Positions 1-64,000 of a stretch of DNA of 64,000 nt are shown piece by piece (the stretch's first letter is position 1; the number at the start of each line of letters is the position of its first letter). Under the pieces are notes generated by a model. It saw nothing but the letters and a program-made list of their open reading frames with translations, ran no database searches and was not told the origin of the DNA. Made by a program: the position numbers and the translations under genes. Origin of the DNA: a bacterium (lineage in GTDB: Bacteria; Myxococcota; UBA727; JAUIJE01); assembly GCA_030431455.1 (NCBI GenBank), contig JAUIJE010000002.1:567294-631293 (forward strand). The letters run 5' to 3'.

Positions 1-327
1 GGCGAGGTAGCGTCGGACCCGGTGGCCGGAGGTGTCGAAATAGTCGACCTGGGTGAGCTTGACCTCGGCCCGCGAATCGACGTTGCGCACGCTGAGCAGC
101 ACCGCCATGAGTTCATCGTCGGCGGCACGGTTGCCGCCCGGTACGTGCGAATACGCGGGCACATATGTGGTCCGCAGCTTCACCTCGCCCGCGGCCGGGG
201 CCTCGGCGGGAGGGTCGGGGGCGTCGGCCGAAGGCGGCGGGGGAGGGGCGCCGGCGGGGCGGGCGGCGGGCTGGCAAGAGGTGGCCAACACGAGGAGGAG
301 GGTGAGGCAGGGGGTGCGCAAGGTCAT
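1..327 (-). CDS. DUF3124-type lipoprotein, 3' end cut by window
   Basis: The start ATG is at 327-325 and the frame stays open to base 1, so 109 N-terminal residues are visible and the C terminus is missing. Residues 1-17 are a lipoprotein signal peptide (MTLRTPCLTLLLVLATSC, Cys18). A Pro/Ala-rich linker of about 30 residues follows. Then comes a segment with TYVPAYSHVPG and VLLSVRNVDSRAEVKLTQV, ending in VDYFDTSGHRVRRYLA. That tyrosine/serine-histidine block followed by a 'ratio of rights' style RNVD...YYDT pattern matches the DUF3124 family as I know it, whose function is unknown. Assignment is from motif memory only. Confidence 0.75.
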   Translation of the reverse strand, partial: MTLRTPCLTLLLVLATSCQPAARPAGAPPPPPSADAPDPPAEAPAAGEVKLRTTYVPAYSHVPGGNRAADDELMAVLLSVRNVDSRAEVKLTQVDYFDTSGHRVRRYLA

Positions 328-418
328 GGTCGGCTCCGCGGGGCGCGTTTTTGGGGCAAGGTAGCATCGCCGGGCCCAGCCCGGGAGCGAAATCACATCG
401 CGTGGTTCTCGCACAGTG

Positions 419-712
419 TTATTGGACGACGACCCCTTGGCTGAGGCGCACAAAGAGGTGGCGCAGCACCGCCTGGTCGAGCACCCAGTCCTCGTCGATG
501 CGCAGGTCGGCCCCCGCGAGGTCGACGACCGCGTCCATCAGCACCTGGGTGTGCTCTTTGGGCTCGAACCGCGCCGCGTGGTTGTCGATGAGCTCGGCAT
601 ACCCCCGCGCCCACGCCGCGACCTCGGCACGATCAATGTCATTGTGCAAGAGTCGACGGATGACGTCGAGGACCATCTCGGCGGTGAGCGTCTTCAGCTC
701 AGGAACAGCCAC
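419..712 (-). CDS. small hypothetical protein coupled to FHA gene
   Basis: 97 residues from a GTG start at 712-710, overlapping the end of the FHA gene by 19 bases; a later ATG at codon 13 would avoid the overlap. The protein is acidic and helical (RAEVAAWARGYAELIDNHAA in the middle, WVLDQAVLRHLFVRLSQG near the end), with no signal peptide or membrane segment. I do not recognise the family. The tight overlap suggests translational coupling with the FHA protein. Reading frame support comes from the coupling and from GC-rich third positions. Confidence 0.6.
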   Translation of the reverse strand: MAVPELKTLTAEMVLDVIRRLLHNDIDRAEVAAWARGYAELIDNHAARFEPKEHTQVLMDAVVDLAGADLRIDEDWVLDQAVLRHLFVRLSQGVVVQ

Positions 713-1791
713 AGCAGCACACCCACCACGCCGAGGCCCACCAGCGACAGCCCGGCGATGAGACCGATTTCCACCGGACCCAGCGACTTTTTCTTGGCCA
801 CCTTCTTGTCGCCACCGTCGCCGTCCGCCCCGTCGCCCTCGCCGGTGCCTTCCCCCGCTTCGCTGTCTTCCCCGTCGAGCCCCACCAGGCTGGGGTCGGA
901 CATTCCGCTCAGGCTCGCGTCGGAGAACTCTTCGCCCGGCGGAGGCCCCTGGTCCTCCAGGGACATTTCGGGTGCGTCCGGCACCGGGGCGTCGCCGGGG
1001 CCGTCCTCGTCGAGCGGCTCGTCGGGGGCTTCTTCGCTCTCGTCTTGTTTGGCGAACGCGGGGATGTCGTCGAGCTTGCCCAAGAACTTCGCGCTCGGGT
1101 CGATGAAGGTGATGCGCACCGCCCCGAGCAGGATCTCGTCCGCGTCCCGCAACGACGTGGGCTTGCCGATCTTCTTGTCGTTGACGAGCACGCCGTTCTT
1201 GCTGCCCAGGTCCTCGACGGTGATGTCGGTCCAATCCCGGCGGATGATGGCGTGACGTCGCGAGATGTTGGCGTCGTTGATCTGAAAATCACAGTCGGTG
1301 CCCCGGCCGATCACCACCTCGGACAGATCGGGCCGCAGCTCAAACTTGCGGCCCTCGTCGGGGCCGTTCATCACCCGGACGTAGGGCAGCTCCTCGGTGC
1401 CGATGGAGGCGAGCACCTCTTCGACCATTTTGCGGGCCAGCGCCTCGGTGTGCTCGGCGGAGTAGTCGTCGGACTGCTGCTCGAGGATGTGCACCGTGAT
1501 CGAGAAGTGCACGATCTCGATGCTGTCGCCGTTGCGAAGCAGCTTTTTCGCGCCCGCGGGGATGGGCTTGCCGTTGTGCTTGGAGCCGTGGGTGCTCTTG
1601 AGGTCCTGGATGAACCACTCGTCGCCCTCTTGGTAGATCGCGGCGTGGCTGCGGCTCACGGTGGAGAGCGGAATCTGAATGTCATTGTGCTCATCGCGGC
1701 CGAGGGTCACCCGTTGCTGCGCGAACTCGTACTCGAATTCACGCGGCTCCTTGCCGGGGATCTCCATGACCACGCTGAGGCGAAGCGACAA
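694..1791 (-). CDS. double FHA-domain protein with C-terminal membrane anchor
   Basis: Two forkhead-associated domains that should bind phosphothreonine peptides. The first has LGRDEHNDIQIP...STVSRSHAAI...STHGSKHNG; the second has IGRGTDCDFQIN...ANISRRHAII...GSKNGVLVN. Both keep the Gly-Arg, Ser-x-x-His and Asn-Gly contacts. An acidic Asp/Glu/Gly/Pro linker of about 100 residues follows, then a lysine patch and a single C-terminal hydrophobic helix (IGLIAGLSLVGLGVVGVLLW), so the FHA domains should face the cytoplasm. I chose TTG at 1791, 7 bases after GGGAG; an in-frame ATG at 1848 has no ribosome site. Length is 365 aa. It likely reads Ser/Thr kinase signalling; no kinase is in the window. 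Confidence 0.88.
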   Translation of the reverse strand: MSLRLSVVMEIPGKEPREFEYEFAQQRVTLGRDEHNDIQIPLSTVSRSHAAIYQEGDEWFIQDLKSTHGSKHNGKPIPAGAKKLLRNGDSIEIVHFSITVHILEQQSDDYSAEHTEALARKMVEEVLASIGTEELPYVRVMNGPDEGRKFELRPDLSEVVIGRGTDCDFQINDANISRRHAIIRRDWTDITVEDLGSKNGVLVNDKKIGKPTSLRDADEILLGAVRITFIDPSAKFLGKLDDIPAFAKQDESEEAPDEPLDEDGPGDAPVPDAPEMSLEDQGPPPGEEFSDASLSGMSDPSLVGLDGEDSEAGEGTGEGDGADGDGGDKKVAKKKSLGPVEIGLIAGLSLVGLGVVGVLLWLFLS

Positions 1792-1938
1792 ACACACACT
1801 CCCAAAAAGGGGCACCGGACGGCGCAATGTAGCGAATCCGGGGACCATTTAGGAGTTTTCGAGCCGCTCGCAAAGCCCATTTTGGGGCCATCTGTCACGC
1901 GATGGCGACGAGAGGCGCCCGCATCGGGCACGGACCGG

Positions 1939-3165
1939 CTACTGCACCTCGAGGGCGGTGATGATCTCCTTGCACTGCTCGATTTCCGACGCGAACCGCG
2001 GCTCTTCCTTCGCGCAGGACAGAAGCCCGCGCGCGTGCTCGAGGGCGAGGTCGCGGTCGAGCACGGTCTTGAAATGCAGCGCGAGTTGGTAGTGGGCCAG
2101 ACACAAGGTCTCGTCGAGCTTGAGGGCGTTTTCGCATTCGGTGACCGCCATCTCCGTCAGGCCGCGGTCGAACAGCGCGATGCAGAACCCGTAGTGGCCG
2201 GGCGCGTAGCCGGGGTTTTCGGCGAGCTGGTTGACGTACTCCTGCAGGGCTTCGCCTTTGAGCTGGCTGCCCCCGTAGGCGAGCTTGATCTCCTTGGCGC
2301 ACACGGGGTTGTTCTTGTTGGCGGCGAGACATTGCACGTAGTGAAAGAGGGCCTCGTCGAAGCGCCCCACCGCGAGGAACAGGTGGGCCACGCTCTCGTG
2401 ACATTCTTCTTTTTGCGGGTCGAGGTCCAAGCACCGCACAAAGTACTGCTCGGCATCGCCGATCCACTCTTGGCGGCGGTTCTCGGTCTGCTCGAGCTGC
2501 GCGCGGTAGGTCATGATCAGACCCATGTCGCGGTAGCTGTTGATGTGATTGGGGTATAGCTCGAAGATCTTGCGGTATTCTTTCTCCGCTTTGTCGTAGT
2601 GCTCGTTGATGTACGAGCGGTCGCCCTCGGAAATGTTGAACCACACTTTGTTCTGGTCGACGGCCTTGCCCTGCGCGGCCGCGCTCTCCGCTTCGGTGGT
2701 GTAGGCGGCGGCGCGGCGGACCTCGGCGAGACGCAAGTGGGACAGCGCGAGGTTGTAGCGCCCGTCGAGGTAGCGCGGGTCGATCTCGATGGACTTCTCG
2801 AAGTTGTAGGCCGCGGCGTCGAACTCTTTCTTCACAAACTCGAGCACCCCGAGGTTGTTCCACGCTTGGGCAAAGTCGTTGTTCTCCCGGATCGCCATTT
2901 TGTAATAGTCGCGGGCCTTGTCCTCGACGCCGCGCACGTACCAGATGAGCCCCAGGCCATTGAGACATTCCGCCGACCGGCTGTTGTACTCCAAGCAAAT
3001 GTCACAGCGTGTCTCGGCACGGTCGTAGTCACCCTTCTCGATGTTCTCGACGCAGGCGGCCTCTTGTTGGATCTGTTCGGGGGTCTTGACGTTGTCGGTC
3101 CCGGCACAGCTGAGGGCGAGGGCCAAGGCCGACAACACAAACGCGAACACAAACGAGCGCAACAT
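1939..3165 (-). CDS. TPR lipoprotein
   Basis: 408 aa. Signal peptide ends in the lipobox LALSC (Cys20). The rest is a chain of about eight tetratricopeptide repeats, for example AQAWNNLGVLEFVKKEFDAA and YLDGRYNLALSHLRLAEVRR. Cysteines recur in the repeat loops (CDICLEYNSRSAEC, CLAANKNNPVCAKE, CLDLDPQKEECHE), as expected of a periplasmic or surface-facing protein. TPR lipoproteins of this size act as assembly or pilot factors (Tgl/PilF type), but nothing here ties it to a specific machine. It is followed by the FHA gene in the same direction, 147 bases away, so the two may be cotranscribed. Confidence 0.85.
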   Translation of the reverse strand: MLRSFVFAFVLSALALALSCAGTDNVKTPEQIQQEAACVENIEKGDYDRAETRCDICLEYNSRSAECLNGLGLIWYVRGVEDKARDYYKMAIRENNDFAQAWNNLGVLEFVKKEFDAAAYNFEKSIEIDPRYLDGRYNLALSHLRLAEVRRAAAYTTEAESAAAQGKAVDQNKVWFNISEGDRSYINEHYDKAEKEYRKIFELYPNHINSYRDMGLIMTYRAQLEQTENRRQEWIGDAEQYFVRCLDLDPQKEECHESVAHLFLAVGRFDEALFHYVQCLAANKNNPVCAKEIKLAYGGSQLKGEALQEYVNQLAENPGYAPGHYGFCIALFDRGLTEMAVTECENALKLDETLCLAHYQLALHFKTVLDRDLALEHARGLLSCAKEEPRFASEIEQCKEIITALEVQ

Positions 3166-3260
3166 GGCTCCTCCAGGGGTCCACCCGAGTAAAACGAACG
3201 CACGTTACCCAAAAGTTCTGCCCGCGGGCATCACCAGTCGGTCATCTGGGTTGTGCTAGG

Positions 3261-3290
3261 TTGAACTTCTGACGCAGGGGGGGCTGTATC
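3261..3290 (+). promoter_or_regulatory. candidate sigma70-type promoter for PEGA lipoprotein
   Basis: TTGAAC at 3261-3266 and TGTATC at 3285-3290 with an 18-base spacer. Transcription from here would begin near 3297, after the alternative TTG codon at 3291, which supports the ATG start at 3315. Pattern match only. Confidence 0.35.
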
Positions 3291-3314
3291 TTGAAGTCCC
3301 AGAAAGTTTCGACG

Positions 3315-3629
3315 ATGCGGCGAACCGGTTTCGTACTTTTTTCTACATTCACCTTCATGATCTGGCTGGGCGCCTGCGAGGCGCAGAAGCCCCAGCTCCC
3401 CGAGGCCCTGCCCAGCGCCTCGGACATCACCCTCACGACCGAACCCGCGGGCGCGACCATCGTGGTGGACGGCATCCCCATCGGGACCGGGCCCCAGACG
3501 GTGAAGCTCAACCCCGGCCCCCACCGGCTCAAGGCCCTGCTCAACGCCTATTTTCCCGCCGAGCAGCGCATCACGGTCAACGGCCGCGAAAAGCAGACCA
3601 TCACCCTCACGCTGGTGGCCAGCCACTAG
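3315..3629 (+). CDS. PEGA-domain lipoprotein
   Basis: 104 aa. Signal peptide with lipobox WLGAC; then a PEGA domain: SDITLTTEPAGATIVVDG, GTGPQTVKLNPGPHRLKA and a final beta strand EKQTITLTLVAS. PEGA domains are small beta folds on surface and envelope proteins. I chose ATG 3315 because it gives a compact signal peptide; TTG at 3291 would add eight residues. It is divergent from the TPR lipoprotein gene, 149 bases apart. A 97-bp repeat element begins three bases after its TAG stop. Confidence 0.82.
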   Translation: MRRTGFVLFSTFTFMIWLGACEAQKPQLPEALPSASDITLTTEPAGATIVVDGIPIGTGPQTVKLNPGPHRLKALLNAYFPAEQRITVNGREKQTITLTLVASH

Positions 3630-3632
3630 GAC

Positions 3633-3729
3633 ACGTCTCAAAATCGCCTGCGGCGCTTTCGAGCCGGCCTTCTTCGCAGCGCGAGGCTTCGATGGGAGTC
3701 TGCTCGTTCGGCGTACGTGCCGCCTCACC
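3633..3729 (+). repeat. dispersed 97-bp element, copy A
   Basis: Matches the reverse complement of 57178-57274 at about 78 of 97 positions by hand alignment, without gaps. The first 44 bases (40 identical) and last 24 bases (23 identical) are well conserved; the central 29 bases are not (15 identical) but keep their length. It starts 3 bases after the TAG stop of the PEGA lipoprotein gene. The remaining 158 bases up to the next gene hold nothing I can name. Confidence 0.8.
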
Positions 3730-3887
3730 CACGTCGGAAACCTGTGTCGTTTTGTTTGGGGGATCGGCCTCGACGCTCGTGGCGCCCTCGCTCCGACTCC
3801 CCCGCTTATTCGCCTCCGCCGCGTCGGGCGGCGTTGCATCCTGGGGATGCAACCAGCAGCGGTTTTTGTGACCCGGCCCCCCTGGAT

Positions 3888-4607
3888 TCAGAGCGGGAGC
3901 GGCTCGAGGTAGGCGCGGGTGGCGGTCCAGATGCCTTCGGGCACGTAGTGGGACAGCTCGGGGACGGGGTGCCGGGCCTCGGGGTGCTCCTCGACGATGC
4001 CGAGATTCTCCAGGTGGCGGGCGCGCTCGACGATGATGTCGCGGCCTTTGTAGGTGTCGATCTCGACGTGGATGCAGTGGCGCTCGCGCACGACGCGCAG
4101 CAGTGACGCGGCCTCCAGCCCGAGCTCCTGCTCGAGGATGGCTTGGGCTTTGTCGCGCAGCTTCCACGTCGAGGTGCGCCGGCCGACGAACCCGACGTCC
4201 ACCGCGAGCCCGGCCAGGTGCTTGGACCGTTGGGTGGCCCAGCGCCGGGTGCGCCGCTCGCGCATCAGGCGGAACTGGTCCTCCGGCGATCGCGACAGCG
4301 ATGTGATGTACACGCCCTCGGCCCAGGGCCGCAGCTGGTCGGACAGGATGTCCGCGGCGCGGATGATCAGGGGGTGGGTCTCGACCCGGTCGTAGGTCAC
4401 GGCGCGCGCGGTCGGCGTCAACTGGTGCCGCTTGGCGATGCGCGCGAGGGGGTCGGGGGTCGCGCCCACCGGGGTCATGTCCGCGAGCGCGGGCGGGTAG
4501 AGCGGAATCGCGGGATCTTGGTCGTCTTCATACGGTCCCATGACGAAGGCGCCGGTGAACGCCCCCACCACAAAACACAAAAGCCAGACGAACCGCTCGG
4601 TCACCAT
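3888..4607 (-). CDS. M15-like / DUF5715-type zinc peptidase, membrane-anchored
   Basis: 239 aa. An N-terminal hydrophobic segment (FVWLLCFVVGAFTGAFVMG) should anchor or export it. The catalytic-type core has YITSLSRSPEDQ, then SKHLAGLAVDVGF (His130, Asp137) and RHCIHVEID (His180, Glu182). This His/Asp/His order is that of M15/LAS zinc peptidases such as D-Ala-D-Ala carboxypeptidases, so it probably cleaves peptidoglycan peptides in the periplasm. Start is ATG 4607 (GTG 4604 is also possible) behind AGGTGGA. It is divergent from the SDR gene over a 174-base gap. Confidence 0.72.
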   Translation of the reverse strand: MVTERFVWLLCFVVGAFTGAFVMGPYEDDQDPAIPLYPPALADMTPVGATPDPLARIAKRHQLTPTARAVTYDRVETHPLIIRAADILSDQLRPWAEGVYITSLSRSPEDQFRLMRERRTRRWATQRSKHLAGLAVDVGFVGRRTSTWKLRDKAQAILEQELGLEAASLLRVVRERHCIHVEIDTYKGRDIIVERARHLENLGIVEEHPEARHPVPELSHYVPEGIWTATRAYLEPLPL

Positions 4608-4781
4608 TCCACCTGAGATCTTGTCGTTTGTCGGAGGGGGCCGCAACAACGTGCCTCGAACTGTTTCGCTGCCCCATAAGGTGTTGAATTGTTATAGGTC
4701 TCAGGGTCCGGCGGACAAGCTCTGACGCTGCGCATCAGATCCGCGGGCCGGGCATCGGCGGAGCACAGGGAGGGCAGGGGC

Positions 4782-5627
4782 ATGGAAGGCAAAGTCGTCG
4801 TCGTCACCGGGGCGAACTCGGGCATCGGCAAAGCCACCGCGACGGAGCTGTTGCGCCGTGGTGCCAAACTGATCGTCACCGCGCGGAACGAGTCGAAGGG
4901 CCAAGCCGCCCTCGCGGACATGACCCGGGACGCGGGCCGCGAGGACGCGAGCTTGTTGCTCGCGGACTTCTCCCGCCTCGCCGACGTCCAAAAGCTCGCC
5001 GATGACGTGCTCGCCCGGGCCGAGCGGGTGGACGTGTTGATCAACAACGCGGGCTTGATGCTGTCCGATCGCATCATGACCGACGACGGGTTCGAATCGA
5101 CCCTTCAGATCAATCACCTCGCCCCGTTCTTGTTGACCCACCGGCTCAAAGACGCGTTCGAACCCGGGGCGCGGGTGGTCAACCTGTCCAGCGACGGCCA
5201 CCAGATGGTGCGCGGGTTTGACTTTGACGACCCCTTTGGCGAGCGCCGCTGGGACGGGCTGCGCGCATATTGCCAAAGCAAGCTGGCCAACATCCTGTTC
5301 ACCAAGGAGTTGGCCAAACGTTGGCAGGACCGCCAGGTGAGCGCGTTTGCCGTGCACCCGGGGGTGGTCAAGACCGGCTTTGCCCGCGACGGCGACGCCA
5401 AGGGCTGGTTCGCCTGGGGGGTCAAGCTGACGACCCCGTTCATGATCACCGCCGAACAAGGCGCGCAGACCAGCATCCACTGCGCCACCGCGCCCGGCCT
5501 CGAATCGCGGAGCGGGCAGTACTTTAAGAAATCGCGGCCCCAGAAGCCGAGCAAGGCCGCGCGCGATGAAGGCGCGGCCGCCCGGCTCTGGGAAAAATCA
5601 GAGAAGTGGTTGCAGGACTGGCTCTGA
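4782..5627 (+). CDS. short-chain dehydrogenase/reductase (retinol dehydrogenase-like)
   Basis: 281 aa, single Rossmann domain. Cofactor loop TGANSGIG at 9-16 and an Arg at 35 (TARNES) that favours NADP(H). NNAG at 88-91, catalytic serine in NLSSDGH (136/137), and Tyr163-x3-Lys167 in YCQSK. The long substrate loop (DFDDPFGERRWDGLRAY) and C-terminal extension ending in Lys/Trp-rich sequence resemble the RDH11-14/WWOX-like SDRs. Substrate unknown. The next gene starts 3 bases after its stop, so they form an operon. Confidence 0.88.
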   Translation: MEGKVVVVTGANSGIGKATATELLRRGAKLIVTARNESKGQAALADMTRDAGREDASLLLADFSRLADVQKLADDVLARAERVDVLINNAGLMLSDRIMTDDGFESTLQINHLAPFLLTHRLKDAFEPGARVVNLSSDGHQMVRGFDFDDPFGERRWDGLRAYCQSKLANILFTKELAKRWQDRQVSAFAVHPGVVKTGFARDGDAKGWFAWGVKLTTPFMITAEQGAQTSIHCATAPGLESRSGQYFKKSRPQKPSKAARDEGAAARLWEKSEKWLQDWL

Positions 5628-5630
5628 CCG

Positions 5631-6566
5631 ATGCCGCGCCGGCCCACGACCTGGGGGGACCTGCTCGACGAGGTGCGCGCGGCGATCGCGGCCGAGGACT
5701 GGGCGCGCGGCGAGGACGCGATCGCCTGGTTGCGGCAGGAAGCCGGTCACCGCGGCGATTTGGGCCAAGAATCGTCGGCGCTGTTTTACGAAGGCATGCT
5801 GGCCGACGCGAAAGGTGACCTCGCCCGGGCCGAGCTTTGTTTTGCCGAGGCGGTGGAGGTCGACAAGCGTCACTTCGGCCCGGTGCACCGGGCGGTGGGC
5901 GATGCCCTGAACAGCCTGGCCATGGTCCGCGAGGCGATGGGCAAATGGCCTTTGGCCATGAAGTCGCGCATCGCCTGCGCCGAGGTCTACGACCAGGTCG
6001 GCGCCGAACACACCGGGGACGCGTTTGTTCGCGCGGGCACGGCCTGTCTGCGGGCGAAGGACCCGGACCGGGCCGAGGCGATGTTCGAGCGGGGGCTGAC
6101 CTTCCCGCTCCCGGTGGACCAGGCCTGGTCGCGGATCGCCTTGCTCGGCCTGCACGACGCGCACCTGCAGCGCGAGCAGCATGCACAAGCATTGCGGGCG
6201 TGCCTCGAGGGCTTGCGCGAGCCGTACCGCGACGAGCCCGCGTACCGCCCGGTACAGGGCCGCCTGTGGGTCAAGACCGGGCACCTCAGCTGGATGCAAG
6301 GGCTCGACGACCAGGTCGCGTTCGCCTACGCCTGCGCCGCCCGGTTGGCCGACGACGACGCCGCGCTCGCCGACGAGGCGGCCCGCGGCTTGGCCCGGGT
6401 CCCGCGCCCGGCGCCGGGCCGGCTCGACGTGTGGACGGTGGTGTACGCCGACCCCGCGCGCCAGGTCGTGCACGCCGCCCACATCACCCGCGGCCTGCGG
6501 TTCTGGAAAGAGCTGGCGGCCAGCGTGGGCGACGTGATCCCCGACGACCAAGCCCCCACCCGCTGA
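5631..6566 (+). CDS. TPR-like helical repeat protein
   Basis: 311 aa, no signal peptide. Helix-turn-helix repeats of about 34-40 residues rich in Ala, Trp and Tyr, for example LFYEGMLADAKGDLARAELC and ACLRAKDPDRAEAMFERGLT, follow the TPR spacing but are divergent. Probably a cytoplasmic scaffold. Coupled to the SDR gene. The last ~40 residues (VVYADPARQVVHAAHITRGL) do not look like TPR and are unassigned. Confidence 0.7.
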   Translation: MPRRPTTWGDLLDEVRAAIAAEDWARGEDAIAWLRQEAGHRGDLGQESSALFYEGMLADAKGDLARAELCFAEAVEVDKRHFGPVHRAVGDALNSLAMVREAMGKWPLAMKSRIACAEVYDQVGAEHTGDAFVRAGTACLRAKDPDRAEAMFERGLTFPLPVDQAWSRIALLGLHDAHLQREQHAQALRACLEGLREPYRDEPAYRPVQGRLWVKTGHLSWMQGLDDQVAFAYACAARLADDDAALADEAARGLARVPRPAPGRLDVWTVVYADPARQVVHAAHITRGLRFWKELAASVGDVIPDDQAPTR

Positions 6567-6611
6567 CGCGCCTACATTGAGCGCGCCCCCGGCCGCGGGG
6601 TACAACACCCC

Positions 6612-9600
6612 ATGAAACATCTGGGGTGGTCGTTCGTTCTCGCGGGGTTCCTGTCACATGGGGGGGCCCAGGCCGCGCCCGCCGCGTACCAGTACGACGA
6701 GGGCGGCCGGCTCGTCGTGGCGGTGCAGCACGGGGTGGCGATTCAGTACAGCTGGGACGACAACGGCAGCCTGCTGTCGAAGACCTCGTGCGCGGGCGCG
6801 TGTCTTGTCGACGGGGCGTGCTACGCCGAAGGCGAGGCGTCCCCGGACGACGGGTGCCAACTGTGCCAAGCCGGGGCCGATGTGTTCGGGTGGACGGCCG
6901 CGGCCGAGGATGCCCCGTGTCCGGGGGGCACCTGCCAGGCGGGCGTGTGCGTGCCCGCCGGGGACGGCGATGGAGACGGAGATGGGGATGGGGATGGCGA
7001 CGGTGATGGAGATGGCGACGGCGACGGAGATGGCGACGGCGACGGTGATGGAGACTGGCCGCCCGACGGCGGCTTGGAAGAACCGTCGGACGGCGGAGCC
7101 GCCGACTCCGGTTCTTCCGGCGACGGAGATGGGGATGGGGATGGCGACGGGGACGTGGCCGGGGATGGGTGTGGCTGTTCGGCGGCGCCGGGGGGTTCTC
7201 GTTCGCCGGCGTGGCCGGGCGGCGGCTTGGCCCTGTTGTTGATGGGCCTGGTGTTGGGCGGGCGTCGTCGTCGGGGGGCGGCGTGGTGGCCGGTCGGCTT
7301 GGCCCTGTGGGGGCTTGCCGCGCCGGGGGCGCAGGCGGCGGAGATCATCGTGTGCCCGCCGGGTTCGAGCGGGGATGATTGCGCGGCCATGTCGGTGGCG
7401 GACGGGCTCGCCGCGGCCGACGACCACGACACGATCGTCATCCGGGCCGGGACCTACAATGAGTCTGGATTGATTTCGCCCTCCGGGGTCAGCCCCCTGA
7501 CGATCCGGGCCGAGAACCCGAGCAGCTTTGACACCGTGACCATCGACGCCGGGGGCGCAGACGGCATCCTGCGGCTGTTCGCGGACGTGACAGTGGAGGG
7601 CATCACCTTCCGCAACGGCAACAGCCCCAACGGGAGCGGCGCCGCGCTGAGCGCCAACTCCACCGACATCGTCGTGCGCAACTGCCTGTTCGAAGACAAC
7701 AGCACGGGGCTCAACGGCGGGGCGATCTCGTCCGAGAGCGGGACGGTGCACGTCAGCAACAGCACCTTTCGGCGCAACCACGCCGATCGCACCGGGGGCG
7801 CGGTGCGGAGCAACCGGCGGATGACGATCGTGAACAGCGTGTTCGAGGAGAACACCGCCTCGGGCTCGACCTTCAGCGCCGGGGGGGCGGTCACCGGTCG
7901 CGCCGACGGCGAAATCAACATCCTCGACTCCCACTTCCTCAACAACTCCGCCGCGCGCACCGCCGGGACCACCGACGGGGGCGCGATCAACCTCCTGAGC
8001 GGGACGTACGTCTATCCGTGCCGGGTCAACAACTCGACGTTCGACAACAACACCTTGGGGGGCTCAGGCGGGCGAGGGGGGGCCATCCGCGCGAACTGTC
8101 TGGCGTTCATCACCGCCAACACCTTCAGCAACAACGGCGTCAACGTCACCGGGGTGGCCAACGGTGGCGCGGTCAACGTCGCCGACGCCAACAGCGCGGT
8201 CATCGCCAATGCCTTTGACAACAACTTCGTCACCACCCCCGACCTGAACAACGCCCGGGGGGGCGCCGTGTACTGCGGGTCCAACAACATCGCGGTCAGC
8301 CCCACCCCCGCCGGCAACACCCCCAACGAGACCTACGGGTGCGAATGCACCCCGGACGCGACGCGATCGTGCAACACCTCCTTGCCCGGGGCGTGCGCGG
8401 TGGGCAGCCAGACCTGCCTCGCCACCGGCACCTGGGACTTGTGCGGGGCCGACACCCCCGCCGCGCCCCGCGAAGACTGCACCGACACCGTCGACGACGA
8501 CTGCGACGGCCTCGACGACACCGCCGACGACAACTGCGCCGCGCCGGGGAGCACCACCACCGGCAACCTCCCCAACAGCGACTGCGACGGAGAGCCGATC
8601 AACACCGCCACCGGCGAGCTGTTCCACGCGTTCGCGCCCGACATCGACCTCGGCGGCCTCATCCCCGTGCGCTTCGCGCGCTATTACGCCTCAGGGCTGC
8701 TCGACGACGGACGCGTGTCGAGCCTGGGCGACAACTGGCGACACACCTACGAATGGCAGCTCTCCACGATTGTCAATGGCTACGAAGTCGTGACCCCGGC
8801 CGGTCGTGTGCTCCGGTTTTTGAGCGACGGCACCATTCCCTACCGCTTGCAGGGATCCCAAAAGCCACCGTTCAAGGCCGAAGCCCAGGGCGACCTCTTC
8901 TGGGTGGGCGATCCCCGCACGGGCCTGGTCTACGGGTTCGAGACCGACGGCAGCGGGCGTCTGTTGTTCATCGAGGATGGTTTCGGCAACCGCTTGACCC
9001 TGAGCTACGCCGGCAACGACCTGCTCGCGGTCGACGACGGGCGGGGTCGTTCGCTCACGTTTGCCTACGACGGGGTCAACGGCCGCATCGCCAGCGTCGA
9101 CGACGGCACCCGCACCGTGAGCTACGGCTACACCGGCGACGACCTCACCGCGGTCACCGATCTGCGGGGCTTCACCACCACCTATGCCTACGTCGGCACA
9201 TCGCTGCTCACGTCGTTTGTGCGCCCCGAAGGCAACACCCCCTGGTCCCAGACGTGGGACGCGGGCAATGGCCAGGTGCTGGTCCAGACCGATGGCCACG
9301 GGGTCACGACGTCGTTCGCCTACGACGCCGCCGCCGGCACCACCACCATCACCGATGCCCTCGGCGAGACCAAAGAACACAACCACCTCCTCTCCGGCGA
9401 AGCCGCCGGCGAGGTGAGCGAGGACGACAGCGCGGTCAGCCGCACCTACGACTCCGCCGGGCGCATTCTCACCGTCACCGATCGCCAGGGTCGCACCACC
9501 GCGCGCAGCTACGACGAGGCCAGCGGCCAGCTCGCCTCGGTGACCCACCCCGACGGCACGACCACAAGCTTCGCCTACGCCGTGCGCTCCGTGCGCGGGG

Positions 9601-12452
9601 TGCCCTTTTATGACTTGGCCGAGGTCACCCACCGGGACGCCACCGTGGAGAGCTGGACCCACAACCCCGGCGGGGCCGTGGTCAGCCACACCGACCGGAC
9701 CGGCCACACCTGGATCACCACCTACGACGGGCGTGGTCGCCCGGTGAGCGCCACCGCCCCGGTCGGGGGCACCACCGAGTGGACGTACAACGACGACGAC
9801 ACCGTGGCCACGATGCGCGATGCGTCGGGAGACGAGACCGCCTACACCTACGATGGGCTGTTCCGCGTGGTGGCGGTGACGCGGCCCGACGCCCTGACCG
9901 AGACGTTCACCCACGACGACGGCGATCGGCTGCTCACCGCCACCGACGCGCGGGGCGCCACCACCACCCTCACCTATGACGACAACGGCAACCTGGTCGA
10001 CATCGAGTCCCGCGACGGCGAACACACCACGCTCACCTACGACAACAACGACCGCGTCTCGTCGACCACCGACCGGGGCGGTCAGACCCGAACCATGACC
10101 TACGACGAGAAGGGGCGCCTCGCCAGCCAGGTCGCGGGCAACGGGAGCACCGTGGGCTATGGCTACGACGTGCGCGACCGGGTGGTCGCCCGCACCGACG
10201 GCGCCGGCCAGACCTGGCCGGTCACGCGCTACGACGAGGGCCGCCTGCAGAGCGCGGCCAACCCCCTCGGCGAGACCAAGACCTACACCACCGACGCGGT
10301 CGACAACGTCACTGCGATCACAAGCGCGGCCGGCCGCACCAAGGCCATGGACTACGACCCCATGCAGCGTCTCACCGGGGTCACCCCCGACGCGGGCCCG
10401 GCGAACACCCTGGGCTACGACGCCGCCGGCCGGCTCACCTCGACGCAGATCGATTCGCTCACCCTCACCCTCGAGCGCGACGCGGCGGGGCGGATCACCG
10501 CGCGCATCGATCCCCTCGGTGAGCGTTGGGAGCGCACCTACGACGATGAGCACCGGCTCGCGTCCCGCACCGACCCCGTCGGGAATGTCACAGGATACAC
10601 GTACGACGCCCTCGACCGCGTCGGCACCCTGACCTACCCCGGCGGCCTCGGCACGCTGGCCGTGACCTACGACGAAAACAGCAACCCCACCGCGCGCACC
10701 TACAGCGACGGGCTCACCCTGTCCGCGACCTACGACGCCGAAGACCGCCTGCTCACCACCGACGGCGTGGCGTTTGCGTATGACGCCAACGGGGACCTCA
10801 CCGACAGCAACGGGCTCGTCATCGCCCGCGACGGGTACGGCCGCATCACCAGCGTGACCTACGACGTGGGCAAGACCGTGAGCTACACCTACGACGGGCG
10901 CGGCCTGGTCGAGACCGTCACCGACTGGACCAGCGGCACCACGACGTTGAGCTACGACGACGCCGGGCGTTTGGTCGGCATCGCCCGGCCCAACAGCGTC
11001 GACACCAGCTACACCCTCGACGCCGACGGCCTGGTCACCGGCATCGCGCACGGGGCTGGCTATGCCCTGTCTCTGACCCGGGACGAAGCCGGTCGCATCG
11101 TCGCCGCCGACCGGCCCGCGCCCCCCGCGGTGGCGGACCTGCCTCCCGACCTCGACGACACCTACGACGCGGCCGCCCAGAACGTGTCCAAGACCTGGGA
11201 CGCGATGGGCCGCCTGACCGCGGACGGCGCCGCGGGCTACACCTGGGATTTGGCCTCTCGGCTTGTCGCCACCGACGCGTCCGGCACCGCGACGTCGTAC
11301 AGCTACGACGGCCTCGGCCTGCTCACCGGGGCCGACGACGGCGCCACCGCCGAGACCTACGTGTGGAACCACGCGCTGGCTTTGCCCGCCATCGCGGTGC
11401 GCGCGGTGGGGGGCACCGACGCGGACTACTACGTGCACCTCCCCGACGGGCGCCTGCTTTACCGCATCGACGCGGTCACCGGGGCGCGGGTGTTTTTTCA
11501 CCATGACGAGCGGGGCAACACCGTGCTGCTCACCGGCGACGATGGGAGCACCCTCGGCGCGTATGCCTATGGGCCGTTCGGCGAGGTGTTGGCCCACACC
11601 GGAGCAGATACATTGTTCGCCTGGCAGGGGGCGTATGGGCTGTTGACCGCTCCCGGCGGGCTCACCTACGTGCGCGCGCGCTGGTACCGGGCCGACCTGG
11701 CCCGTTTCATCAGCCGCGATATGGTGACAAGCGCCCGCGTCACCAACATCAACCCCTACCAGTACGCGTCCCAGCGCCCGCTGTCCCGGGTGGACGTCGA
11801 CGGGGCGGAGGACCGGCAGACCAGCCAGTTCCTCGACATCTCCGCCCCCCACCTGGCCAAACGGGTGAACGAGCTTCAGGCCGCCCTGGCCCGGGGCGAT
11901 TACCGCGCGGTGCCCCGGCTCAGCGACAAGGTCCTCGCCGCCGCGCGGCGGGTGGCGGCAGATGCACACGCCGCGGAGACGGTCCGTCGCTCGAACGAGC
12001 ACGCGAGCGAGCTGTCCCGAAAGCAGGCCCGGGAACGATGGGGGTCCAGCGGGAGCGGATGGGGCGCCGGGCTGGTGATGGGCGAGCTTCTGGATGCGGT
12101 CGCGGCCGACCGGGAAGAGGAGGCGACCCCGTGCCCGGTGGACGTGGATGTTCCGCCGGTGACGCCGCCGGAGCCGCCGGAGCCCAAGTCTCTGGTGGAT
12201 CCCAACGCAGAACAGCAGCCCTCGGTGGTGGATGAGCTTGGCGGTCATCCCGGCATCTACGGGATCCTCAAAGAGCTCCCCGATCCGGACAAGAAGACCG
12301 AGATCAAGCCTCTGCCTGAGGGGGCGATCATCCCGGCGGGTGACGGCGCCCCCCGCCGTCGTCCGCCCCCCACCCCGCCGCCGCTCGATGACATCACCCA
12401 GGACGACGGCAGCGTGGTCTCGGAGCTGGGGGGCATCGTGGTCCTGTCGTAA
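6612..12452 (+). CDS. giant secreted beta-helix and RHS/YD-repeat protein with internal MYXO-CTERM-like segment
   Basis: 1946 aa. In order: signal peptide (1-21); one YD repeat (27-58); a Cys-rich part (60-115); a (Gly-Asp)n tract (about 118-147) and a shorter one (about 172-182); a MYXO-CTERM-like tail with Cys187-Gly-Cys189, a hydrophobic run and RRRR (218-221); a second hydrophobic segment ending in Ala-Gln-Ala (240-242) like another signal peptide; a right-handed beta-helix (about 245-570) of short N/G-rich coils; a Cys/Asp block with DTVDDDCDGLDD; an RHS entry motif TATGELF; about 1000 residues of YD repeats (Tyr-Asp-x-x-Gly-Arg); and an RHS core ending near FISRDMVTSARVTNINPYQY (1699 on). 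The last 213 residues are unique and Pro-rich. RHS shells encapsulate C-terminal domains; I recognise no toxin fold and no immunity gene follows. Confidence 0.9.
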   Translation: MKHLGWSFVLAGFLSHGGAQAAPAAYQYDEGGRLVVAVQHGVAIQYSWDDNGSLLSKTSCAGACLVDGACYAEGEASPDDGCQLCQAGADVFGWTAAAEDAPCPGGTCQAGVCVPAGDGDGDGDGDGDGDGDGDGDGDGDGDGDGDGDWPPDGGLEEPSDGGAADSGSSGDGDGDGDGDGDVAGDGCGCSAAPGGSRSPAWPGGGLALLLMGLVLGGRRRRGAAWWPVGLALWGLAAPGAQAAEIIVCPPGSSGDDCAAMSVADGLAAADDHDTIVIRAGTYNESGLISPSGVSPLTIRAENPSSFDTVTIDAGGADGILRLFADVTVEGITFRNGNSPNGSGAALSANSTDIVVRNCLFEDNSTGLNGGAISSESGTVHVSNSTFRRNHADRTGGAVRSNRRMTIVNSVFEENTASGSTFSAGGAVTGRADGEINILDSHFLNNSAARTAGTTDGGAINLLSGTYVYPCRVNNSTFDNNTLGGSGGRGGAIRANCLAFITANTFSNNGVNVTGVANGGAVNVADANSAVIANAFDNNFVTTPDLNNARGGAVYCGSNNIAVSPTPAGNTPNETYGCECTPDATRSCNTSLPGACAVGSQTCLATGTWDLCGADTPAAPREDCTDTVDDDCDGLDDTADDNCAAPGSTTTGNLPNSDCDGEPINTATGELFHAFAPDIDLGGLIPVRFARYYASGLLDDGRVSSLGDNWRHTYEWQLSTIVNGYEVVTPAGRVLRFLSDGTIPYRLQGSQKPPFKAEAQGDLFWVGDPRTGLVYGFETDGSGRLLFIEDGFGNRLTLSYAGNDLLAVDDGRGRSLTFAYDGVNGRIASVDDGTRTVSYGYTGDDLTAVTDLRGFTTTYAYVGTSLLTSFVRPEGNTPWSQTWDAGNGQVLVQTDGHGVTTSFAYDAAAGTTTITDALGETKEHNHLLSGEAAGEVSEDDSAVSRTYDSAGRILTVTDRQGRTTARSYDEASGQLASVTHPDGTTTSFAYAVRSVRGVPFYDLAEVTHRDATVESWTHNPGGAVVSHTDRTGHTWITTYDGRGRPVSATAPVGGTTEWTYNDDDTVATMRDASGDETAYTYDGLFRVVAVTRPDALTETFTHDDGDRLLTATDARGATTTLTYDDNGNLVDIESRDGEHTTLTYDNNDRVSSTTDRGGQTRTMTYDEKGRLASQVAGNGSTVGYGYDVRDRVVARTDGAGQTWPVTRYDEGRLQSAANPLGETKTYTTDAVDNVTAITSAAGRTKAMDYDPMQRLTGVTPDAGPANTLGYDAAGRLTSTQIDSLTLTLERDAAGRITARIDPLGERWERTYDDEHRLASRTDPVGNVTGYTYDALDRVGTLTYPGGLGTLAVTYDENSNPTARTYSDGLTLSATYDAEDRLLTTDGVAFAYDANGDLTDSNGLVIARDGYGRITSVTYDVGKTVSYTYDGRGLVETVTDWTSGTTTLSYDDAGRLVGIARPNSVDTSYTLDADGLVTGIAHGAGYALSLTRDEAGRIVAADRPAPPAVADLPPDLDDTYDAAAQNVSKTWDAMGRLTADGAAGYTWDLASRLVATDASGTATSYSYDGLGLLTGADDGATAETYVWNHALALPAIAVRAVGGTDADYYVHLPDGRLLYRIDAVTGARVFFHHDERGNTVLLTGDDGSTLGAYAYGPFGEVLAHTGADTLFAWQGAYGLLTAPGGLTYVRARWYRADLARFISRDMVTSARVTNINPYQYASQRPLSRVDVDGAEDRQTSQFLDISAPHLAKRVNELQAALARGDYRAVPRLSDKVLAAARRVAADAHAAETVRRSNEHASELSRKQARERWGSSGSGWGAGLVMGELLDAVAADREEEATPCPVDVDVPPVTPPEPPEPKSLVDPNAEQQPSVVDELGGHPGIYGILKELPDPDKKTEIKPLPEGAIIPAGDGAPRRRPPPTPPPLDDITQDDGSVVSELGGIVVLS
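6963..7053 (+). repeat. (Gly-Asp)n-coding hexamer tract in the RHS gene
   Basis: GGN-GAY codons repeated about 15 times, with a second short tract at 7123-7156. A linker between the Cys-rich part and the MYXO-CTERM-like tail. Such DNA is prone to slippage, so copy number probably varies between strains. Confidence 0.85.
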
Positions 12453-12513
12453 GGCGGAGAGCTTTCGGCTTCACCCCGGCGCGGCTAGGGTCCGGGTTGA
12501 CCCGGGAGGCGCG

Positions 12514-13392
12514 GTGGCCACGTTTGTGGTGGACAAAGAGACCACGTTGCTCGCGTACATGCTCGCGCAGGAGCCGGGCATGAAGCGGGCCACGGCGAAG
12601 ACGCGCCTCAAGCACGGGGCGGTCACCGTCAACGGCGCGGTGGCCACCCGGCACGACGCGTCTTTGCAAACAGGCGACGTGGTCGAGATGCACCGGCGCG
12701 GGACCGGGGTGCAAAAGCAAAGCCCCCGGGCGCTCAAGATTGTGCGCCAGACGAACGATTGGGTGGTGGTGGAAAAGCCTCCGGGCCTTCTGAGTGTGCC
12801 CACCGACGACGGGGGGCCCCGGCAGCGGACCGCGCTCACCGAGGCGATGAAAGCGCTGGGCACGGATCGCCCCCTCTACGCTTGTCACCGTTTGGACAAG
12901 GACACGAGCGGGCTGTTGTTGCTCGCCAAGTCCGCGAAAATCCAACAGCACTTTTTCGACACCTGGGACGGGGTCGAGAAACGGTACGCGGCCGTGGTCG
13001 AGGGCCACCCGGTGCCCGAGCGCGGCGAGATCGATGTGCCGCTGTACGACCACCCCGAGTCGCTCATGGCCGTGCCTTCGCGCGGTCCCGACGCCAAAGA
13101 GGCGCTCACCCGCTACCGGGTGCAGGACAAAGGGCCCGAGCGCGCCCTGGTGGACATCGACCTCGTCACCGGGCGGCGTCACCAAATCCGCTCACATTTC
13201 AAGGACATTGGGCACCCCCTGTGCGGCGATCCCCGTTACGGCCGGGGCAAACGCACCGGGCCGCGGCTTTGCCTGCACGCCAGCGCGTTGGTCTTTCAAG
13301 ACCCCGCGTCGTCGAGGAAGGTGGCGCTCAAGAGCCCACCGCCCAAACTTTTTTTCCGGATCCTGCACCAGGTCGATCAAGCCGACGCTTGA
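12514..13392 (+). CDS. RluA-family pseudouridine synthase with S4 domain
   Basis: 292 aa from GTG 12514, 4 bases after GGAGG. The N-terminal S4 RNA-binding domain covers about 15-75 (MKRATAKTRLKHGAVTVNGA). The catalytic domain has HRLDKDTSGLLLLAK, with the Asp that attacks uridine C6, and later RRHQIRSHFKDIGHPLCGDP and LHASALVF, all standard for RluA/RluC/RluD enzymes. It modifies uridines in rRNA or tRNA; which site cannot be told. It starts 61 bases after the RHS gene. Confidence 0.9.
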   Translation: MATFVVDKETTLLAYMLAQEPGMKRATAKTRLKHGAVTVNGAVATRHDASLQTGDVVEMHRRGTGVQKQSPRALKIVRQTNDWVVVEKPPGLLSVPTDDGGPRQRTALTEAMKALGTDRPLYACHRLDKDTSGLLLLAKSAKIQQHFFDTWDGVEKRYAAVVEGHPVPERGEIDVPLYDHPESLMAVPSRGPDAKEALTRYRVQDKGPERALVDIDLVTGRRHQIRSHFKDIGHPLCGDPRYGRGKRTGPRLCLHASALVFQDPASSRKVALKSPPPKLFFRILHQVDQADA

Positions 13393-13416
13393 CCCCGGAT
13401 CGGGTTTGCCTACAAC
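13389..13416 (+). promoter_or_regulatory. candidate sigma70-type promoter for hsp20
   Basis: TTGACC (13389-13394) and TACAAC (13411-13416) separated by 16 bases, overlapping the stop of the pseudouridine synthase gene and about 80 bases before the hsp20 ATG. No CIRCE-type inverted repeat is visible. Confidence 0.45.
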
Positions 13417-13495
13417 CGGGATGTCAACGGATTGGGGCCAAGCCCCACGAATCACCCACATCTCCCTCGGGGAGAAGAGACACAAAGGAGACATC

Positions 13496-13942
13496 ATGTT
13501 GACGCGTTATGACCCCTTCGACGACATGTTCCGTCTGTCCCGGGCGCTCTTTTCCACTGGTGCCAATGGGACTGAGCGAAAAGCCAGCTTCAGCCCGGCG
13601 GTGGAAATCGAAGACACCAAGGACGCGATGTTCGTCCGCGCCGAGCTTCCCGGGATGAAAGAAGACGACATCCACGTTGAGGTCGACAAGAATTTGCTCA
13701 CCCTCAAAGGCGAGCGCACCTACGAAGAAAAGCAGGAAGCCGAGGGTTGGGTACGCAGCGAGCGCAGCTACGGCACCTTCGCCCGCCAGTTCACCTTGCC
13801 GGACACGGTCGACGGTGACGCGGCCGAGGCTCACCTCGAAGACGGGGTGTTGACCCTGCGCTTCCCCAAAAAGGAGCTGCCCAAGGCCAAACGCATTGCC
13901 ATTGGCGGCGGCACCTCCAAGTCCCTACCCCACGCTGCTTAA
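13496..13942 (+). CDS. small heat shock protein, Hsp20/alpha-crystallin family
   Basis: 148 aa. N-terminal YDPFDDMFRLSRALF, an alpha-crystallin domain from about 40 to 135 (FSPAVEIEDTKDAMFVRAEL, PGMKEDDIHVEVD) and the family signature in EDGVLTLRFPKKE. ATP-independent cytoplasmic holdase that binds unfolding proteins. The start follows AAAGGAG by 5 bases. It has its own promoter candidate and a strong terminator, so it is probably a single transcript. Confidence 0.93.
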   Translation: MLTRYDPFDDMFRLSRALFSTGANGTERKASFSPAVEIEDTKDAMFVRAELPGMKEDDIHVEVDKNLLTLKGERTYEEKQEAEGWVRSERSYGTFARQFTLPDTVDGDAAEAHLEDGVLTLRFPKKELPKAKRIAIGGGTSKSLPHAA

Positions 13943-13956
13943 ATCACAGCAAGGGG

Positions 13957-14000
13957 GGCGCCGCCCGGACCCCACCCCCGACGGGCGGCGCCTTTTCTTT
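13957..14000 (+). terminator. rho-independent terminator after hsp20
   Basis: Perfect 10-bp stem GGCGCCGCCC (13957-13966) with GGGCGGCGCC (13983-13992), loop of 16, followed directly by TTTTCTTT. Confidence 0.88.
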
Positions 14001-14044
14001 CCTCCCCCGCGCCCAACCCGGTGCCGTCGCGCTAGACTGCCCGG

Positions 14045-15247
14045 GTGGGGCGTTTTTTTTGGCTTGTCGGCATCCTGTGGGGCCTCGCCGGTCCCGCGCA
14101 GGCGGCGCGCGGTGAGGTCCACGACTACGCCACGTTGATGCGGCGGTTGCCGCGCAAGACCGGGCCCCGGGTCGAGCGCCTGCGGGCGTTCGCCGCCGAC
14201 CAGCGGTTGCGCATCTCCGATCGCATCCGCGCGGGGCGTGAGCTGTTGCGTCTGCTCGACGAGGACGACCCCGCTCGGGTGCAGGTTCTGCTCGACCAGG
14301 CGGTGCTGTTTGGCGTGGCGCACTCTCGCCGCGAGCGGACCCGGGCCCTTTTCGCGGCCGAGGAGCGCGCGGCCCAGCACCGCGATCCGGTCACCGCCCA
14401 GGCCGCGCGTACGGTGCGCGAGACCGACGAACGGTTGCGCACCCTCTCGGAAATGATGGAGAGCCGGCTGCGCCGGGACGACGACACCGCGCTCACCCCC
14501 GACGAGGCCGCGCTGCAGGTGGCGATCCAGCGGGGCGCGGCGGCGTACGATCGCATCGGGGACGTCTACGGCGCGACCGGGCTGCGCATCGTGTTGGCCC
14601 GGCTCAAAGAAGCGACCGGCGCGACCCTGCCCGACGTGCTCGCCGCCTACACCCGGTTGTTGCGGGCGGGCGGCAACGGCCGCGACACCGCCCACCTGCG
14701 CCAAGAGGTGCGCCGGGCCCGGGCCCGCGTGCTCGAGCACATGGGCGAACGCAAAGAGGCGGTGCACGAGAGCCTCATCGCGGACCGGATGGTGGTGGTG
14801 CCGGCCACGCGCCCCGCGTTCGACAAGGTCGAGCGCACCATTTACGACAAGAGCCGCCACACCGAACAGCTCTGCCACCGGGTGCGGTTGTTTGGCGTGC
14901 ACTGCGACGAGGTCCAGCAGCAGGAGATGGACAACGTCGTGTACTACGACTACACGCGCGATCCCGCCCGTACGACCCTGGGCCCCGACGTGCTCGACCG
15001 CACGTACGACGAGTACGGGGGGTTGTTGCAGGCGTGCGTGACCGAGCAGAAGAGCGCGGGCGGTGAGGCGGTTCGGATCGAATGGCAGGTCACCGCCCAG
15101 GGCCGGGTCGATCACGTGGTGGTGCGGCCCGCGGCGCTGCAGGACGGCCCACTGGGCAGATGTGCCCGAGACGCGTTGGCGATCTTCCGCTATCCACGAT
15201 CACAAGAGGGCGGAAGCCACGTGCACCGGGTGCTCTCGCCGCAATGA
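14045..15247 (+). CDS. secreted protein with AgmX/TonB-like C-terminal domain
   Basis: 400 aa from a GTG start. Signal peptide (RFFWLVGILWGLAGPAQAA). A long Arg/Glu/Ala-rich helical middle, then a region with five Tyr/Asp-rich turns (DNVVYYDYTRDPARTT). The last ~70 residues (VRIEWQVTAQGRVDHVVVRP, then LGRCARDALAIFRYPRSQEGG) follow the pattern of the AgmX/PglI or TonB-type C-terminal domain, where a Cys and a [FY]P motif sit before the last strand. It is periplasmic or surface exposed; partner unknown. It converges with the repeat-protein gene over a shared hairpin. Confidence 0.7.
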   Translation: MGRFFWLVGILWGLAGPAQAARGEVHDYATLMRRLPRKTGPRVERLRAFAADQRLRISDRIRAGRELLRLLDEDDPARVQVLLDQAVLFGVAHSRRERTRALFAAEERAAQHRDPVTAQAARTVRETDERLRTLSEMMESRLRRDDDTALTPDEAALQVAIQRGAAAYDRIGDVYGATGLRIVLARLKEATGATLPDVLAAYTRLLRAGGNGRDTAHLRQEVRRARARVLEHMGERKEAVHESLIADRMVVVPATRPAFDKVERTIYDKSRHTEQLCHRVRLFGVHCDEVQQQEMDNVVYYDYTRDPARTTLGPDVLDRTYDEYGGLLQACVTEQKSAGGEAVRIEWQVTAQGRVDHVVVRPAALQDGPLGRCARDALAIFRYPRSQEGGSHVHRVLSPQ

Positions 15248-15284
15248 CCAAGACCCCGGGACGCGGTGCACCCCGGGGCCTTGG
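15248..15284. terminator. hairpin between convergent genes
   Basis: CCAAGACCCCGGG (15248-15260) pairs with CCCGGGGCCTTGG (15272-15284), 12 of 13 bases, loop of 11. It starts one base after the upstream stop and lies 11 bases before the opposing stop. There is no T run, so it may need Rho or act as a 3'-end block for both genes. Confidence 0.6.
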
Positions 15285-15295
15285 GGTGGGCGCGC

Positions 15296-18235
15296 TCAGA
15301 TGCGCAAGAACTGCGAGAGCAGCGCCACCCGGCTGCAGTCCGGCGCGGCCGCGAACGCCATCCGCCCGAGCATGTCCCCGTACTCCCGGGGCGAACACCC
15401 GAACTGGCCTTGGTCCCGGGCCCGCTCGGCCGCACCTTCGTACACGTTCCAGGCGGCGAGGGCTTCGGGGGTGAGGCGCGACTTGTTCTGGTCGACCCAC
15501 TGGGCGAGGTCCTCGTACTCCCGGCCGAACGCCTTGCCGTCGAGGTCCGCGGTCCCCCATGTCACGGCACCGATGAGGGCATCGCTGCCGATGGGGCCCT
15601 TCTGGGCGTCGAGCAGCTCGCACGCCACCGCCGACGACGCGTCCCGGTAGCCACAGCTTTTGAGCTCGGACTTCATCGCCGCGTACTCGCTCGCGGGGAT
15701 GCCGGTGTGGCCACGGCGCTGGGCCGACTCCGCATAGCGCTCGTAGGTGCGCCACTTGGCCTTGGCCCCGCCCGACAGGCTCTCCCAGTTCTCGTTCACG
15801 TACTTCGACAGGTCCGCGTACTCTTTGCCCGCGGCTTGGCTGTCGAGGTCAGAGGTGCCGTCGAGAATGGCCTTCTCCATCGCGTCCGCGCTCACCGGCT
15901 TCGGACCGGCCTTGAGCCCTTCGATGGCCGCGCCCGACGACTTGTCTTGGTAGCCCGCGACCTTCATGTCCGCGACCATCTTGTTGTAGTCGCTGACGGG
16001 AATGCCGGTCTTGCCTTTGGCTTGGAACTTCTTGGCGCAGTCTTCGTACACCTCCCATTTCGCCTTGGCCTCAGGGGACAGTTGGTCCCCGTGGGCGTCG
16101 ACGAACTTCTTGAGGTCCGCGTACTCCTTGCCCGCGGCTTGCGCGTCGAGGTCCTTGGTCCCGTCGATGATCGCCTTTTGGAAGTCATCGCCGGAGATGG
16201 GCTTGTTCGCGCTGTGCAGCGACTCCACCGCTTGGCCCGCGGAGGCGTCTTGGTACCCGGCCTTCTTCATGTCCGCGACCATCTTGTTGTAGTCGCCGAC
16301 GGGGATGCCGGTCTTGCCTTGGCATTGGGCTTTCTGCGCGGCTTGGTTGTACACCCGCCATTTGGCCTTGGCGTCGGGGGACAGCTTGTCCCAGTTTTGG
16401 GTGACAAACTTGTTGAGGTCCCGGTACTCCTTGCCCGCGGCTTGGCTGTCCAGGTCTTTGGTGGCGTCGATGATGGCCTTCTCGACGTCCTTGCCCGAGT
16501 AGGGCTGCGGCTTGGTCTTGAGGCCCTCGATGGCCGCGCCCGCGGTCTTGTCTTCGTAGTTCGGGGTTTGCGGTTTGGGGGTCTCGACCGGTTGCAGCGG
16601 TTCGCTTTTGGCCCCTTTCATCTCTTGCACCATCTTGCAGTAGTCCCCCACGGGGATGCCGGTGCGGCCGGCCGCGCGGTGCTTCTTCGCGTACTTCTTG
16701 TACACATTGAACTTCGCCCGGGCCTCGGGCGACATCTCGCTCCAGTTCTCCCGGGCCCAGTTGGACAGATCCTTGAACTCGCCGCCGGCGGCGTTGTTGT
16801 CGAGGTCTTTGGTGGCATCGACGATGGCTTGTTCCATCGCCGCGCCGCTGACCGGCCGGGGTTGTTGTTCGAGGCGCTCGATGGCTTGGCCCGCGCTCTT
16901 GTCGTGGTAGCCCGCTTCCTTCATCGCCCCCTTCATCGCGCCGTAGAGCGGCCCGGGGATGCCGGACAGGCCGAACATCTTGCACAGCTGCGCGGTCTGG
17001 GCGTACACGCGGTATTTCGCGCGAGCGCCCGGGGTCATGTCCTTCCAGTTCTCCTTCACGAAGTCGCGGAAGTCAGCGAACTCTTTGCCCGCGGCTTGGC
17101 CGTCCCAGTCTTTGGTGCCGTTGATGATCGCGTCTTCCATCGCCTCGGCGGAGATGGGCTTTTTGCCGTTCTTGAGGCCTTCAATGGCATTGCCCGCGCT
17201 GGTGTCGCGGTAGCCGGCGGCCTTCATGTCCGCGAGCATGTCTTTGTATTCGCCCATGGGAATGCCGGACTGTCCTTTGGCTTGGCACTCTTTGGCTTTG
17301 TTCTCGTAGATCGCCCACTTCTTCTTGGCCTGGGGGGTGAGCTGGTTCCAGTTGGCCTTGATGTACTTGTTGAGGTCGGCGAACTCTTTGCCCGCGGCTT
17401 GGGCGTCGAGGTCCTTGGTCGCGTTCTCCACCGCGGTCTGGAGCTTGTCCCCGGTGATGGGGTTGCCTTGGGCGCGGAGGTCTTCGATGGCTTTGCCCGC
17501 GGAGGCGTCTTGGTAGCCCGCGGCGGCCATGTCCTTCTTCATTTGGTTGTACTCAGCCATGGGGATGCCGGATTGGCCCCGGCATTTGCAGCGCTGCACG
17601 GTTTGTTCGTAGACGCGCCACTTGGCCTTGGCATTGGGGCTGAGGTGGTTCCAGTTGCTCTTCACGTATTTCGACAGGTCGTTGTACTCGCGGCCCGCGG
17701 CCTGGCTGTCGAGGTCCTTGGTGCCATCGATGATGGCCTTCTCGAGGGCCTCCCCCGAGATCGGGTGCGGCTGCTTTTTCAGCCCTTCCACCGCCGCGCC
17801 CGAGGACGCGTCTTGGTACTTCGGCTTGCACACCAACTTGTCGGTGTTGGCCGCGACTTTGTCCGAGACCACCTTCATGCGCGACAGGGTTGCTTGGTAA
17901 AGCGTGTTGGGGATGCCGGTCTGGCCCTTGGCGGTCTGGTGGGCGGCCACGTCGTCGAAGACCTTCCAGGCCGCTTTCGCCTCCGGGGTCATCTTGTCCC
18001 AGTTGGACTCGACGAACTTGCTGAGGTCTTTGTGTTCTTGGCCGGCGGCCTGCGCGTCTTTGTCCGAGGTGGCGCGGTGCACGAGCCCGATGAGCTCGTC
18101 GCCAGAGATTTTGTGATTGGGGTCCCCGGCCAACTTGCGCTCCTCGGCGCGGATGGCGCGACGAGCAGAGTTGTCGCGGTAGGTGTTGGGCTTTTTGGGA
18201 GCAGACTTGACGCAAGAGGAACGAACTTGGGCCAT
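15296..18235 (-). CDS. nine-fold ~101-residue repeat protein, unknown family
   Basis: 979 aa; ATG 6 bases after AGGAGA. No signal peptide, lipobox or membrane segment. After a basic N terminus (MAQVRSSCVKSAPKKPNTYR) the protein is nine tandem copies of a ~101-residue unit; the first copy is divergent and the last ends the protein. The unit reads D[AK]S[AS]G.A[IV]E.L, P[IV]S[GA], [KE].A[IV]..[GA]TKDLD.QAAG.E[YF].DL, then NW..[LM][ST]P.A[KR]AKW.VY, then G.[ST]GIP..[DE]Y..M..[DE]M. Cysteines occur at one loop. Charged, helical and lysine-rich, it looks like an elongated solenoid. I recognise no family. The opposite strand is also open over the whole length because of codon bias; that is a shadow. 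Confidence 0.85.
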   Translation of the reverse strand: MAQVRSSCVKSAPKKPNTYRDNSARRAIRAEERKLAGDPNHKISGDELIGLVHRATSDKDAQAAGQEHKDLSKFVESNWDKMTPEAKAAWKVFDDVAAHQTAKGQTGIPNTLYQATLSRMKVVSDKVAANTDKLVCKPKYQDASSGAAVEGLKKQPHPISGEALEKAIIDGTKDLDSQAAGREYNDLSKYVKSNWNHLSPNAKAKWRVYEQTVQRCKCRGQSGIPMAEYNQMKKDMAAAGYQDASAGKAIEDLRAQGNPITGDKLQTAVENATKDLDAQAAGKEFADLNKYIKANWNQLTPQAKKKWAIYENKAKECQAKGQSGIPMGEYKDMLADMKAAGYRDTSAGNAIEGLKNGKKPISAEAMEDAIINGTKDWDGQAAGKEFADFRDFVKENWKDMTPGARAKYRVYAQTAQLCKMFGLSGIPGPLYGAMKGAMKEAGYHDKSAGQAIERLEQQPRPVSGAAMEQAIVDATKDLDNNAAGGEFKDLSNWARENWSEMSPEARAKFNVYKKYAKKHRAAGRTGIPVGDYCKMVQEMKGAKSEPLQPVETPKPQTPNYEDKTAGAAIEGLKTKPQPYSGKDVEKAIIDATKDLDSQAAGKEYRDLNKFVTQNWDKLSPDAKAKWRVYNQAAQKAQCQGKTGIPVGDYNKMVADMKKAGYQDASAGQAVESLHSANKPISGDDFQKAIIDGTKDLDAQAAGKEYADLKKFVDAHGDQLSPEAKAKWEVYEDCAKKFQAKGKTGIPVSDYNKMVADMKVAGYQDKSSGAAIEGLKAGPKPVSADAMEKAILDGTSDLDSQAAGKEYADLSKYVNENWESLSGGAKAKWRTYERYAESAQRRGHTGIPASEYAAMKSELKSCGYRDASSAVACELLDAQKGPIGSDALIGAVTWGTADLDGKAFGREYEDLAQWVDQNKSRLTPEALAAWNVYEGAAERARDQGQFGCSPREYGDMLGRMAFAAAPDCSRVALLSQFLRI

Positions 18236-18284
18236 GGGATTTCTCCTGAGTTGAACAGTGATGTGCGCGAAGAGGTGTGTCGGC

Positions 18285-18474
18285 GTGACCCCCGCGGCGG
18301 TGCGTGACCGCGCGACACCCGTGACTGCGGTCGCGTCACAGAAAGAGACGACGTGACACATGACACCAACCGGTTTGACCAATGTGACCGGTCCACAACC
18401 ACCCGACAGCACACAAACCCGCATGAAAGGCAGGGTGCGACATGTCGGACGCGGCGGGGTGGGGCCTCGGTCAC
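18285..18474. promoter_or_regulatory. cluster of seven GTGAC/GTCAC pentamers upstream of the repeat-protein gene
   Basis: GTGAC or its complement at 18285, 18304, 18321, 18334, 18353, 18384 and 18470. The first six are spaced 13 to 31 bases apart, and all lie 50-240 bases upstream of the ATG. Base composition predicts fewer than one. Likely a regulator-binding array; the factor is unknown. The 379-base gap 18236-18614 holds no gene I can support. Confidence 0.45.
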
Positions 18475-18601
18475 GTCGTCGACAACGGACTGATCCGGAT
18501 CGATGACATTCTGTGCCAAGGGGCTCTGATCCAGCCACTAGACCCAAAGCTACTGGATAGAAACCGACGCCCGAGGGTCCCCGGGCGCGGGTGCGACATG
18601 T
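18433..18601. repeat. 13-bp direct repeat GGGTGCGACATGT
   Basis: Exact copies at 18433-18445 and 18589-18601, 156 bases apart, in the gap between the repeat-protein gene and the end of the GTPase gene. Purpose unknown; possibly operator sites. Confidence 0.5.
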
Positions 18602-18614
18602 GGGCCCAGGTGGG

Positions 18615-20120
18615 TCAGGGACCGTCGGGCGCGAGGGGGGCCGACGCCGGTGCGGCCTGCGCGAACAACGACGCAAACGCCTCGGCACCGGCCATGCCCC
18701 GGCGGGCCAGCCCGCGCTGCACCGCGGGCGCGAGAACGTCGAGGTCGTCGCGTTCTTCCGCGGCCGCGCGCAGGACCGGCGCAAACTCGCGGCGCAGAAG
18801 GTGGCCGGCCTCGTGCTGGACCGGGGCCCGGGCCGCCCCCGCGGGGAGCAAGCCCACGAACCGGGCGGCGTGGTCGGACCCGGTGCCCACCGTCCACAAG
18901 GAACAGGTCAGCGCGACCTCGGCCCGGGTCCACGCGTCTTGTGCCGAGAGCAGGGAGGCGGCGGTGTCGACCAGGCGGTGGGCGAGGTCCTCGGCGGACA
19001 GGTGGGCCAGCCCGTCGGTGAGCTGCTCGCGCAGGGAGCGGACCACCCGCACCAGTTGCCAAAGCCGGACCCGGCCTTCGCCGGCATCGGCGAGGACCAC
19101 GGCGCGGCCCGGGGAGAGCAACCGCTCGTGTTGGGTGTGGACGCGGGCCCACTGGATGAGCGCGCGGCGGCCGGCGTCGACGTCCCCGAACAGCGCGTCT
19201 TTGTGCGAGTGCAGCCGCCACCCCGCCCCCGCCGCGCTCCAGTCGCCGCTGGCGGTGCGCCGCGGCAACAGCCCCGCCCCCGCGACCTCGCCGAGCAACG
19301 CGCGCCCGTCGACGGGCGGCCAGATGGTCCCGCTGGGCATCAGCGGGTCGGGGACAAAGGGCACCTCCGGAATGTCGCTGGGGGCGATCGGGGTGGGGGG
19401 CACCGAAATGTGACTGCGCGGTGCCGGGCGGTCGGGGGCCGGCGGGGCGAGGGTGGGCGCGGGGTCGAACCGGAGGGGCAGGGTCTTGAGCTGGTCGAGC
19501 AGCTCGAGGGGGTGCTCGGCTTCGGGCTTGCCCCGGGGCAGGGCCCCGCGGTCGACCAACGCCCGGACCCGGTCGAGGGCGAGCCGGACCGCGAACACAA
19601 ACCCCTCGCGCACGCCTTGGCCGGTGGTGGCCACCGTCTCGACGATGGCCACCGGGGCGATGGTTTCGACGTCGGCGAACATGCGGGCGCGCGGGACGGC
19701 GCTGTCGTGGTCGCGCTTGTTGGCTTGGAGAATCAACCCCAGCGGGGGATCGGTCTCGCGGCAGGCCGCGGCCCGTTGGCGAACGGTGGACAGCGCGGCC
19801 TCGTAGACCGCCGCGCGGGTGTCGACGACCAGCACCACGACGTCCGCGGCGTCGAGCAGATGCTGGCGGCGCGGGCCCAGGTCGCGTTGCCCGGGCACGC
19901 TGATGATTTGGCAACGAATCTGCCGCCCGTCGAACACCCCCCCGACGTAGTCGACCCAGTCAAAAAACAGGGTGCGGCCCTCTCGCTCCTCGGGGGTGGT
20001 CACCGCCACGCCGAGGCTCTTGGCCAGGGCGCGCAAGGTGGTGGTCTTGCCACAGAGCGGGGCGCCGTCGTACACGACGCGCACCACGAGCACGTCGTCG
20101 TCCTCGTCAATGGTGGCCAC
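18615..20120 (-). CDS. MglA-like small GTPase with long C-terminal extension
   Basis: 501 aa. The GTPase domain (about 1-195) has the P-loop GAPLCGKTT (19-27), SVPGQRDLG (Pro-Gly-Gln at 76-78, the switch II region, lacking the usual Asp of DxxGQ) and ANKRD (133-137, guanine specificity). A Pro-rich linker (about 225-275) leads to an Ala/Arg-rich helical part (about 290-500) that I cannot assign. MglA is 195 aa and cytoplasmic, switching under a roadblock GAP (MglB). Two roadblock genes lie immediately upstream (gap of 3 bases), which strongly suggests that this GTPase is their partner. Confidence 0.86.
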   Translation of the reverse strand: MATIDEDDDVLVVRVVYDGAPLCGKTTTLRALAKSLGVAVTTPEEREGRTLFFDWVDYVGGVFDGRQIRCQIISVPGQRDLGPRRQHLLDAADVVVLVVDTRAAVYEAALSTVRQRAAACRETDPPLGLILQANKRDHDSAVPRARMFADVETIAPVAIVETVATTGQGVREGFVFAVRLALDRVRALVDRGALPRGKPEAEHPLELLDQLKTLPLRFDPAPTLAPPAPDRPAPRSHISVPPTPIAPSDIPEVPFVPDPLMPSGTIWPPVDGRALLGEVAGAGLLPRRTASGDWSAAGAGWRLHSHKDALFGDVDAGRRALIQWARVHTQHERLLSPGRAVVLADAGEGRVRLWQLVRVVRSLREQLTDGLAHLSAEDLAHRLVDTAASLLSAQDAWTRAEVALTCSLWTVGTGSDHAARFVGLLPAGAARAPVQHEAGHLLRREFAPVLRAAAEERDDLDVLAPAVQRGLARRGMAGAEAFASLFAQAAPASAPLAPDGP

Positions 20121-20123
20121 GGT

Positions 20124-20492
20124 CTACGAAAGCGCGTCCGCGTGACGGGTGACGGCGGATCGTACGATGGCGAGGTTGCTCTGTTTGCGGTCGACGGCGA
20201 GGTACAGGAATGTCGCTGGATTGACCAGCTTGATGAGGTGAATCTGGGTGGTCAAGGTGATCAGCATGTCCTCGATGGACCCATCCAGGCGCAAGGTCTT
20301 CATGATCTTGAGCTTCTGCTTGACCAGCTCGCTGTTGTAGGCGCTCGCGGCGGTGAGGTCGAAATCGCCTTGGGCGATCTTGACCGCCAAGGTCATGCCC
20401 GACTCCAGATCGACCAACGACGCGGCGATGAACCCGGTCACGTCGTCTTCAATCTTCTCGATGGCCTCGACCAACTCTTTTTCACTGGGCAT
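20124..20492 (-). CDS. roadblock/LC7 domain protein B
   Basis: 122 aa from ATG 20492 behind GGAGA. Whole length is a roadblock/LC7 fold: helix (SEKELVEAIEKIEDDVTGFI), strands AASLVDLESGMTLAVK, then a helix and the strand-helix end IHLIKLVNPATFLYLAVDR and SNLAIVRSAVTRHAD. Such proteins dimerise and act as GTPase-activating or scaffold partners of MglA-type GTPases. Middle gene of a three-gene operon with paralog A and the GTPase. Confidence 0.88.
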   Translation of the reverse strand: MPSEKELVEAIEKIEDDVTGFIAASLVDLESGMTLAVKIAQGDFDLTAASAYNSELVKQKLKIMKTLRLDGSIEDMLITLTTQIHLIKLVNPATFLYLAVDRKQSNLAIVRSAVTRHADALS

Positions 20493-20502
20493 CGGTGTCT
20501 CC

Positions 20503-20865
20503 TTAGATCTGCAGGCTCTTTTCAATCTCTGCGAGCTTGTGGCGGGACATCGCGAGGTTGCCCTTGGCCTTGTCGATGACGAGGTAAATGAACAGCGCGT
20601 CGTTGGAGCCCAGGGGGCGGATCAAATGATACTGCTTCCCGAGGGTGATGAGGATGTCGTCGATCTTGTCCGCAAGCTTGAGCGAGTCCATGGTCTTGCG
20701 CTTGGCCCGCACCACTTCAGTGTTGCCGGCGGCGGCGACCTCCAGGTTCACCGGGCCACCGCCTTCGGCGCCCAGCATCATGCCGCTGTTGCTGTCGACC
20801 ACACACGCGCCCAACGCGCCGTCCAAATCCAGAATGGACTTGAGCGCTTCTTTGATGTTTGCCAC
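20503..20865 (-). CDS. roadblock/LC7 domain protein A
   Basis: 120 aa from GTG 20865, 5 bases after AGGAGG. Roadblock fold with LGACVVDSNSGMMLGAEGGG, EVVRAKRKTMDSLKLADKID and the closing YHLIRPLGSNDALFIYLVID. Paralog of the next gene (shared D[DS]ILITL...HLI.....FIYL.[ID].... pattern). First gene of the operon; its promoter lies in the 187-base divergent gap with two palindromes. Confidence 0.9.
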   Translation of the reverse strand: MANIKEALKSILDLDGALGACVVDSNSGMMLGAEGGGPVNLEVAAAGNTEVVRAKRKTMDSLKLADKIDDILITLGKQYHLIRPLGSNDALFIYLVIDKAKGNLAMSRHKLAEIEKSLQI

Positions 20866-20951
20866 TCGGCCTCCTTGGTTGTGTGGCCGGGACTGCAATC
20901 GGCAGGCCATGTCCCGCGCCCGCTGCGGGCCCCGTCGTCGGGCGTGGACCA

Positions 20952-20984
20952 GGCGGTAACCGCCGGCAGGTGGCGGTATCCGCC
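20952..20984. promoter_or_regulatory. two phased palindromes in the divergent roadblock/kinase promoter region
   Basis: GGCGGTAACCGCC (20952-20964) and GGCGGTATCCGCC (20972-20984), start points exactly 20 bases apart, about two helical turns. Each is a near-perfect dyad (GGCGGT-A-ACCGCC; GGCGG-TAT-CCGCC). The site lies 87 bases from one start codon and 69 from the other, so one dimeric regulator could control both operons. Confidence 0.6.
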
Positions 20985-21052
20985 ACCCCCGGCGCCCGCC
21001 GCCGCGGGGGCACCGGGAGCGCGCCTGGAACGGGCCTTGCTCGAGGTTCTCC

Positions 21053-22051
21053 GTGGGCGAACACATCAACATCGAAGAAATCGAGGGACCGGTCGCGCTA
21101 TGCACAATGTCGGGCGTGGTGGTGCGCGCGTCCCCGGTGTGCGCGCAAGTGCTCAGCAGCATCGGCCTGCGGGAGGTGCCCGCCCAATTGCCGGCCTCGC
21201 TGTGGCGGGGGCTGGAGACCGCACAGGGGGGCGAGGTCGAGTGGCGCACCCCCGGGCCCGAGCAGGTTCGGGTCATCGGCTGTTCACGGTATCGGCACCG
21301 GGACATGTACGTGGTGATGTTGCGCGACGTGTCCGGCGCCCACGCCGCCCTCGCCCGGCGCCTGCATCGCCAACGCCTGGAGGCCACCGGCCGGTTGGTG
21401 GCCTCCATCGCGCACGACCTGCGCAGCATCGTGGCCAGCGTGGTGTACTCGGCGGACTTTTTGTCCATCGGGGGCGCGGGCATCGCCGAATCGGACCGGC
21501 GAGAGGCATTGGCCGACATCCTCAACGCGAGCTCGCGGTTGCAGTCGACCGTCGATGGTCTGCTCGACTACGCACGGCTGGGGCCCACCATCAAGTCGAA
21601 GGTGTCGCTGACCCAGGTGCTCACCCGGGCGCAGGGGTTTCTGCGCAGCTTGTTCAAGCCCGAGGGCCACACCTTGCTGATCCGCATCCACGACGATGAG
21701 GTGGTGGGCAACGGTCTCATCATCGAACAGATCTTCGTCAACCTCATCCTCAACGCGCTACAGGCCGGAGACCGCATCAAGGTCGAGATCGCCGCCGGGG
21801 CCGCGGCCATCCCCGGCAGCGGCCGCCCCGGGGTGTGTGTGCGGGTGCTGGACACCGGGCCGGGCATTCCCGGTGACCAGCGCGATGTGGTGTTCGAGCC
21901 GTTCTACACCACCCGCGAGGACGGGACCGGGCTCGGGCTGCCCAACGCCCGGATGGCGGCGGAGAGCATGGGCGGCGCATTGACATTGGAGCCGTCCGAC
22001 CGGGGCGCGTGCTTCGCGGTGTACTTCCCGGCCCCGGGAGGGGCGGCGTGA
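21053..22051 (+). CDS. soluble histidine kinase
   Basis: 332 aa from GTG 21053, no membrane segment. A PAS-like N-terminal domain (about 10-95, IEGPVALCTMSGVVVRASP) precedes a dimerisation helix with SIAHDLRS (phospho-acceptor His121), then the ATPase domain: N box EQIFVNLILNALQ (225-237), G1 DTGPGI (267-272), F box FEPFYTT and G2 GTGLGLPN (291-298). All catalytic boxes are intact. It heads a four-gene operon in which each junction overlaps by 4 bases; the response regulator is the last gene. Confidence 0.9.
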   Translation: MGEHINIEEIEGPVALCTMSGVVVRASPVCAQVLSSIGLREVPAQLPASLWRGLETAQGGEVEWRTPGPEQVRVIGCSRYRHRDMYVVMLRDVSGAHAALARRLHRQRLEATGRLVASIAHDLRSIVASVVYSADFLSIGGAGIAESDRREALADILNASSRLQSTVDGLLDYARLGPTIKSKVSLTQVLTRAQGFLRSLFKPEGHTLLIRIHDDEVVGNGLIIEQIFVNLILNALQAGDRIKVEIAAGAAAIPGSGRPGVCVRVLDTGPGIPGDQRDVVFEPFYTTREDGTGLGLPNARMAAESMGGALTLEPSDRGACFAVYFPAPGGAA

Positions 22052-22380
22052 CCGGCCACGTTGGGCTCGCCGGGGTACGGGACGGGGCGCTGCTGCGGGT
22101 GGTCTCGGGGGAGCGCACGCGGCTGGAGACCTTCGCCGCGCTGCTGGCGCCGCTGTTCGCGAGCCGGCAGGTGGCGTGGCGCACGGTGTTCGAGCGCAGC
22201 GGGCCGGCCGAGCTCGACGACCTGATGATGTTTGGGCCGCGGGAGGTGCATGTGGTGTTTCGTCTCGACGAGGGCCGAGACCAGGCCCTGATGTGCATCC
22301 TGCCCAGAGACAGAAACATTGGGCTGATGTGGCAAGCGGCGCGGGGCATCCGCGACGAGGTGGTCCGCGCCCACGCATGA
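22048..22380 (+). CDS. small roadblock-like protein
   Basis: 110 aa; GTG overlaps the kinase stop (GTGA). Order of strands and helices (GVRDGALLRVVSGERTRLET, then PREVHVVFRLDEGRDQALMC and a final helix MWQAARGIRDEVVRAHA) fits a divergent roadblock/LC7 fold, as expected from its neighbours. No strong motif, so the fold call is tentative. Translationally coupled on both sides. Confidence 0.55.
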   Translation: MTGHVGLAGVRDGALLRVVSGERTRLETFAALLAPLFASRQVAWRTVFERSGPAELDDLMMFGPREVHVVFRLDEGRDQALMCILPRDRNIGLMWQAARGIRDEVVRAHA

Positions 22381-23180
22381 GGACCTACGAGCGCGCCTTG
22401 GACATCCTGGCCCGGGTGGAGTCGATGCCCGGCGACACCACCGGCGCGCTGTGCTTCGGAAAGGCGCGGGTGCTGGTGCAGGGGGGCGCGATCTGTTGGG
22501 CGGTGGCGCCCGGCTCGCCGGTGCGGCTCACCGACCTGCTGCGCAGCCAGCGCCACCCGCCGCTGTCCCGTGATGAACTCGAGGCGTGCTACCGGCGCTG
22601 TCGCGACAGTGGACAGCCGGTGGGCGAGGGGTTGCTCGCGGCGGGGCTGGTGAGCGCCCAGGGGTTGCGGCAGGCGTTGTTCGCGCACACCACCGAGGGC
22701 ATCGCCCAGATCGCGCAGGCCGAGCAGACCTACGAAGGGTTCGTGCCCCACCAGCGCGCGGGCTACGATGCGCGGTTCGTGTTCTCGACGGTGGAGACCA
22801 TGGTCGGGCTCGGGGCCCGCGGCCACTTGGCGCGGGCGGCTTTGGTGCACAGCACCCTGGCCAGCGTGCTGGGCCCGGACACGGTGGGGGCGGGGTTTGT
22901 CATCGATGCCGACGGTCCACGGGTGGTGGCCACCGCCGGCTCGGTGGGGCGCGGGGTCAACCAAGTGATGGAGCTGTGCCGCTGGGCGCACAGCCTGTTC
23001 GGGGTCATCGGGTTTGTCGACGACCAGACCCGGGTAGCCCAGGGCGTGTGGAACCGAGAGTGCGCGGTGGTGACCTGGTGGGACGCCAGCGCGCACTACG
23101 TGGCCCGCTGCGATACCCGGGCCGCGGCCACCTTGCTGCTCAGCCGCATCGAGCGCCGAGAGGAGGAGCTGGCCGCGTGA
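22377..23180 (+). CDS. DUF4388/PATAN-like N-terminal protein of the kinase operon
   Basis: 267 aa; ATG overlaps the preceding stop (ATGA). The first ~130 residues (GALCFGKARVLVQGGAICWA, then LSRDELEACYRRCRDSGQPV and LVSAQGLRQALFAHTTEGIA) resemble the DUF4388 (PATAN) effector domains found in myxobacterial and cyanobacterial regulators. The C-terminal half (VGAGFVIDADGPRVVATAGS ... CAVVTWWDASAHYVARCDTR) may be another roadblock-like domain. Cytoplasmic. Probably an output or adaptor subunit of the GTPase/kinase system. Confidence 0.55.
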   Translation: MRTYERALDILARVESMPGDTTGALCFGKARVLVQGGAICWAVAPGSPVRLTDLLRSQRHPPLSRDELEACYRRCRDSGQPVGEGLLAAGLVSAQGLRQALFAHTTEGIAQIAQAEQTYEGFVPHQRAGYDARFVFSTVETMVGLGARGHLARAALVHSTLASVLGPDTVGAGFVIDADGPRVVATAGSVGRGVNQVMELCRWAHSLFGVIGFVDDQTRVAQGVWNRECAVVTWWDASAHYVARCDTRAAATLLLSRIERREEELAA

Positions 23181-24268
23181 CCCGCGTACTCATCGTCGAC
23201 GATGACGAAAGCCAGCTCAAGCAGTTGGCGCGCGCGTTCCTGGCCCGGCGCAACCTCGACGTGGTCACCGCCAGCAGCGGCGAGGCCGCGCGCCTGCTGC
23301 TCGACAATGAGTCCATCGACATCGTGCTCACCGACCTGCAGATGCCGGACATCAACGGCCTGCAGCTGGCCCAGTGGTTGGTGCAGCAGCACCCGCAGGT
23401 GATGCTGTTCGCCATGACCGCCTACCCGGACGATGACTCGGTGGAGCAGCTGCGTGAGCTCGGCGGTATCCACTGTTTTACCAAGCCGCTGGACGTGGCC
23501 GCGGTCCACGACCGGTTCGCCGAGACCCTCGCCACCGGTCTGCAGGGTCACCTGTCCAACGTGAGCTTGCCTTCGGTGCTCCAGCTCATCGAGATGGATG
23601 GCAAGACCTGCACCCTGCACATCGAGTCCCAAGGCCAAATCGGCGCCCTCTACGTCGACACCGGCCGGCTCATCGACGCGCGCACCGAAACCCAGCGGGG
23701 CACCGAGGCCGCGATCGAGATCACGAGCTGGCCCACCCCGACCTTGGTCATCGTCAACCAGTGCCGCACCAACGCGATCACCGTCGACCGCCCGGTGAGC
23801 TTTATCCTCATGGAGTCCATGCGCCGGCTCGACGAGGACTCCCGGGACCAACCCGCGGCGCCAGCCCCGGCCGAGGCCGGGCCCGGGTTTGATCCCTTCG
23901 CCGACCTGCCCCCGACCCCGCCGCCGGTCCCGCCGGCCGCGGCCGAGCCGGCCCCGGACCAGGCGATCTTGGTGCTCGACCTCGAGGGCCAGACCGTGCG
24001 GCGGGTGGTGGGTGGCTTTCCCCATTTGGAGGAGATCGCGACCCTGGTGCGCACCATCTACCAAGCCCAGACCGCCGCGCTGGCGCTCGCCGGGGCCGAC
24101 GACGACGTGGAGGAGCTTGTCATCACCGCGGGGCGGTTCTGGGCGCTGTGCCGGCCGTTGCCCTCGCGCCACGCCCGGGTGGTGGTGTTGTTGTTTGACC
24201 CCGAGGCCCGGGCCAACATCGTGCTCCAGCGCATGGAACTGGACCGATTTGTCGACGAGGGCGCCTGA
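23177..24268 (+). CDS. response regulator with DUF4388 and C-terminal roadblock-like domain
   Basis: 363 aa; GTG overlaps the preceding stop. Receiver domain 1-120 with acidic DDD at 8-10, phospho-acceptor Asp53 in LTDLQMPD, a Thr in FAMTAYPDD and Lys in FTKPLDV. A DUF4388 domain follows (about 127-225: HLSNVSLPSVLQLIEMDGKT, GALYVDTGRLIDA). A Pro/Ala-rich linker (about 235-270) leads to a last domain (AILVLDLEGQTVRRVVGGF, ELVITAGRFWALCRPLPSRH) with a roadblock-like strand/helix order. No DNA-binding domain, so output is probably protein-protein. Cognate to the kinase at the head of the operon. Confidence 0.8.
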   Translation: MTRVLIVDDDESQLKQLARAFLARRNLDVVTASSGEAARLLLDNESIDIVLTDLQMPDINGLQLAQWLVQQHPQVMLFAMTAYPDDDSVEQLRELGGIHCFTKPLDVAAVHDRFAETLATGLQGHLSNVSLPSVLQLIEMDGKTCTLHIESQGQIGALYVDTGRLIDARTETQRGTEAAIEITSWPTPTLVIVNQCRTNAITVDRPVSFILMESMRRLDEDSRDQPAAPAPAEAGPGFDPFADLPPTPPPVPPAAAEPAPDQAILVLDLEGQTVRRVVGGFPHLEEIATLVRTIYQAQTAALALAGADDDVEELVITAGRFWALCRPLPSRHARVVVLLFDPEARANIVLQRMELDRFVDEGA

Positions 24269-24285
24269 GGCTGGCGCGCTTTTTT
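24261..24285 (+). terminator. weak candidate terminator after the kinase operon
   Basis: GCGCC (24261-24265) and GGCGC (24273-24277) with a 7-base loop, then GC and six T. The stem is short and overlaps the stop codon. Confidence 0.4.
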
Positions 24286-25582
24286 AGCCCAGCCCGTAGC
24301 GCTTGACCTTGTCGCGCAGGGTGGAGCGGGGGATGCGCAACGCCCGCGCGGCTTGGCTCATGTTGCCGTGGGCGACGTCGAGCGCGCGCTGGATGAGCTC
24401 GGCTTCCGCCCCCCGCAGGCCGACCGCGGGGACATCGCCGGGGGCGGGCGCGTCCAGGAACGCGCCGCGCTCTTCGAGGGCCTCGGCCACCGCGCGCAGG
24501 CTCAAGAGGTCCCCTGAACAGCGCAATGCCGCAGAGTGGCTGAGTGAGCGCAGCTCGCGGGCGTTGCCGGGCCAGTCGTACGCTTGCAGGGCCTCGAGGG
24601 CGGCGCGGGACACCCGCCGGGGCGAGTGGGGACCGAGCTCGCGCAAGAACTGCAGAATCAGCGCCTCGATGTCCTCGGCCCGCTCGAACAGGCGCGGGGT
24701 GCGCACGGTGAAGCCCGCGAGGCGGAAGTACAGGTCGGGACGCAAGGCCTCGCCCGAGCGCCCGCGCAGGTCGCGGTTGGTGGCGCTGATGATGCGGGCT
24801 TTGAGGGGCCGCTCGCGGGTCTCGCCCACCCGGCGAAAGGTCCGGGTCTCGAGCACGCGCAGGAGTTTGGCCTGTTGCTGGGCGGGCATCTCGCCCACCT
24901 CGTCGAGGAACACGGTGCCGCCCATCGCGGCCTCGAACAGCCCGCGGCTGTCTTTGGTCGCCCCGGTGAACGAGCCGCCCTCGTGGCCGAACAGCAAAGA
25001 CTCGAACAAGCCGTCGGGCACCGCCGCGCAGTTGATCGCGACCATCTCGCCGGGCCGGCCGCTCATGCGGTGGATGGCGCGGGCCACGACCTCTTTGCCG
25101 GTGCCGGTCTCGCCCACCACCAGGACCGGCACGTCGGGGTGCCGGGCGATGCGGCGCACGTTGCAACGCAACTGGATCGCGGCCGCGGAGCGGCCGACCA
25201 CCTCGTGGACCTCGCCCCCGTCGTCGACCTCGGTGGGCGGGTGCTCGACCGCGTCCTCGGCGAGCTTGAGCAACTCGGAGAACGACACCGGCTTTTCCAG
25301 CACGTCCACCGCCCCGTGGCGCAACGCCTCGAGGGTGGTGTTGATGTCCAAAAAGCCGCTCAGCATCACCACCGTGGTGCGCAGCTGCGGCACCGCACGC
25401 AACACCCCGATGCCGTCGAGCCGCGGAATCTGCAGGTCGAGGAGCACAAAGTCGTAGGGACGCGCCCGGAGCTGTTCGACCGCGGCCCCGCCATCGTGGG
25501 CCACGTCCGCCTCCCAACCTTGCTGCCTGAACAAAGCGGTGACGCGTCGCGCAAACAGCTCGTCGTCATCCACCACCAACAT
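24284..25582 (-). CDS. sigma54-dependent response regulator (NtrC family)
   Basis: 432 aa from ATG 25582. Receiver domain with Asp49 in VLLDLQIP and Lys in EKPVS. AAA+ domain: Walker A GETGTGKE (157-164), sigma54 contact loop GGSFTGA (203-208, Ser in place of the usual Ala of GAFTGA), Walker B VFLDEVGE and the arginine-bearing sensor region. C-terminal Fis-type HTH (GNMSQAARALRIPRSTLRDK). It activates sigma54 promoters after phosphorylation by an unknown kinase. An in-frame ATG at 25657 adds 25 residues coded by rare codons (AGG, CGA, CAA), so I rejected it. The gene converges with the kinase operon, ending 16 bases from it. Confidence 0.92.
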   Translation of the reverse strand: MLVVDDDELFARRVTALFRQQGWEADVAHDGGAAVEQLRARPYDFVLLDLQIPRLDGIGVLRAVPQLRTTVVMLSGFLDINTTLEALRHGAVDVLEKPVSFSELLKLAEDAVEHPPTEVDDGGEVHEVVGRSAAAIQLRCNVRRIARHPDVPVLVVGETGTGKEVVARAIHRMSGRPGEMVAINCAAVPDGLFESLLFGHEGGSFTGATKDSRGLFEAAMGGTVFLDEVGEMPAQQQAKLLRVLETRTFRRVGETRERPLKARIISATNRDLRGRSGEALRPDLYFRLAGFTVRTPRLFERAEDIEALILQFLRELGPHSPRRVSRAALEALQAYDWPGNARELRSLSHSAALRCSGDLLSLRAVAEALEERGAFLDAPAPGDVPAVGLRGAEAELIQRALDVAHGNMSQAARALRIPRSTLRDKVKRYGLG

Positions 25583-25740
25583 GTGACATCGCCGCGCCAA
25601 ACCCAAGCCCCCCCAGAGCAAGGCCCTTCGCCTGGGTTGGTGGTGTTGGTCCTTCATGCACCGGCGCTCGCGCGAACGACCACCAACCGATCTGTTTATT
25701 CCAGGTACCCTATCGTGGGCCCGCGATCGCGTCGAATGTC

Positions 25741-25798
25741 CTGCTTGGGGGATTCGCGGGTGAGACAGTGGGCCGCGGGCCCGCCCCGAACCAAGCAG
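25741..25798. other. long imperfect hairpin downstream of the YIP1 gene
   Basis: CTGCTTGG (25741-25748) pairs with CCAAGCAG (25791-25798); inside, TTC pairs with GAA and GCGGG with CCCGC, leaving bulges GGGA and CCC and a loop of about 18. It lies 15 bases after the YIP1 stop on the minus strand. No T run. It could be a 3' RNA structure. The rest of the 230-base gap 25583-25812 holds nothing I recognise beyond the presumed promoter of the sigma54 regulator. Confidence 0.4.
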
Positions 25799-25812
25799 TT
25801 CCATTGGGTGGC

Positions 25813-26397
25813 TCAGCGCACAAACAAGCCCGCGAGCAGGCCCTGGACGACAAACGCGGGGGCCACCACCGCGGCCGCGCCCCAGAAGCTGATGCGCTGG
25901 GCCCGGGCCACCGCCGCGCTCGACAAGAACACCACCCACAACGCGGTGACCGGCCCCGACACCCGCAGCAGGTGCGGCAACTCCGCGAACCCCCCGAGGC
26001 GGTACATGACCACGTCGGGGATCAGGAACACCACCACCAGCGGTACCGCATACGCATACCCGACCCCGCCCAGGGTCTTGGTGAAGGTGCCATCGCCCCC
26101 AAACCAGGACGCGCCGGTGTGACAAAGACCGGCGAACAACGCCACCGACACGAGCAACAGGGGGGTCACAAACCCCGCTTGCCACCAATAGTACTGGGCG
26201 GGGGGCAGCGGGTTGCCCACGAAGCTCGGCTCCCGCCCATCGAGGGCGAGCCACACACAAAACGTGGCCCACACCACCCCGGCGAACAGCACCGGCCACA
26301 CCCCGGCGAGGGGCTCGTCGCGTTCGACCACGTCGTCGAACACATCGAGGGGGCGCACGATGGTGAAGAAGAACCGGCGGGCGAAATCGCCGAGCAT
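25813..26397 (-). CDS. YIP1-family membrane protein
   Basis: 194 aa with about five hydrophobic helices (VWPVLFAGVVWATFCVWLAL, FVTPLLLVSVALFAGLCH, YAYAVPLVVVFLIPDVVMY, VTALWVVFLSSAAVARAQ, FWGAAAVVAPAFVVQGLLAG). The pattern of an N-terminal helix before DVFDDVVERDEP and the GG.GTF.KTL.....Y motif fits the YIP1/DUF1282 family. Function in bacteria is unknown. The ATG overlaps the E1 gene stop in TGATG, so translation is coupled to the dehydrogenase. Confidence 0.78.
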   Translation of the reverse strand: MLGDFARRFFFTIVRPLDVFDDVVERDEPLAGVWPVLFAGVVWATFCVWLALDGREPSFVGNPLPPAQYYWWQAGFVTPLLLVSVALFAGLCHTGASWFGGDGTFTKTLGGVGYAYAVPLVVVFLIPDVVMYRLGGFAELPHLLRVSGPVTALWVVFLSSAAVARAQRISFWGAAAVVAPAFVVQGLLAGLFVR

Positions 26398-28865
26398 CAC
26401 CAGGCCAGCATCGCGCGGGCCACCGCCAGCGCGTGGGACTCGCTCACCAAAAACGCGTCCTCGAGGCTGGGCGCGTAGGGCACGGGGGTGTCGAGGGCGC
26501 CGAGCACGCGGCAGGGCCCGTCGAGGTGTTCGAACAGGCTTTCGTGAATCTTGGACGAGAGCGACTCCAGGATGCTCCCGGTCTTGCTGTCTTCGCCCAT
26601 GAGGAGCACGCGCCCGGTGCGCTTGACCGTGGCCGCGATGCGGTCCTCGTCGAGGGGGCAGAGGGAGCGCAGATCGAGCACGTCGCAGGCGATGCCGTCT
26701 TCCTTTTGCAGGGTGTCGGCCACCGCGCAGGCGGTGTGCACGTAGGCGCCGTAGGAAATGATGGAGAGGTCCTCGCCGAGCCGGCGGAAGGCGGCCCGGC
26801 CGAGGGGGATGTGCGCGGGCTCCTCGTCGAGGACCTGTTTGATTTGGGGGCGGCGGTAAAGCCCGATGTGTTCGTAATAGAGCACCGGGTCCGGGTCCTG
26901 GTGGGCCGCGATCATCAACGCCCGCGCGTCGTGGGGCGTGGCCGGACACACGATCTTGAGCCCGAAGCTTCGGTAGAACCACGGCGCGGTGTCCTGCGAA
27001 TGGTACGGCCCCGCGCGGCGCAGGCCGCCCCAGGGCATGCGCAGCACAAACGGCAGGGCGCGGCCGGTGCGGTAGCGGAACTTGGCCGCGTTGTTGACGA
27101 GCTGGTTGAAGCCCGAGGCGACAAAGTCATTGAACTGCATCTCGCCGATGCCGCGGCGGCCCTCGAGGGCGGCGCCGACCAACGCGCCGATGATCGCGCC
27201 CTCGGCGATGGGGGCGTTGAGGATGCGATCGCCGTATTCATCGAGGAGCGGCTTGAGCAACAAGAATGCATTGCCATAGGGCGCGGCCACGTCCTCCCCG
27301 AGCAAGAACGCGTCCGGGTCTTGGCCGAGCACATCGCCCACCCCGCGCGCCACCGCCGCCAAGTAGACGTCGCCGGATTTGTCGAACGCGGGCGCGGGCT
27401 CGATCTCGACGGCGACGTCGTCGGCCCCGGCCCCGAACCCCGGCAGGGCCTCGTCGGTGTGGGCCAGCGCGGGCCCATCGGTGAACACGCCTTGTCCCGC
27501 CTCTTCGCCGGGGGGCCAGGGCCGGGCTTTGATGCCCTCCATGGCTTCATCGCAGCGGTCTTGCGCTTCCTCTTGCAGCTCTTGCACGTCGAGGGGGGTG
27601 ATCAAACCCTCGGCGATGAGTTTTTGGGCATAGCTGGCCAGGGGGTCGCGGGCGCGCCAGGCCGCGTAGCGTTCGAGGTTGACGTAGCCGCGCTCGGGCA
27701 CGGGGGGCAGCGCAAAGGAAAGCGGCGGGTCCTCGCCGAGGTAGAGCATGTCGTCGTGGTGGGCGTGGCCGCACATGCGCATGCACACGGTCTCGATCAA
27801 GGTCGGGCCGTGGCCGTCGCGGGCGCGGTCCGCGGCCCAGGCGAACGCCACCGCGATGGCCTCGGGGTCGGTCCCGTCGACGGTGAGACCGGGCACGCCG
27901 TACCCGCGCGCCTTGTCCGCGAACACCCGGGCCCGGGTCTGTTGCTCGACGGGGGTGGAGAGCGCGGTCTGGTTGTTTTGCACGCAGTAGATGACCGGGA
28001 GCTTCTTGGCCGCGGCCAGGGTGATGGCTTCGTGCCATTCGCCCAGCGACGAGCCGCCGTCGCCGATGAAGCTCACGCCCACCCGGCGCTCGCCCTTGAG
28101 GGCCATGCCCAGGCCCATGCCGGTGACGGTGCAGGTGGCGATGGACAGCGGGGCGGCGGCCATGAGCACCCCGCGGTCGAGGTCGCCGTGGTGGAGGTCT
28201 TTGCCGCCGAGCGGGGGGCCGGCTTTGCCCGCCTGGGCGGCCAGCGCCAGGGCGGGGTCGTCGGTGAACGCGAGCAGCGCGCCGAGGTCGCGGATGAGGG
28301 GCGCGACCACGTCGCCGGTCCAGCCTTGTGTGGTCCGGTACCGGGGACCGCGCAGCAGCCGGAGCGCGCAGGCGAAGATCGCCTCTTGGCCGAGGCTGCG
28401 GAAGCCTTTGCCCTGAAAGCCGAGCGCGCCGTATTTGAGCTCCCCCGAGAGGAACATCTGCTTCATGCGGTTGTCGCAGGCCCGGGTGAGAATGATGCCG
28501 GAGAGCATCCAGAGCTTCTCGTCTTCGGTGAGCGAGGCGTGCAGGGCTTCGCGGGCAAAAAAGCCCGTGAGCGATTCCTCCAGGTGCGCGATTTCGGCCT
28601 CGAACCGGGCCGCGGCGGGCACAAACGGCGTGGTCTCGGCGGCGGGGAACGCCCCGGGGGTGAGCTTTTTCGCCAGGGCGCCCAGGACCGCGGCGGCGCG
28701 GGCGGGGGCCTTGCCATTTCGGGCGGTGGCGGCCTCGGCTTCGTCGTAGGCGGCGGGGGCGGCGATGGCGGCGAACGGGTGTTGCTCGACGACGAAGGCC
28801 AAAAAGCGGTCGCGGGCGGAGGGGGCTTTTTCGGCGGCGGGGGCGGCGATCCCGGGGTGCATCAT
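26397..28865 (-). CDS. fused E1 alpha-beta subunit of a 2-oxoacid dehydrogenase
   Basis: 822 aa. N-terminal ~85 residues are Ala/Pro-rich and unassigned. The E1-alpha half has RYRTTQGWTGD, the thiamine diphosphate motif GDGGSSLGEWHEA...VQNN (268-298), and GHAHHDD. A linker near 480 joins the E1-beta half: VYLAAVARGVGDVLGQDPDA, LGEDVA, NAPIAEGAIIGALVGAALEG, PWGGLRRAGPYHSQD and VLLMGEDSKTGSILESLSSK. It decarboxylates a 2-oxoacid, most like branched-chain 2-oxoisovalerate dehydrogenases, which also occur as fusions. No E2 or E3 gene lies nearby. Start is the first of two adjacent ATGs. Confidence 0.9.
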   Translation of the reverse strand: MMHPGIAAPAAEKAPSARDRFLAFVVEQHPFAAIAAPAAYDEAEAATARNGKAPARAAAVLGALAKKLTPGAFPAAETTPFVPAAARFEAEIAHLEESLTGFFAREALHASLTEDEKLWMLSGIILTRACDNRMKQMFLSGELKYGALGFQGKGFRSLGQEAIFACALRLLRGPRYRTTQGWTGDVVAPLIRDLGALLAFTDDPALALAAQAGKAGPPLGGKDLHHGDLDRGVLMAAAPLSIATCTVTGMGLGMALKGERRVGVSFIGDGGSSLGEWHEAITLAAAKKLPVIYCVQNNQTALSTPVEQQTRARVFADKARGYGVPGLTVDGTDPEAIAVAFAWAADRARDGHGPTLIETVCMRMCGHAHHDDMLYLGEDPPLSFALPPVPERGYVNLERYAAWRARDPLASYAQKLIAEGLITPLDVQELQEEAQDRCDEAMEGIKARPWPPGEEAGQGVFTDGPALAHTDEALPGFGAGADDVAVEIEPAPAFDKSGDVYLAAVARGVGDVLGQDPDAFLLGEDVAAPYGNAFLLLKPLLDEYGDRILNAPIAEGAIIGALVGAALEGRRGIGEMQFNDFVASGFNQLVNNAAKFRYRTGRALPFVLRMPWGGLRRAGPYHSQDTAPWFYRSFGLKIVCPATPHDARALMIAAHQDPDPVLYYEHIGLYRRPQIKQVLDEEPAHIPLGRAAFRRLGEDLSIISYGAYVHTACAVADTLQKEDGIACDVLDLRSLCPLDEDRIAATVKRTGRVLLMGEDSKTGSILESLSSKIHESLFEHLDGPCRVLGALDTPVPYAPSLEDAFLVSESHALAVARAMLAW

Positions 28866-28989
28866 GGGGCGAGCCTTAGGCGCGTTCTGCCGGGCAAAAA
28901 AGGGGGCTTCGAAGTTTGAGGTCGGTCGGGGGTTTTGTATTCTCGTCCGAAGGTTTGGCCGCGGCGCGGCGATCACGAGGCGAGGTCCG

Positions 28990-29802
28990 ATGCGGATTTA
29001 TTCATGGGGCGCCACCGATGTGGGCATGAAGCGTGACCACAATGAAGACAGCTACTTGCTGGCGCCGGATTTGAATCTGTTCGTGGTGGCGGACGGCATG
29101 GGCGGCCACGCCGGGGGCGAAATGGCCTCGGGCATCGCGGTGCGCACGGTGGAGCAGGTGGTCCGCGAAAACGCGGAGGTTCTCGGTCCGGACAAGTCCC
29201 ACGAGGGCGGCATCGAGCAGTCCCCGATGGCGATCCTGCTGTCCAACTCGGTGCGCGCGGCCTGCAACGCGGTCTTCTCCAAGTCCCAGGAGCTGGCCGA
29301 GCTCCAGGGCATGGGCACCACCACCACCACCATGATGTTCCACAACCACCTCGGCTACGTGGCCCACGTCGGGGACAGCCGCGCGTACTTGGTGCGCGAA
29401 GGCCGGGTGATGCAGCTGTCCGAGGACCACTCCCTGGTCAACGAGCAGCTCAAGGCCGGCATCATCACCGAGGCCCAGGCCCGGCAGAGCCGCTTCAAGA
29501 ACATCATCACCCGCTCGGTGGGTTTTCAGACCGACGTCGAGGTGGACATGATCGTGGTCGAGACCCGGCCCCACGATGTGTACATGATGTGCTCGGACGG
29601 CCTCACCGGCCTGGTCACCGACCCCGAGATCAATGACATTGTGAACGACAACTTCCTCCACCGGGTGCCCGAGATCCTCATCGACCTCGCCAACTCCCGC
29701 GGGGGGGACGACAACATCACGGTGGTGTGCTGCTACATCGCCGACGACAACGGCGTGGCCTGGACCGAAGGCGAGTCCGCCCCCGCCGCCGCCGCGACCT
29801 GA
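28990..29802 (+). CDS. PP2C-type Ser/Thr protein phosphatase 1
   Basis: 270 aa. Complete PP2C motif set: KRDHNEDSYLL (metal-binding Asp), VVADGMGGHAGGE, GMGTTTTTMMF, GYVAHVGDSRAYLVR, MMCSDGLTGLV and GGDDNITVVCCY. A soluble manganese or magnesium-dependent phosphatase that reverses Ser/Thr kinase signalling. Start ATG 28990 lies 5 bases after GAGG. Followed 9 bases later by a close paralog, so probably an operon. Confidence 0.93.
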   Translation: MRIYSWGATDVGMKRDHNEDSYLLAPDLNLFVVADGMGGHAGGEMASGIAVRTVEQVVRENAEVLGPDKSHEGGIEQSPMAILLSNSVRAACNAVFSKSQELAELQGMGTTTTTMMFHNHLGYVAHVGDSRAYLVREGRVMQLSEDHSLVNEQLKAGIITEAQARQSRFKNIITRSVGFQTDVEVDMIVVETRPHDVYMMCSDGLTGLVTDPEINDIVNDNFLHRVPEILIDLANSRGGDDNITVVCCYIADDNGVAWTEGESAPAAAAT

Positions 29803-29811
29803 AAGGCGACC

Positions 29812-30654
29812 ATGCGCATCATCTCTTGGGGCAGTTCTGACGTCGGCATGAAGCGGGACCACAACGAGGACTCGTTCATGTTGGTCCCCGAGCTCAACGT
29901 GTTCGTCGTCGCCGACGGCATGGGGGGCCACGCCGGGGGCGAGATGGCCTCGGGCATGAGCGTGCGCACCATCGAAAAGGTCATGCGCGACAACGCCGAC
30001 ATCATCGATCCCAAGGTCGCCCACGAGGGCAGCATCGAGCAGTCCCCAGTGGCTCTGCTCCTCGCCAACAGCATCCGCGCCGCGTGCAACGCCGTGTACC
30101 AGAAGAGCCGCCAAGTGCCGCAACTCGAGGGCATGGGCACCACCACGGTGGCGATGTGTTTTCACCAAGGCTACGGCTTTGTCGCCCACGTCGGCGACAG
30201 CCGCTGCTACCTGGTGCGCGACGGCAACGTGCTCCAGCTGTCCGAGGACCACTCGCTGGTCAACGAGCAACTCAAGGCCGGGCTCATCACCCCCGCCCAG
30301 GCCAAGGCCAGCCGCTTCAAGAACATCATCACCCGCTCGGTGGGGTTCGACACCGACGTCGAGGTCGACCGCATCGCGGTGGAGACCAAGCCCCACGACG
30401 TGTTCATGATGTGTTCGGACGGTCTCACCGGCCTGGTCACCGACGACGAAATCCGCGACGTGGTCACGGAGAACTTCCTGCACCGGGTCCCGTCCATCCT
30501 CATCGAGATGGCCAACCAACGCGGCGGTGACGACAACATCACCGTGATCGTGATGTACGTGGCCGACGACGAGGACGCCGCCTGGGATGACGCGTCGTCC
30601 GACGTGGAGCACGAGCCCGGGGGGGCCGGCTTCAACGCGGGGATGCTCAACTGA
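29812..30654 (+). CDS. PP2C-type Ser/Thr protein phosphatase 2
   Basis: 280 aa. Same motif set as the preceding gene (KRDHNEDSFML, VADGMGGHAGGE, FVAHVGDSRCYLVR, MMCSDGLTGLV, GGDDNITVIVMY) and about 70% identity by eye over the catalytic domain, so a recent tandem duplication. The acidic C-terminal tail (DEDAAWDDASSDVEHE) differs and may set partner choice. Its stop overlaps a possible CTG start of the next gene. Confidence 0.93.
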   Translation: MRIISWGSSDVGMKRDHNEDSFMLVPELNVFVVADGMGGHAGGEMASGMSVRTIEKVMRDNADIIDPKVAHEGSIEQSPVALLLANSIRAACNAVYQKSRQVPQLEGMGTTTVAMCFHQGYGFVAHVGDSRCYLVRDGNVLQLSEDHSLVNEQLKAGLITPAQAKASRFKNIITRSVGFDTDVEVDRIAVETKPHDVFMMCSDGLTGLVTDDEIRDVVTENFLHRVPSILIEMANQRGGDDNITVIVMYVADDEDAAWDDASSDVEHEPGGAGFNAGMLN

Positions 30655-30695
30655 CGACGGGGACCGACCGCCCCGCGGGGGGCATCCGCCCCTTC

Positions 30696-31769
30696 TTGCT
30701 CGAGCGCTATTTCGCCCAATACGAGTTCGCCCTCGAGCACATGCTCTCGGCCTCGGATTGCGAATCCTGTTCGGTGGGCGCGCTCTACGCCCTGGCCGGT
30801 CGTGACCCCCGCGAACTGCTCGAGGTCAAGCTCAGCTACACCCCGCCCCAGGGCACAGAGACATTGCGCGACGCCATCGCCGCCCGCACCCCGGGCCTCG
30901 GTCCCGACGAGGTGGTGGTGGCCGCGCCCCAGGAGCTCATCGACCTGACCTTGGGCGCGCTGTGCACCGCCGGGACCGGTCCGGTGGTGGTGCTCACCCC
31001 CTGCTACCAGTCGTTGACCGACACCCCGGCCCAGCGCGGGGTGGCGGTGCGGCCTTGGCCCCTGCGCGAGACCGAACACGGGTGGGCCCTCGACGAGGAC
31101 GCGCTGCCGTCGCTGCTCGACGGGGCCCAAGGCCTGGTGGTGAACTTCCCGCACAACCCCACCGGGTTTTTGCCCACCCCCGAGGTGTGGACGCGCCTTC
31201 TCGAACTGTGCCAAGCGGCCGGGGTGTGGCTGTTCTCCGACGAGATGTACCGCGGGCTCGAGCCCGACGCGCGCCGGCTCGACGTGGCCGCGACCCGGTA
31301 TCACCGGGCGGTGTCCTTGACCGGGCTGTCCAAGGCCGCGGGGCTGCCGGGGTTGCGCATCGGGTGGATCGCGACCCGCGACACCGCGGTCCGCGACGAG
31401 GTGTTGTTGCGCAAGGACTACAGCACCATTTGTGCGCCCGCGCCGAGCGAGGCCCTCGCCGCGGTGGCGATGTCGGTGCTCGACCAGCTGTGGGCCGGTC
31501 ACCGGGCGCGCATCGAGCACAACCAGGCCCGGCTGCGGGAGGTGGTGGCCGCGCACCCCGGCCGGCTGACCTGGCGCGCGCGGGATGCAGGGCCATTGGT
31601 GTTTGTGCGCACCGCGGGCTCGGCCGAGCAGCTGTGCGCGGCCATTCGCCACCAGGGCGCGCTGCTGTTGCCGTCGTCGGTGTTCGATTGGGGGGACGGC
31701 CACGTGCGCTTTGGCCTGGGCCGCGAAGGATTTGCCGCCGGCTTGGCGGCGATGTCGCGCGCGCTGTAG
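30696..31769 (+). CDS. class I/II aminotransferase
   Basis: 357 aa from TTG 30696. PLP enzyme: NFPHNPTGF, SDEMYRGL (Asp and Tyr contacts), the Schiff-base lysine in LTGLSKAAGLPGLRIGW, and an Arg in VRFGLGREG. Family members begin with a [I/M].PF.LE.YFA.YEF motif, and here IRPF precedes the TTG in frame, which argues for a start upstream at CTG 30651, overlapping the phosphatase stop. No ATG, GTG or TTG lies between. Substrate unknown. Confidence 0.86.
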   Translation: MLERYFAQYEFALEHMLSASDCESCSVGALYALAGRDPRELLEVKLSYTPPQGTETLRDAIAARTPGLGPDEVVVAAPQELIDLTLGALCTAGTGPVVVLTPCYQSLTDTPAQRGVAVRPWPLRETEHGWALDEDALPSLLDGAQGLVVNFPHNPTGFLPTPEVWTRLLELCQAAGVWLFSDEMYRGLEPDARRLDVAATRYHRAVSLTGLSKAAGLPGLRIGWIATRDTAVRDEVLLRKDYSTICAPAPSEALAAVAMSVLDQLWAGHRARIEHNQARLREVVAAHPGRLTWRARDAGPLVFVRTAGSAEQLCAAIRHQGALLLPSSVFDWGDGHVRFGLGREGFAAGLAAMSRAL

Positions 31770-31785
31770 GCGCGGTGGACACCGT

Positions 31786-31807
31786 CGCCGCTCCTCGCGG
31801 AGCGGCG
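31786..31807. terminator. hairpin between convergent genes
   Basis: CGCCGCTCC pairs with GGAGCGGCG around a TCGC loop (9-bp stem), in the 49-base gap between the aminotransferase and small lipoprotein stops. No T run. Confidence 0.5.
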
Positions 31808-31818
31808 TCCGGTGGTGG

Positions 31819-32133
31819 CTACTCTTCTTCGCCCTCGTCGCCGCCGGGCATCTCGTCGTTGGCTTCGACCTCAACGTCCTCGCCGTCGGCTTTGACCTTG
31901 ATCGCGCCGTCTTCGCCGGTGACCTCGAGCTTGCCGTCCCCGCTGACGGTGACCTTGCCGTCTTTGCCTTCGATCTCGATCTTCTTGGCGTCGCCGTCGA
32001 TCTTGACCTTGGCCACGTCCATCTCTTTGCCATCGACCTCGACTTTGACCTCGGGCTTTTCACACGCCCCGAGGCTGCCCACGATCAACGCCGCGGCCAA
32101 TCCACACCCGATCCCCTTTGCCGAAAAACGCAT
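31819..32133 (-). CDS. small acidic lipoprotein
   Basis: 104 aa. Signal peptide with lipobox GSLGAC, then a short beta-like repeat of alternating Lys/Glu/Asp and Val/Ile (VKVEVDGKEMDVAKVKIDGD, KIEIEGKDGKVTVSGDGKLE) and an acidic tail. The alternation suggests a small beta-sandwich or solenoid. AAAGGAGG precedes the ATG. Family not recognised. Confidence 0.75.
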   Translation of the reverse strand: MRFSAKGIGCGLAAALIVGSLGACEKPEVKVEVDGKEMDVAKVKIDGDAKKIEIEGKDGKVTVSGDGKLEVTGEDGAIKVKADGEDVEVEANDEMPGGDEGEEE

Positions 32134-32172
32134 CCCGGCCTCCTTTCGAGAGGCCCCGGAGATATCACAGCC

Positions 32173-34140
32173 TCAATCGTTCGGGGCGAGGGCGGGTTGG
32201 CTCAACACCGCGCCCTGGTGGCCCAGGGCGTAGAGCGTCCCGTCGGGGCCAAACCACAACGCCCCCACGAACGCGTCCCGGCCGGTGTCGAGGCTCTCGA
32301 AACTCTGGCCCCCGTCCAGGCTGAGCAGCACCGAGCCGTGCATGCCCGCGGCCGCCACCGCCCCGTCGGCCCCCACCGCCACGGTGAAGAGGTCGCCGGC
32401 TTCTTCGGGGGTGGGCACCTCGTCCCAGGTCTGGCCGTCGTCGTCGCTGCGCAACACTTTGCCCTTGTCGCCCACCGCGATGAACGTGCCGAACTCGTCG
32501 ACCGCGACCTGGTTGATCCAACCTTGGGCGACGGCAAAACTCCCCACCTCGTCGAACACCTGGCCCCCGTCGGTGCTGCGACCCAATGTATAGGAGCCCA
32601 CCGCCACCCAGGTGTCGGTCAAGGGGCTCTTCACAATGTCCATCACTTGCGCGGGATAGCCGCTGAACGTGATCTGGCTCGACGACCACGTCAGGCCGCC
32701 GTTGGTGCTGCGGGTGGCGACCCAGTAGCCGCCGCCCACCAGGGTGGTCTCGTCGCAGCCGAGCCCGTTGAGGTAGGCGACCCCGAACGCGGGCTGGGTG
32801 GTGAGCTCGGGGATGGCCGCGCCCTGGGCCCAGGTGGCGCCGCCGTCGGAGCTGACCGCGACGAACCCTTCGCCCACCGCGAAACCGGTGCCGTCGGCGA
32901 GGAAACACACATCGGACAGCACCGGGGCGCCGGGGGGGGCGAGGTTCTGGCCGTCCCAGGAAAAGCGCGCGACCTCGGTGAGGGCGGCGGGGGTCGGGCC
33001 CTTGTAGATGCCGCCCTCGGCGGTGGTGACGACGACGTCGCCGCCGGGGGCCGGGGCGACGGCCAAGACGCTGTCGCCCCCCTCGAGGGTGGGTTGTTCG
33101 GTCCAGTCCCCGGGGGTCACCGCCACCGCGGGCCGCTGGTTGCGGGCGAAGAAGTCCCAGAGCTCCGCGAAGTGCCAATCGTACTGCTCGTGGCCGGCGC
33201 CGCTTTCCCGGAGCACGATTTCGTCCACCGGGTAGCCGATGGCGTCGAGGTGATCGAGCAGGGTGCGCCGCGAACCGTTGAGGTAATCCCGGTAGCCGGT
33301 GGCGGCGTAGATTCGCAATGTCTCTGGATCTTGGGCGATGTCGGGCAGCGACGTCCACAGGCCCCCGGCGATGGGGGCGAGGCCGCGGAAGGGCGAGGTG
33401 GGTTCGCCCAAGAACTGTGACGTCATGTTGGACCCGGACGAAAACCCGGAGGCATAGATGCGCTCGGGATCGATGGCGTATTGGGTCTTGAGGTGGTCGA
33501 CGAGGGCGAGGGCGTAGGTGACGTTGCGCTCCAGGTCGCCGGGGTTTTGGTCCCACCGGTACACGGTCTGCCCCCCCTCCAGCGATGACCGGGAGCGCGG
33601 CCGGACGAGGATGGCCCCTTCGGCCTCGGCCTGGGCGATGGTGCCGTCGAGGTTGTAGGCCATCTCGGGGCTGTCCGACGCGGTGCCGTGAAAGTGCACC
33701 CACAGCGGCGCGGCCTGCTCGCAGGTCACGGCCGGGGGCACGTGCAAAAAGTACGTCCGGGTCTCGCCCTCGACGGTGACGGTGAGGCCCGCCTGGGTGC
33801 CCACCGGGCTGTCGCAGGGGACGCAGGCGTCGATCACGCAGCGCGCGCCGGCCGCGCAGGTCTCGTCCTCGGTCCAGTCGAAGCAGCCCGGGCTGACCTC
33901 CTGGCAGACCAAGACCGCGCCGTCGTCGTCGTCACATTGGCGGCGGCCGGGGTCGCAGGTGGTGTCGCAGGCCGGTCCCGCGTCCTCGTCGAGGCCCGCG
34001 TCGTCGCCCGGGTCCCCGGCGTCGGGGGCCGACATCCCCGCGTCCCCGGGGTGGGTGCCGGCGTCGAGCCCGGCCGGCCCTCCTGGGCATCCCGCGAGGA
34101 GGAGCAATGCCCCTGCGCCCCATCCGATTCGCCGTGTCAT
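32173..34140 (-). CDS. lipoprotein: esterase/depolymerase domain fused to BNR/YCF48-like propeller
   Basis: 655 aa; ATG behind AAGGAGA. Lipobox LLLAGC. An Asp/Ala/Gly and Cys-rich part (about 20-100, CDTTCDPGRRQCDDDDGAVL) is followed by an alpha/beta hydrolase (about 105-340): GFSSGSNMT carries the serine nucleophile and SGAGHEQYDW the histidine, as in PHB depolymerase/feruloyl esterase (LpqC-type) proteins. The C-terminal half (about 350-655) is a BNR/YCF48-like propeller with repeats such as VSSDGGATWAQG, RSTNGGLTWSS, RSDDDGQTWDE and SLDGGQSFES. Surface-anchored hydrolase; the substrate may be an ester polymer bound by the propeller. Confidence 0.82.
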   Translation of the reverse strand: MTRRIGWGAGALLLLAGCPGGPAGLDAGTHPGDAGMSAPDAGDPGDDAGLDEDAGPACDTTCDPGRRQCDDDDGAVLVCQEVSPGCFDWTEDETCAAGARCVIDACVPCDSPVGTQAGLTVTVEGETRTYFLHVPPAVTCEQAAPLWVHFHGTASDSPEMAYNLDGTIAQAEAEGAILVRPRSRSSLEGGQTVYRWDQNPGDLERNVTYALALVDHLKTQYAIDPERIYASGFSSGSNMTSQFLGEPTSPFRGLAPIAGGLWTSLPDIAQDPETLRIYAATGYRDYLNGSRRTLLDHLDAIGYPVDEIVLRESGAGHEQYDWHFAELWDFFARNQRPAVAVTPGDWTEQPTLEGGDSVLAVAPAPGGDVVVTTAEGGIYKGPTPAALTEVARFSWDGQNLAPPGAPVLSDVCFLADGTGFAVGEGFVAVSSDGGATWAQGAAIPELTTQPAFGVAYLNGLGCDETTLVGGGYWVATRSTNGGLTWSSSQITFSGYPAQVMDIVKSPLTDTWVAVGSYTLGRSTDGGQVFDEVGSFAVAQGWINQVAVDEFGTFIAVGDKGKVLRSDDDGQTWDEVPTPEEAGDLFTVAVGADGAVAAAGMHGSVLLSLDGGQSFESLDTGRDAFVGALWFGPDGTLYALGHQGAVLSQPALAPND

Positions 34141-34342
34141 GTCGCTCTCCTTGCCTCGTCGGCGAGATGTCCTGGGCGCCTGATGCCCACGAAGCAAAGC
34201 CCGGGCCAGCACCACCGGCTCTGGCCCCCGCGGGCAGAATGCTGGAACCACCGGGTCCGCCCGTCAAGATGTGGAGGGTTTGGCGCAAAAGCGCCACCCC
34301 GAACACCTTTTAAAACCGTGGGTGTTTGTCTAACGCACACCC

Positions 34343-35137
34343 ATGAAACGCGTCGTAGGGTTTGTTTTGTTGTCGCTCGGGGCGGTGGTTGCTTGCCAGA
34401 CCACCGCGGAAAAGGCGGATGCCCCCGTCGATGTTTTGGTGCTGGAGAAGACCTGCACCGATGACAAGACCGGAGGGTATGCGCCCTGCCTGGTGTGGGC
34501 GGACGCCCTGCTGCACGAGGACGCGACCCGCGGCCAGCTGTCGGCCGCCCTCGCGGCGATCGAGCCATTTTGCACCGTCGACGAGCCCGACGCGTGTCAT
34601 GCCGCCCATGCGTTGCGGTACCGCGTCGAGCAGCCGGTGGACGACCACGCCTGGAACCCGGCCGCGGCCGGCGACTGGGAATACGCGCCCCGGGTGGTGC
34701 ACCAAAGCCCCCAGGTCGACGAGGTGCGGGCGGCGCTGTCCACCGAGGCGTGGGCGGGCCGGGTCAAAGAGCGCGGGGTGGTGTCGTTGGTGGTGGCGGT
34801 CAAAGAGGACGGTCAGATCAAAGGCGTCGAGGTCACGTCCGGCCCCGACCCCCTGCTCGAGCGGCTCGCGATGCAGGCCGCCCTCGACGGGCGGTACCTG
34901 CCCGGCCGGACCAAAGCGGGGGTGTTCCGCGACGGCGTGGTGACGGTGACGATGGACTTTTCCGCCCCGGCCCCGGCCGGGCCCGACGCGGGTGCGGCCG
35001 CAACGGCTGAGCCCCCGCCGTCGTCGAGCCCGGGGGATGCCGGTCCCGGCGCGACCCCCGCGGGCGACGCGGGTGCACCCCCCCGCGACGCGGGCGCGCC
35101 GGCCCGGCCCGACGCGGGGGTGGCCGACGCGGGGTGA
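34343..35137 (+). CDS. lipoprotein with TonB-like domain and Asp-Ala-Gly tail
   Basis: 264 aa. Lipobox AVVAC. A Cys-containing helical part (CTDDKTGGYAPCLVW; CTVDEPDACHAAHALR), then a domain with VKERGVVSLVVAVKEDGQIKG... and ALDGRYLPGRTKAGVFRDG that resembles a TonB-type C-terminal fold. The last ~55 residues are a Pro/Asp-Ala-Gly-rich low-complexity tail, commonly seen on myxobacterial surface lipoproteins. Divergent from the esterase gene over 202 bases. Confidence 0.7.
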   Translation: MKRVVGFVLLSLGAVVACQTTAEKADAPVDVLVLEKTCTDDKTGGYAPCLVWADALLHEDATRGQLSAALAAIEPFCTVDEPDACHAAHALRYRVEQPVDDHAWNPAAAGDWEYAPRVVHQSPQVDEVRAALSTEAWAGRVKERGVVSLVVAVKEDGQIKGVEVTSGPDPLLERLAMQAALDGRYLPGRTKAGVFRDGVVTVTMDFSAPAPAGPDAGAAATAEPPPSSSPGDAGPGATPAGDAGAPPRDAGAPARPDAGVADAG

Positions 35138-35344
35138 TCGCTCCGCGCAGATTCAATGGCATTTGGTGGGCCGGCAAAGACCGGTCGGTCCGCCCCGCGG
35201 CCGGGTCTCGGCGCGCACGATCGCCGGCGCCCCGATGCGCCCCGGACGACGACAAAACGTGCTGACCATCGCCCGGCTTCGCTTGCCGAGTTCGACACAT
35301 GTTGTACGTTCCGGGATGCCATTCGTGTGCGGTGATGGGCGGTC

Positions 35345-36112
35345 ATGGATCTGAGCGATGTCGAGCAAGGGGCCTTCAGCGGCGAGCGCCACCCGTGGGA
35401 GCTCGCCCGGCGCCGGGTGGTGTTGGACCTCATGGCCCAGACCCCCAAGGCGTCGAGTTTGCTGGACGTGGGGTGCGGGGACGCGTTCGTGCTCGACGGG
35501 TTCGCCGACCGGGCGCTGGCCGATGCGCTGTACGGGGTGGACTCGGCCCTGAGCGAGGCGCGCCAATATCGCCGGGCGGGCATTCCAGTGTCATTGAGCA
35601 CGTCCCTGGATGACGTCGACGCCCCCGCGGACAGCGTGAGCCACGTGCTGCTCCTCGACGTGCTGGAGCACGTAGAGGACGACGTCGGCCTGTTGCGGGC
35701 CATCACCGCACACCCCGCGGTCCGCGGCGGCGCGCACCTGTTGGTCACGGTCCCCGCGCACCAGCGGTTGTTCATCGAGCACGACCGGATGTTGCGCCAC
35801 CACCGCCGCTACAGCGCCGCCCAGCTGGTGGACACCGCCCGGGCCGCGGGCGTCGACGTCGTCGACCACGGCGGGTTCTTCACGTCGTTGCTCGCCCCCC
35901 GGGTGGCGAGCCTGGTCAAAGAGAAGCTCGCCGGTCCCGATCGGCGCGCCACCGGGGTGGCCCGGTGGCAGGCGCCGGGCTGGGTCACCCGCACCATCGA
36001 GAACACCCTGTACGCCGACTACAAAGTGGGCCGGCGGCTGTTGCGGCGGGGGGTGTTTGTGCCCGGCCTGAGCCTCTATCTCGTCGGGCGCCTGGGCGAA
36101 GGCGCGCGGTGA
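35345..36112 (+). CDS. class I SAM-dependent methyltransferase
   Basis: 255 aa. Motif I LLDVGCGDAFVLDGFA, an acidic loop (GVDSALSEAR), motif LLLDVLEHVEDDVGLL and the post-motif HHRRYS typical of Methyltransf_11/23 proteins in polysaccharide loci. The upstream 207-base gap (35138-35344) holds no feature I can name. First gene of an operon with the YfhO-like and GT2 genes, so its substrate is probably a lipid-linked sugar or polyprenyl product. Confidence 0.82.
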   Translation: MDLSDVEQGAFSGERHPWELARRRVVLDLMAQTPKASSLLDVGCGDAFVLDGFADRALADALYGVDSALSEARQYRRAGIPVSLSTSLDDVDAPADSVSHVLLLDVLEHVEDDVGLLRAITAHPAVRGGAHLLVTVPAHQRLFIEHDRMLRHHRRYSAAQLVDTARAAGVDVVDHGGFFTSLLAPRVASLVKEKLAGPDRRATGVARWQAPGWVTRTIENTLYADYKVGRRLLRRGVFVPGLSLYLVGRLGEGAR

Positions 36113-38691
36113 TCGGCGCGTTCCGGTTCTGGCGCTACGTGTGGGTCACGCTGGCCCTGGTGGGGGTCGGGCTGGTCGCGTTTTGGGCCGCGGTGACGTT
36201 CGAGCCCAATGTCACAGGACGCGCCGACGCGTTCCGCTATTTCGCCCCCCTGGCGTACTACTTCGATCGGTCGCTGTTCGCGGGTGATTTCCCGACGTGG
36301 AACGCCCTGACCATGGGGGGCAACCCCTTCGCGGCCAACCCGCAGAGTCACGCGTTTTACCCGCTCTACATTCTGCGCGGGTTGGCGGTGTGCCTGTTCG
36401 GCCAGCCCACCCCGAGCGCGTCGTTCATCAGCGTGTCGGTGCTGATGGGGGTGCACCTGTTGTTGCTCGGCTGGGGCATGGCCCGGCTGGTGGAGGCCCA
36501 CGGGGGCGGGCTCGCGGCGATGATGTCGGCGGCGGTGGCGTGCACGTTCTCGGCCGCGATGGTGCGCCGCACCGGTGAGTTTCACTTCCTGTACTCCCTC
36601 GCCTGGGGCCCGTGGCTTTTGCACTACGCCCGGGCGGTGTTGCTGCGCGACGACGAGACCCCGCGGAGAGCGGACACCTGGGATCATGCCTTGCGCTGGG
36701 GGGTGTGCCTGGGGTTGGCGATTCTGGGCGGCTTTCCACAGATTTTTATCTTCATGATGATGGGGATGGTCGCGTACATCTTCGCCTTGCGCCTTTTGCA
36801 CCTGCCGCTGCGTGACCTGCGCCGGGTGGGGCGGCTGGTCAAGGGCGACGTCGGGTACGGGCTGGTGACCTTGGGGGTGGGACTCGGCATCGGGGCGGCG
36901 ATGTTGCTCCCCGCGGCGGAGTTCAACGCGATGAGCCCCCGGGCGTCGGGGAGCGCGTTCAACGCCCAGGGGTTTGAGTCCGACGACCTCAGCTTCGATT
37001 ACTTCATCAACTGCTTTGTCAGCTATGGCTGCGACAAGTGGGAGTTTGTCGGGGTCAAGGCCGCGGGGGCGGTGGCGCTCTTGTTCGCGCTGATCGCGCT
37101 TTTGCGCTGGCGGGCCCGGGACACGATTCCGTTGCTGGCGTTGGTGGCGGTGATGACCGACATCAGCTCGGGCGATGGCTACGTCATGAAGGGGCTGTCG
37201 CTGGTCTCGCCCATGCAGTTGATCACGCTGTCCCGGGCCTTCGACGTGGCCGTGATCGGTCTCGGGGCGTTGGTCGGCCTCGGGGTGCAAGGGTGCGTGT
37301 CGTCGGGGGACCGGTCGGCGCGCTGGCGCGTGGTCACCGCGGGCTTGGTGCTCGGCCTCGGCAGCTGGGTGCTGTTGCGGCTGCACGACATCATCAGCGT
37401 GCCCGGCTATTGGATGCACGAACTCAATGTGACTGCGGTCCTGACCTGGACCGCCCTCGCCACCGTGGCCGCGGCGGGTTTGCCGTTTCTCATCGGCCGG
37501 TGGCGGTGGTCGGCGGGGCTGGCGGGGATGGTGTTGCCCCTGCTGCTCATCGCGGAGATCACCGCGTGGAACTTCACCTACACCGATCGGTTCTTGTTCA
37601 CCCGCAACTACGAGCGCGGATGGGTCAAAGCCCAGGGCTACACCGGTGAAGAGGGTTTCCCCCTCGACAACCGCCGCACCGCGTTCAAGGGAAAGTGGCG
37701 CAACTATCCACTGTTTGGCATGGAGCCGCTGATCAACGGCTACGACCCGGCGTACATCAACCGGGCCCGGTTGGTCATCCTTGCCCACCAACGAGACCGC
37801 TACAAGCGTGTGCTGCGCGCGCCCCACATCGCCGCGGGGGGGCCCCGGGGGGCGCTGATGTTCAAGCGGTTCTTCTGGCTGGCGCGCCACGTGGTCGACG
37901 AGAAGTTCCGCCGGGACCGCGAGCTGTTCCCCGTCACCACCACCGCCTACGTCGACGATGCCGCCGGCCTCGAGCACATGCTGGTCAAGCCCGACGCCGT
38001 CCCGCGAAGTGGCCTGTCCGACCAGGTCACGGCCCATCCGCTCCCGGTCGACCCCCTCGCTGTGCGCCGGGTGCGCAAGCGCCTCGAGGCCCACACCGTG
38101 CTCGCGCTCGACTACGACGGAGCCCGCCATGCCGTGGTCGAGCTCACCCTCGATGTCCCCGCCGCCACCCACCTCACCGTGCGCCAGCGGGACACCACCC
38201 GCCGGCGCCGCCGCCACTACGGCCCCGACTTCCGGCTCGAAAAGGGCCCGCAGGTGGTGCAGATCCCCCTCTGGGGTGTGCCCACCGGCCAGTTGGAGTT
38301 GGCGTTCTCCGCCCGCACCGAAGACCTCGTCCCCACCATCCAGGGCGCGCAGCTCAAGCTCGACGACGCGGACGAAGACCACCTCATCCGCACTGTGTCC
38401 CGCACCGCCGACCACGTGGTGGTCGAGGTCGAGGCCAAAGGGCCCCGGTTTTTGACCTACCTCGACGCGGACTACCCGGGCTGGTCGGTGACCGTCGACG
38501 CGCAACCCGCGACCTTGACCCGGGCGTTTCGCGCCTTCAAAGGGGTCAAGCTCGACCCCGGCAAGCACACCGTGCGCTTTTCGTTCTCGTCGCCCACCGT
38601 GCACCGCGGGGTCAGCATCGCGCTGGTCACCGGGCTGTTCGCCGGCTTGGCACTGTTTTTCCTGCGCAGGAGGCGTTCGCGTGTGGCGTAA
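36109..38691 (+). CDS. YfhO-like multispanning membrane protein
   Basis: 860 aa; GTG overlaps the methyltransferase stop (GTGA). About 12 membrane helices in the first 560 residues (FWRYVWVTLALVGVGLVAFW ...), with an Asp/Arg loop GRADAFRYFAPLAYYFDRSL and GDFPTWNALTMGGNPFAANP near the N terminus, as in YfhO and other GT-C-type glycosyltransferases. A soluble C-terminal part (about 570-835) with beta-rich sequence and a last helix (SIALVTGLFAGLALFFLR). YfhO glycosylates cell-surface teichoic acids in Gram-positives; here the likely role is transfer of a polyprenyl-linked sugar on the outer face of the inner membrane. Confidence 0.78.
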   Translation: MIGAFRFWRYVWVTLALVGVGLVAFWAAVTFEPNVTGRADAFRYFAPLAYYFDRSLFAGDFPTWNALTMGGNPFAANPQSHAFYPLYILRGLAVCLFGQPTPSASFISVSVLMGVHLLLLGWGMARLVEAHGGGLAAMMSAAVACTFSAAMVRRTGEFHFLYSLAWGPWLLHYARAVLLRDDETPRRADTWDHALRWGVCLGLAILGGFPQIFIFMMMGMVAYIFALRLLHLPLRDLRRVGRLVKGDVGYGLVTLGVGLGIGAAMLLPAAEFNAMSPRASGSAFNAQGFESDDLSFDYFINCFVSYGCDKWEFVGVKAAGAVALLFALIALLRWRARDTIPLLALVAVMTDISSGDGYVMKGLSLVSPMQLITLSRAFDVAVIGLGALVGLGVQGCVSSGDRSARWRVVTAGLVLGLGSWVLLRLHDIISVPGYWMHELNVTAVLTWTALATVAAAGLPFLIGRWRWSAGLAGMVLPLLLIAEITAWNFTYTDRFLFTRNYERGWVKAQGYTGEEGFPLDNRRTAFKGKWRNYPLFGMEPLINGYDPAYINRARLVILAHQRDRYKRVLRAPHIAAGGPRGALMFKRFFWLARHVVDEKFRRDRELFPVTTTAYVDDAAGLEHMLVKPDAVPRSGLSDQVTAHPLPVDPLAVRRVRKRLEAHTVLALDYDGARHAVVELTLDVPAATHLTVRQRDTTRRRRRHYGPDFRLEKGPQVVQIPLWGVPTGQLELAFSARTEDLVPTIQGAQLKLDDADEDHLIRTVSRTADHVVVEVEAKGPRFLTYLDADYPGWSVTVDAQPATLTRAFRAFKGVKLDPGKHTVRFSFSSPTVHRGVSIALVTGLFAGLALFFLRRRRSRVA

Positions 38692-39433
38692 GTTGGCCCT
38701 GGTCGTGCCCTGTTACAACGAGGCCGAACGCTTCGCGCCCGAGGCCTACGCCGCGGCCTTGGCCGCGCGGCCGGACCTGTCGTTGGTGTTCGTCGACGAC
38801 GGCAGCGCCGACGACACCCGGGCGGTCCTGACCGCGTTCGCCCAGCAACAAGCCACCCCCGGGCGGGTGGCGGTGCATGGCCTCGACGTCAACCAGGGCA
38901 AGGCCGAGGCGGTGCGCCAAGGCGTGCGCCACGTGGGCGATTATTTTCCCGACGCGGACTTCGTCGGCTACTGGGACGCCGACCTCGCCACCCCGTTCGC
39001 GGCGCTGGACGATTTTGCCGCCGCGCTCGAGGCCCAACCCCACGCGAAGTTCTTGCTCGGATCCCGGGTCCGCCTGATGGGCCGGGACATCGACCGGCGC
39101 ACCACCCGCCACTTCCTCGGCCGGGTGTTCGCCACCGCCGCGAGTCTCGTCGTGGACCTGCCGATCTACGACACCCAATGCGGGGCCAAGATCATCGAGC
39201 GCGACCTGGCCCAGGCGCTGTTCGAAGAGCCCTTCGCCACCGCGTGGATCTTCGACGTCGAACTGCTGTCGCGGTTTTTGCGCCGGGTGGGCCGCGACCA
39301 AGCCCTGCGCTTGGTGGTCGAGGTTCCGCTGCACCAATGGCGCGACGTGGCCGGCTCCAAGGTCAAGTCCAGGGACTTTGTGCGCGCCGGGCTCGACCTG
39401 GCCCGGGTCTGGCGCACCCACCGCGACGGCTGA
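38681..39433 (+). CDS. GT2-family glycosyltransferase (polyprenyl-phosphate type)
   Basis: 250 aa; GTG start overlaps the YfhO-like gene by 11 bases. GT2 motifs: LVVPCYNEAERF, VFVDDGSADDT, YWDADLATP (DxD-type), then DTQCGAKIIERD and AWIFDVELLSRFLRR, as in dolichyl- or polyprenyl-phosphate mannosyl/glucosyltransferases. It should load a sugar onto a lipid phosphate in the cytoplasm for the membrane enzyme upstream. Confidence 0.88.
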   Translation: MWRKLALVVPCYNEAERFAPEAYAAALAARPDLSLVFVDDGSADDTRAVLTAFAQQQATPGRVAVHGLDVNQGKAEAVRQGVRHVGDYFPDADFVGYWDADLATPFAALDDFAAALEAQPHAKFLLGSRVRLMGRDIDRRTTRHFLGRVFATAASLVVDLPIYDTQCGAKIIERDLAQALFEEPFATAWIFDVELLSRFLRRVGRDQALRLVVEVPLHQWRDVAGSKVKSRDFVRAGLDLARVWRTHRDG

Positions 39434-39469
39434 TCGCCCGCCGGCGAAACAGTGACAAGCGGGGTGCGG

Positions 39470-39961
39470 TCAGCCCGCGTCCGCCTCTTCGCGGCGCCAG
39501 GACCCGCTCTTGCCCCCGTCCTTTTCCATCAGCCGAACCTCGGACAGCACCATGGCTTTGTCCTTGGCCTTGGCCATGTCGTACAGGGTGAGCCCGGCGA
39601 TGCTCACCGCCACCATCGCCTCCATCTCCACCCCGGTGGGGCCCACGCAGCGCACCTCGCAGGCGATGGCCACGCCCTCCTCGGCCGCGGCGAACGACAC
39701 CTGCACATCGGTGACCGGGAGCGGATGACACAGCGGAATCAGCCCCCCGGTGCCCTTGGCCGCGAGGATGGCCGCGACCTTGGCGGTGGCCAGCGCCTCG
39801 CCCTTGTGCAGCGCGCCGGTCATCAGCGCGTCGCGCACCGCGGGGCTGCAGCGGAGCAGGCCGCGGGCGAGGGCCCGGCGCTTGGTGGTCGGCTTGTCGG
39901 ACACGTCCACCATGGTCAGGCGGCCGTGCTCGTCGAGGTGGGAGAAGCCCTTGGTGCTCAT
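39470..39961 (-). CDS. moaC: cyclic pyranopterin monophosphate synthase
   Basis: 163 aa. Standard MoaC blocks: FSHLDEHGRLTMVDVSDKP, GGLIPLCHPLPVTDVQVSF, CEVRCVGPTGVEMEAMVA, LYDMAKAKDKAMV and the C-terminal LMEKDGGKSG. Converts the GTP-derived 3',8-cyclo compound made by MoaA into cPMP for molybdenum cofactor synthesis. It stands alone, with no other moa gene nearby, and is divergent from the sensor kinase. Confidence 0.95.
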   Translation of the reverse strand: MSTKGFSHLDEHGRLTMVDVSDKPTTKRRALARGLLRCSPAVRDALMTGALHKGEALATAKVAAILAAKGTGGLIPLCHPLPVTDVQVSFAAAEEGVAIACEVRCVGPTGVEMEAMVAVSIAGLTLYDMAKAKDKAMVLSEVRLMEKDGGKSGSWRREEADAG

Positions 39962-40043
39962 GGCCGGAGCAGACCACGACGGGCGGGCAAATCAAGGACC
40001 AACAACATGCTTTGTGTCGCCCTGGGCGGTACAGTCACACCGC

Positions 40044-41948
40044 GTGCGCCTGTCGTTCCAGATTCTGTTCACGTTGCTGTTGGTGGCCTTGGTGCCACTT
40101 TCGGTGTCTGGCCTGACCAGCCTCGCCATCGCCGAGGAAGCGATCACCGACACCGCCCGCGAAAACCTCACCGCCGAGGCGCGCCACCTCGCCGAGCTGT
40201 CCGAGACCACCATCCTCGGTGCGGCCCGTGATTTGAGCCAAGCCTCGACGCTGCGCTTCGACCGGTTGCGGGGGGCCGAGCTCACCGCCGCCCTCGGCAT
40301 CATTTACCGCGAGGACGTGCGCCGCAACGCGGTGGCGCTCATCGACGGGGCCACCGGCGAGCCGGTGGCGGACCTGGTCTACCAAGAGGAGGTCGCCGAC
40401 GAGCCCGGTTTGCGGGGGCACGCGCCCTTCGCCGAGGAAGACCTCGAGGCCTTCGCCACCCACATCCCCCTGGCCGAGGCGGTGCGGGCGGGGCGGGCGA
40501 TTTCGTTGCCGTTCGCCGACGAGGCGCGCGGCTTGTCACTGATCGCGTTGGCGGTGCGGGTGGACGGTCCACCGGGCGCGGACGGCAAGCCCAAGGCCTG
40601 GGTGGTGGCGGTGGAGTTTTCCCTCGCCGAGCTCAACCAGCGCTTCGAAGAGGCCGGTCACGAGGGGGTGCGCGCGTTCTTGGTGGACCTCGAGGGCCGC
40701 GCGGTGTGCCACACCGACGTGGCGGTGGCGTTGACGCGGCAGGACATGAGCGCCCACCCCGGGGTGCAGCGGCTGCGCGACCCGATGGCCACCTCGGCCG
40801 CGGCTTTGCCCCACCAAAAGAACGACGAGTGGCTGAGCGCGTTCGCCCGGGCCGAGCGGCTCGCGTCTCCCACCGGCCAGACCTGGGGGGTGGTGATCGA
40901 ACGGCGCACCGACGACGTGCTCGCCCGGGTCAAAGAGATGACCTCGCGCACGGCGTTTTGGGTGGGCACCGCGCTGCTGTTGGCCTTGCTCGGCGGCATC
41001 ATCCTGAGCCGGGGCATCGCCCGGCCGCTGGAGGTGTTGACCAAGGTGGTGGGTCGCTTTGGCAGTGGCGATCAGCAGGCGCGCGCCACCGTGCACACCA
41101 AGAACGAGATCGGGAGTTTGGCCGGCGCGTTCAATCAGATGGCCGACGCCATCGACGAGCGTGACCAAGAGCTCCGCGCGTTCAACCAGGAGCTCCAGGT
41201 GCGCGTCGACGAGCGCACCCGCGAACTCAAGGACGCCCAGGACGAGCTTTTGCGTTCGCAGAAGGCGGCCGCGGTGGGCGAGCTCGGGGCGGGGGTGGCG
41301 CACGAGATCAACAACCCCTTGGCCGCGGTGCTGGGGGCCACCCAGTTGATGTTGTTGCGGATGGACAAGGACAGCCCCCACTACGAGTCGCTCAAGGACG
41401 TGGAGCAGGAGTCGCTGCGCATCAAGGATATTGTGGAGAGCTTGCTCAAGCTCAGCCGCGATCAGGGCCCGGACGCCAAGACCCTGGTCGATGCCAACGA
41501 GGTGGTGGAGAGCGCATTGGCATTGGTGGCGCGGCCGATCATCGCCCAGCGCATTCAGGTCAAGCGCAACCTCGCGGCCAAGCTGCCGCGGCTCCGGGGG
41601 GCGGGAGCGGACCTGCAACAGATGTTGATGGCGTTGATGCTCAACGCGAAAGAGGCCATGCCCGACGGGGGCCAGCTCACCATCACCACCGAGAACGTGG
41701 ATGACAAGCTGGTGAAAATCACCGTCGAGGACACCGGCCGCGGCATCCCCGAACAAAACCTCGAACGGGTGTTCGAACCGTTCTTCACCACCCGCGCCGC
41801 CGACGGACACAAGGGCATGGGGTTGTCGCTGGTGCAGAAGGTGGTCGAGGACAACGGCGGCCGGGTGCAGCTCGAGAGCCGGGTGGGCAAGGGCACGCAG
41901 GTCAAGGTGGTGTTCCCCGCGGCGCGCGAGGGCACCCACCTCGCCTGA
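40044..41948 (+). CDS. membrane sensor histidine kinase with HAMP domain
   Basis: 634 aa from GTG 40044. First membrane helix at the N terminus, a ~280-residue periplasmic domain (dCache-like strand and helix pattern), second helix TAFWVGTALLLALLGGIILS, then HAMP (RPLEVLTKVVGRFGSGDQ...) and a coiled coil. HisKA AHEINNPLAAVLG with His420; the ATPase domain has LMLNAKEAMPDGG, DTGRGIPEQN, FEPFFTTR and GMGLSLVQKVV. A response regulator starts 59 bases downstream, so the two form a likely pair. Confidence 0.92.
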   Translation: MRLSFQILFTLLLVALVPLSVSGLTSLAIAEEAITDTARENLTAEARHLAELSETTILGAARDLSQASTLRFDRLRGAELTAALGIIYREDVRRNAVALIDGATGEPVADLVYQEEVADEPGLRGHAPFAEEDLEAFATHIPLAEAVRAGRAISLPFADEARGLSLIALAVRVDGPPGADGKPKAWVVAVEFSLAELNQRFEEAGHEGVRAFLVDLEGRAVCHTDVAVALTRQDMSAHPGVQRLRDPMATSAAALPHQKNDEWLSAFARAERLASPTGQTWGVVIERRTDDVLARVKEMTSRTAFWVGTALLLALLGGIILSRGIARPLEVLTKVVGRFGSGDQQARATVHTKNEIGSLAGAFNQMADAIDERDQELRAFNQELQVRVDERTRELKDAQDELLRSQKAAAVGELGAGVAHEINNPLAAVLGATQLMLLRMDKDSPHYESLKDVEQESLRIKDIVESLLKLSRDQGPDAKTLVDANEVVESALALVARPIIAQRIQVKRNLAAKLPRLRGAGADLQQMLMALMLNAKEAMPDGGQLTITTENVDDKLVKITVEDTGRGIPEQNLERVFEPFFTTRAADGHKGMGLSLVQKVVEDNGGRVQLESRVGKGTQVKVVFPAAREGTHLA

Positions 41949-42007
41949 CCCTGCGCGGTCGGGGCGGATACTCGCGATGTCGACGTCCCGGTGATAGCGT
42001 GACCGCC

Positions 42008-42718
42008 ATGGCCGCCCGCATCCTTCTGGTGGAAGACGAGCCCACGCTGCAGCGCATTTTGGGGTCGGTGTTGACCCACGCCGGTCACCAGGTCGAAGCG
42101 GTGGGCAGCGCCGAGGGCGCGCTGGCCCGGATGCGCGACGACGCCGAGGAGTTCGACCTCGTGCTCGCGGACAAGAATCTCCCCGCCCAAAATGGGGTCG
42201 AGCTGCTCGCCGCGGTGCGCGACCTCGAGGTCGAGCACAACAGCCCGCGGGCGTTCGTGATGGTCACCGGCTACCCCAGCCGGGACAGCGTGCGCGACGT
42301 CCTGCACCTCGGGGGCGATGGCTACCTGGTCAAGCCGTTCCGATCGTTGTCCGAAGCGGTCAACCAAATCCAGCAGGTGTTGACCGTCGACCTCGCGGCC
42401 CGGCGGGATCGCACGCGCCGGGCGCGCCGGGCCGAGGAGGCGTTGACCGCGGGGGTCCCCGTCGACGAGACCTTTGCCCTCGCCCTCGACGATGACCGCT
42501 TGCGGACCCGGGTGGAGGGCGCGCTGTCCACCGCGGGGGCCCGGCTTGACCCCGACAATGCCACTGTGCTTGTCACCGACCGCTTCGAGCGGCTTTCGGA
42601 CACCGGCGCGGTGGGGGTGTGGGTCACGGGGGAGCCCGCGTTCAATGACCTCGTCGACGCGGTGTGGCGGGGGGGCGTGCGCTGGGTCGACCCGATGCAC
42701 GTCGGCGGTGGGGCATGA
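42008..42718 (+). CDS. response regulator, receiver domain with extra C-terminal region
   Basis: 236 aa. Receiver: VEDEP (acidic pair), Asp55 in LADKNLP, VTGYPSRD and YLVKPF. After residue 130 a basic stretch (RRDRTRRARRAE) leads to a second domain (about 150-236: TVLVTDRFERLSDTGAVGVW, WRGGVRWVD) that I cannot assign and that carries no DNA-binding motif. Start ATG 42008; GTG 41999 is a possible alternative. Coupled to the FecR-like gene by a 4-base overlap. Confidence 0.82.
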   Translation: MAARILLVEDEPTLQRILGSVLTHAGHQVEAVGSAEGALARMRDDAEEFDLVLADKNLPAQNGVELLAAVRDLEVEHNSPRAFVMVTGYPSRDSVRDVLHLGGDGYLVKPFRSLSEAVNQIQQVLTVDLAARRDRTRRARRAEEALTAGVPVDETFALALDDDRLRTRVEGALSTAGARLDPDNATVLVTDRFERLSDTGAVGVWVTGEPAFNDLVDAVWRGGVRWVDPMHVGGGA

Positions 42719-43821
42719 ACCGCTCGCTGCTCTTGGCCGCGGCGGTTTCGGTGGGGGTGCTGTTGGCCGCGCTGTGGTTGTACCCGCGGCTGTTTGGCGA
42801 CGGGACCACGCACAGTCCCGACGCCGGGGTGACCCGGCCGGTGACCCCGGCGCGCACGCCCGACGCCGGGCCGTCGTCCCCCGGCGTAGACGCGGGAACT
42901 GCCACGAACGATGCCGGGGCGCGCCCGGGCGCGGACGCGGGCGCGGCCGCCCCCGGGGGCGCGGACGCGGGTCCCGCCGACCCGAGCGGCCGGCGCCCGG
43001 ACGCGGGCCCGCACACAAAGGCCCCGGTCTCGGTCCCCGACCAGGGGGCCAAGGTCATCGCGGTGAGCGGGTTCGCCGAGACCCGGCGCGGCCAGGGCCG
43101 GTGGACAAAACTCAAAAAGGGCCAAGTGCTCGACGCGCGCGACAGCGTGCGCACCGGTCGCAACGGCGAGGCCCGTTTGCAGGTGGGGGACGGGGTCGAG
43201 GTGCGGGTGAGCCCGCGGTCCGAGTTCTCGATTCGCGAAATCACCGAGGGGCTTTCGCGGGTGCGCCTCGAGGTCGGTCACGTGTCGGCCAGCATCGACG
43301 AGAAGGGCAACCGGGTCTTGCGGGTCGAGGCCGCGGGGTCGGACGCGGTGGCGGAATCGAGCGGGGGCTCGTTCGGCATGGTCAGCGACGGCCTTGGGCA
43401 GGTCGCGGTGGCGACCACCAAAGGCCAGGTGAAGTTGAAGGCCAAAGGCCAGACCCAGATCGTGGGCGAAGGCGAGCAGTCGGTGGTGATGAAAAACGCC
43501 GCCCCGTCCGCGCCCACCCCGGTGCCGAAGAGCCTGTTGCTGAAGGTCGCCGACCCGGTGCGCCGCAAGACCAACGCCACCGTGACCTACGTCGAGGGCC
43601 ACACCAGCCCGGGCTCGGTGGTGCGGGTGGACGGCAAGATCACCACCGTGACCAAGGCGGGCAAGTTCCGGGTGCCGGTCCGGCTCAAAGACGGCGAAAA
43701 CCGCATCAACGTGGCGGTGACCGATTCCCTGGGCCGGACCAAACAAGAACGGATGCCGTCCATCGTCGTCGACCGGGAAAAACCGACCATCGATGCCGAG
43801 GTCAAGTGGGGCTCACCCTGA
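42715..43821 (+). CDS. FecR-like, membrane-anchored periplasmic protein
   Basis: 368 aa; ATG overlaps the regulator stop (ATGA). An N-terminal helix (SLLLAAAVSVGVLLAALWLY) serves as anchor or signal, followed by ~75 residues rich in Asp-Ala-Gly and Pro. A FecR-type beta domain (about 110-235: DARDSVRTGRNGEARLQVGD, VRVSPRSEFSIREITEG) and a C-terminal glucodextranase-like/Ig-like module (about 265-340: VEGHTSPGSVVRVDGKITTV). Such proteins sense or bind in the periplasm. Its stop overlaps the opposing gene by 9 bases. Confidence 0.8.
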   Translation: MNRSLLLAAAVSVGVLLAALWLYPRLFGDGTTHSPDAGVTRPVTPARTPDAGPSSPGVDAGTATNDAGARPGADAGAAAPGGADAGPADPSGRRPDAGPHTKAPVSVPDQGAKVIAVSGFAETRRGQGRWTKLKKGQVLDARDSVRTGRNGEARLQVGDGVEVRVSPRSEFSIREITEGLSRVRLEVGHVSASIDEKGNRVLRVEAAGSDAVAESSGGSFGMVSDGLGQVAVATTKGQVKLKAKGQTQIVGEGEQSVVMKNAAPSAPTPVPKSLLLKVADPVRRKTNATVTYVEGHTSPGSVVRVDGKITTVTKAGKFRVPVRLKDGENRINVAVTDSLGRTKQERMPSIVVDREKPTIDAEVKWGSP

Positions 43822-44253
43822 CCCCTCGCCGATGAGGTCGTCCTCGTCCCAGGTGACGATCCCGCCCCCCGGCCCAAAGTCACTGTATCGCGCCCAGTGC
43901 GGCCGAAACCGTACATAGGTGATATGGGGCCAAGCCGCCCGCTCCACCCCGTCGGGCCAGACCCGGAGATAGGCCTCCACCAACCGCGCGCGCTCTGCCC
44001 CCGTGGGCTCGTCGGCGATGCCCTCGAGCTGGGCGGTCTTGTCCTCATCGCCCCCCACCACCACCGCCATGCGGGGGTCTTCGCGGAGGTTCTTCACTTT
44101 GCGGGACGTGGCCTCGGTGTCGAACACAAGCTCCAGCTCGTCGGTCACGGCAAAGCCCACCACCGCGGCCTGGGGAAAACCATAAGGCGACACCGTGGCC
44201 TGCACGCACAGCCGGTGGGCGCGAAGAAACGCAAGCAGGCCTGGCCGGTCCAT
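43813..44253 (-). CDS. pyridoxamine 5'-phosphate oxidase-like FMN-binding protein
   Basis: 146 aa from ATG 44253, behind AAGGGG. Split-barrel fold order: helix RPGLLAFLRAHRLCVQATVS, then SPYGFPQAAVVGFAVTDELE, TSRKVKNLREDPRMAVVVGG and PHITYVRFRPHWARYSDFG. The set matches PPOX-type flavin or heme-binding proteins of ~150 aa. It is probably an FMN-dependent oxidoreductase of unknown substrate. Confidence 0.82.
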   Translation of the reverse strand: MDRPGLLAFLRAHRLCVQATVSPYGFPQAAVVGFAVTDELELVFDTEATSRKVKNLREDPRMAVVVGGDEDKTAQLEGIADEPTGAERARLVEAYLRVWPDGVERAAWPHITYVRFRPHWARYSDFGPGGGIVTWDEDDLIGEGSG

Positions 44254-44268
44254 CTGCCCCTTATACGC

Positions 44269-44307
44269 CCAAAACAAAAATGGCGCGCCGGTGAGGGCGC
44301 GCCATTT
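44269..44307 (-). terminator. rho-independent terminator after the Cys-rich lipoprotein gene
   Basis: Perfect 12-bp stem (AAATGGCGCGCC at 44278-44289 with GGCGCGCCATTT at 44296-44307) and 6-base loop. On the minus strand it is followed by TTTTTGTTTT (44269-44280), a classical T tract. It should stop transcription of the 44352-46361 gene before the PPOX gene. Confidence 0.9.
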
Positions 44308-44351
44308 CTGCGCATCCCGCGCGGCGGCGGGATGGCGTGCGGTGCTCAGTG

Positions 44352-46361
44352 TTACTGGAGCGACCACTCCAACGTGTAGGTCGCGCTGGCCACCAGCGAC
44401 GAGAACACATCGCCCACCACGTAGATGGTCGCGTCCCCGCCGGTGTCGTTGGTCCAGGTCAGGGTCTCGGCGAGGTCGGCCCCCACGAGGTCAGACCCGT
44501 CGAGGCACACCGTGCCCGGGCAGGTGTTCATGATGAACGCGGCGGGGTCTTCCCCGGGGGTGTCCCAGGTCGCGCTGAAGGTCTGGCCCGCCGGGACCAA
44601 CACCTCGAACACGGTGTCCGGTCCTTGGCTGGAGTACCCGGTGCAGCTGTCGCCCGCCGCGGTCGGGTAGTCGGCGGCGTTGAACGAGTCGAGGTCCACC
44701 GTGCCGGTCTCGGTCCCCGACGTGCCGGTGAGCACAATGGGGGCGAGGCACGCCTCGGCCGCGGGGTTCACGCAGACTTCGGACCCTGCGTCGCCGATGC
44801 ACTCCGCGCCCGGTCCACAGATCGCGCTGTTGTCGTCGGGCACGCAGGCGTCCCCGTCGGCGAGCACGGTCTGCACCACGCAGGTCTCGGCCCCCGCGAC
44901 CCCGAGGCACTCTTCGCCGGCGTCGGCGTTGCACACCTCGACCGCGTTGGCCGGGTCGCAGGCGTCCCCGGTGTTGAGCACGGTGACGTCGGTCTCGGCG
45001 ATGTTGAGGGTGAAGGGGCCGACCGCGGTCCCGGCCGATCCGTACCCGTCGACGATGATGAACAGCACGTCGCCGGCGCGGGCCTCGGCCACGGTGATCT
45101 GTTCGCCCCCGTTGCCCCCGATGTCGCGGCAGGAGATCGCCTCGGGCACCGCACACGTCTCGCGGACCTCGAGCACCGAGTCAAACCCAGCGGTGAGGCT
45201 GAACGTGACATTGGCAATCCCGGTGTTGGCCGCGCCCACGGTGTAGGTGAACACCGCGTCGGGGCTGGTGTCGAGGCTGGTGCAGGTGACGCCGAAGCCG
45301 CTGGTGCCGCCGGTGGTGTCGCCGGCGTTGTCCCCGAGGGCGGCGGTGATGAGCTCGGTGGTGCAGGCATTGAGCGCGGGGTTTTCGCAGGTGTAGGTCC
45401 CCGCCCCGGGCGCGGTCTCGATGCAGGAATCGCCGGCCGCTTCGTCGCAGATCTCGACTTGGCTGTCGGGGTCGCAGGCGTCGCCGTTGGCCAACGTCAC
45501 GATGAGCACACACATCGAAGGTTCGGCGTCGGGTTGGCAGTAATAGCCCGGCTCCACGCCGCACGCCGCGCTGCACCCGTCGCCGTCCGCGACGTTGCCG
45601 TCGTCACACGCCTCCAGCCCGTCGACAAAGCCGTCGCCGCACTCGATCAGCCGGCAGGTGGACGGCAACGTGTCGTTGTCGCAATCGTAGCCGGTCTCGA
45701 CAATGCAATTGTTACAGCCGTCACCGGCCACGTCGTTGTCGTCTTCACAGCCCTCGCCGTCGTCGAGCATTTGGTTGCCGCAGGTCGCGAGCTCACACAG
45801 AAACTCATCGTTGCAGATCCATTCACCGGTGAACCCGCAGCCGAACACCTCAGCGCCGGGCACGTCACAATCGATGTCGTACGCGCCGCATTCACAGTCG
45901 CAGTACGGGGTGGGCGCGCCTTGGCCGGCCTCGTCGTACCAATCGGGGTCGCACGTCCACTCCGGCGGGGGCGGATCGCCGTCGCCGTCGCCGTCGCCAT
46001 CCCCGTCGCCATCCCCGTCTCCGTCTCCGTCTCCGTCGCCGTCCCCGTCTCCGTCTCCGTCTCCGTCGCCATCCCCGTCGCCGTCACCGTCACCGTCGCC
46101 ATCGCCGTCGCCGTCCCCGTCACCGTCACCGTCACCGTCTCCGTCGCCATCCCCGTCGCCATCCCCGTCGCCGTCTCCGTCGCCGTCACCGTCTCCGTCC
46201 CCGTCGCCGTCTCCGTCGCCGTCACCGTCACCGTCACCGTCGCCGTCACCGTCACCGTCTCCGTCGCCGCCGGTGTCCATGGGGCAGGCGCCCAAAAACG
46301 CGCTGCCTGTGCTCAGACACAGCGTCAGGAAAAACAATCGAAGCCCATTCAATGCGTGCAT
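44352..46361 (-). CDS. Cys-rich DUF4215-type lipoprotein with long (Gly-Asp)n linker
   Basis: 669 aa. Lipobox AFLGAC (Cys26), then about 50 Gly-Asp pairs (residues 31-130). Next a Cys-rich part (about 135-310) with myxobacterial repeats such as DGEGCEDDNDVAGDGCNNC and CGDGFVDGLEACDDGNVADG (DUF4215 type). The remainder (about 330-669) has three modules separated by CDPDSQVE/CVPDD-type spacers, two with a beta strand order and motif (VTFSLTAGFDSVLEV; TFSATWDTPGEDPAAFIMNT) like PPC bacterial prepeptidase C-terminal domains. An outer-surface protein on a flexible acidic stalk. Ligand unknown. Confidence 0.82.
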   Translation of the reverse strand: MHALNGLRLFFLTLCLSTGSAFLGACPMDTGGDGDGDGDGDGDGDGDGDGDGDGDGDGDGDGDGDGDGDGDGDGDGDGDGDGDGDGDGDGDGDGDGDGDGDGDGDGDGDGDGDGDGDGDGDGDGDGDGDPPPPEWTCDPDWYDEAGQGAPTPYCDCECGAYDIDCDVPGAEVFGCGFTGEWICNDEFLCELATCGNQMLDDGEGCEDDNDVAGDGCNNCIVETGYDCDNDTLPSTCRLIECGDGFVDGLEACDDGNVADGDGCSAACGVEPGYYCQPDAEPSMCVLIVTLANGDACDPDSQVEICDEAAGDSCIETAPGAGTYTCENPALNACTTELITAALGDNAGDTTGGTSGFGVTCTSLDTSPDAVFTYTVGAANTGIANVTFSLTAGFDSVLEVRETCAVPEAISCRDIGGNGGEQITVAEARAGDVLFIIVDGYGSAGTAVGPFTLNIAETDVTVLNTGDACDPANAVEVCNADAGEECLGVAGAETCVVQTVLADGDACVPDDNSAICGPGAECIGDAGSEVCVNPAAEACLAPIVLTGTSGTETGTVDLDSFNAADYPTAAGDSCTGYSSQGPDTVFEVLVPAGQTFSATWDTPGEDPAAFIMNTCPGTVCLDGSDLVGADLAETLTWTNDTGGDATIYVVGDVFSSLVASATYTLEWSLQ
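45975..46275 (-). repeat. 300-bp (Gly-Asp)n hexamer tract
   Basis: GGN-GAY codons (GGC/GGT/GGA/GGG with GAC/GAT) repeated about 50 times; longest low-complexity tract in the window. The third bases of both codons vary while the amino acids do not, so the dipeptide itself is under selection. Confidence 0.9.
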
Positions 46362-46694
46362 ATCTGCCCTCTCTCCAGGCCGTCAGCGGCCTCCGTGCGT
46401 GGGGTGACCACGAGACCGGAGATCCTGTCCGGTTTTGCCGCGGTGCGCCACCCGAGACGCGCTGGGGAAACGCCATCGATCTCAGATTGCGCGGGCCTCG
46501 CGGCTAAATCCTTCTGAAAGCTCGCGGGGGACAGGGTCGAGGGCCGGCGGGCCGAAGCCGCCCGGGTGGTTTGTTCCCGTGCGACAGGCGAATGACAGAC
46601 GACAGCCGCCTACATTCACCCACCAAAATCGGCCCTGGTGCGCCCTCGATAACGAACACACACACCGGCACCCGCCACCCACCAAGGATTTCCC

Positions 46695-48923
46695 ATGGCC
46701 CCCCGCATCGGTTCGAACCTTCTTCGCCGCACCCAGACCTCCACCCCCGCGCCCCCGCGCACGAGCCTCAAACCGGGCAGCACCGGAAACGGGGTCAAAA
46801 ACCTCCAAGAGCGGCTGAAGGCCCACGGCTTTCGAAGAACACGCCCCACCCGCACCTACGACACGTCGACCACCCAGCAGGTCGAGAACTTCCAAAAGGC
46901 CAAAATCGCCGACCTCGACCGGCAGATTCGTGGGACCCGCAGCGACGCCGCCCGGGACAACTACAGCACCCGCAAAAGTGCCCTCCAGGGCGAACTGGAC
47001 CAAGGCGTGGCCGGGCCCGCCACCCAGGCCGAGCTCGAGCGCGCGCCGCCGGCCAAGCCGCTGGCCATCCCCCTCACCACCGCGGCCAGCCCCGACCTGC
47101 CCAATGCAGACGCATTGAGCGCGGTGGGCGCGACCCCGCTCGGCCTCCCCGCCGCCCCCGCGTCCACCACGCCGGCCCCGGAACTGACCGCGGGGCTTTC
47201 CAATGATTCTGCAGTCCGCACCACCGTGGGCGAGACCGCCAACCTCGCGGACTCCAAACGCCACGCCGACAGCCTCGAGCAACAATACGAAAACGCCCTC
47301 GAGCACGAACGCGAGCCGGACCTCACCACCGCCAAGGACAACCTCGCCAACCATCTCGAGAACGACTACCTGCCCAAGCTCAAGAACGAACAAACCCAAC
47401 TCGGACAGCAGCTCTTCCGGGCCAGCGAGCGCGGGCAGGACACCGCCGCCCTCCAGGGCCGCTACGACGACAACAAGGCCGAAATCGACCGGGCCGAGGC
47501 GCTGCTCGACCGCGCCCAAGGCAAACCCGTGACCGCCCAGAGCGCGGGGGTGCTCGACCCGGGCATCGGCTTCGACCTGCAAAACCCGCCGGCCAACTAC
47601 GAGGCCAAGGTGCTCAACGAGGACGGCACCTTCGCCCAGGTCTCGGTGCAGGCCAAAGACGGCGAGAGCCTCGGGCCCAACGGCGAACAAATGCGCAACC
47701 TCGAGATCTCCCGCACCGCGTTGGTGGGCGTGGGGGTCGAGGCCGAGGCCGGGGTGGTCAGTGGCCGTGCAGAAGCATTTGGAGGGGCGGCGATGAACTA
47801 CTCGGTGAGCATCCCCGAGGAGCACTACCAAAAAGTGCTGCGGGGGGAGGCCCCGTTCCCGAACCCGGGCGACCTGTCGACCCTGCCCCCGGGCAGCACC
47901 GCGATGGTCCGGGCCGAAGACGTCGTCGGCACCGAGCTCGAGGGGAGCTACCGGGCCCTGGAGGTGGGCTCGCGCATCGAGAGCAACCAAGGCACCGCGG
48001 TGGGCATCCAGGTCCTCGACGAGGACAACGTCCGGGTGATGGCCGGGCCCACCGGCGCGCTGGCCAACAGCACCGCGTTCGGGCTCGGCTTCGAGGTCGG
48101 ACCCGACAAGTTCAAGCTCGGGGGCAAAGTCGAGCTCGGCGCCACCGAGGAGCTGCGGGGCACGGAGCTGAAGTTTGTGGACATCGACCGCCAAACCGGC
48201 GGCGATGCCTATGCAGAGTTTCTCCGGACCGGCGAGGTGCCGTCCGCGGACGAGCCGGGGGTGGGCCGGGGGGGCACGATCTCGTCGCTGGACTACAACC
48301 ACGAGGTGAAGGTCGGCGGCGAGGTCAGCCTCGGGGGCTTTGAGTTCGGCGGGACCCTGCTCAACGGGGCCCACACCTCGAGCAACCAGACGGTGGTCGA
48401 GTTCAACGACGGGAGCGTGGAGCGGTCGACGACCCAAGGCTACTCGGAGGGCGCGTCGTTGTTCCTCACCGAGCGCTACGACCGCGAGGGCGAGCTCGTG
48501 GACCGGCAGCAGGGCTTGCTCCTCGACGACGTGGATGAGAGCTATGCTGATGCATTTGGCGAAGCCCTGGGCACGGGGCCGCGGGCGGGCACGTTCGATG
48601 CGCAGATCGAGTTCGCCTCCCAGGCCGATTACGACGCCACCCGCGAGCGCGCCCTGCAGTCGTTGACCCACCAGGGGGTGAGCCAGGAGCACATCGACTT
48701 GTTGCGCCAGGGCCCCGACGCGGACGGCCTGTTCGGGGGCCAGGTGATCCCCATGGCCAACCCCGTGGTCACCGCCCTCATCCGCAACGAAAACCCCGAG
48801 GACTTCTTCAACGACCAGAGCCTGCGGTTCGCCCACCGCAACGTCCTGGCCGAAGGGTTCATCGGGTTGCACGAGCCGGGTGACGCCGCCTTGCCCATCG
48901 ACGCCGAAACCTACGCGGGCTGA
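46695..48923 (+). CDS. leaderless peptidoglycan-binding-domain protein, large unknown C-terminal part
   Basis: 742 aa. No signal peptide. Residues 25-70 are a PG_binding_1 domain (LKPGSTGNGVKNLQERLKAH, then TYDTSTTQQVENFQ). A coiled-coil-rich stretch follows (about 170-280: KRHADSLEQQYENALEHERE), then a beta-rich body (about 290-640: VGVGVEAEAGVVSGRAEAFGG; GFGLGFEVGPDKFKLGGKVE) that may form a barrel or sheet. The C-terminal ~100 residues are helical. Myxobacteria have many such proteins beginning with a short basic/Thr-Pro leader and this domain, with unknown export route. The 333-base upstream gap (46362-46694) holds no other feature I can name; AAGGA precedes the ATG. Confidence 0.75.
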   Translation: MAPRIGSNLLRRTQTSTPAPPRTSLKPGSTGNGVKNLQERLKAHGFRRTRPTRTYDTSTTQQVENFQKAKIADLDRQIRGTRSDAARDNYSTRKSALQGELDQGVAGPATQAELERAPPAKPLAIPLTTAASPDLPNADALSAVGATPLGLPAAPASTTPAPELTAGLSNDSAVRTTVGETANLADSKRHADSLEQQYENALEHEREPDLTTAKDNLANHLENDYLPKLKNEQTQLGQQLFRASERGQDTAALQGRYDDNKAEIDRAEALLDRAQGKPVTAQSAGVLDPGIGFDLQNPPANYEAKVLNEDGTFAQVSVQAKDGESLGPNGEQMRNLEISRTALVGVGVEAEAGVVSGRAEAFGGAAMNYSVSIPEEHYQKVLRGEAPFPNPGDLSTLPPGSTAMVRAEDVVGTELEGSYRALEVGSRIESNQGTAVGIQVLDEDNVRVMAGPTGALANSTAFGLGFEVGPDKFKLGGKVELGATEELRGTELKFVDIDRQTGGDAYAEFLRTGEVPSADEPGVGRGGTISSLDYNHEVKVGGEVSLGGFEFGGTLLNGAHTSSNQTVVEFNDGSVERSTTQGYSEGASLFLTERYDREGELVDRQQGLLLDDVDESYADAFGEALGTGPRAGTFDAQIEFASQADYDATRERALQSLTHQGVSQEHIDLLRQGPDADGLFGGQVIPMANPVVTALIRNENPEDFFNDQSLRFAHRNVLAEGFIGLHEPGDAALPIDAETYAG

Positions 48924-48942
48924 GCGACATCCAAGCCCCGCG

Positions 48943-48965
48943 ACGCCCGGCCCCGCGCCGGGCGT
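48943..48965 (+). terminator. hairpin after the peptidoglycan-binding gene
   Basis: ACGCCCGGC pairs perfectly with GCCGGGCGT (9 bp) around CCCGC; the following bases TGTGCTTTG are only weakly T-rich. Confidence 0.55.
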
Positions 48966-49006
48966 TGTGCTTTGAACCGCTGGCCAACCCCCGTCGGACA
49001 GGATAG

Positions 49007-49018
49007 GAACATTTGTTC
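49007..49018. promoter_or_regulatory. LexA-like SOS operator upstream of uvrA
   Basis: GAAC-ATTT-GTTC, a perfect GAAC-N4-GTTC dyad, followed by AGG. The 17 bases 49005-49021 agree at 15 positions with the myxobacterial LexA consensus as I recall it (CTRHAMRYBYGTTCAGS). It lies 72 bases before the uvrA ATG, a normal place for an SOS box. Confidence 0.6.
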
Positions 49019-49089
49019 AGGTATCCGGATCGCGGCCGATGTCGCGTCCGGCGGTGGCGGGGCCTCGTTGCGGTGGCTATGGGAGCGGC

Positions 49090-52038
<2,949 letters not shown>

Positions 52039-52099
52039 CCTCGCCGGTCACGGGCGCGTCTTCTGGGGGCCTGCTACGGTTCTGGGAGGAGGTCCTTGA

Positions 52100-52819
52100 A
52101 TGCTTGAATTGCTGAATAGAATTGGGCTCTTGGCGCGCGCGGCGGCCGCGCTTGGCCTCGTGGCGGCCATCGGCTGCACCGGCGGAGCCGACGGTCTGCC
52201 CGACGGGGGCGCCCTCGAGACGTGCGATGTCGCGATCGAGCACTATTCCTTTCACGGGGAGGAGTCCGCGGTGGACGCCTACGGGACGTTCACCGACGTG
52301 GTGCTGACCTCGGACGGGACCAGCGACGGGGGGCGGAGTTTCGCGTTTCATGCGGTGGCCGACGGGAGCGAGCGGGGGCATTTGTGGTTGAGCGACGACG
52401 AGCTCGACGGGGCGGCGGTGCCCGATGACGGCGATGTGGTGCAGCTGTACGCCGGGTTCGTCGAGGAAGATTGCAATTGCACTGAGTTCGAAGTCCGCGA
52501 TGAACAAGGCTTCCTGTGGGCGGGGTTTGAGGGTGACGCCGAGACGTGGCTGGGCGGCGCATTCGCGAAGGCCGAAGACGTGGGACGCGACGCCTGTGAC
52601 AGCAGCGGGGCGGTCTTGGTCTATGGCGGGCTCGACCTCGGGGCGGACCAGCCTTTGGAAAGCGGCGAATCGGCGGTGGTGACCCACCAAGGGGTGACCA
52701 CCAAGGCCACGGCCCTGCAGGTGTTGTCCGCGGCCGATTACAGCACGTCCACCGTCGCCGAGAACCGCGAACGCCACTGGGCATCGGCGGTGTTGCTGCG
52801 GATGGCGCCGCCCCAGTAG
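52100..52819 (+). CDS. lipoprotein, paralog 1
   Basis: 239 aa. Lipobox AAIGC, Cys-containing loops (CDVAIEHYSF; EDCNCTEF; RDACDS). The core FEVRDEQGFLWAGFEGDAET and WLGGAFAKAEDVG, then GLDLGADQPLESGESAVVTH are shared with the next gene, so they are tandem paralogs. Predicted beta-rich, surface located, family unknown. Confidence 0.72.
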   Translation: MLELLNRIGLLARAAAALGLVAAIGCTGGADGLPDGGALETCDVAIEHYSFHGEESAVDAYGTFTDVVLTSDGTSDGGRSFAFHAVADGSERGHLWLSDDELDGAAVPDDGDVVQLYAGFVEEDCNCTEFEVRDEQGFLWAGFEGDAETWLGGAFAKAEDVGRDACDSSGAVLVYGGLDLGADQPLESGESAVVTHQGVTTKATALQVLSAADYSTSTVAENRERHWASAVLLRMAPPQ

Positions 52820-52913
52820 TCGCGTGTCGTCGGCCGCCGAGCGCGTCCCCCAGTGGCCTGGTACGGTTTTCGGTGGGCATGGAGCCAGCCAGGCCCCGCC
52901 CCGTGGGGAGACG

Positions 52914-53627
52914 ATGGTGCGACGGGAAAAAACGCAGGCCGGACGATGGGTGACGACCGCGCTCTGTACATGGGCATTGTCGGCGTGCGTGGTCGTGTCC
53001 AACCCGGCCGAGCCGGAGCCGGCCGCGGCTCCGGAGCAGTGCCCCGCGCCCGCGGCGCGGGTGACCAGCTATTCTCTGTTCCCGCACAACCCGGAGCCGT
53101 ACGGGGTGTTCGCCGTCGCCACCGTGGACGTCGTACAAGCGGTGAACGGGGGGACGCGGTATTGGTTCGCCCCCGTCGACGATGAGGACATGGTGGCCGA
53201 GATCGTGCTCAGCACCGCGTTGCTCGAGGGCGCGGACGCCCCGCGGCTCAACGATGAGGTCGAGTTCTACTGGGCGGCCCGGGGCGACGGGGGCGGGGAG
53301 TTTGAGGTCCACGACGCGCGCGGCTTTTTGTGGGCCGGGTTTGTGGGCGACGTCGACGCATGGTTGGGCGGCGGCTTTGGCCCCGCGGTCGACGTGGGAC
53401 TGCCCGCGTGCACCAACGGCTGGAACACCGCCACCCCCGGGGCGCTCGAACTCGGGGCCGACGCGCCCCTGTTGCCGGGTGAGTCCGCCCCGGTCACCCA
53501 CCAGGGGGTCGCGGCCACGGCCTGGGCGCTCGACGCCTGGGCGCACATCGAGTACGACAAGGACCAAACCGAGGGCGCGGCCCATTGGGCCATGGCGTTC
53601 CTCGCCCGCCGACAGCCAGGGACATGA
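52914..53627 (+). CDS. lipoprotein, paralog 2
   Basis: 237 aa from ATG 52914 behind GGGGAG, with lipobox ALSAC. Shares with paralog 1 FEVHDARGFLWAGF, WLGGGF and LELGADAPLLPGESAPVTHQ, about 35-40% identical over the C-terminal half by eye. The Ser/Tyr-rich N-terminal domain is different (VTSYSLFPHNPEPYGVFAVA). It is translationally coupled to the DprE1-like gene. Confidence 0.72.
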   Translation: MVRREKTQAGRWVTTALCTWALSACVVVSNPAEPEPAAAPEQCPAPAARVTSYSLFPHNPEPYGVFAVATVDVVQAVNGGTRYWFAPVDDEDMVAEIVLSTALLEGADAPRLNDEVEFYWAARGDGGGEFEVHDARGFLWAGFVGDVDAWLGGGFGPAVDVGLPACTNGWNTATPGALELGADAPLLPGESAPVTHQGVAATAWALDAWAHIEYDKDQTEGAAHWAMAFLARRQPGT

Positions 53628-54997
53628 ACGCACCACACCCGCCCCCCTCCTCATCCGCCGGTCACGTTCGCGAGCTCGCGGGCTGGGGCAACTACCCCCG
53701 TGCCGCTTGCCGGGTGGTCAGCCCCGCGTTCACCGGGGACGTGGCCCGCCTCGTCGACCACGCAGGCACATTGGCTCGGGGCATGGGCCGGTCGTATGGG
53801 GACGCGTGCCTCAATGCGCAGGGGGTGGTCATCGACACCACCGGCCTCGACCGGTTCCGCCACTTCGACGCCGCGCGCGGGGTGCTCACCTGCGAAGCGG
53901 GCGTGACCCTCGCCGACATCATCGAGCAGTACGCGCCCCAAGGCTGGTTCCCCCTGATCACCCCCGGGACCAAGCTCGTGACCGTGGGCGGCTGCATCGC
54001 CAACGACGTGCACGGCAAAGCCCACCACGTGGACGGCTGCTTTTCCCAATGTGTGGAGAGCTTCACCATCTTGCTCGCCGACGGGCGGCAGGTCACCGCC
54101 AGCCGCGACGACAACGCGGACCTGTTCTGGGCCAACTTCGGGGGCATGGGCCTGCTTGGCATCATTTTGACCGCGACCATCCGGCTGCGCCGCATCGAGA
54201 CCACCTACTTCCGGCAAGAGTCGTTCACCGCGCGCAATCTCGACGAGATGATCGATCTGCTCGACCAGACCGCCGAGACCCACCCCTACCAGGTGGCCTG
54301 GATCGACAGCCTGGCCCGCGGCGACCGCCTCGGCCGCGGGGTGCTCACCGTGGGCGACCACGCCGCCCCCGACGACCTGCCCAACACCCTCCGGCATTCG
54401 CCCTTGCGCTTGGCCCCGGCCAAGCCGTCGGTGAAGGTGCCGGTGACCCTGCCCAACATGTCGCTCAATCCAGTGACACTGCGGATGCTCAACCGTCTGC
54501 TCGAAGCGGTCCAGGCCCGGGGCGCGCCCATCGCCCACTACGACTCGTTCTTCTACCCCCTCGACATCCTGGACGAATGGAACCGCGGCTACGGCGCGCG
54601 CGGCTTTACCCAATACCAATTCGTGGTTCCCCTCGACGATGGGCGGCGGGTGGTGCGCCGGCTGCTCGAAGAGATTTCGGGTTCAGGGTTCTTGCCCTTC
54701 CTCAACGTGCTCAAGCGGCTCGGTCCCGAGCGGGGCATGCTCTCGTTCCCCTTCGCGGGGTACACCTACGCCATCGACTTCCCCATCCAGGACGGGCTGG
54801 CCGCGTTCCTGCAGAAGCTCGACGCCATCGTGCTCGACGCGGGCGGGCGCATCTATCTCGGCAAGGACGCGTTCTTGTCTGCAGACACATTCGCGAAGAT
54901 GTACCCCCAACTCGACAAGTGGCGGGCGATCAAGGACACCTACGACCCCGACGGGGTGTTCACCTCCGACCTCGGCCGCCGCGTCGGCCTCTGCTGA
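53624..54997 (+). CDS. DprE1-like FAD-dependent oxidoreductase
   Basis: 457 aa; ATG overlaps the paralog 2 stop (ATGA). FAD_binding_4 loop ARGMGRSYGDACLNAQG, then TPGTKLVTVGGCIANDVHGK and HHVDGCFSQCVESF, where DprE1 has IGGAIACDIHGKNHH. The C-terminal half includes SFFYPLDILDEWN and YLGKDAFL. Actinobacterial DprE1 oxidises decaprenyl-phospho-ribofuranose with a partner DprE2 SDR; no DprE2 is adjacent, so the substrate may be another polyprenyl-phosphate sugar. Confidence 0.85.
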   Translation: MNAPHPPPSSSAGHVRELAGWGNYPRAACRVVSPAFTGDVARLVDHAGTLARGMGRSYGDACLNAQGVVIDTTGLDRFRHFDAARGVLTCEAGVTLADIIEQYAPQGWFPLITPGTKLVTVGGCIANDVHGKAHHVDGCFSQCVESFTILLADGRQVTASRDDNADLFWANFGGMGLLGIILTATIRLRRIETTYFRQESFTARNLDEMIDLLDQTAETHPYQVAWIDSLARGDRLGRGVLTVGDHAAPDDLPNTLRHSPLRLAPAKPSVKVPVTLPNMSLNPVTLRMLNRLLEAVQARGAPIAHYDSFFYPLDILDEWNRGYGARGFTQYQFVVPLDDGRRVVRRLLEEISGSGFLPFLNVLKRLGPERGMLSFPFAGYTYAIDFPIQDGLAAFLQKLDAIVLDAGGRIYLGKDAFLSADTFAKMYPQLDKWRAIKDTYDPDGVFTSDLGRRVGLC

Positions 54998-55127
54998 CCT
55001 CCCCCCCGGGGCCCGCCGTGTTAGGGTGTCAGACAATGGCTTTGGCTCACCCTCACCTGGTCTCGGCGCCGCCGGCGCCATGCAAAAAACCGCTCACCGC
55101 TCGTGGGCATCGTCAATGGTGGATACC

Positions 55128-55736
55128 ATGAGCGACGCCAGACGCCAGTTTGCCCTCCTGGCCATTCTGTGCGCATCGGCGTGTACCCAAGAGCCTCCGT
55201 GTCATGGGGACACGGACTTCGGTCAGAATGGTGGTTGGTATTGCAAGGAAGGCGGGAAGCGTCATGGCCCGTACGAATCACACCAGGTGCTGGAAGGAAC
55301 CAAGCTCATTTCCGTCGGACACTACTGTGCGGGCTTGAAGTGTGGCGAAGAGAAGACCGCCATCGAGTGGGACGGTGATCGAATCCTGGTCGAAAGCGGA
55401 ATCTGGCTTGGCGGTCGAAAGAACGGGCTCTGGATTTCATGGATGCGGAATGGTGCACGTCGAGAAGAGTCGTTCTGGGTGAACGGCGCGCAGGTTGGAA
55501 TCGTTCGTCGGCTGGACTCGCTGGGTCGACCCGAGCGGATCACTGGATTTCGAGACGGAAAGGCCATCCCGGTCGAACTGGAAATTGACGGCCATGCGTG
55601 CAAGCGGGCGACGGTGTGGACCGGGGCGCGGGAGAAGGAAGTGCCCTGCGGCGAGCGGTACGATGGACTCCCGCCGGGAGGCGACCCGTCGATGCTCGAG
55701 CGCGTGCTCATCCGGGCGACAGGAACCAAGGAGTAG
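55128..55736 (+). CDS. low-GC MORN-like lipoprotein
   Basis: 202 aa from ATG 55128 behind GGTGGA; ATG 55116 is an in-frame alternative. Lipobox CASAC. Repeats with G.W....G.....[ES]...W.NG.....V (EWDGDRILVESGIWLGGRKN; WISWMRNGARREESFWVNGA) resemble MORN/YwqK-type repeats. Base composition is visibly lower in GC than its neighbours (roughly 57%), with codons GGT, GAA, TCA and CGT, suggesting recent acquisition. Two Cys pairs (CHGDTDFGQNGGWYC) may form disulfides. Confidence 0.7.
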   Translation: MSDARRQFALLAILCASACTQEPPCHGDTDFGQNGGWYCKEGGKRHGPYESHQVLEGTKLISVGHYCAGLKCGEEKTAIEWDGDRILVESGIWLGGRKNGLWISWMRNGARREESFWVNGAQVGIVRRLDSLGRPERITGFRDGKAIPVELEIDGHACKRATVWTGAREKEVPCGERYDGLPPGGDPSMLERVLIRATGTKE

Positions 55737-55950
55737 TTTGCCCTCCGCATTCGAACGGTCGCGCGGGTCTCACGACGCTGGTGATGGGCGGCGGCGACGC
55801 CTCGGGTTCTGATCCGGCCGGCACACGCTGATGGTGGCCGGGCGCGGTGTGCCTCCATCCCGGCGGGACGGTAGGGTCTGGCGATGGCCGGTTGTCGTCG
55901 TGGTCTCCGGATGGTGGAGAGCCCGCCGGCCACAACGGAGGCGCGGGTCG

Positions 55951-57042
55951 GTGCTGCGGGTGATGGTGTTGGGGGCGTACGGATCGGCGGGCCGGGCGGT
56001 GGTGTCATCGCTGGCTGCGCTCGACGAGGTCGACCTGGTCGCGGGCGGGCGGCGGGCGTCCCCGCTCGAAGGCTTGGCCGCGCAGGTCGACAAGCTCCAC
56101 ACCGTGGTGGTCGATGCCCACGATCGGCAGTCGTTGCACCGGGCGCTCACCGACGTCGACGTCGTGATCAACTGCATCGGCCCGTACATCGGCAACGGTC
56201 TCCACATCATCGAGGCCGCGGTGGACGCGCACACCCACTACGTCGACCTGGCCTCTGAACAGGAGCACCTTCGCCGCGCGCTGCGCTTCGGTGACGCCGC
56301 CCGCGCGGCCGGGGTCACGGTGTTGGTCGGCGCGGGGGCTTATCCCGGCCTGTCCGGTCTGTTGCTGCAGACCTTGCTCGCGGCGATGCCCGACGCAACC
56401 CGCGCGGAACTGGCGCTGATCACCGCACACCCGCGTGAAGGCGAAGCCGGTCCAGCGCAGGTGGAGTCCGGCCTCCTGGAGCTCGGGTACCCCCACCAAG
56501 CCCTCGTGGGAGGCCGCCTGGAGGCCCGGTTTCCTGGTTCTCGTCGAGCGTTCGACTTTGGCGGGGGCTTTCAGCGTCGCACGCTGATGGAGTGGCCCCA
56601 GCTGGAGGTCATCTGGGCCGGCCTGCACACCGATCTCACCGAGATGTCGACGTGGGTTTGTCTCGATGGCCAGCCGCCGACCCCCCGGTGGTTGCTGCGC
56701 GCGGTGTCGTGGCTGGGCCTGCACCGCCCCACCCGGCGCTCGGCATGGTTGCGGCAGCTGGTGTTGCGAACACGTCTGCGGCCCGAGACCGAGCAGGAAC
56801 GGGCGGTGGTCGGGCAAGGGGCGCTGTTCGCGTCGGTGGCGGGACCGGGGGGCGAAAGGACGCTGATCGCCACCATCGACGACGTGGCGTGGGCCACCGC
56901 CTGGTTGCCGACCCAGCTCGTGCGGACGTGGTCGCGGGGCGCGCTCCCCGCCGGGGTCAGGACCCCCATGGACGTGCTGTCCGCCTCCGAACAGCTCCAC
57001 GCCTTTCGCGCCGCACCGGGCGTGAGGGTGGCGGAACGCTGA
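55951..57042 (+). CDS. saccharopine dehydrogenase-like NAD(P)-binding protein
   Basis: 363 aa from GTG 55951. N-terminal Rossmann fold VMVLGAYGSAGRAVVSSLAA and DVVINCIGPYIGNG, then HYVDLASEQEHLRRA, and VGAGAYPGLSGLLLQTLLAA. This set fits Sacchrp_dh_NADP proteins (trans-acting enoyl reductase type). The C-terminal part with TRRSAWLRQLVLRTRLRPET is family-like. Product and substrate unknown. The 214-base gap before it holds no gene I can support. Confidence 0.78.
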   Translation: MLRVMVLGAYGSAGRAVVSSLAALDEVDLVAGGRRASPLEGLAAQVDKLHTVVVDAHDRQSLHRALTDVDVVINCIGPYIGNGLHIIEAAVDAHTHYVDLASEQEHLRRALRFGDAARAAGVTVLVGAGAYPGLSGLLLQTLLAAMPDATRAELALITAHPREGEAGPAQVESGLLELGYPHQALVGGRLEARFPGSRRAFDFGGGFQRRTLMEWPQLEVIWAGLHTDLTEMSTWVCLDGQPPTPRWLLRAVSWLGLHRPTRRSAWLRQLVLRTRLRPETEQERAVVGQGALFASVAGPGGERTLIATIDDVAWATAWLPTQLVRTWSRGALPAGVRTPMDVLSASEQLHAFRAAPGVRVAER

Positions 57043-57177
57043 CCGGCTCCTGTCCTCGGGTGAGGCGTTGAATGGGCGGGGCGCAGACCGCGCCACCCCG
57101 CGTTCAAGGCCCGAGCCCTCCCCTCTGCGTGACCCAGCCATGATTCGGGTGGCCAAATGCCGCTGCCCTTCGAACCT

Positions 57178-57274
57178 GGTGAGGCGGCATGTACGCCGAA
57201 CAAACACCCTCCCGTCGGCGTCGTGCCGCACGAAGAAGGCCGGCTCGGAAGCGGCGCAGCCGATTTCGAGACGT
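57178..57274 (-). repeat. dispersed 97-bp element, copy B
   Basis: Inverted copy of 3633-3729 (see that entry for the alignment). On the minus strand it begins 2 bases after the TAG stop of the YD-like lipoprotein gene, matching the placement of copy A. The rest of the 234-base gap (57043-57177) holds nothing I can name. Confidence 0.8.
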
Positions 57275-57276
57275 GG

Positions 57277-58086
57277 CTAAAAGTAGGTGCTGCCGACCTC
57301 GCCGAGCGTGAGCAGGAGCGAGTCGCTGGCCGGGGACGAGTAGGTCTTGCCCGCCCAGTCGATGTAGCCGGCCTTGATGATCACCACCGGCTCGAGGTTG
57401 AGCGGGGCCAGGCCGCCGTCGTCGTACGAGATGTCGTAGTCGTTGTTGCCCACCTCGACCTGCGAGATGCGCCCGCCGTCGTCGTAGCTGAGCTGGTATT
57501 CATTGTTGCCCACGTCGACCTCGTCGAGGGTGCCGTCGTCGTTGTAGCGGAACTCGTAATCGCTGTTGCCGATGTCGACCTCGTCGAGCCGGCCGCTGTC
57601 GTCGTAGCGGTACTTGTGCTCGACCTCGATGTCGCCGAACGCGGTCTCGGTGATGTACGTGACCTCGTCCACCCGGCCCGCGTCGTCGTAGCGGAAGTTG
57701 ATCTCCCCGTCGAAGCTGAGCGAACCGATCTCGGTCTCGGTGTTGATCGAGACCAGGCGCCCACCTTCCCAGGTGTACTCCAGGGTGGTGTCGTCGCCGT
57801 CGTTGTCTTCGCGCACCACCTTCGAGAGGTTGCCCCCTTCGTACTCCACCACGCCCTCGACGCCGTCGTCGTCGAAGCCGACCACCAGGCCGCCTTCCCA
57901 CTCGAGCTCGATGTCGCGGGACCCGATGTCGATCTCATCGATGTAGCCCCCCGCGCCATAGGTGATGTCGATGTCGCCGCCGGCGCCGTCGCCGTCGATC
58001 TCCACCACCCGGGGTGAATAGCGGCCGCCGCAGGCGGGCAGCACCAACAAGGACAGGGCGGTGGCGGTCAGGACAGGGCGCATCAT
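57277..58086 (-). CDS. lipoprotein with acidic YD-like repeats
   Basis: 269 aa from ATG 58086, after AGGTGAG. Lipobox VLPAC, then repeats of about 20 residues with Tyr-Asp-Asp-x-Gly-Arg: FRYDDAGRVDEVTYI, KYRYDDSGRLDEVDIGN, FRYNDDGTLDEVDVGN, LSYDDGGRISQVEVGN, ISYDDGGLAPLNLE. Spacing and sequence echo RHS YD repeats but the protein is short and has no RHS core. Anchored at the cell surface as a beta structure; ligand unknown. Confidence 0.75.
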   Translation of the reverse strand: MMRPVLTATALSLLVLPACGGRYSPRVVEIDGDGAGGDIDITYGAGGYIDEIDIGSRDIELEWEGGLVVGFDDDGVEGVVEYEGGNLSKVVREDNDGDDTTLEYTWEGGRLVSINTETEIGSLSFDGEINFRYDDAGRVDEVTYITETAFGDIEVEHKYRYDDSGRLDEVDIGNSDYEFRYNDDGTLDEVDVGNNEYQLSYDDGGRISQVEVGNNDYDISYDDGGLAPLNLEPVVIIKAGYIDWAGKTYSSPASDSLLLTLGEVGSTYF

Positions 58087-58126
58087 CGGTCTCACCTCAT
58101 GGTCTCGGTGTGAACAAATTCATGAA

Positions 58127-60076
58127 TCAATTCGGAGGGTTCCACAGGTCGCGGCAGGTGTCCCAGACCGTCTGTTGCTCGGCCTGGCCGCAGGTGTTGC
58201 CCGGGTCGGCGGGCACGTCCACGAAATCGGGCGAGCTCGGCAGGTCGGCGAGCACTTCACAGGTGCAGCGCATCACCGGGCCCTCGGCCACGTCGGGTTC
58301 GCACCGCTGGGCGGTGCAGGTCTCGCCCGGGTCGCACTCGTCGCCGATGGGGCAGGGGGTGCGGCACCGCATGGTGCCGCCGATGTCTTCGCAGGTGTCG
58401 TCCCCCTCGCACTGGCCGTCGGCGACACACTCGTGCTCGACGCAGCTCACCGCGTAGTCCCCCACACAATCCGGGGCGGTGGCGGACAAGGCGCAGTAGT
58501 CGGCCGCGACCACGTCGTAGCTCTGGCAGAAGGGCAGCTCGAGGTACTCGGCGGGGATTTGCGGGGGCAGGTCGACCACGTCGCGGCAGGCGGCGCTGTC
58601 GTTGGCCGCGCACCAGGGGAACGGGTCTTGGCCGTCGCACAAGAAGTCCCCGTCGAGGTCGGTGCCCGCCCCGGGGCCGAGACAGGGCTGGGCCTCGGTG
58701 GTGTCCGGCTGGGCGTCGCCGTCGTCGTTGCAGTCGTAGACCTCGGCCCCGTCGACGCAGCTCTTGACCTGGCCAGGGCCGAACATCGTGTCCCCCGCGT
58801 AATCGCCCGCGCAGTCCGCCGCGCACAGCTCATACAGGGCGCGGTCGGTCAGGTAGTCGGCCGACCCGAGCAAACTGGGCAGAGCCACCAGGCCGTCGCC
58901 GTCGCAGTCGGTGCCGTCCCCGAGCACGGGGCAGAGCACGTCGCCGGCTTTGACCGGGGCGGGGCCGAGCACGCGGTCTTCGGGCTGGCCGGGGGCGAAC
59001 ACCTGGCGGAACAGCACCGCTTGGCTCTCGCCCCCGTCGCACACGGTCACGTCCCAGACCCCGACCGGGGCCTCGAGCACCACGGTGCGGCCCGCGTCCA
59101 ATGTCACTGAGGTCGCGCCCGGGTAGTTGGTGAGGTCGGGCACGGCGTCGGCGCAGGGGGGGCGGGGGGTGCTCGGCGGGGTCAACAGGGCATAGGGGGC
59201 GCGGACCTCGGCGCTGAGGGCGACGAAGGCCTGCGCGGTGTCGCCGCCGTTGAGCGCGTCGAGCGGCACGGTGATGCCGCCGCTGTCGTGGGTGACGATG
59301 GCGCTCACCCCGCTCACCTGGGTGAGGTCACCGAGGGGGCTGGCCACCGCCACCAACTGCAGCGGACCGGGCAACAGCCGCCGCAGGGTGAACGTGCCGT
59401 TGTCGGCGACCCCGGCGATGCCCACCGCGTGCAGGTCGCGGGCCACGATGTCGCCGTCGCTGTCGGCGACGTAATCGGCCACGTCCTCGTCGGGGCAGCG
59501 GGCGTCGACGAGCCCGGCCGAGGTGGTGCCGGTGATGACGCAGCCCGGCCGGTAGGCGAACACCCGCACCGACAAGCCCGCGTCTTGCGGGGTCTGGCCG
59601 CCGGGCAAGGTCACGGTGCCCTCGACGTTGCGCAGGGGCTGGAGCGGCACCTCGCCGAACTCGACGCCGCCGAGCCGGATCACGGTCCCGAAGTTGAGCG
59701 TGGGGTGCGGCTCCTCGACGAGGGACGCGGACAAAAGCGCGCCGGCGTCGTCGAGGCCGTCGCCGTCTGGGTCGGCCCGCACCTCGAGGAACACCGGGTG
59801 GTCGGGCACAGAGCCGAGCACGAAGGTGCCGTCGTCTTGGGTCTCGGCCCGGCGCGGGGTGTTGGCGAAGGTGATGCGGGCCCGGGGCACCGGGTCGCCC
59901 TCGTAGGTCACGGTGCCGGTGAGCACCCCGGGGTCGGGCAGGCCGGGGGCCTCGATGGGGATTTGTTCACACGTCTCGTCCAGCTCGGGCATGAACAGAC
60001 ACAACATCGCGCCGGTGCAGCCCGTGCTGAGCAGGGCCCCGGCGCCGACGAACAAACCGAGCCATCGCGCAACCAT
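58127..60076 (-). CDS. Cys-rich lipoprotein with carboxypeptidase-regulatory-like domains
   Basis: 649 aa. Lipobox LSTGC. CarboxypepD_reg-type module 1 (about 50-140: LTGTVTYEGDPVPRARITFA, DDGTFVLGSVPDHPVFLEV) and a second one (about 145-260: VEGTVTLPGGQTPQDAGLSV). A middle part with CDGDG and CNDDGD spacer motifs, and a C-terminal Cys-rich domain (about 545-649: CVADGQCEGDDTCEDIGGTM, CDPGETCTAQRC). Likely surface adhesin or binding protein. The next gene downstream in the same direction starts 40 bases away. Confidence 0.75.
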   Translation of the reverse strand: MVARWLGLFVGAGALLSTGCTGAMLCLFMPELDETCEQIPIEAPGLPDPGVLTGTVTYEGDPVPRARITFANTPRRAETQDDGTFVLGSVPDHPVFLEVRADPDGDGLDDAGALLSASLVEEPHPTLNFGTVIRLGGVEFGEVPLQPLRNVEGTVTLPGGQTPQDAGLSVRVFAYRPGCVITGTTSAGLVDARCPDEDVADYVADSDGDIVARDLHAVGIAGVADNGTFTLRRLLPGPLQLVAVASPLGDLTQVSGVSAIVTHDSGGITVPLDALNGGDTAQAFVALSAEVRAPYALLTPPSTPRPPCADAVPDLTNYPGATSVTLDAGRTVVLEAPVGVWDVTVCDGGESQAVLFRQVFAPGQPEDRVLGPAPVKAGDVLCPVLGDGTDCDGDGLVALPSLLGSADYLTDRALYELCAADCAGDYAGDTMFGPGQVKSCVDGAEVYDCNDDGDAQPDTTEAQPCLGPGAGTDLDGDFLCDGQDPFPWCAANDSAACRDVVDLPPQIPAEYLELPFCQSYDVVAADYCALSATAPDCVGDYAVSCVEHECVADGQCEGDDTCEDIGGTMRCRTPCPIGDECDPGETCTAQRCEPDVAEGPVMRCTCEVLADLPSSPDFVDVPADPGNTCGQAEQQTVWDTCRDLWNPPN

Positions 60077-60150
60077 AGACGCGTTGTGCCACGCCGCAGA
60101 GGCCGCGTAAATGTTCGGGCGCGGCCTCGTGCCGTCGTTATGCTCGGCCC

Positions 60151-61203
60151 ATGCCCTGGCCCACCATCGAACAGCTCATCGAGGACGAACGGGTCCCGGA
60201 CCCGGTCTTGCGCCGGGCCATCCGGGCGGTGTTGCGGCTCCGCCTGCGCCAAGAGCGGGCCCCGAGCGAAGCGGCCCAGCAGGCGAGGCACGAGGCGTGG
60301 CTCGACACCCTGCGCCAAAGCCCCATCGCCCAGGTCCCGGACGCGGCCAACGCCCAGCACTACGAGGTGCCGGCGGGGCTGTTCGAGGCCATGCTCGGGC
60401 CGCGGCTCAAGTATTCGTGCGCGCTGTTCGACGGGCCGCGCGACACCCTGGCCCAGGCCGAGACCGCGATGCTCGATGTGGTCGCGTCCCGGGCCCAGCT
60501 GCGCGACGGCCAGCGGGTGCTCGACCTCGGGTGCGGCTGGGGCTCGTTCGCCTTGTACGCCGCCGCCCGCTATCCCCAAAGCCAGGTCACGGGGGTGAGC
60601 AACAGCCGCTCGCAGCGCGCGTTCATCGAGGGGCGGGCCCGCGCCCTCGGCCTGTCCAACCTGCGCGTGGTCACCGCCGACGTCAACGACATCGAGACCT
60701 GGGACCTCGGCCCCTTCGATCGCGTCGTGTCCATCGAGATGTTCGAGCACGTGCGCAACTACGCCCGGCTTTTGCGCGCGCTCGCGGGCCTGCTCGACGA
60801 CGACGGGCGCTTGTTTGTGCACCATTTTGCCCACCACACGTACGCGTATCCCTATGAGGTCAACGACCAAAGCGACTGGATGGCCAAGAACTTCTTCGCG
60901 GGGGGGCAAATGCCGAGCGCGGACCTGTTGCTGTCCTTTCAGGACGACCTCGTCGTGACCCGGCGCTTCCGCGTCGACGGCACGCACTACCAGCGCACCT
61001 GTGAGGCCTGGCTCGCGCGGCTCGACGCCCACCGCGACGAGGCCGAAGCCAGTCTCGCCGCGGTGGTGGGGCCACAACGAGCCAACCGCGACGTGGCCAA
61101 GTGGCGCGTGTTCGTCATCGCCTGCGCCGAGCTGTTCGGCTTTCGGCACGGCCGCGAATGGCAGGTGCTGCACTATGTCTTCGCCCCGCGGGGCCGGCGC
61201 TAG
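60151..61203 (+). CDS. cyclopropane-fatty-acyl-phospholipid synthase family methyltransferase
   Basis: 350 aa. N-terminal EVPAGLFEAMLGPRLKYSCA (substrate entry), SAM motif I VLDLGCGWGSFALYAAARYP, TGVSNSRSQRAFIEGRA, SIEMFEHVRNYARLLRA, and a C-terminal VDGTHYQRTCEAWLARLD and WRVFVIACAELFGF. The set is that of CFA synthase and related mycolic-acid methyltransferases. The lipid target is not determinable. It converges with the DCC gene with a 4-base overlap of stops (CTAG). Confidence 0.88.
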   Translation: MPWPTIEQLIEDERVPDPVLRRAIRAVLRLRLRQERAPSEAAQQARHEAWLDTLRQSPIAQVPDAANAQHYEVPAGLFEAMLGPRLKYSCALFDGPRDTLAQAETAMLDVVASRAQLRDGQRVLDLGCGWGSFALYAAARYPQSQVTGVSNSRSQRAFIEGRARALGLSNLRVVTADVNDIETWDLGPFDRVVSIEMFEHVRNYARLLRALAGLLDDDGRLFVHHFAHHTYAYPYEVNDQSDWMAKNFFAGGQMPSADLLLSFQDDLVVTRRFRVDGTHYQRTCEAWLARLDAHRDEAEASLAAVVGPQRANRDVAKWRVFVIACAELFGFRHGREWQVLHYVFAPRGRR

Positions 61204-61649
61204 GCGACTTCGCGGCCGGTGCCGTAGTCGAGCGCGACGAAGCGCTGGCGGTGCTCGGGGGCGGGCAAGATGCACGCGTCGGCTTTGCCCATGATCTTGT
61301 AGCGGTTGTCGGCGACCAACCGGTAGACGACGTTGCAGAGAGATTGGGGCAAGACCCGCCCGATCTTGGCCAAGAGCCACCAGCCGCGGCCGAGCCCCTC
61401 GAGGATGCGCAAGGCGCCCTCGGTCTTGTCGTCGATGCGCTCGCCGGCGCCGCCAAAATCCGTGACCAGGGCGAAGCCGTCGAGGTTGTGCGGCCGGCCG
61501 TGGCGGGCGAACACCTCTTTGCAGAGCTCACTTTGCAAGGGGGCAAAGCGGAACTGGCCTTTTTTGTCGCGGGGCAAAATGAACTTCGTGCTCCGGTGAC
61601 AAAGCCCGCACACCCCGTCGTAAAACACGAAATAGCCGCCGCTCTCCAT
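61200..61649 (-). CDS. DCC-family (DUF393) thiol-disulfide oxidoreductase
   Basis: 149 aa. N-terminal VFYDGVCGLCHRSTKFILPR carries the YDG-x-C-x2-C motif of DCC proteins (a thioredoxin-like fold), followed by FRFAPLQSELCKEVF and DGFALVTDF. The C-terminal WLLAKIGRVLPQSLCNVVYR and VADNRYKI are family-like. Cytoplasmic; physiological substrate unknown. Confidence 0.88.
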   Translation of the reverse strand: MESGGYFVFYDGVCGLCHRSTKFILPRDKKGQFRFAPLQSELCKEVFARHGRPHNLDGFALVTDFGGAGERIDDKTEGALRILEGLGRGWWLLAKIGRVLPQSLCNVVYRLVADNRYKIMGKADACILPAPEHRQRFVALDYGTGREVA

Positions 61650-61709
61650 ACCCCATCGTAGCCTCGCGCCCCGGCCCCAGCAAGCCGCCCCCCCGACGAG
61701 CAGACCAGC

Positions 61710-62291
61710 TCAGATCTGCACGCCGTCGAGCGGCAAGAGGCTATCCACGAGTCGGTCGATGACCGCGTCGGTGGGGGTGTCGGGGTCGATGGGCGTGGTC
61801 AGCCGGTCGAGCATCAGCCCGTCGAGCGCGTAGTGAAAAAGCGCGACCTCGAACGCGCCCCCGGGCAGCTTCATGTCCGCGCTGAAGCTCACGTCCTCGG
61901 CGTACGCGGCGCGCAAGAACGCCCCGATGGGCGCGGCCACGTCCGGGTTGCGCGCCGCCTCGAGCCGCAGCTCAAACAACGCGAGGGTCAACGACGGTTG
62001 CGACAAAAGCCGCCGCACGATGTCGCGCAGGTAGGCGGCGTACAAATCCCGCCCCGGGGGCTGGGCGGCCAGCGCCGCGGCCACGTCCGCGGTGGGCGCG
62101 AGCCGTTCGTACAGCCGGTGCACCAGCCCGGTGAGCAGGTCGGCCCGGGTCCGGAAGTAGTTGGACGTGGTGCCGAGCGGGACCTGGGCCGCCCGGTCCA
62201 CCGCCCGGTGGGTCAGGCCCCGGCCGCCTTTGGCCGCCAAGACCGACAAACCCGCATCAGAAAGCCGTGTGCGCCGTTCTGGGTTTTTCAT
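61710..62291 (-). CDS. TetR-family transcriptional regulator
   Basis: 193 aa. N-terminal HTH: RLSDAGLSVLAAKGGRGLTH, RAVDRAAQVPLGTTSNYFRT. A ligand domain rich in Ala/Leu helices follows (YLRDIVRRLLSQPSLTLALF). Divergent from the DHFR-like gene with two matching operator candidates in the 97-base gap between them, so it probably represses its own gene and that reductase. Confidence 0.9.
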   Translation of the reverse strand: MKNPERRTRLSDAGLSVLAAKGGRGLTHRAVDRAAQVPLGTTSNYFRTRADLLTGLVHRLYERLAPTADVAAALAAQPPGRDLYAAYLRDIVRRLLSQPSLTLALFELRLEAARNPDVAAPIGAFLRAAYAEDVSFSADMKLPGGAFEVALFHYALDGLMLDRLTTPIDPDTPTDAVIDRLVDSLLPLDGVQI

Positions 62292-62310
62292 GCCCGCACC
62301 CTAGCCGAAC

Positions 62311-62352
62311 CACTACAGATGTTGTACATGAATAACCACTACAGATGTAGTG
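62311..62352. promoter_or_regulatory. two TetR-type operator candidates
   Basis: CACTACAGATGTAGTG (62337-62352) is a perfect 6-4-6 dyad, CACTAC-AGAT-GTAGTG. A second copy starts at 62311 (CACTACAGATGTTGTA), with a conserved left half and a diverged right half. The copies are 26 bases apart, and both are preceded by AC. AT-rich sequence between them could hold promoters of both divergent genes. Confidence 0.7.
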
Positions 62353-62388
62353 AGCGATCATTCTGACCCCAACCCCTCCGGAGGCCCC

Positions 62389-62955
62389 ATGCGTGAACTG
62401 ACCTATTTCGTGGCCGTGTCCCTCGACGGCCACATCGCGGGCCAAGGCGGCGACATCAGCGCCTTTCCCCAGGGCGACCACATCGGGTGGTTGCTGGCCG
62501 AATACCCCGACACGTTGCCCGCGCCGTTTTTGGCCGCGATGCAAAAAGAGGCGAACAACGCGCACTTCGACACCGTGTTGATGGGCCGGCGGACCTACCA
62601 GCTCGGCGTCGATCAGGGCCTGACCAATCCCTACCCGCACCTGCGGCAGATCGTGTTCTCGCGGTCGCCGCAGAGTCTCGACGAGGCGGTGACCATGACC
62701 GACGAGGACCCGCGCACCGTGGTGCAGCGTCTGCGCGAAGAGCCGGGGGGCGGAATGTGGCTGTGTGGCGGGGGCCAACTCGCGGCGCAGCTGATGCCGC
62801 TGATCGATCGGTTGGTGCTCAAGGTCGCCCCCGTGCTGCTGCCGGGGGGCGTGCCGTTGTTTGCGCCAACGGACGGGCCCGCGTCGACGTGGACGCTGGA
62901 ACAGTCCCAGACGTTCGATTCGGGGGTGGTGGTCAACCACCTGCGGCGGGGCTGA
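62389..62955 (+). CDS. dihydrofolate reductase-like (RibD C-terminal) protein
   Basis: 188 aa from ATG 62389 behind GGAGG. Motifs: FVAVSLDGHIAG, DTVLMGRRTYQLG, QIVFSRSP, GGMWLCGGGQLAAQLMPLID and APVLLPGGVPLF. Standard for the DHFR/RibD_C reductase family of single-domain proteins (about 180 aa). Reduction of an unidentified NADPH-dependent substrate. Regulated by the divergent TetR. Confidence 0.87.
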   Translation: MRELTYFVAVSLDGHIAGQGGDISAFPQGDHIGWLLAEYPDTLPAPFLAAMQKEANNAHFDTVLMGRRTYQLGVDQGLTNPYPHLRQIVFSRSPQSLDEAVTMTDEDPRTVVQRLREEPGGGMWLCGGGQLAAQLMPLIDRLVLKVAPVLLPGGVPLFAPTDGPASTWTLEQSQTFDSGVVVNHLRRG

Positions 62956-62968
62956 GCCCGGCCGATGG

Positions 62969-64000
62969 TCAGGGGGTGGACGCGCAGGTCACCGGGGCGT
63001 CGATGACGCAGGTGTCGGGGCCCATGGGATCGCCGGCCACCCGGGCGTCGAAGAAGTCAAACACATTGTCCACCGCCCAGAGGAAGCCGGCCACGTGGTA
63101 GGCGCCGGCGCACTCGAGGTACTCGATCTGTTTGCCCGCGTCACAAAGCTCCTGCACCGCGGCGCGCTCGACGGGGGTGGCCACCAATGCGTCATTTTGG
63201 GCGGTGACCACGAGGGTCGGGGTGTCGTCCGCGTCGGGGATCGAGGTGTCGAGCAGGCTGTTCTCCATTTGGTAGCAGCCCCAGGTCTCGGGGAACTGTC
63301 CGGCCACGATCTCGTCGGTGTACACATCGCTCACCGCCACGTCGTAGTCGGGCACCCGGCAGTTGCTCACCATGTACGCGGGGGTGTCGACGTCGTAGGG
63401 CGGGCGCAAGGCCTCGTCGAGGGAGCCGGCGCTGCCATACCAGTTGAACAGCCCCACCGAGCTCACCGCGGCGTTGCCGAGACCGGTGGGGTTGTTGACC
63501 GCGGCGAGGGCGGCTTCGGCTTCGCCCACCAGGTCCATGGGGGGCACGGTGAGGGCGGCGGAGGCGATGGTCAGCTCGGGCGCGTAGTGGGGGGCATAGC
63601 GCACCACAAATGCACCTGCATGGCCGCCCTGCGAGACCCCGAGCACGTGCACCGGCCCGGCGGTCACGCCCACGTCGGCCTCGGTGAGCAGCTTTTGCGA
63701 AGCCCGGACCATGTCCAGCGAGGCCAGCGCCACCGGCTGGGCCACGAGGTAGGCGTGCAGGTCCTCGGCCGGGGACCCAATGCTGTTGAGTCCCAGGTAG
63801 TCGGGGGCCACCACCACGTAGCCGTAGGAGGCGAACAGGGCCACCGACGCGGCGTTGGCGTAGTTGGGCGAAAAGAAGCTGTCGATGTTGGCCGAGGGCG
63901 AACACGGGTCGTCGAAGCCCGACGTGCCGTGCAGGTAGAGCAAGGTCGGGTAGTCGCCGGGCATGGTGGGGTAGGCGATCATGCCCGTGGCCTCGGTGAG
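62969..64000 (-). CDS. alpha/beta hydrolase, secretory lipase-like, 5' end cut by window
   Basis: At least 343 residues are visible; the frame is open to base 64000 and continues outside. LTEATGMIAYP precedes the internal ATG. Catalytic features: YLHGTSGFDDPCSP, VLGVSQGGHAGAFVVRYA (nucleophile Ser in GVSQG), an acid in VVTAQNDALV, and GAYHVAGF (His). Cys pairs (DDPCSP, NCRVPDY, GCYQMEN, CDAGK, CAGAYH, DTCVID, TCAS) suggest an exported, disulfide-bonded enzyme. Resembles LIP-type secretory lipases. Confidence 0.83.
   Translation of the reverse strand, partial: LTEATGMIAYPTMPGDYPTLLYLHGTSGFDDPCSPSANIDSFFSPNYANAASVALFASYGYVVVAPDYLGLNSIGSPAEDLHAYLVAQPVALASLDMVRASQKLLTEADVGVTAGPVHVLGVSQGGHAGAFVVRYAPHYAPELTIASAALTVPPMDLVGEAEAALAAVNNPTGLGNAAVSSVGLFNWYGSAGSLDEALRPPYDVDTPAYMVSNCRVPDYDVAVSDVYTDEIVAGQFPETWGCYQMENSLLDTSIPDADDTPTLVVTAQNDALVATPVERAAVQELCDAGKQIEYLECAGAYHVAGFLWAVDNVFDFFDARVAGDPMGPDTCVIDAPVTCASTP

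Follow-up and report, generated by a model that had tools for sequence, protein, structure and literature searches.

Repeats behind TAG stop codons in a Myxococcota genome as probable left ends of IS5-family MITEs

The closest described systems are insertion sequences (ISs) of the IS5 family. IS5 of E. coli duplicates YTAR, with CTAG used most often (15/24) (PMC5493358), and the IS427-group elements of Paracoccus mostly produce 2-bp duplications and contain two overlapping ORFs (PMC3281130). The elements described here share with the IS427 group two overlapping transposase ORFs with DUF4096 and DDE_Tnp_1 domains, a length of about 0.85–1 kb, short terminal inverted repeats and a 2-bp duplication (PMC3281130). 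Unlike that group, they possess a 206-bp leader carrying a 97-bp module, and their insertions are found almost only at stop codons. With IS5 of E. coli they have in common a YTAR-type target with a preference for CTAG; however, a 4-bp duplication is reported for IS5 (PMC5493358), whereas the evidence presented below favours a duplication of TA only. The shorter copies resemble bacterial MITEs in being short and non-coding, in bearing the terminal inverted repeats of a resident IS, and in their dispersed, multicopy, nested and mosaic forms, but they are distinguished by the tie to TAG stops and by G...C termini which, placed around TA, appear to rebuild a stop on both sides. A limited literature search returned no report of a stop-codon-bound IS5 MITE.

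The stretch of DNA analysed (the window) comprises 64,000 nucleotides (C16:567294-631293) of a 7.7-Mb genome consisting of 28 contigs. From its letters, a 97-bp element had been predicted directly behind two lipoprotein genes. Both placements were confirmed. Copy A (3633–3729, plus strand) starts 3 bases past a TAG stop at 3627–3629, and copy B (57274–57178, minus strand) starts 2 bases past a TAG stop that reads CTA on the plus strand (57277–57279), so that each lies in the sense orientation of its upstream gene. The likeness of the two copies exceeds chance (83% identity over 97 bp, BLAST E = 2.7e-21). In addition, when the left end was searched for as a 43-base pattern (at most 3 mismatches), exactly A and B were matched in the window and nothing in 100 shuffles. 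Based on the results below, we suggest, with a probability of about 0.9, that A and B represent left ends of MITEs or of their relics, mobilised by the YTAG-targeting transposase of an IS427-like insertion sequence of the IS5 family, of which two copies persist.

The presumed source of this transposase is an insertion sequence of about 1 kb, whose two copies (L013 and L015) have 1,002 bp in common and are 96% identical. The sequence starts CTAG|AGCACGTCTCAAAATCGCC and ends GGCGATTTTGAGATGCGTT|CTAG, and CTAG flanks both ends of each copy. The terminal inverted repeats are GAGCACGTCTCAAAATCGCC on the left and the inverted GAACGCATCTCAAAATCGCC on the right; the 97-bp module stands at the start, as the first part of the 206-bp leader, and the inverted terminal repeat of the module stands at the end. 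Both copies retain an open pair of overlapping ORFs matching NF033580 (IS5 family), DUF4096 and DDE_Tnp_1. The DUF4096 and DDE_Tnp_1 matches exceed their cut-offs, and NF033580 scores 133.7 bits on ORF B (cut-off 110); ORF A alone reaches 106.4 bits, just under the cut-off, because the gene is split. The 97 bp are thus the left end of an IS5-family IS and its MITEs and no independent unit.

The same terminal repeat, GARCRCRTCTCAAAATC, is common to the IS and to its non-autonomous derivatives (MITEs) of up to about 285 bp. At up to 3 mismatches, the 19-base terminal repeat occurred 65 times genome-wide, against 0 and 1 occurrences in the reversed-pattern control. Four derivatives of about 255–285 bp (L004, L006, L007 and L009) are short and non-coding, contain both terminal inverted repeats and are devoid of transposase genes, as is typical of MITEs; with 19 module copies and 65 terminal repeats, the family is also multicopy and dispersed.

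The original prediction had described a 97-bp element, and this length has to be revised: the element starts at the G of the TAG stop, and copy A extends to about 3866. The target of copy A is CTAG at 3626–3629, in which TA (3627–3628) is the likely target duplication; G3629 would be the first base of the element and, together with TA, would rebuild the TAG stop. The left terminal inverted repeat GGACACGTCTCAAAATCGCCT, also carried by the IS5-family elements of this genome, spans 3629–3649 (plus strand), and an imperfect 27-bp palindrome occupies 3637–3663. The module at 3633–3729, which is the left-end module of the IS/MITE family, is continued on the plus strand by the body of the ~285-bp MITE (3730–3811; 74% identity over 232 aligned columns from 3625), of which copy A does not contain the double-hairpin insert of about 45 bp. 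While the left 185 bp (3625–3811) correspond to the 285-bp MITE, the next 55 bp (3812–3866, minus strand) come from a second family of MITEs, whose terminal repeat is GAGNGCATCCCAAAACC: they represent its right arm in inverted orientation (86% over 56 bp), and the final bases of the right end have decayed. This makes copy A a mosaic MITE, degraded at its right tip. L005 is mosaic in a similar manner, and parts of the second family have also recombined into L014. The second family itself, with inner hairpins GGTTGCATCCGCAGGATGCAACC, is represented by L256, L257, L259, L261, L262 and L263.

The gene upstream of copy A (3357–3629, plus strand; ORF open from 3291) encodes a small lipoprotein with a PEGA domain. 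This domain extends nearly as far as the C-terminus, and the gene accordingly seems not to be truncated. Past copy A lies a convergent gene at 3888–4607 (minus strand).

Copy B (57178–57274, minus strand) is a left-end relic of greater age and shows no detectable body or right end. It stands at TTAG (57277–57280, minus strand), where the element presumably starts at G57277 and TA (57279–57278) was duplicated. The upstream gene is a predicted lipoprotein on the minus strand, running, according to the gene calls, from 57277 to about 58086–58095; its matches to RHS/DUF4595-like families are weak and under the curated cut-offs. The convergent gene on the other side (55951–57042, plus strand) encodes a saccharopine-dehydrogenase-like NADP-binding domain. 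Copy B forms an older clade with L008, L011, L012 and L017, and in this clade neither a right end nor a body was found. Since no right end occurs within 420 bp of copy B, it is called a left-end relic and not a complete MITE; for all five old copies it is the left end that identifies them as transposon sequence. A search beside the old solo copies for transposase or body remnants gave none.

Genome-wide, the 97-bp query recovered 17 strong copies and a sequence profile 19. The expectation of further copies with a fixed relation to stop codons was borne out by this census: nearly all un-nested copies with an intact left end begin within a few bases of an in-frame upstream stop in the sense orientation, and this stop is TAG throughout. 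After correction for orientation, most copies align at a common start, TAG[A/G].CACGTCTCAAAATCG. Four copies (L002, L005, L009 and L016) are nested in another repeat, which itself mostly starts at a stop. What did not hold is the tie to lipoprotein genes. The upstream genes are unrelated and of many kinds, including the PEGA lipoprotein, an ABC-transporter-like gene and an IS630-like transposase gene (the last two labelled from translated C-termini, not by a family search), and the presence of a lipoprotein gene upstream of both A and B is a coincidence. It should be noted that genes were called with a home-made gene finder based on codon usage, and that the IS630-like gene upstream of L003, an open frame of 380 codons ending in TAG, was missed by it. 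Insertion sequences of the IS630 family also favour CTAG, and an IS630 origin was considered for the repeats because of this neighbour; it was dropped, as the linked transposase is of the IS5 family. A module copy listed as L065 (G000:C1, upstream of 30233) stands on the TAG stop of an IS630-family-transposase-like gene, one mobile element following another.

The searches made did not show the module itself outside its own genome. A profile search of the order gave 18–24 bits, no stronger than weak matches in the own genome, and a DNA pattern had no match across a wider contig collection in which the records of the own genome are possibly absent. Weak matches of 30–50 bp in two relatives (G006 and G037), seen in a first search, were judged to be chance. 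Relatives from other families of the phylum resemble the present elements in the type of their terminal repeat and in their TA flanks but lack the module, and a more distant search found a 66% relative in a Sorangiineae MAG, the ends of which could not be defined.

The association with stops was then compared with the supply of target words. In an 800-kb sample of the genome (40 spread-out blocks of 20 kb), CTAG occurred 102 times, whereas base composition predicts 2,074 occurrences and a second-order Markov model 497, i.e., a depletion of about 20-fold and about 5-fold, respectively. TTAG and CTAA are depleted too, both in the window (1–64000) and in the 800 kb. Of 100 CTAG sites away from the elements, 37 fall exactly on stops, 52 are intergenic and 11 are coding. 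Among 67 terminal repeats, 29 (from 28 elements) coincide exactly with the stop of a gene and 12 lie nested within a further copy, while the classification placed none inside a gene; right ends, as well as copies whose left ends are shifted or decayed, are among the remaining 26. For the 29 ends on stops, the context is CTAG in 23 cases and TTAG in 6, never GTAG or ATAG, whereas 142 host TAG stops comprise 70 GTAG, 43 CTAG, 20 ATAG and 9 TTAG. By our arithmetic, the chance of finding no G or A before TAG in 29 cases is about 2e-13. GTAG is thus the commonest context of host TAG stops and is absent from the elements, which means that the elements follow YTAG and not stop codons as such. The tie to stops can accordingly be traced to the choice of YTAG and the near absence of CTAG elsewhere, and not to an attraction to 3' ends as such or to lipoprotein genes. 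However, about 37% of free CTAG sites lie on stops, compared with an occupancy of nearly 100% by the elements, so selection or a further target preference is also needed.

The extent of the duplication can be estimated from another MITE family, 82 bp long, which comprises at least 45 copies with the same terminal repeat, an otherwise different sequence and the same habit of standing at stops. Its copies with TTAG on the left have CTAG, not TTAG, on the right. This suggests that the duplication covers TA only, not 4 bp, and that G and C form the boundaries of the element; a short target duplication, as expected of an IS, would then be present. Five 82-bp copies use both ends on stops and lie exactly between two convergent genes. 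The family also forms head-to-tail arrays with an exact 82-bp period (G000:C22:146203-146451 and G000:C11:131521-131852; L284, L149–L157), which probably arose as successive copies inserted into the (C)TAG at the end of one already in place.

We propose the following pathway. The IS5-family transposase would move the IS and its MITEs into YTAG, mostly CTAG, with duplication of the central TA. Because the element would start with G and end with C, the junctions TA+G on the left and C+TA on the right could provide genes on both flanks with a TAG stop, the left end serving a forward gene and the right end a reverse one. CTAG being avoided genome-wide, the sites left for insertion would be mostly stops and the few bases between genes; selection would presumably eliminate insertions within genes. 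Through this avoidance and this loss together, the surviving copies would come to stand immediately after TAG stops, in many cases with a convergent gene on the other side.

It was also predicted that the repeat is a mobile or functional 3'-UTR element. Its mobile nature is supported by the IS5-family ends, the MITEs and the TA duplication; a function at the 3' end found no such support, as a hairpin followed by a T run, the mark of an intrinsic terminator, is lacking at both A and B, a promoter signature is also lacking there, and Rfam gave no match within the window. Nevertheless, the left module may have arrived on a MITE and then been kept (exapted) as a 3'-UTR or 3'-end element, e.g., a terminator or an RNA-stabilising hairpin. 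We consider this unlikely, although several observations leave room for a secondary function as hints. Among un-nested module-bearing copies, the left end alone is at a stop in 12 and the right end alone in 0, compared with 9 and 7 in the 82-bp family (Fisher p about 0.01). Old relics keep the left module and not the body or right end, private changes are absent from the last 24 bases within the five old copies (5.7 expected, p = 0.02), and one pair of the left palindrome is exchanged (C-G to G-C) when young and old copies are compared. These numbers are small, though, and transposase binding may in itself account for the better conservation of the left end. Moreover, the sense strands of A and B do not fold better than shuffled sequences (z = 0.9 and 0.0), and the palindrome pairs better on the minus (antisense) strand (97% of cells) than on the sense strand (89%). 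The antisense strand of B, with z = -2.6, is the sole case of folding lower than most shuffles.

That better antisense pairing, the palindrome near the left end and the place right behind stops would also fit integron attC-like sites or IS200/IS605-type (REP/PATE) elements, which likewise occur right after genes or next to a short target word. Both are highly improbable here in view of the inverted terminal repeats, the duplicated TA and the linked DDE transposase; as regards attC, the ends of the 97 bp are not mutually complementary, and the copies are dispersed behind unrelated genes instead of lying in cassette arrays. A distinctly unlikely history is that the module was once a separate mobile or repeated element associated with stops and was only later captured as the left end of an IS5-family element. 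It would explain why the nearest IS relatives have leaders of roughly 75–105 bp without the module, against 206 bp here, and why the old solo copies form a clade of their own without a right end. On the other hand, the copies open with the IS5 terminal repeat (their first ~15–20 bases), a repeat that relatives without the module have as well, the solo copies stand at YTAG like all others, and the shuffling of modules between MITE families observed here can itself account for changes of leader.

Under the preferred reading, that of left ends of IS5-family MITEs and their relics, the elements neatly exemplify a type of mobile DNA that is already known. They illustrate that a 3' repeat which looks gene-specific can arise from the choice of target site and survival, and they call for caution before repeats next to genes are interpreted as regulatory. 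Where 90% of the genome is coding and CTAG is depleted about 20-fold, a transposase of the IS5 type has few harmless sites besides stops, and the insertions provide a simple test case of whether such events alter gene ends. It is conceivable, albeit a long shot, that the family is specialised for stops, with target word, TA duplication and G...C termini rebuilding TAG and the left module retained as a working 3'-end element; if so, it would be a portable 3'-UTR kept by selection after the rest of the element decays.

Two further forms were observed at TAG stops. An element of about 65 bp (L265 / L196, G000:C24:54188) consists almost only of two inverted terminal repeats, and L260 (G000:C3:49188) is a chimera in which the left part of an 82-bp MITE is joined to the distal portion of the module/IS leader.
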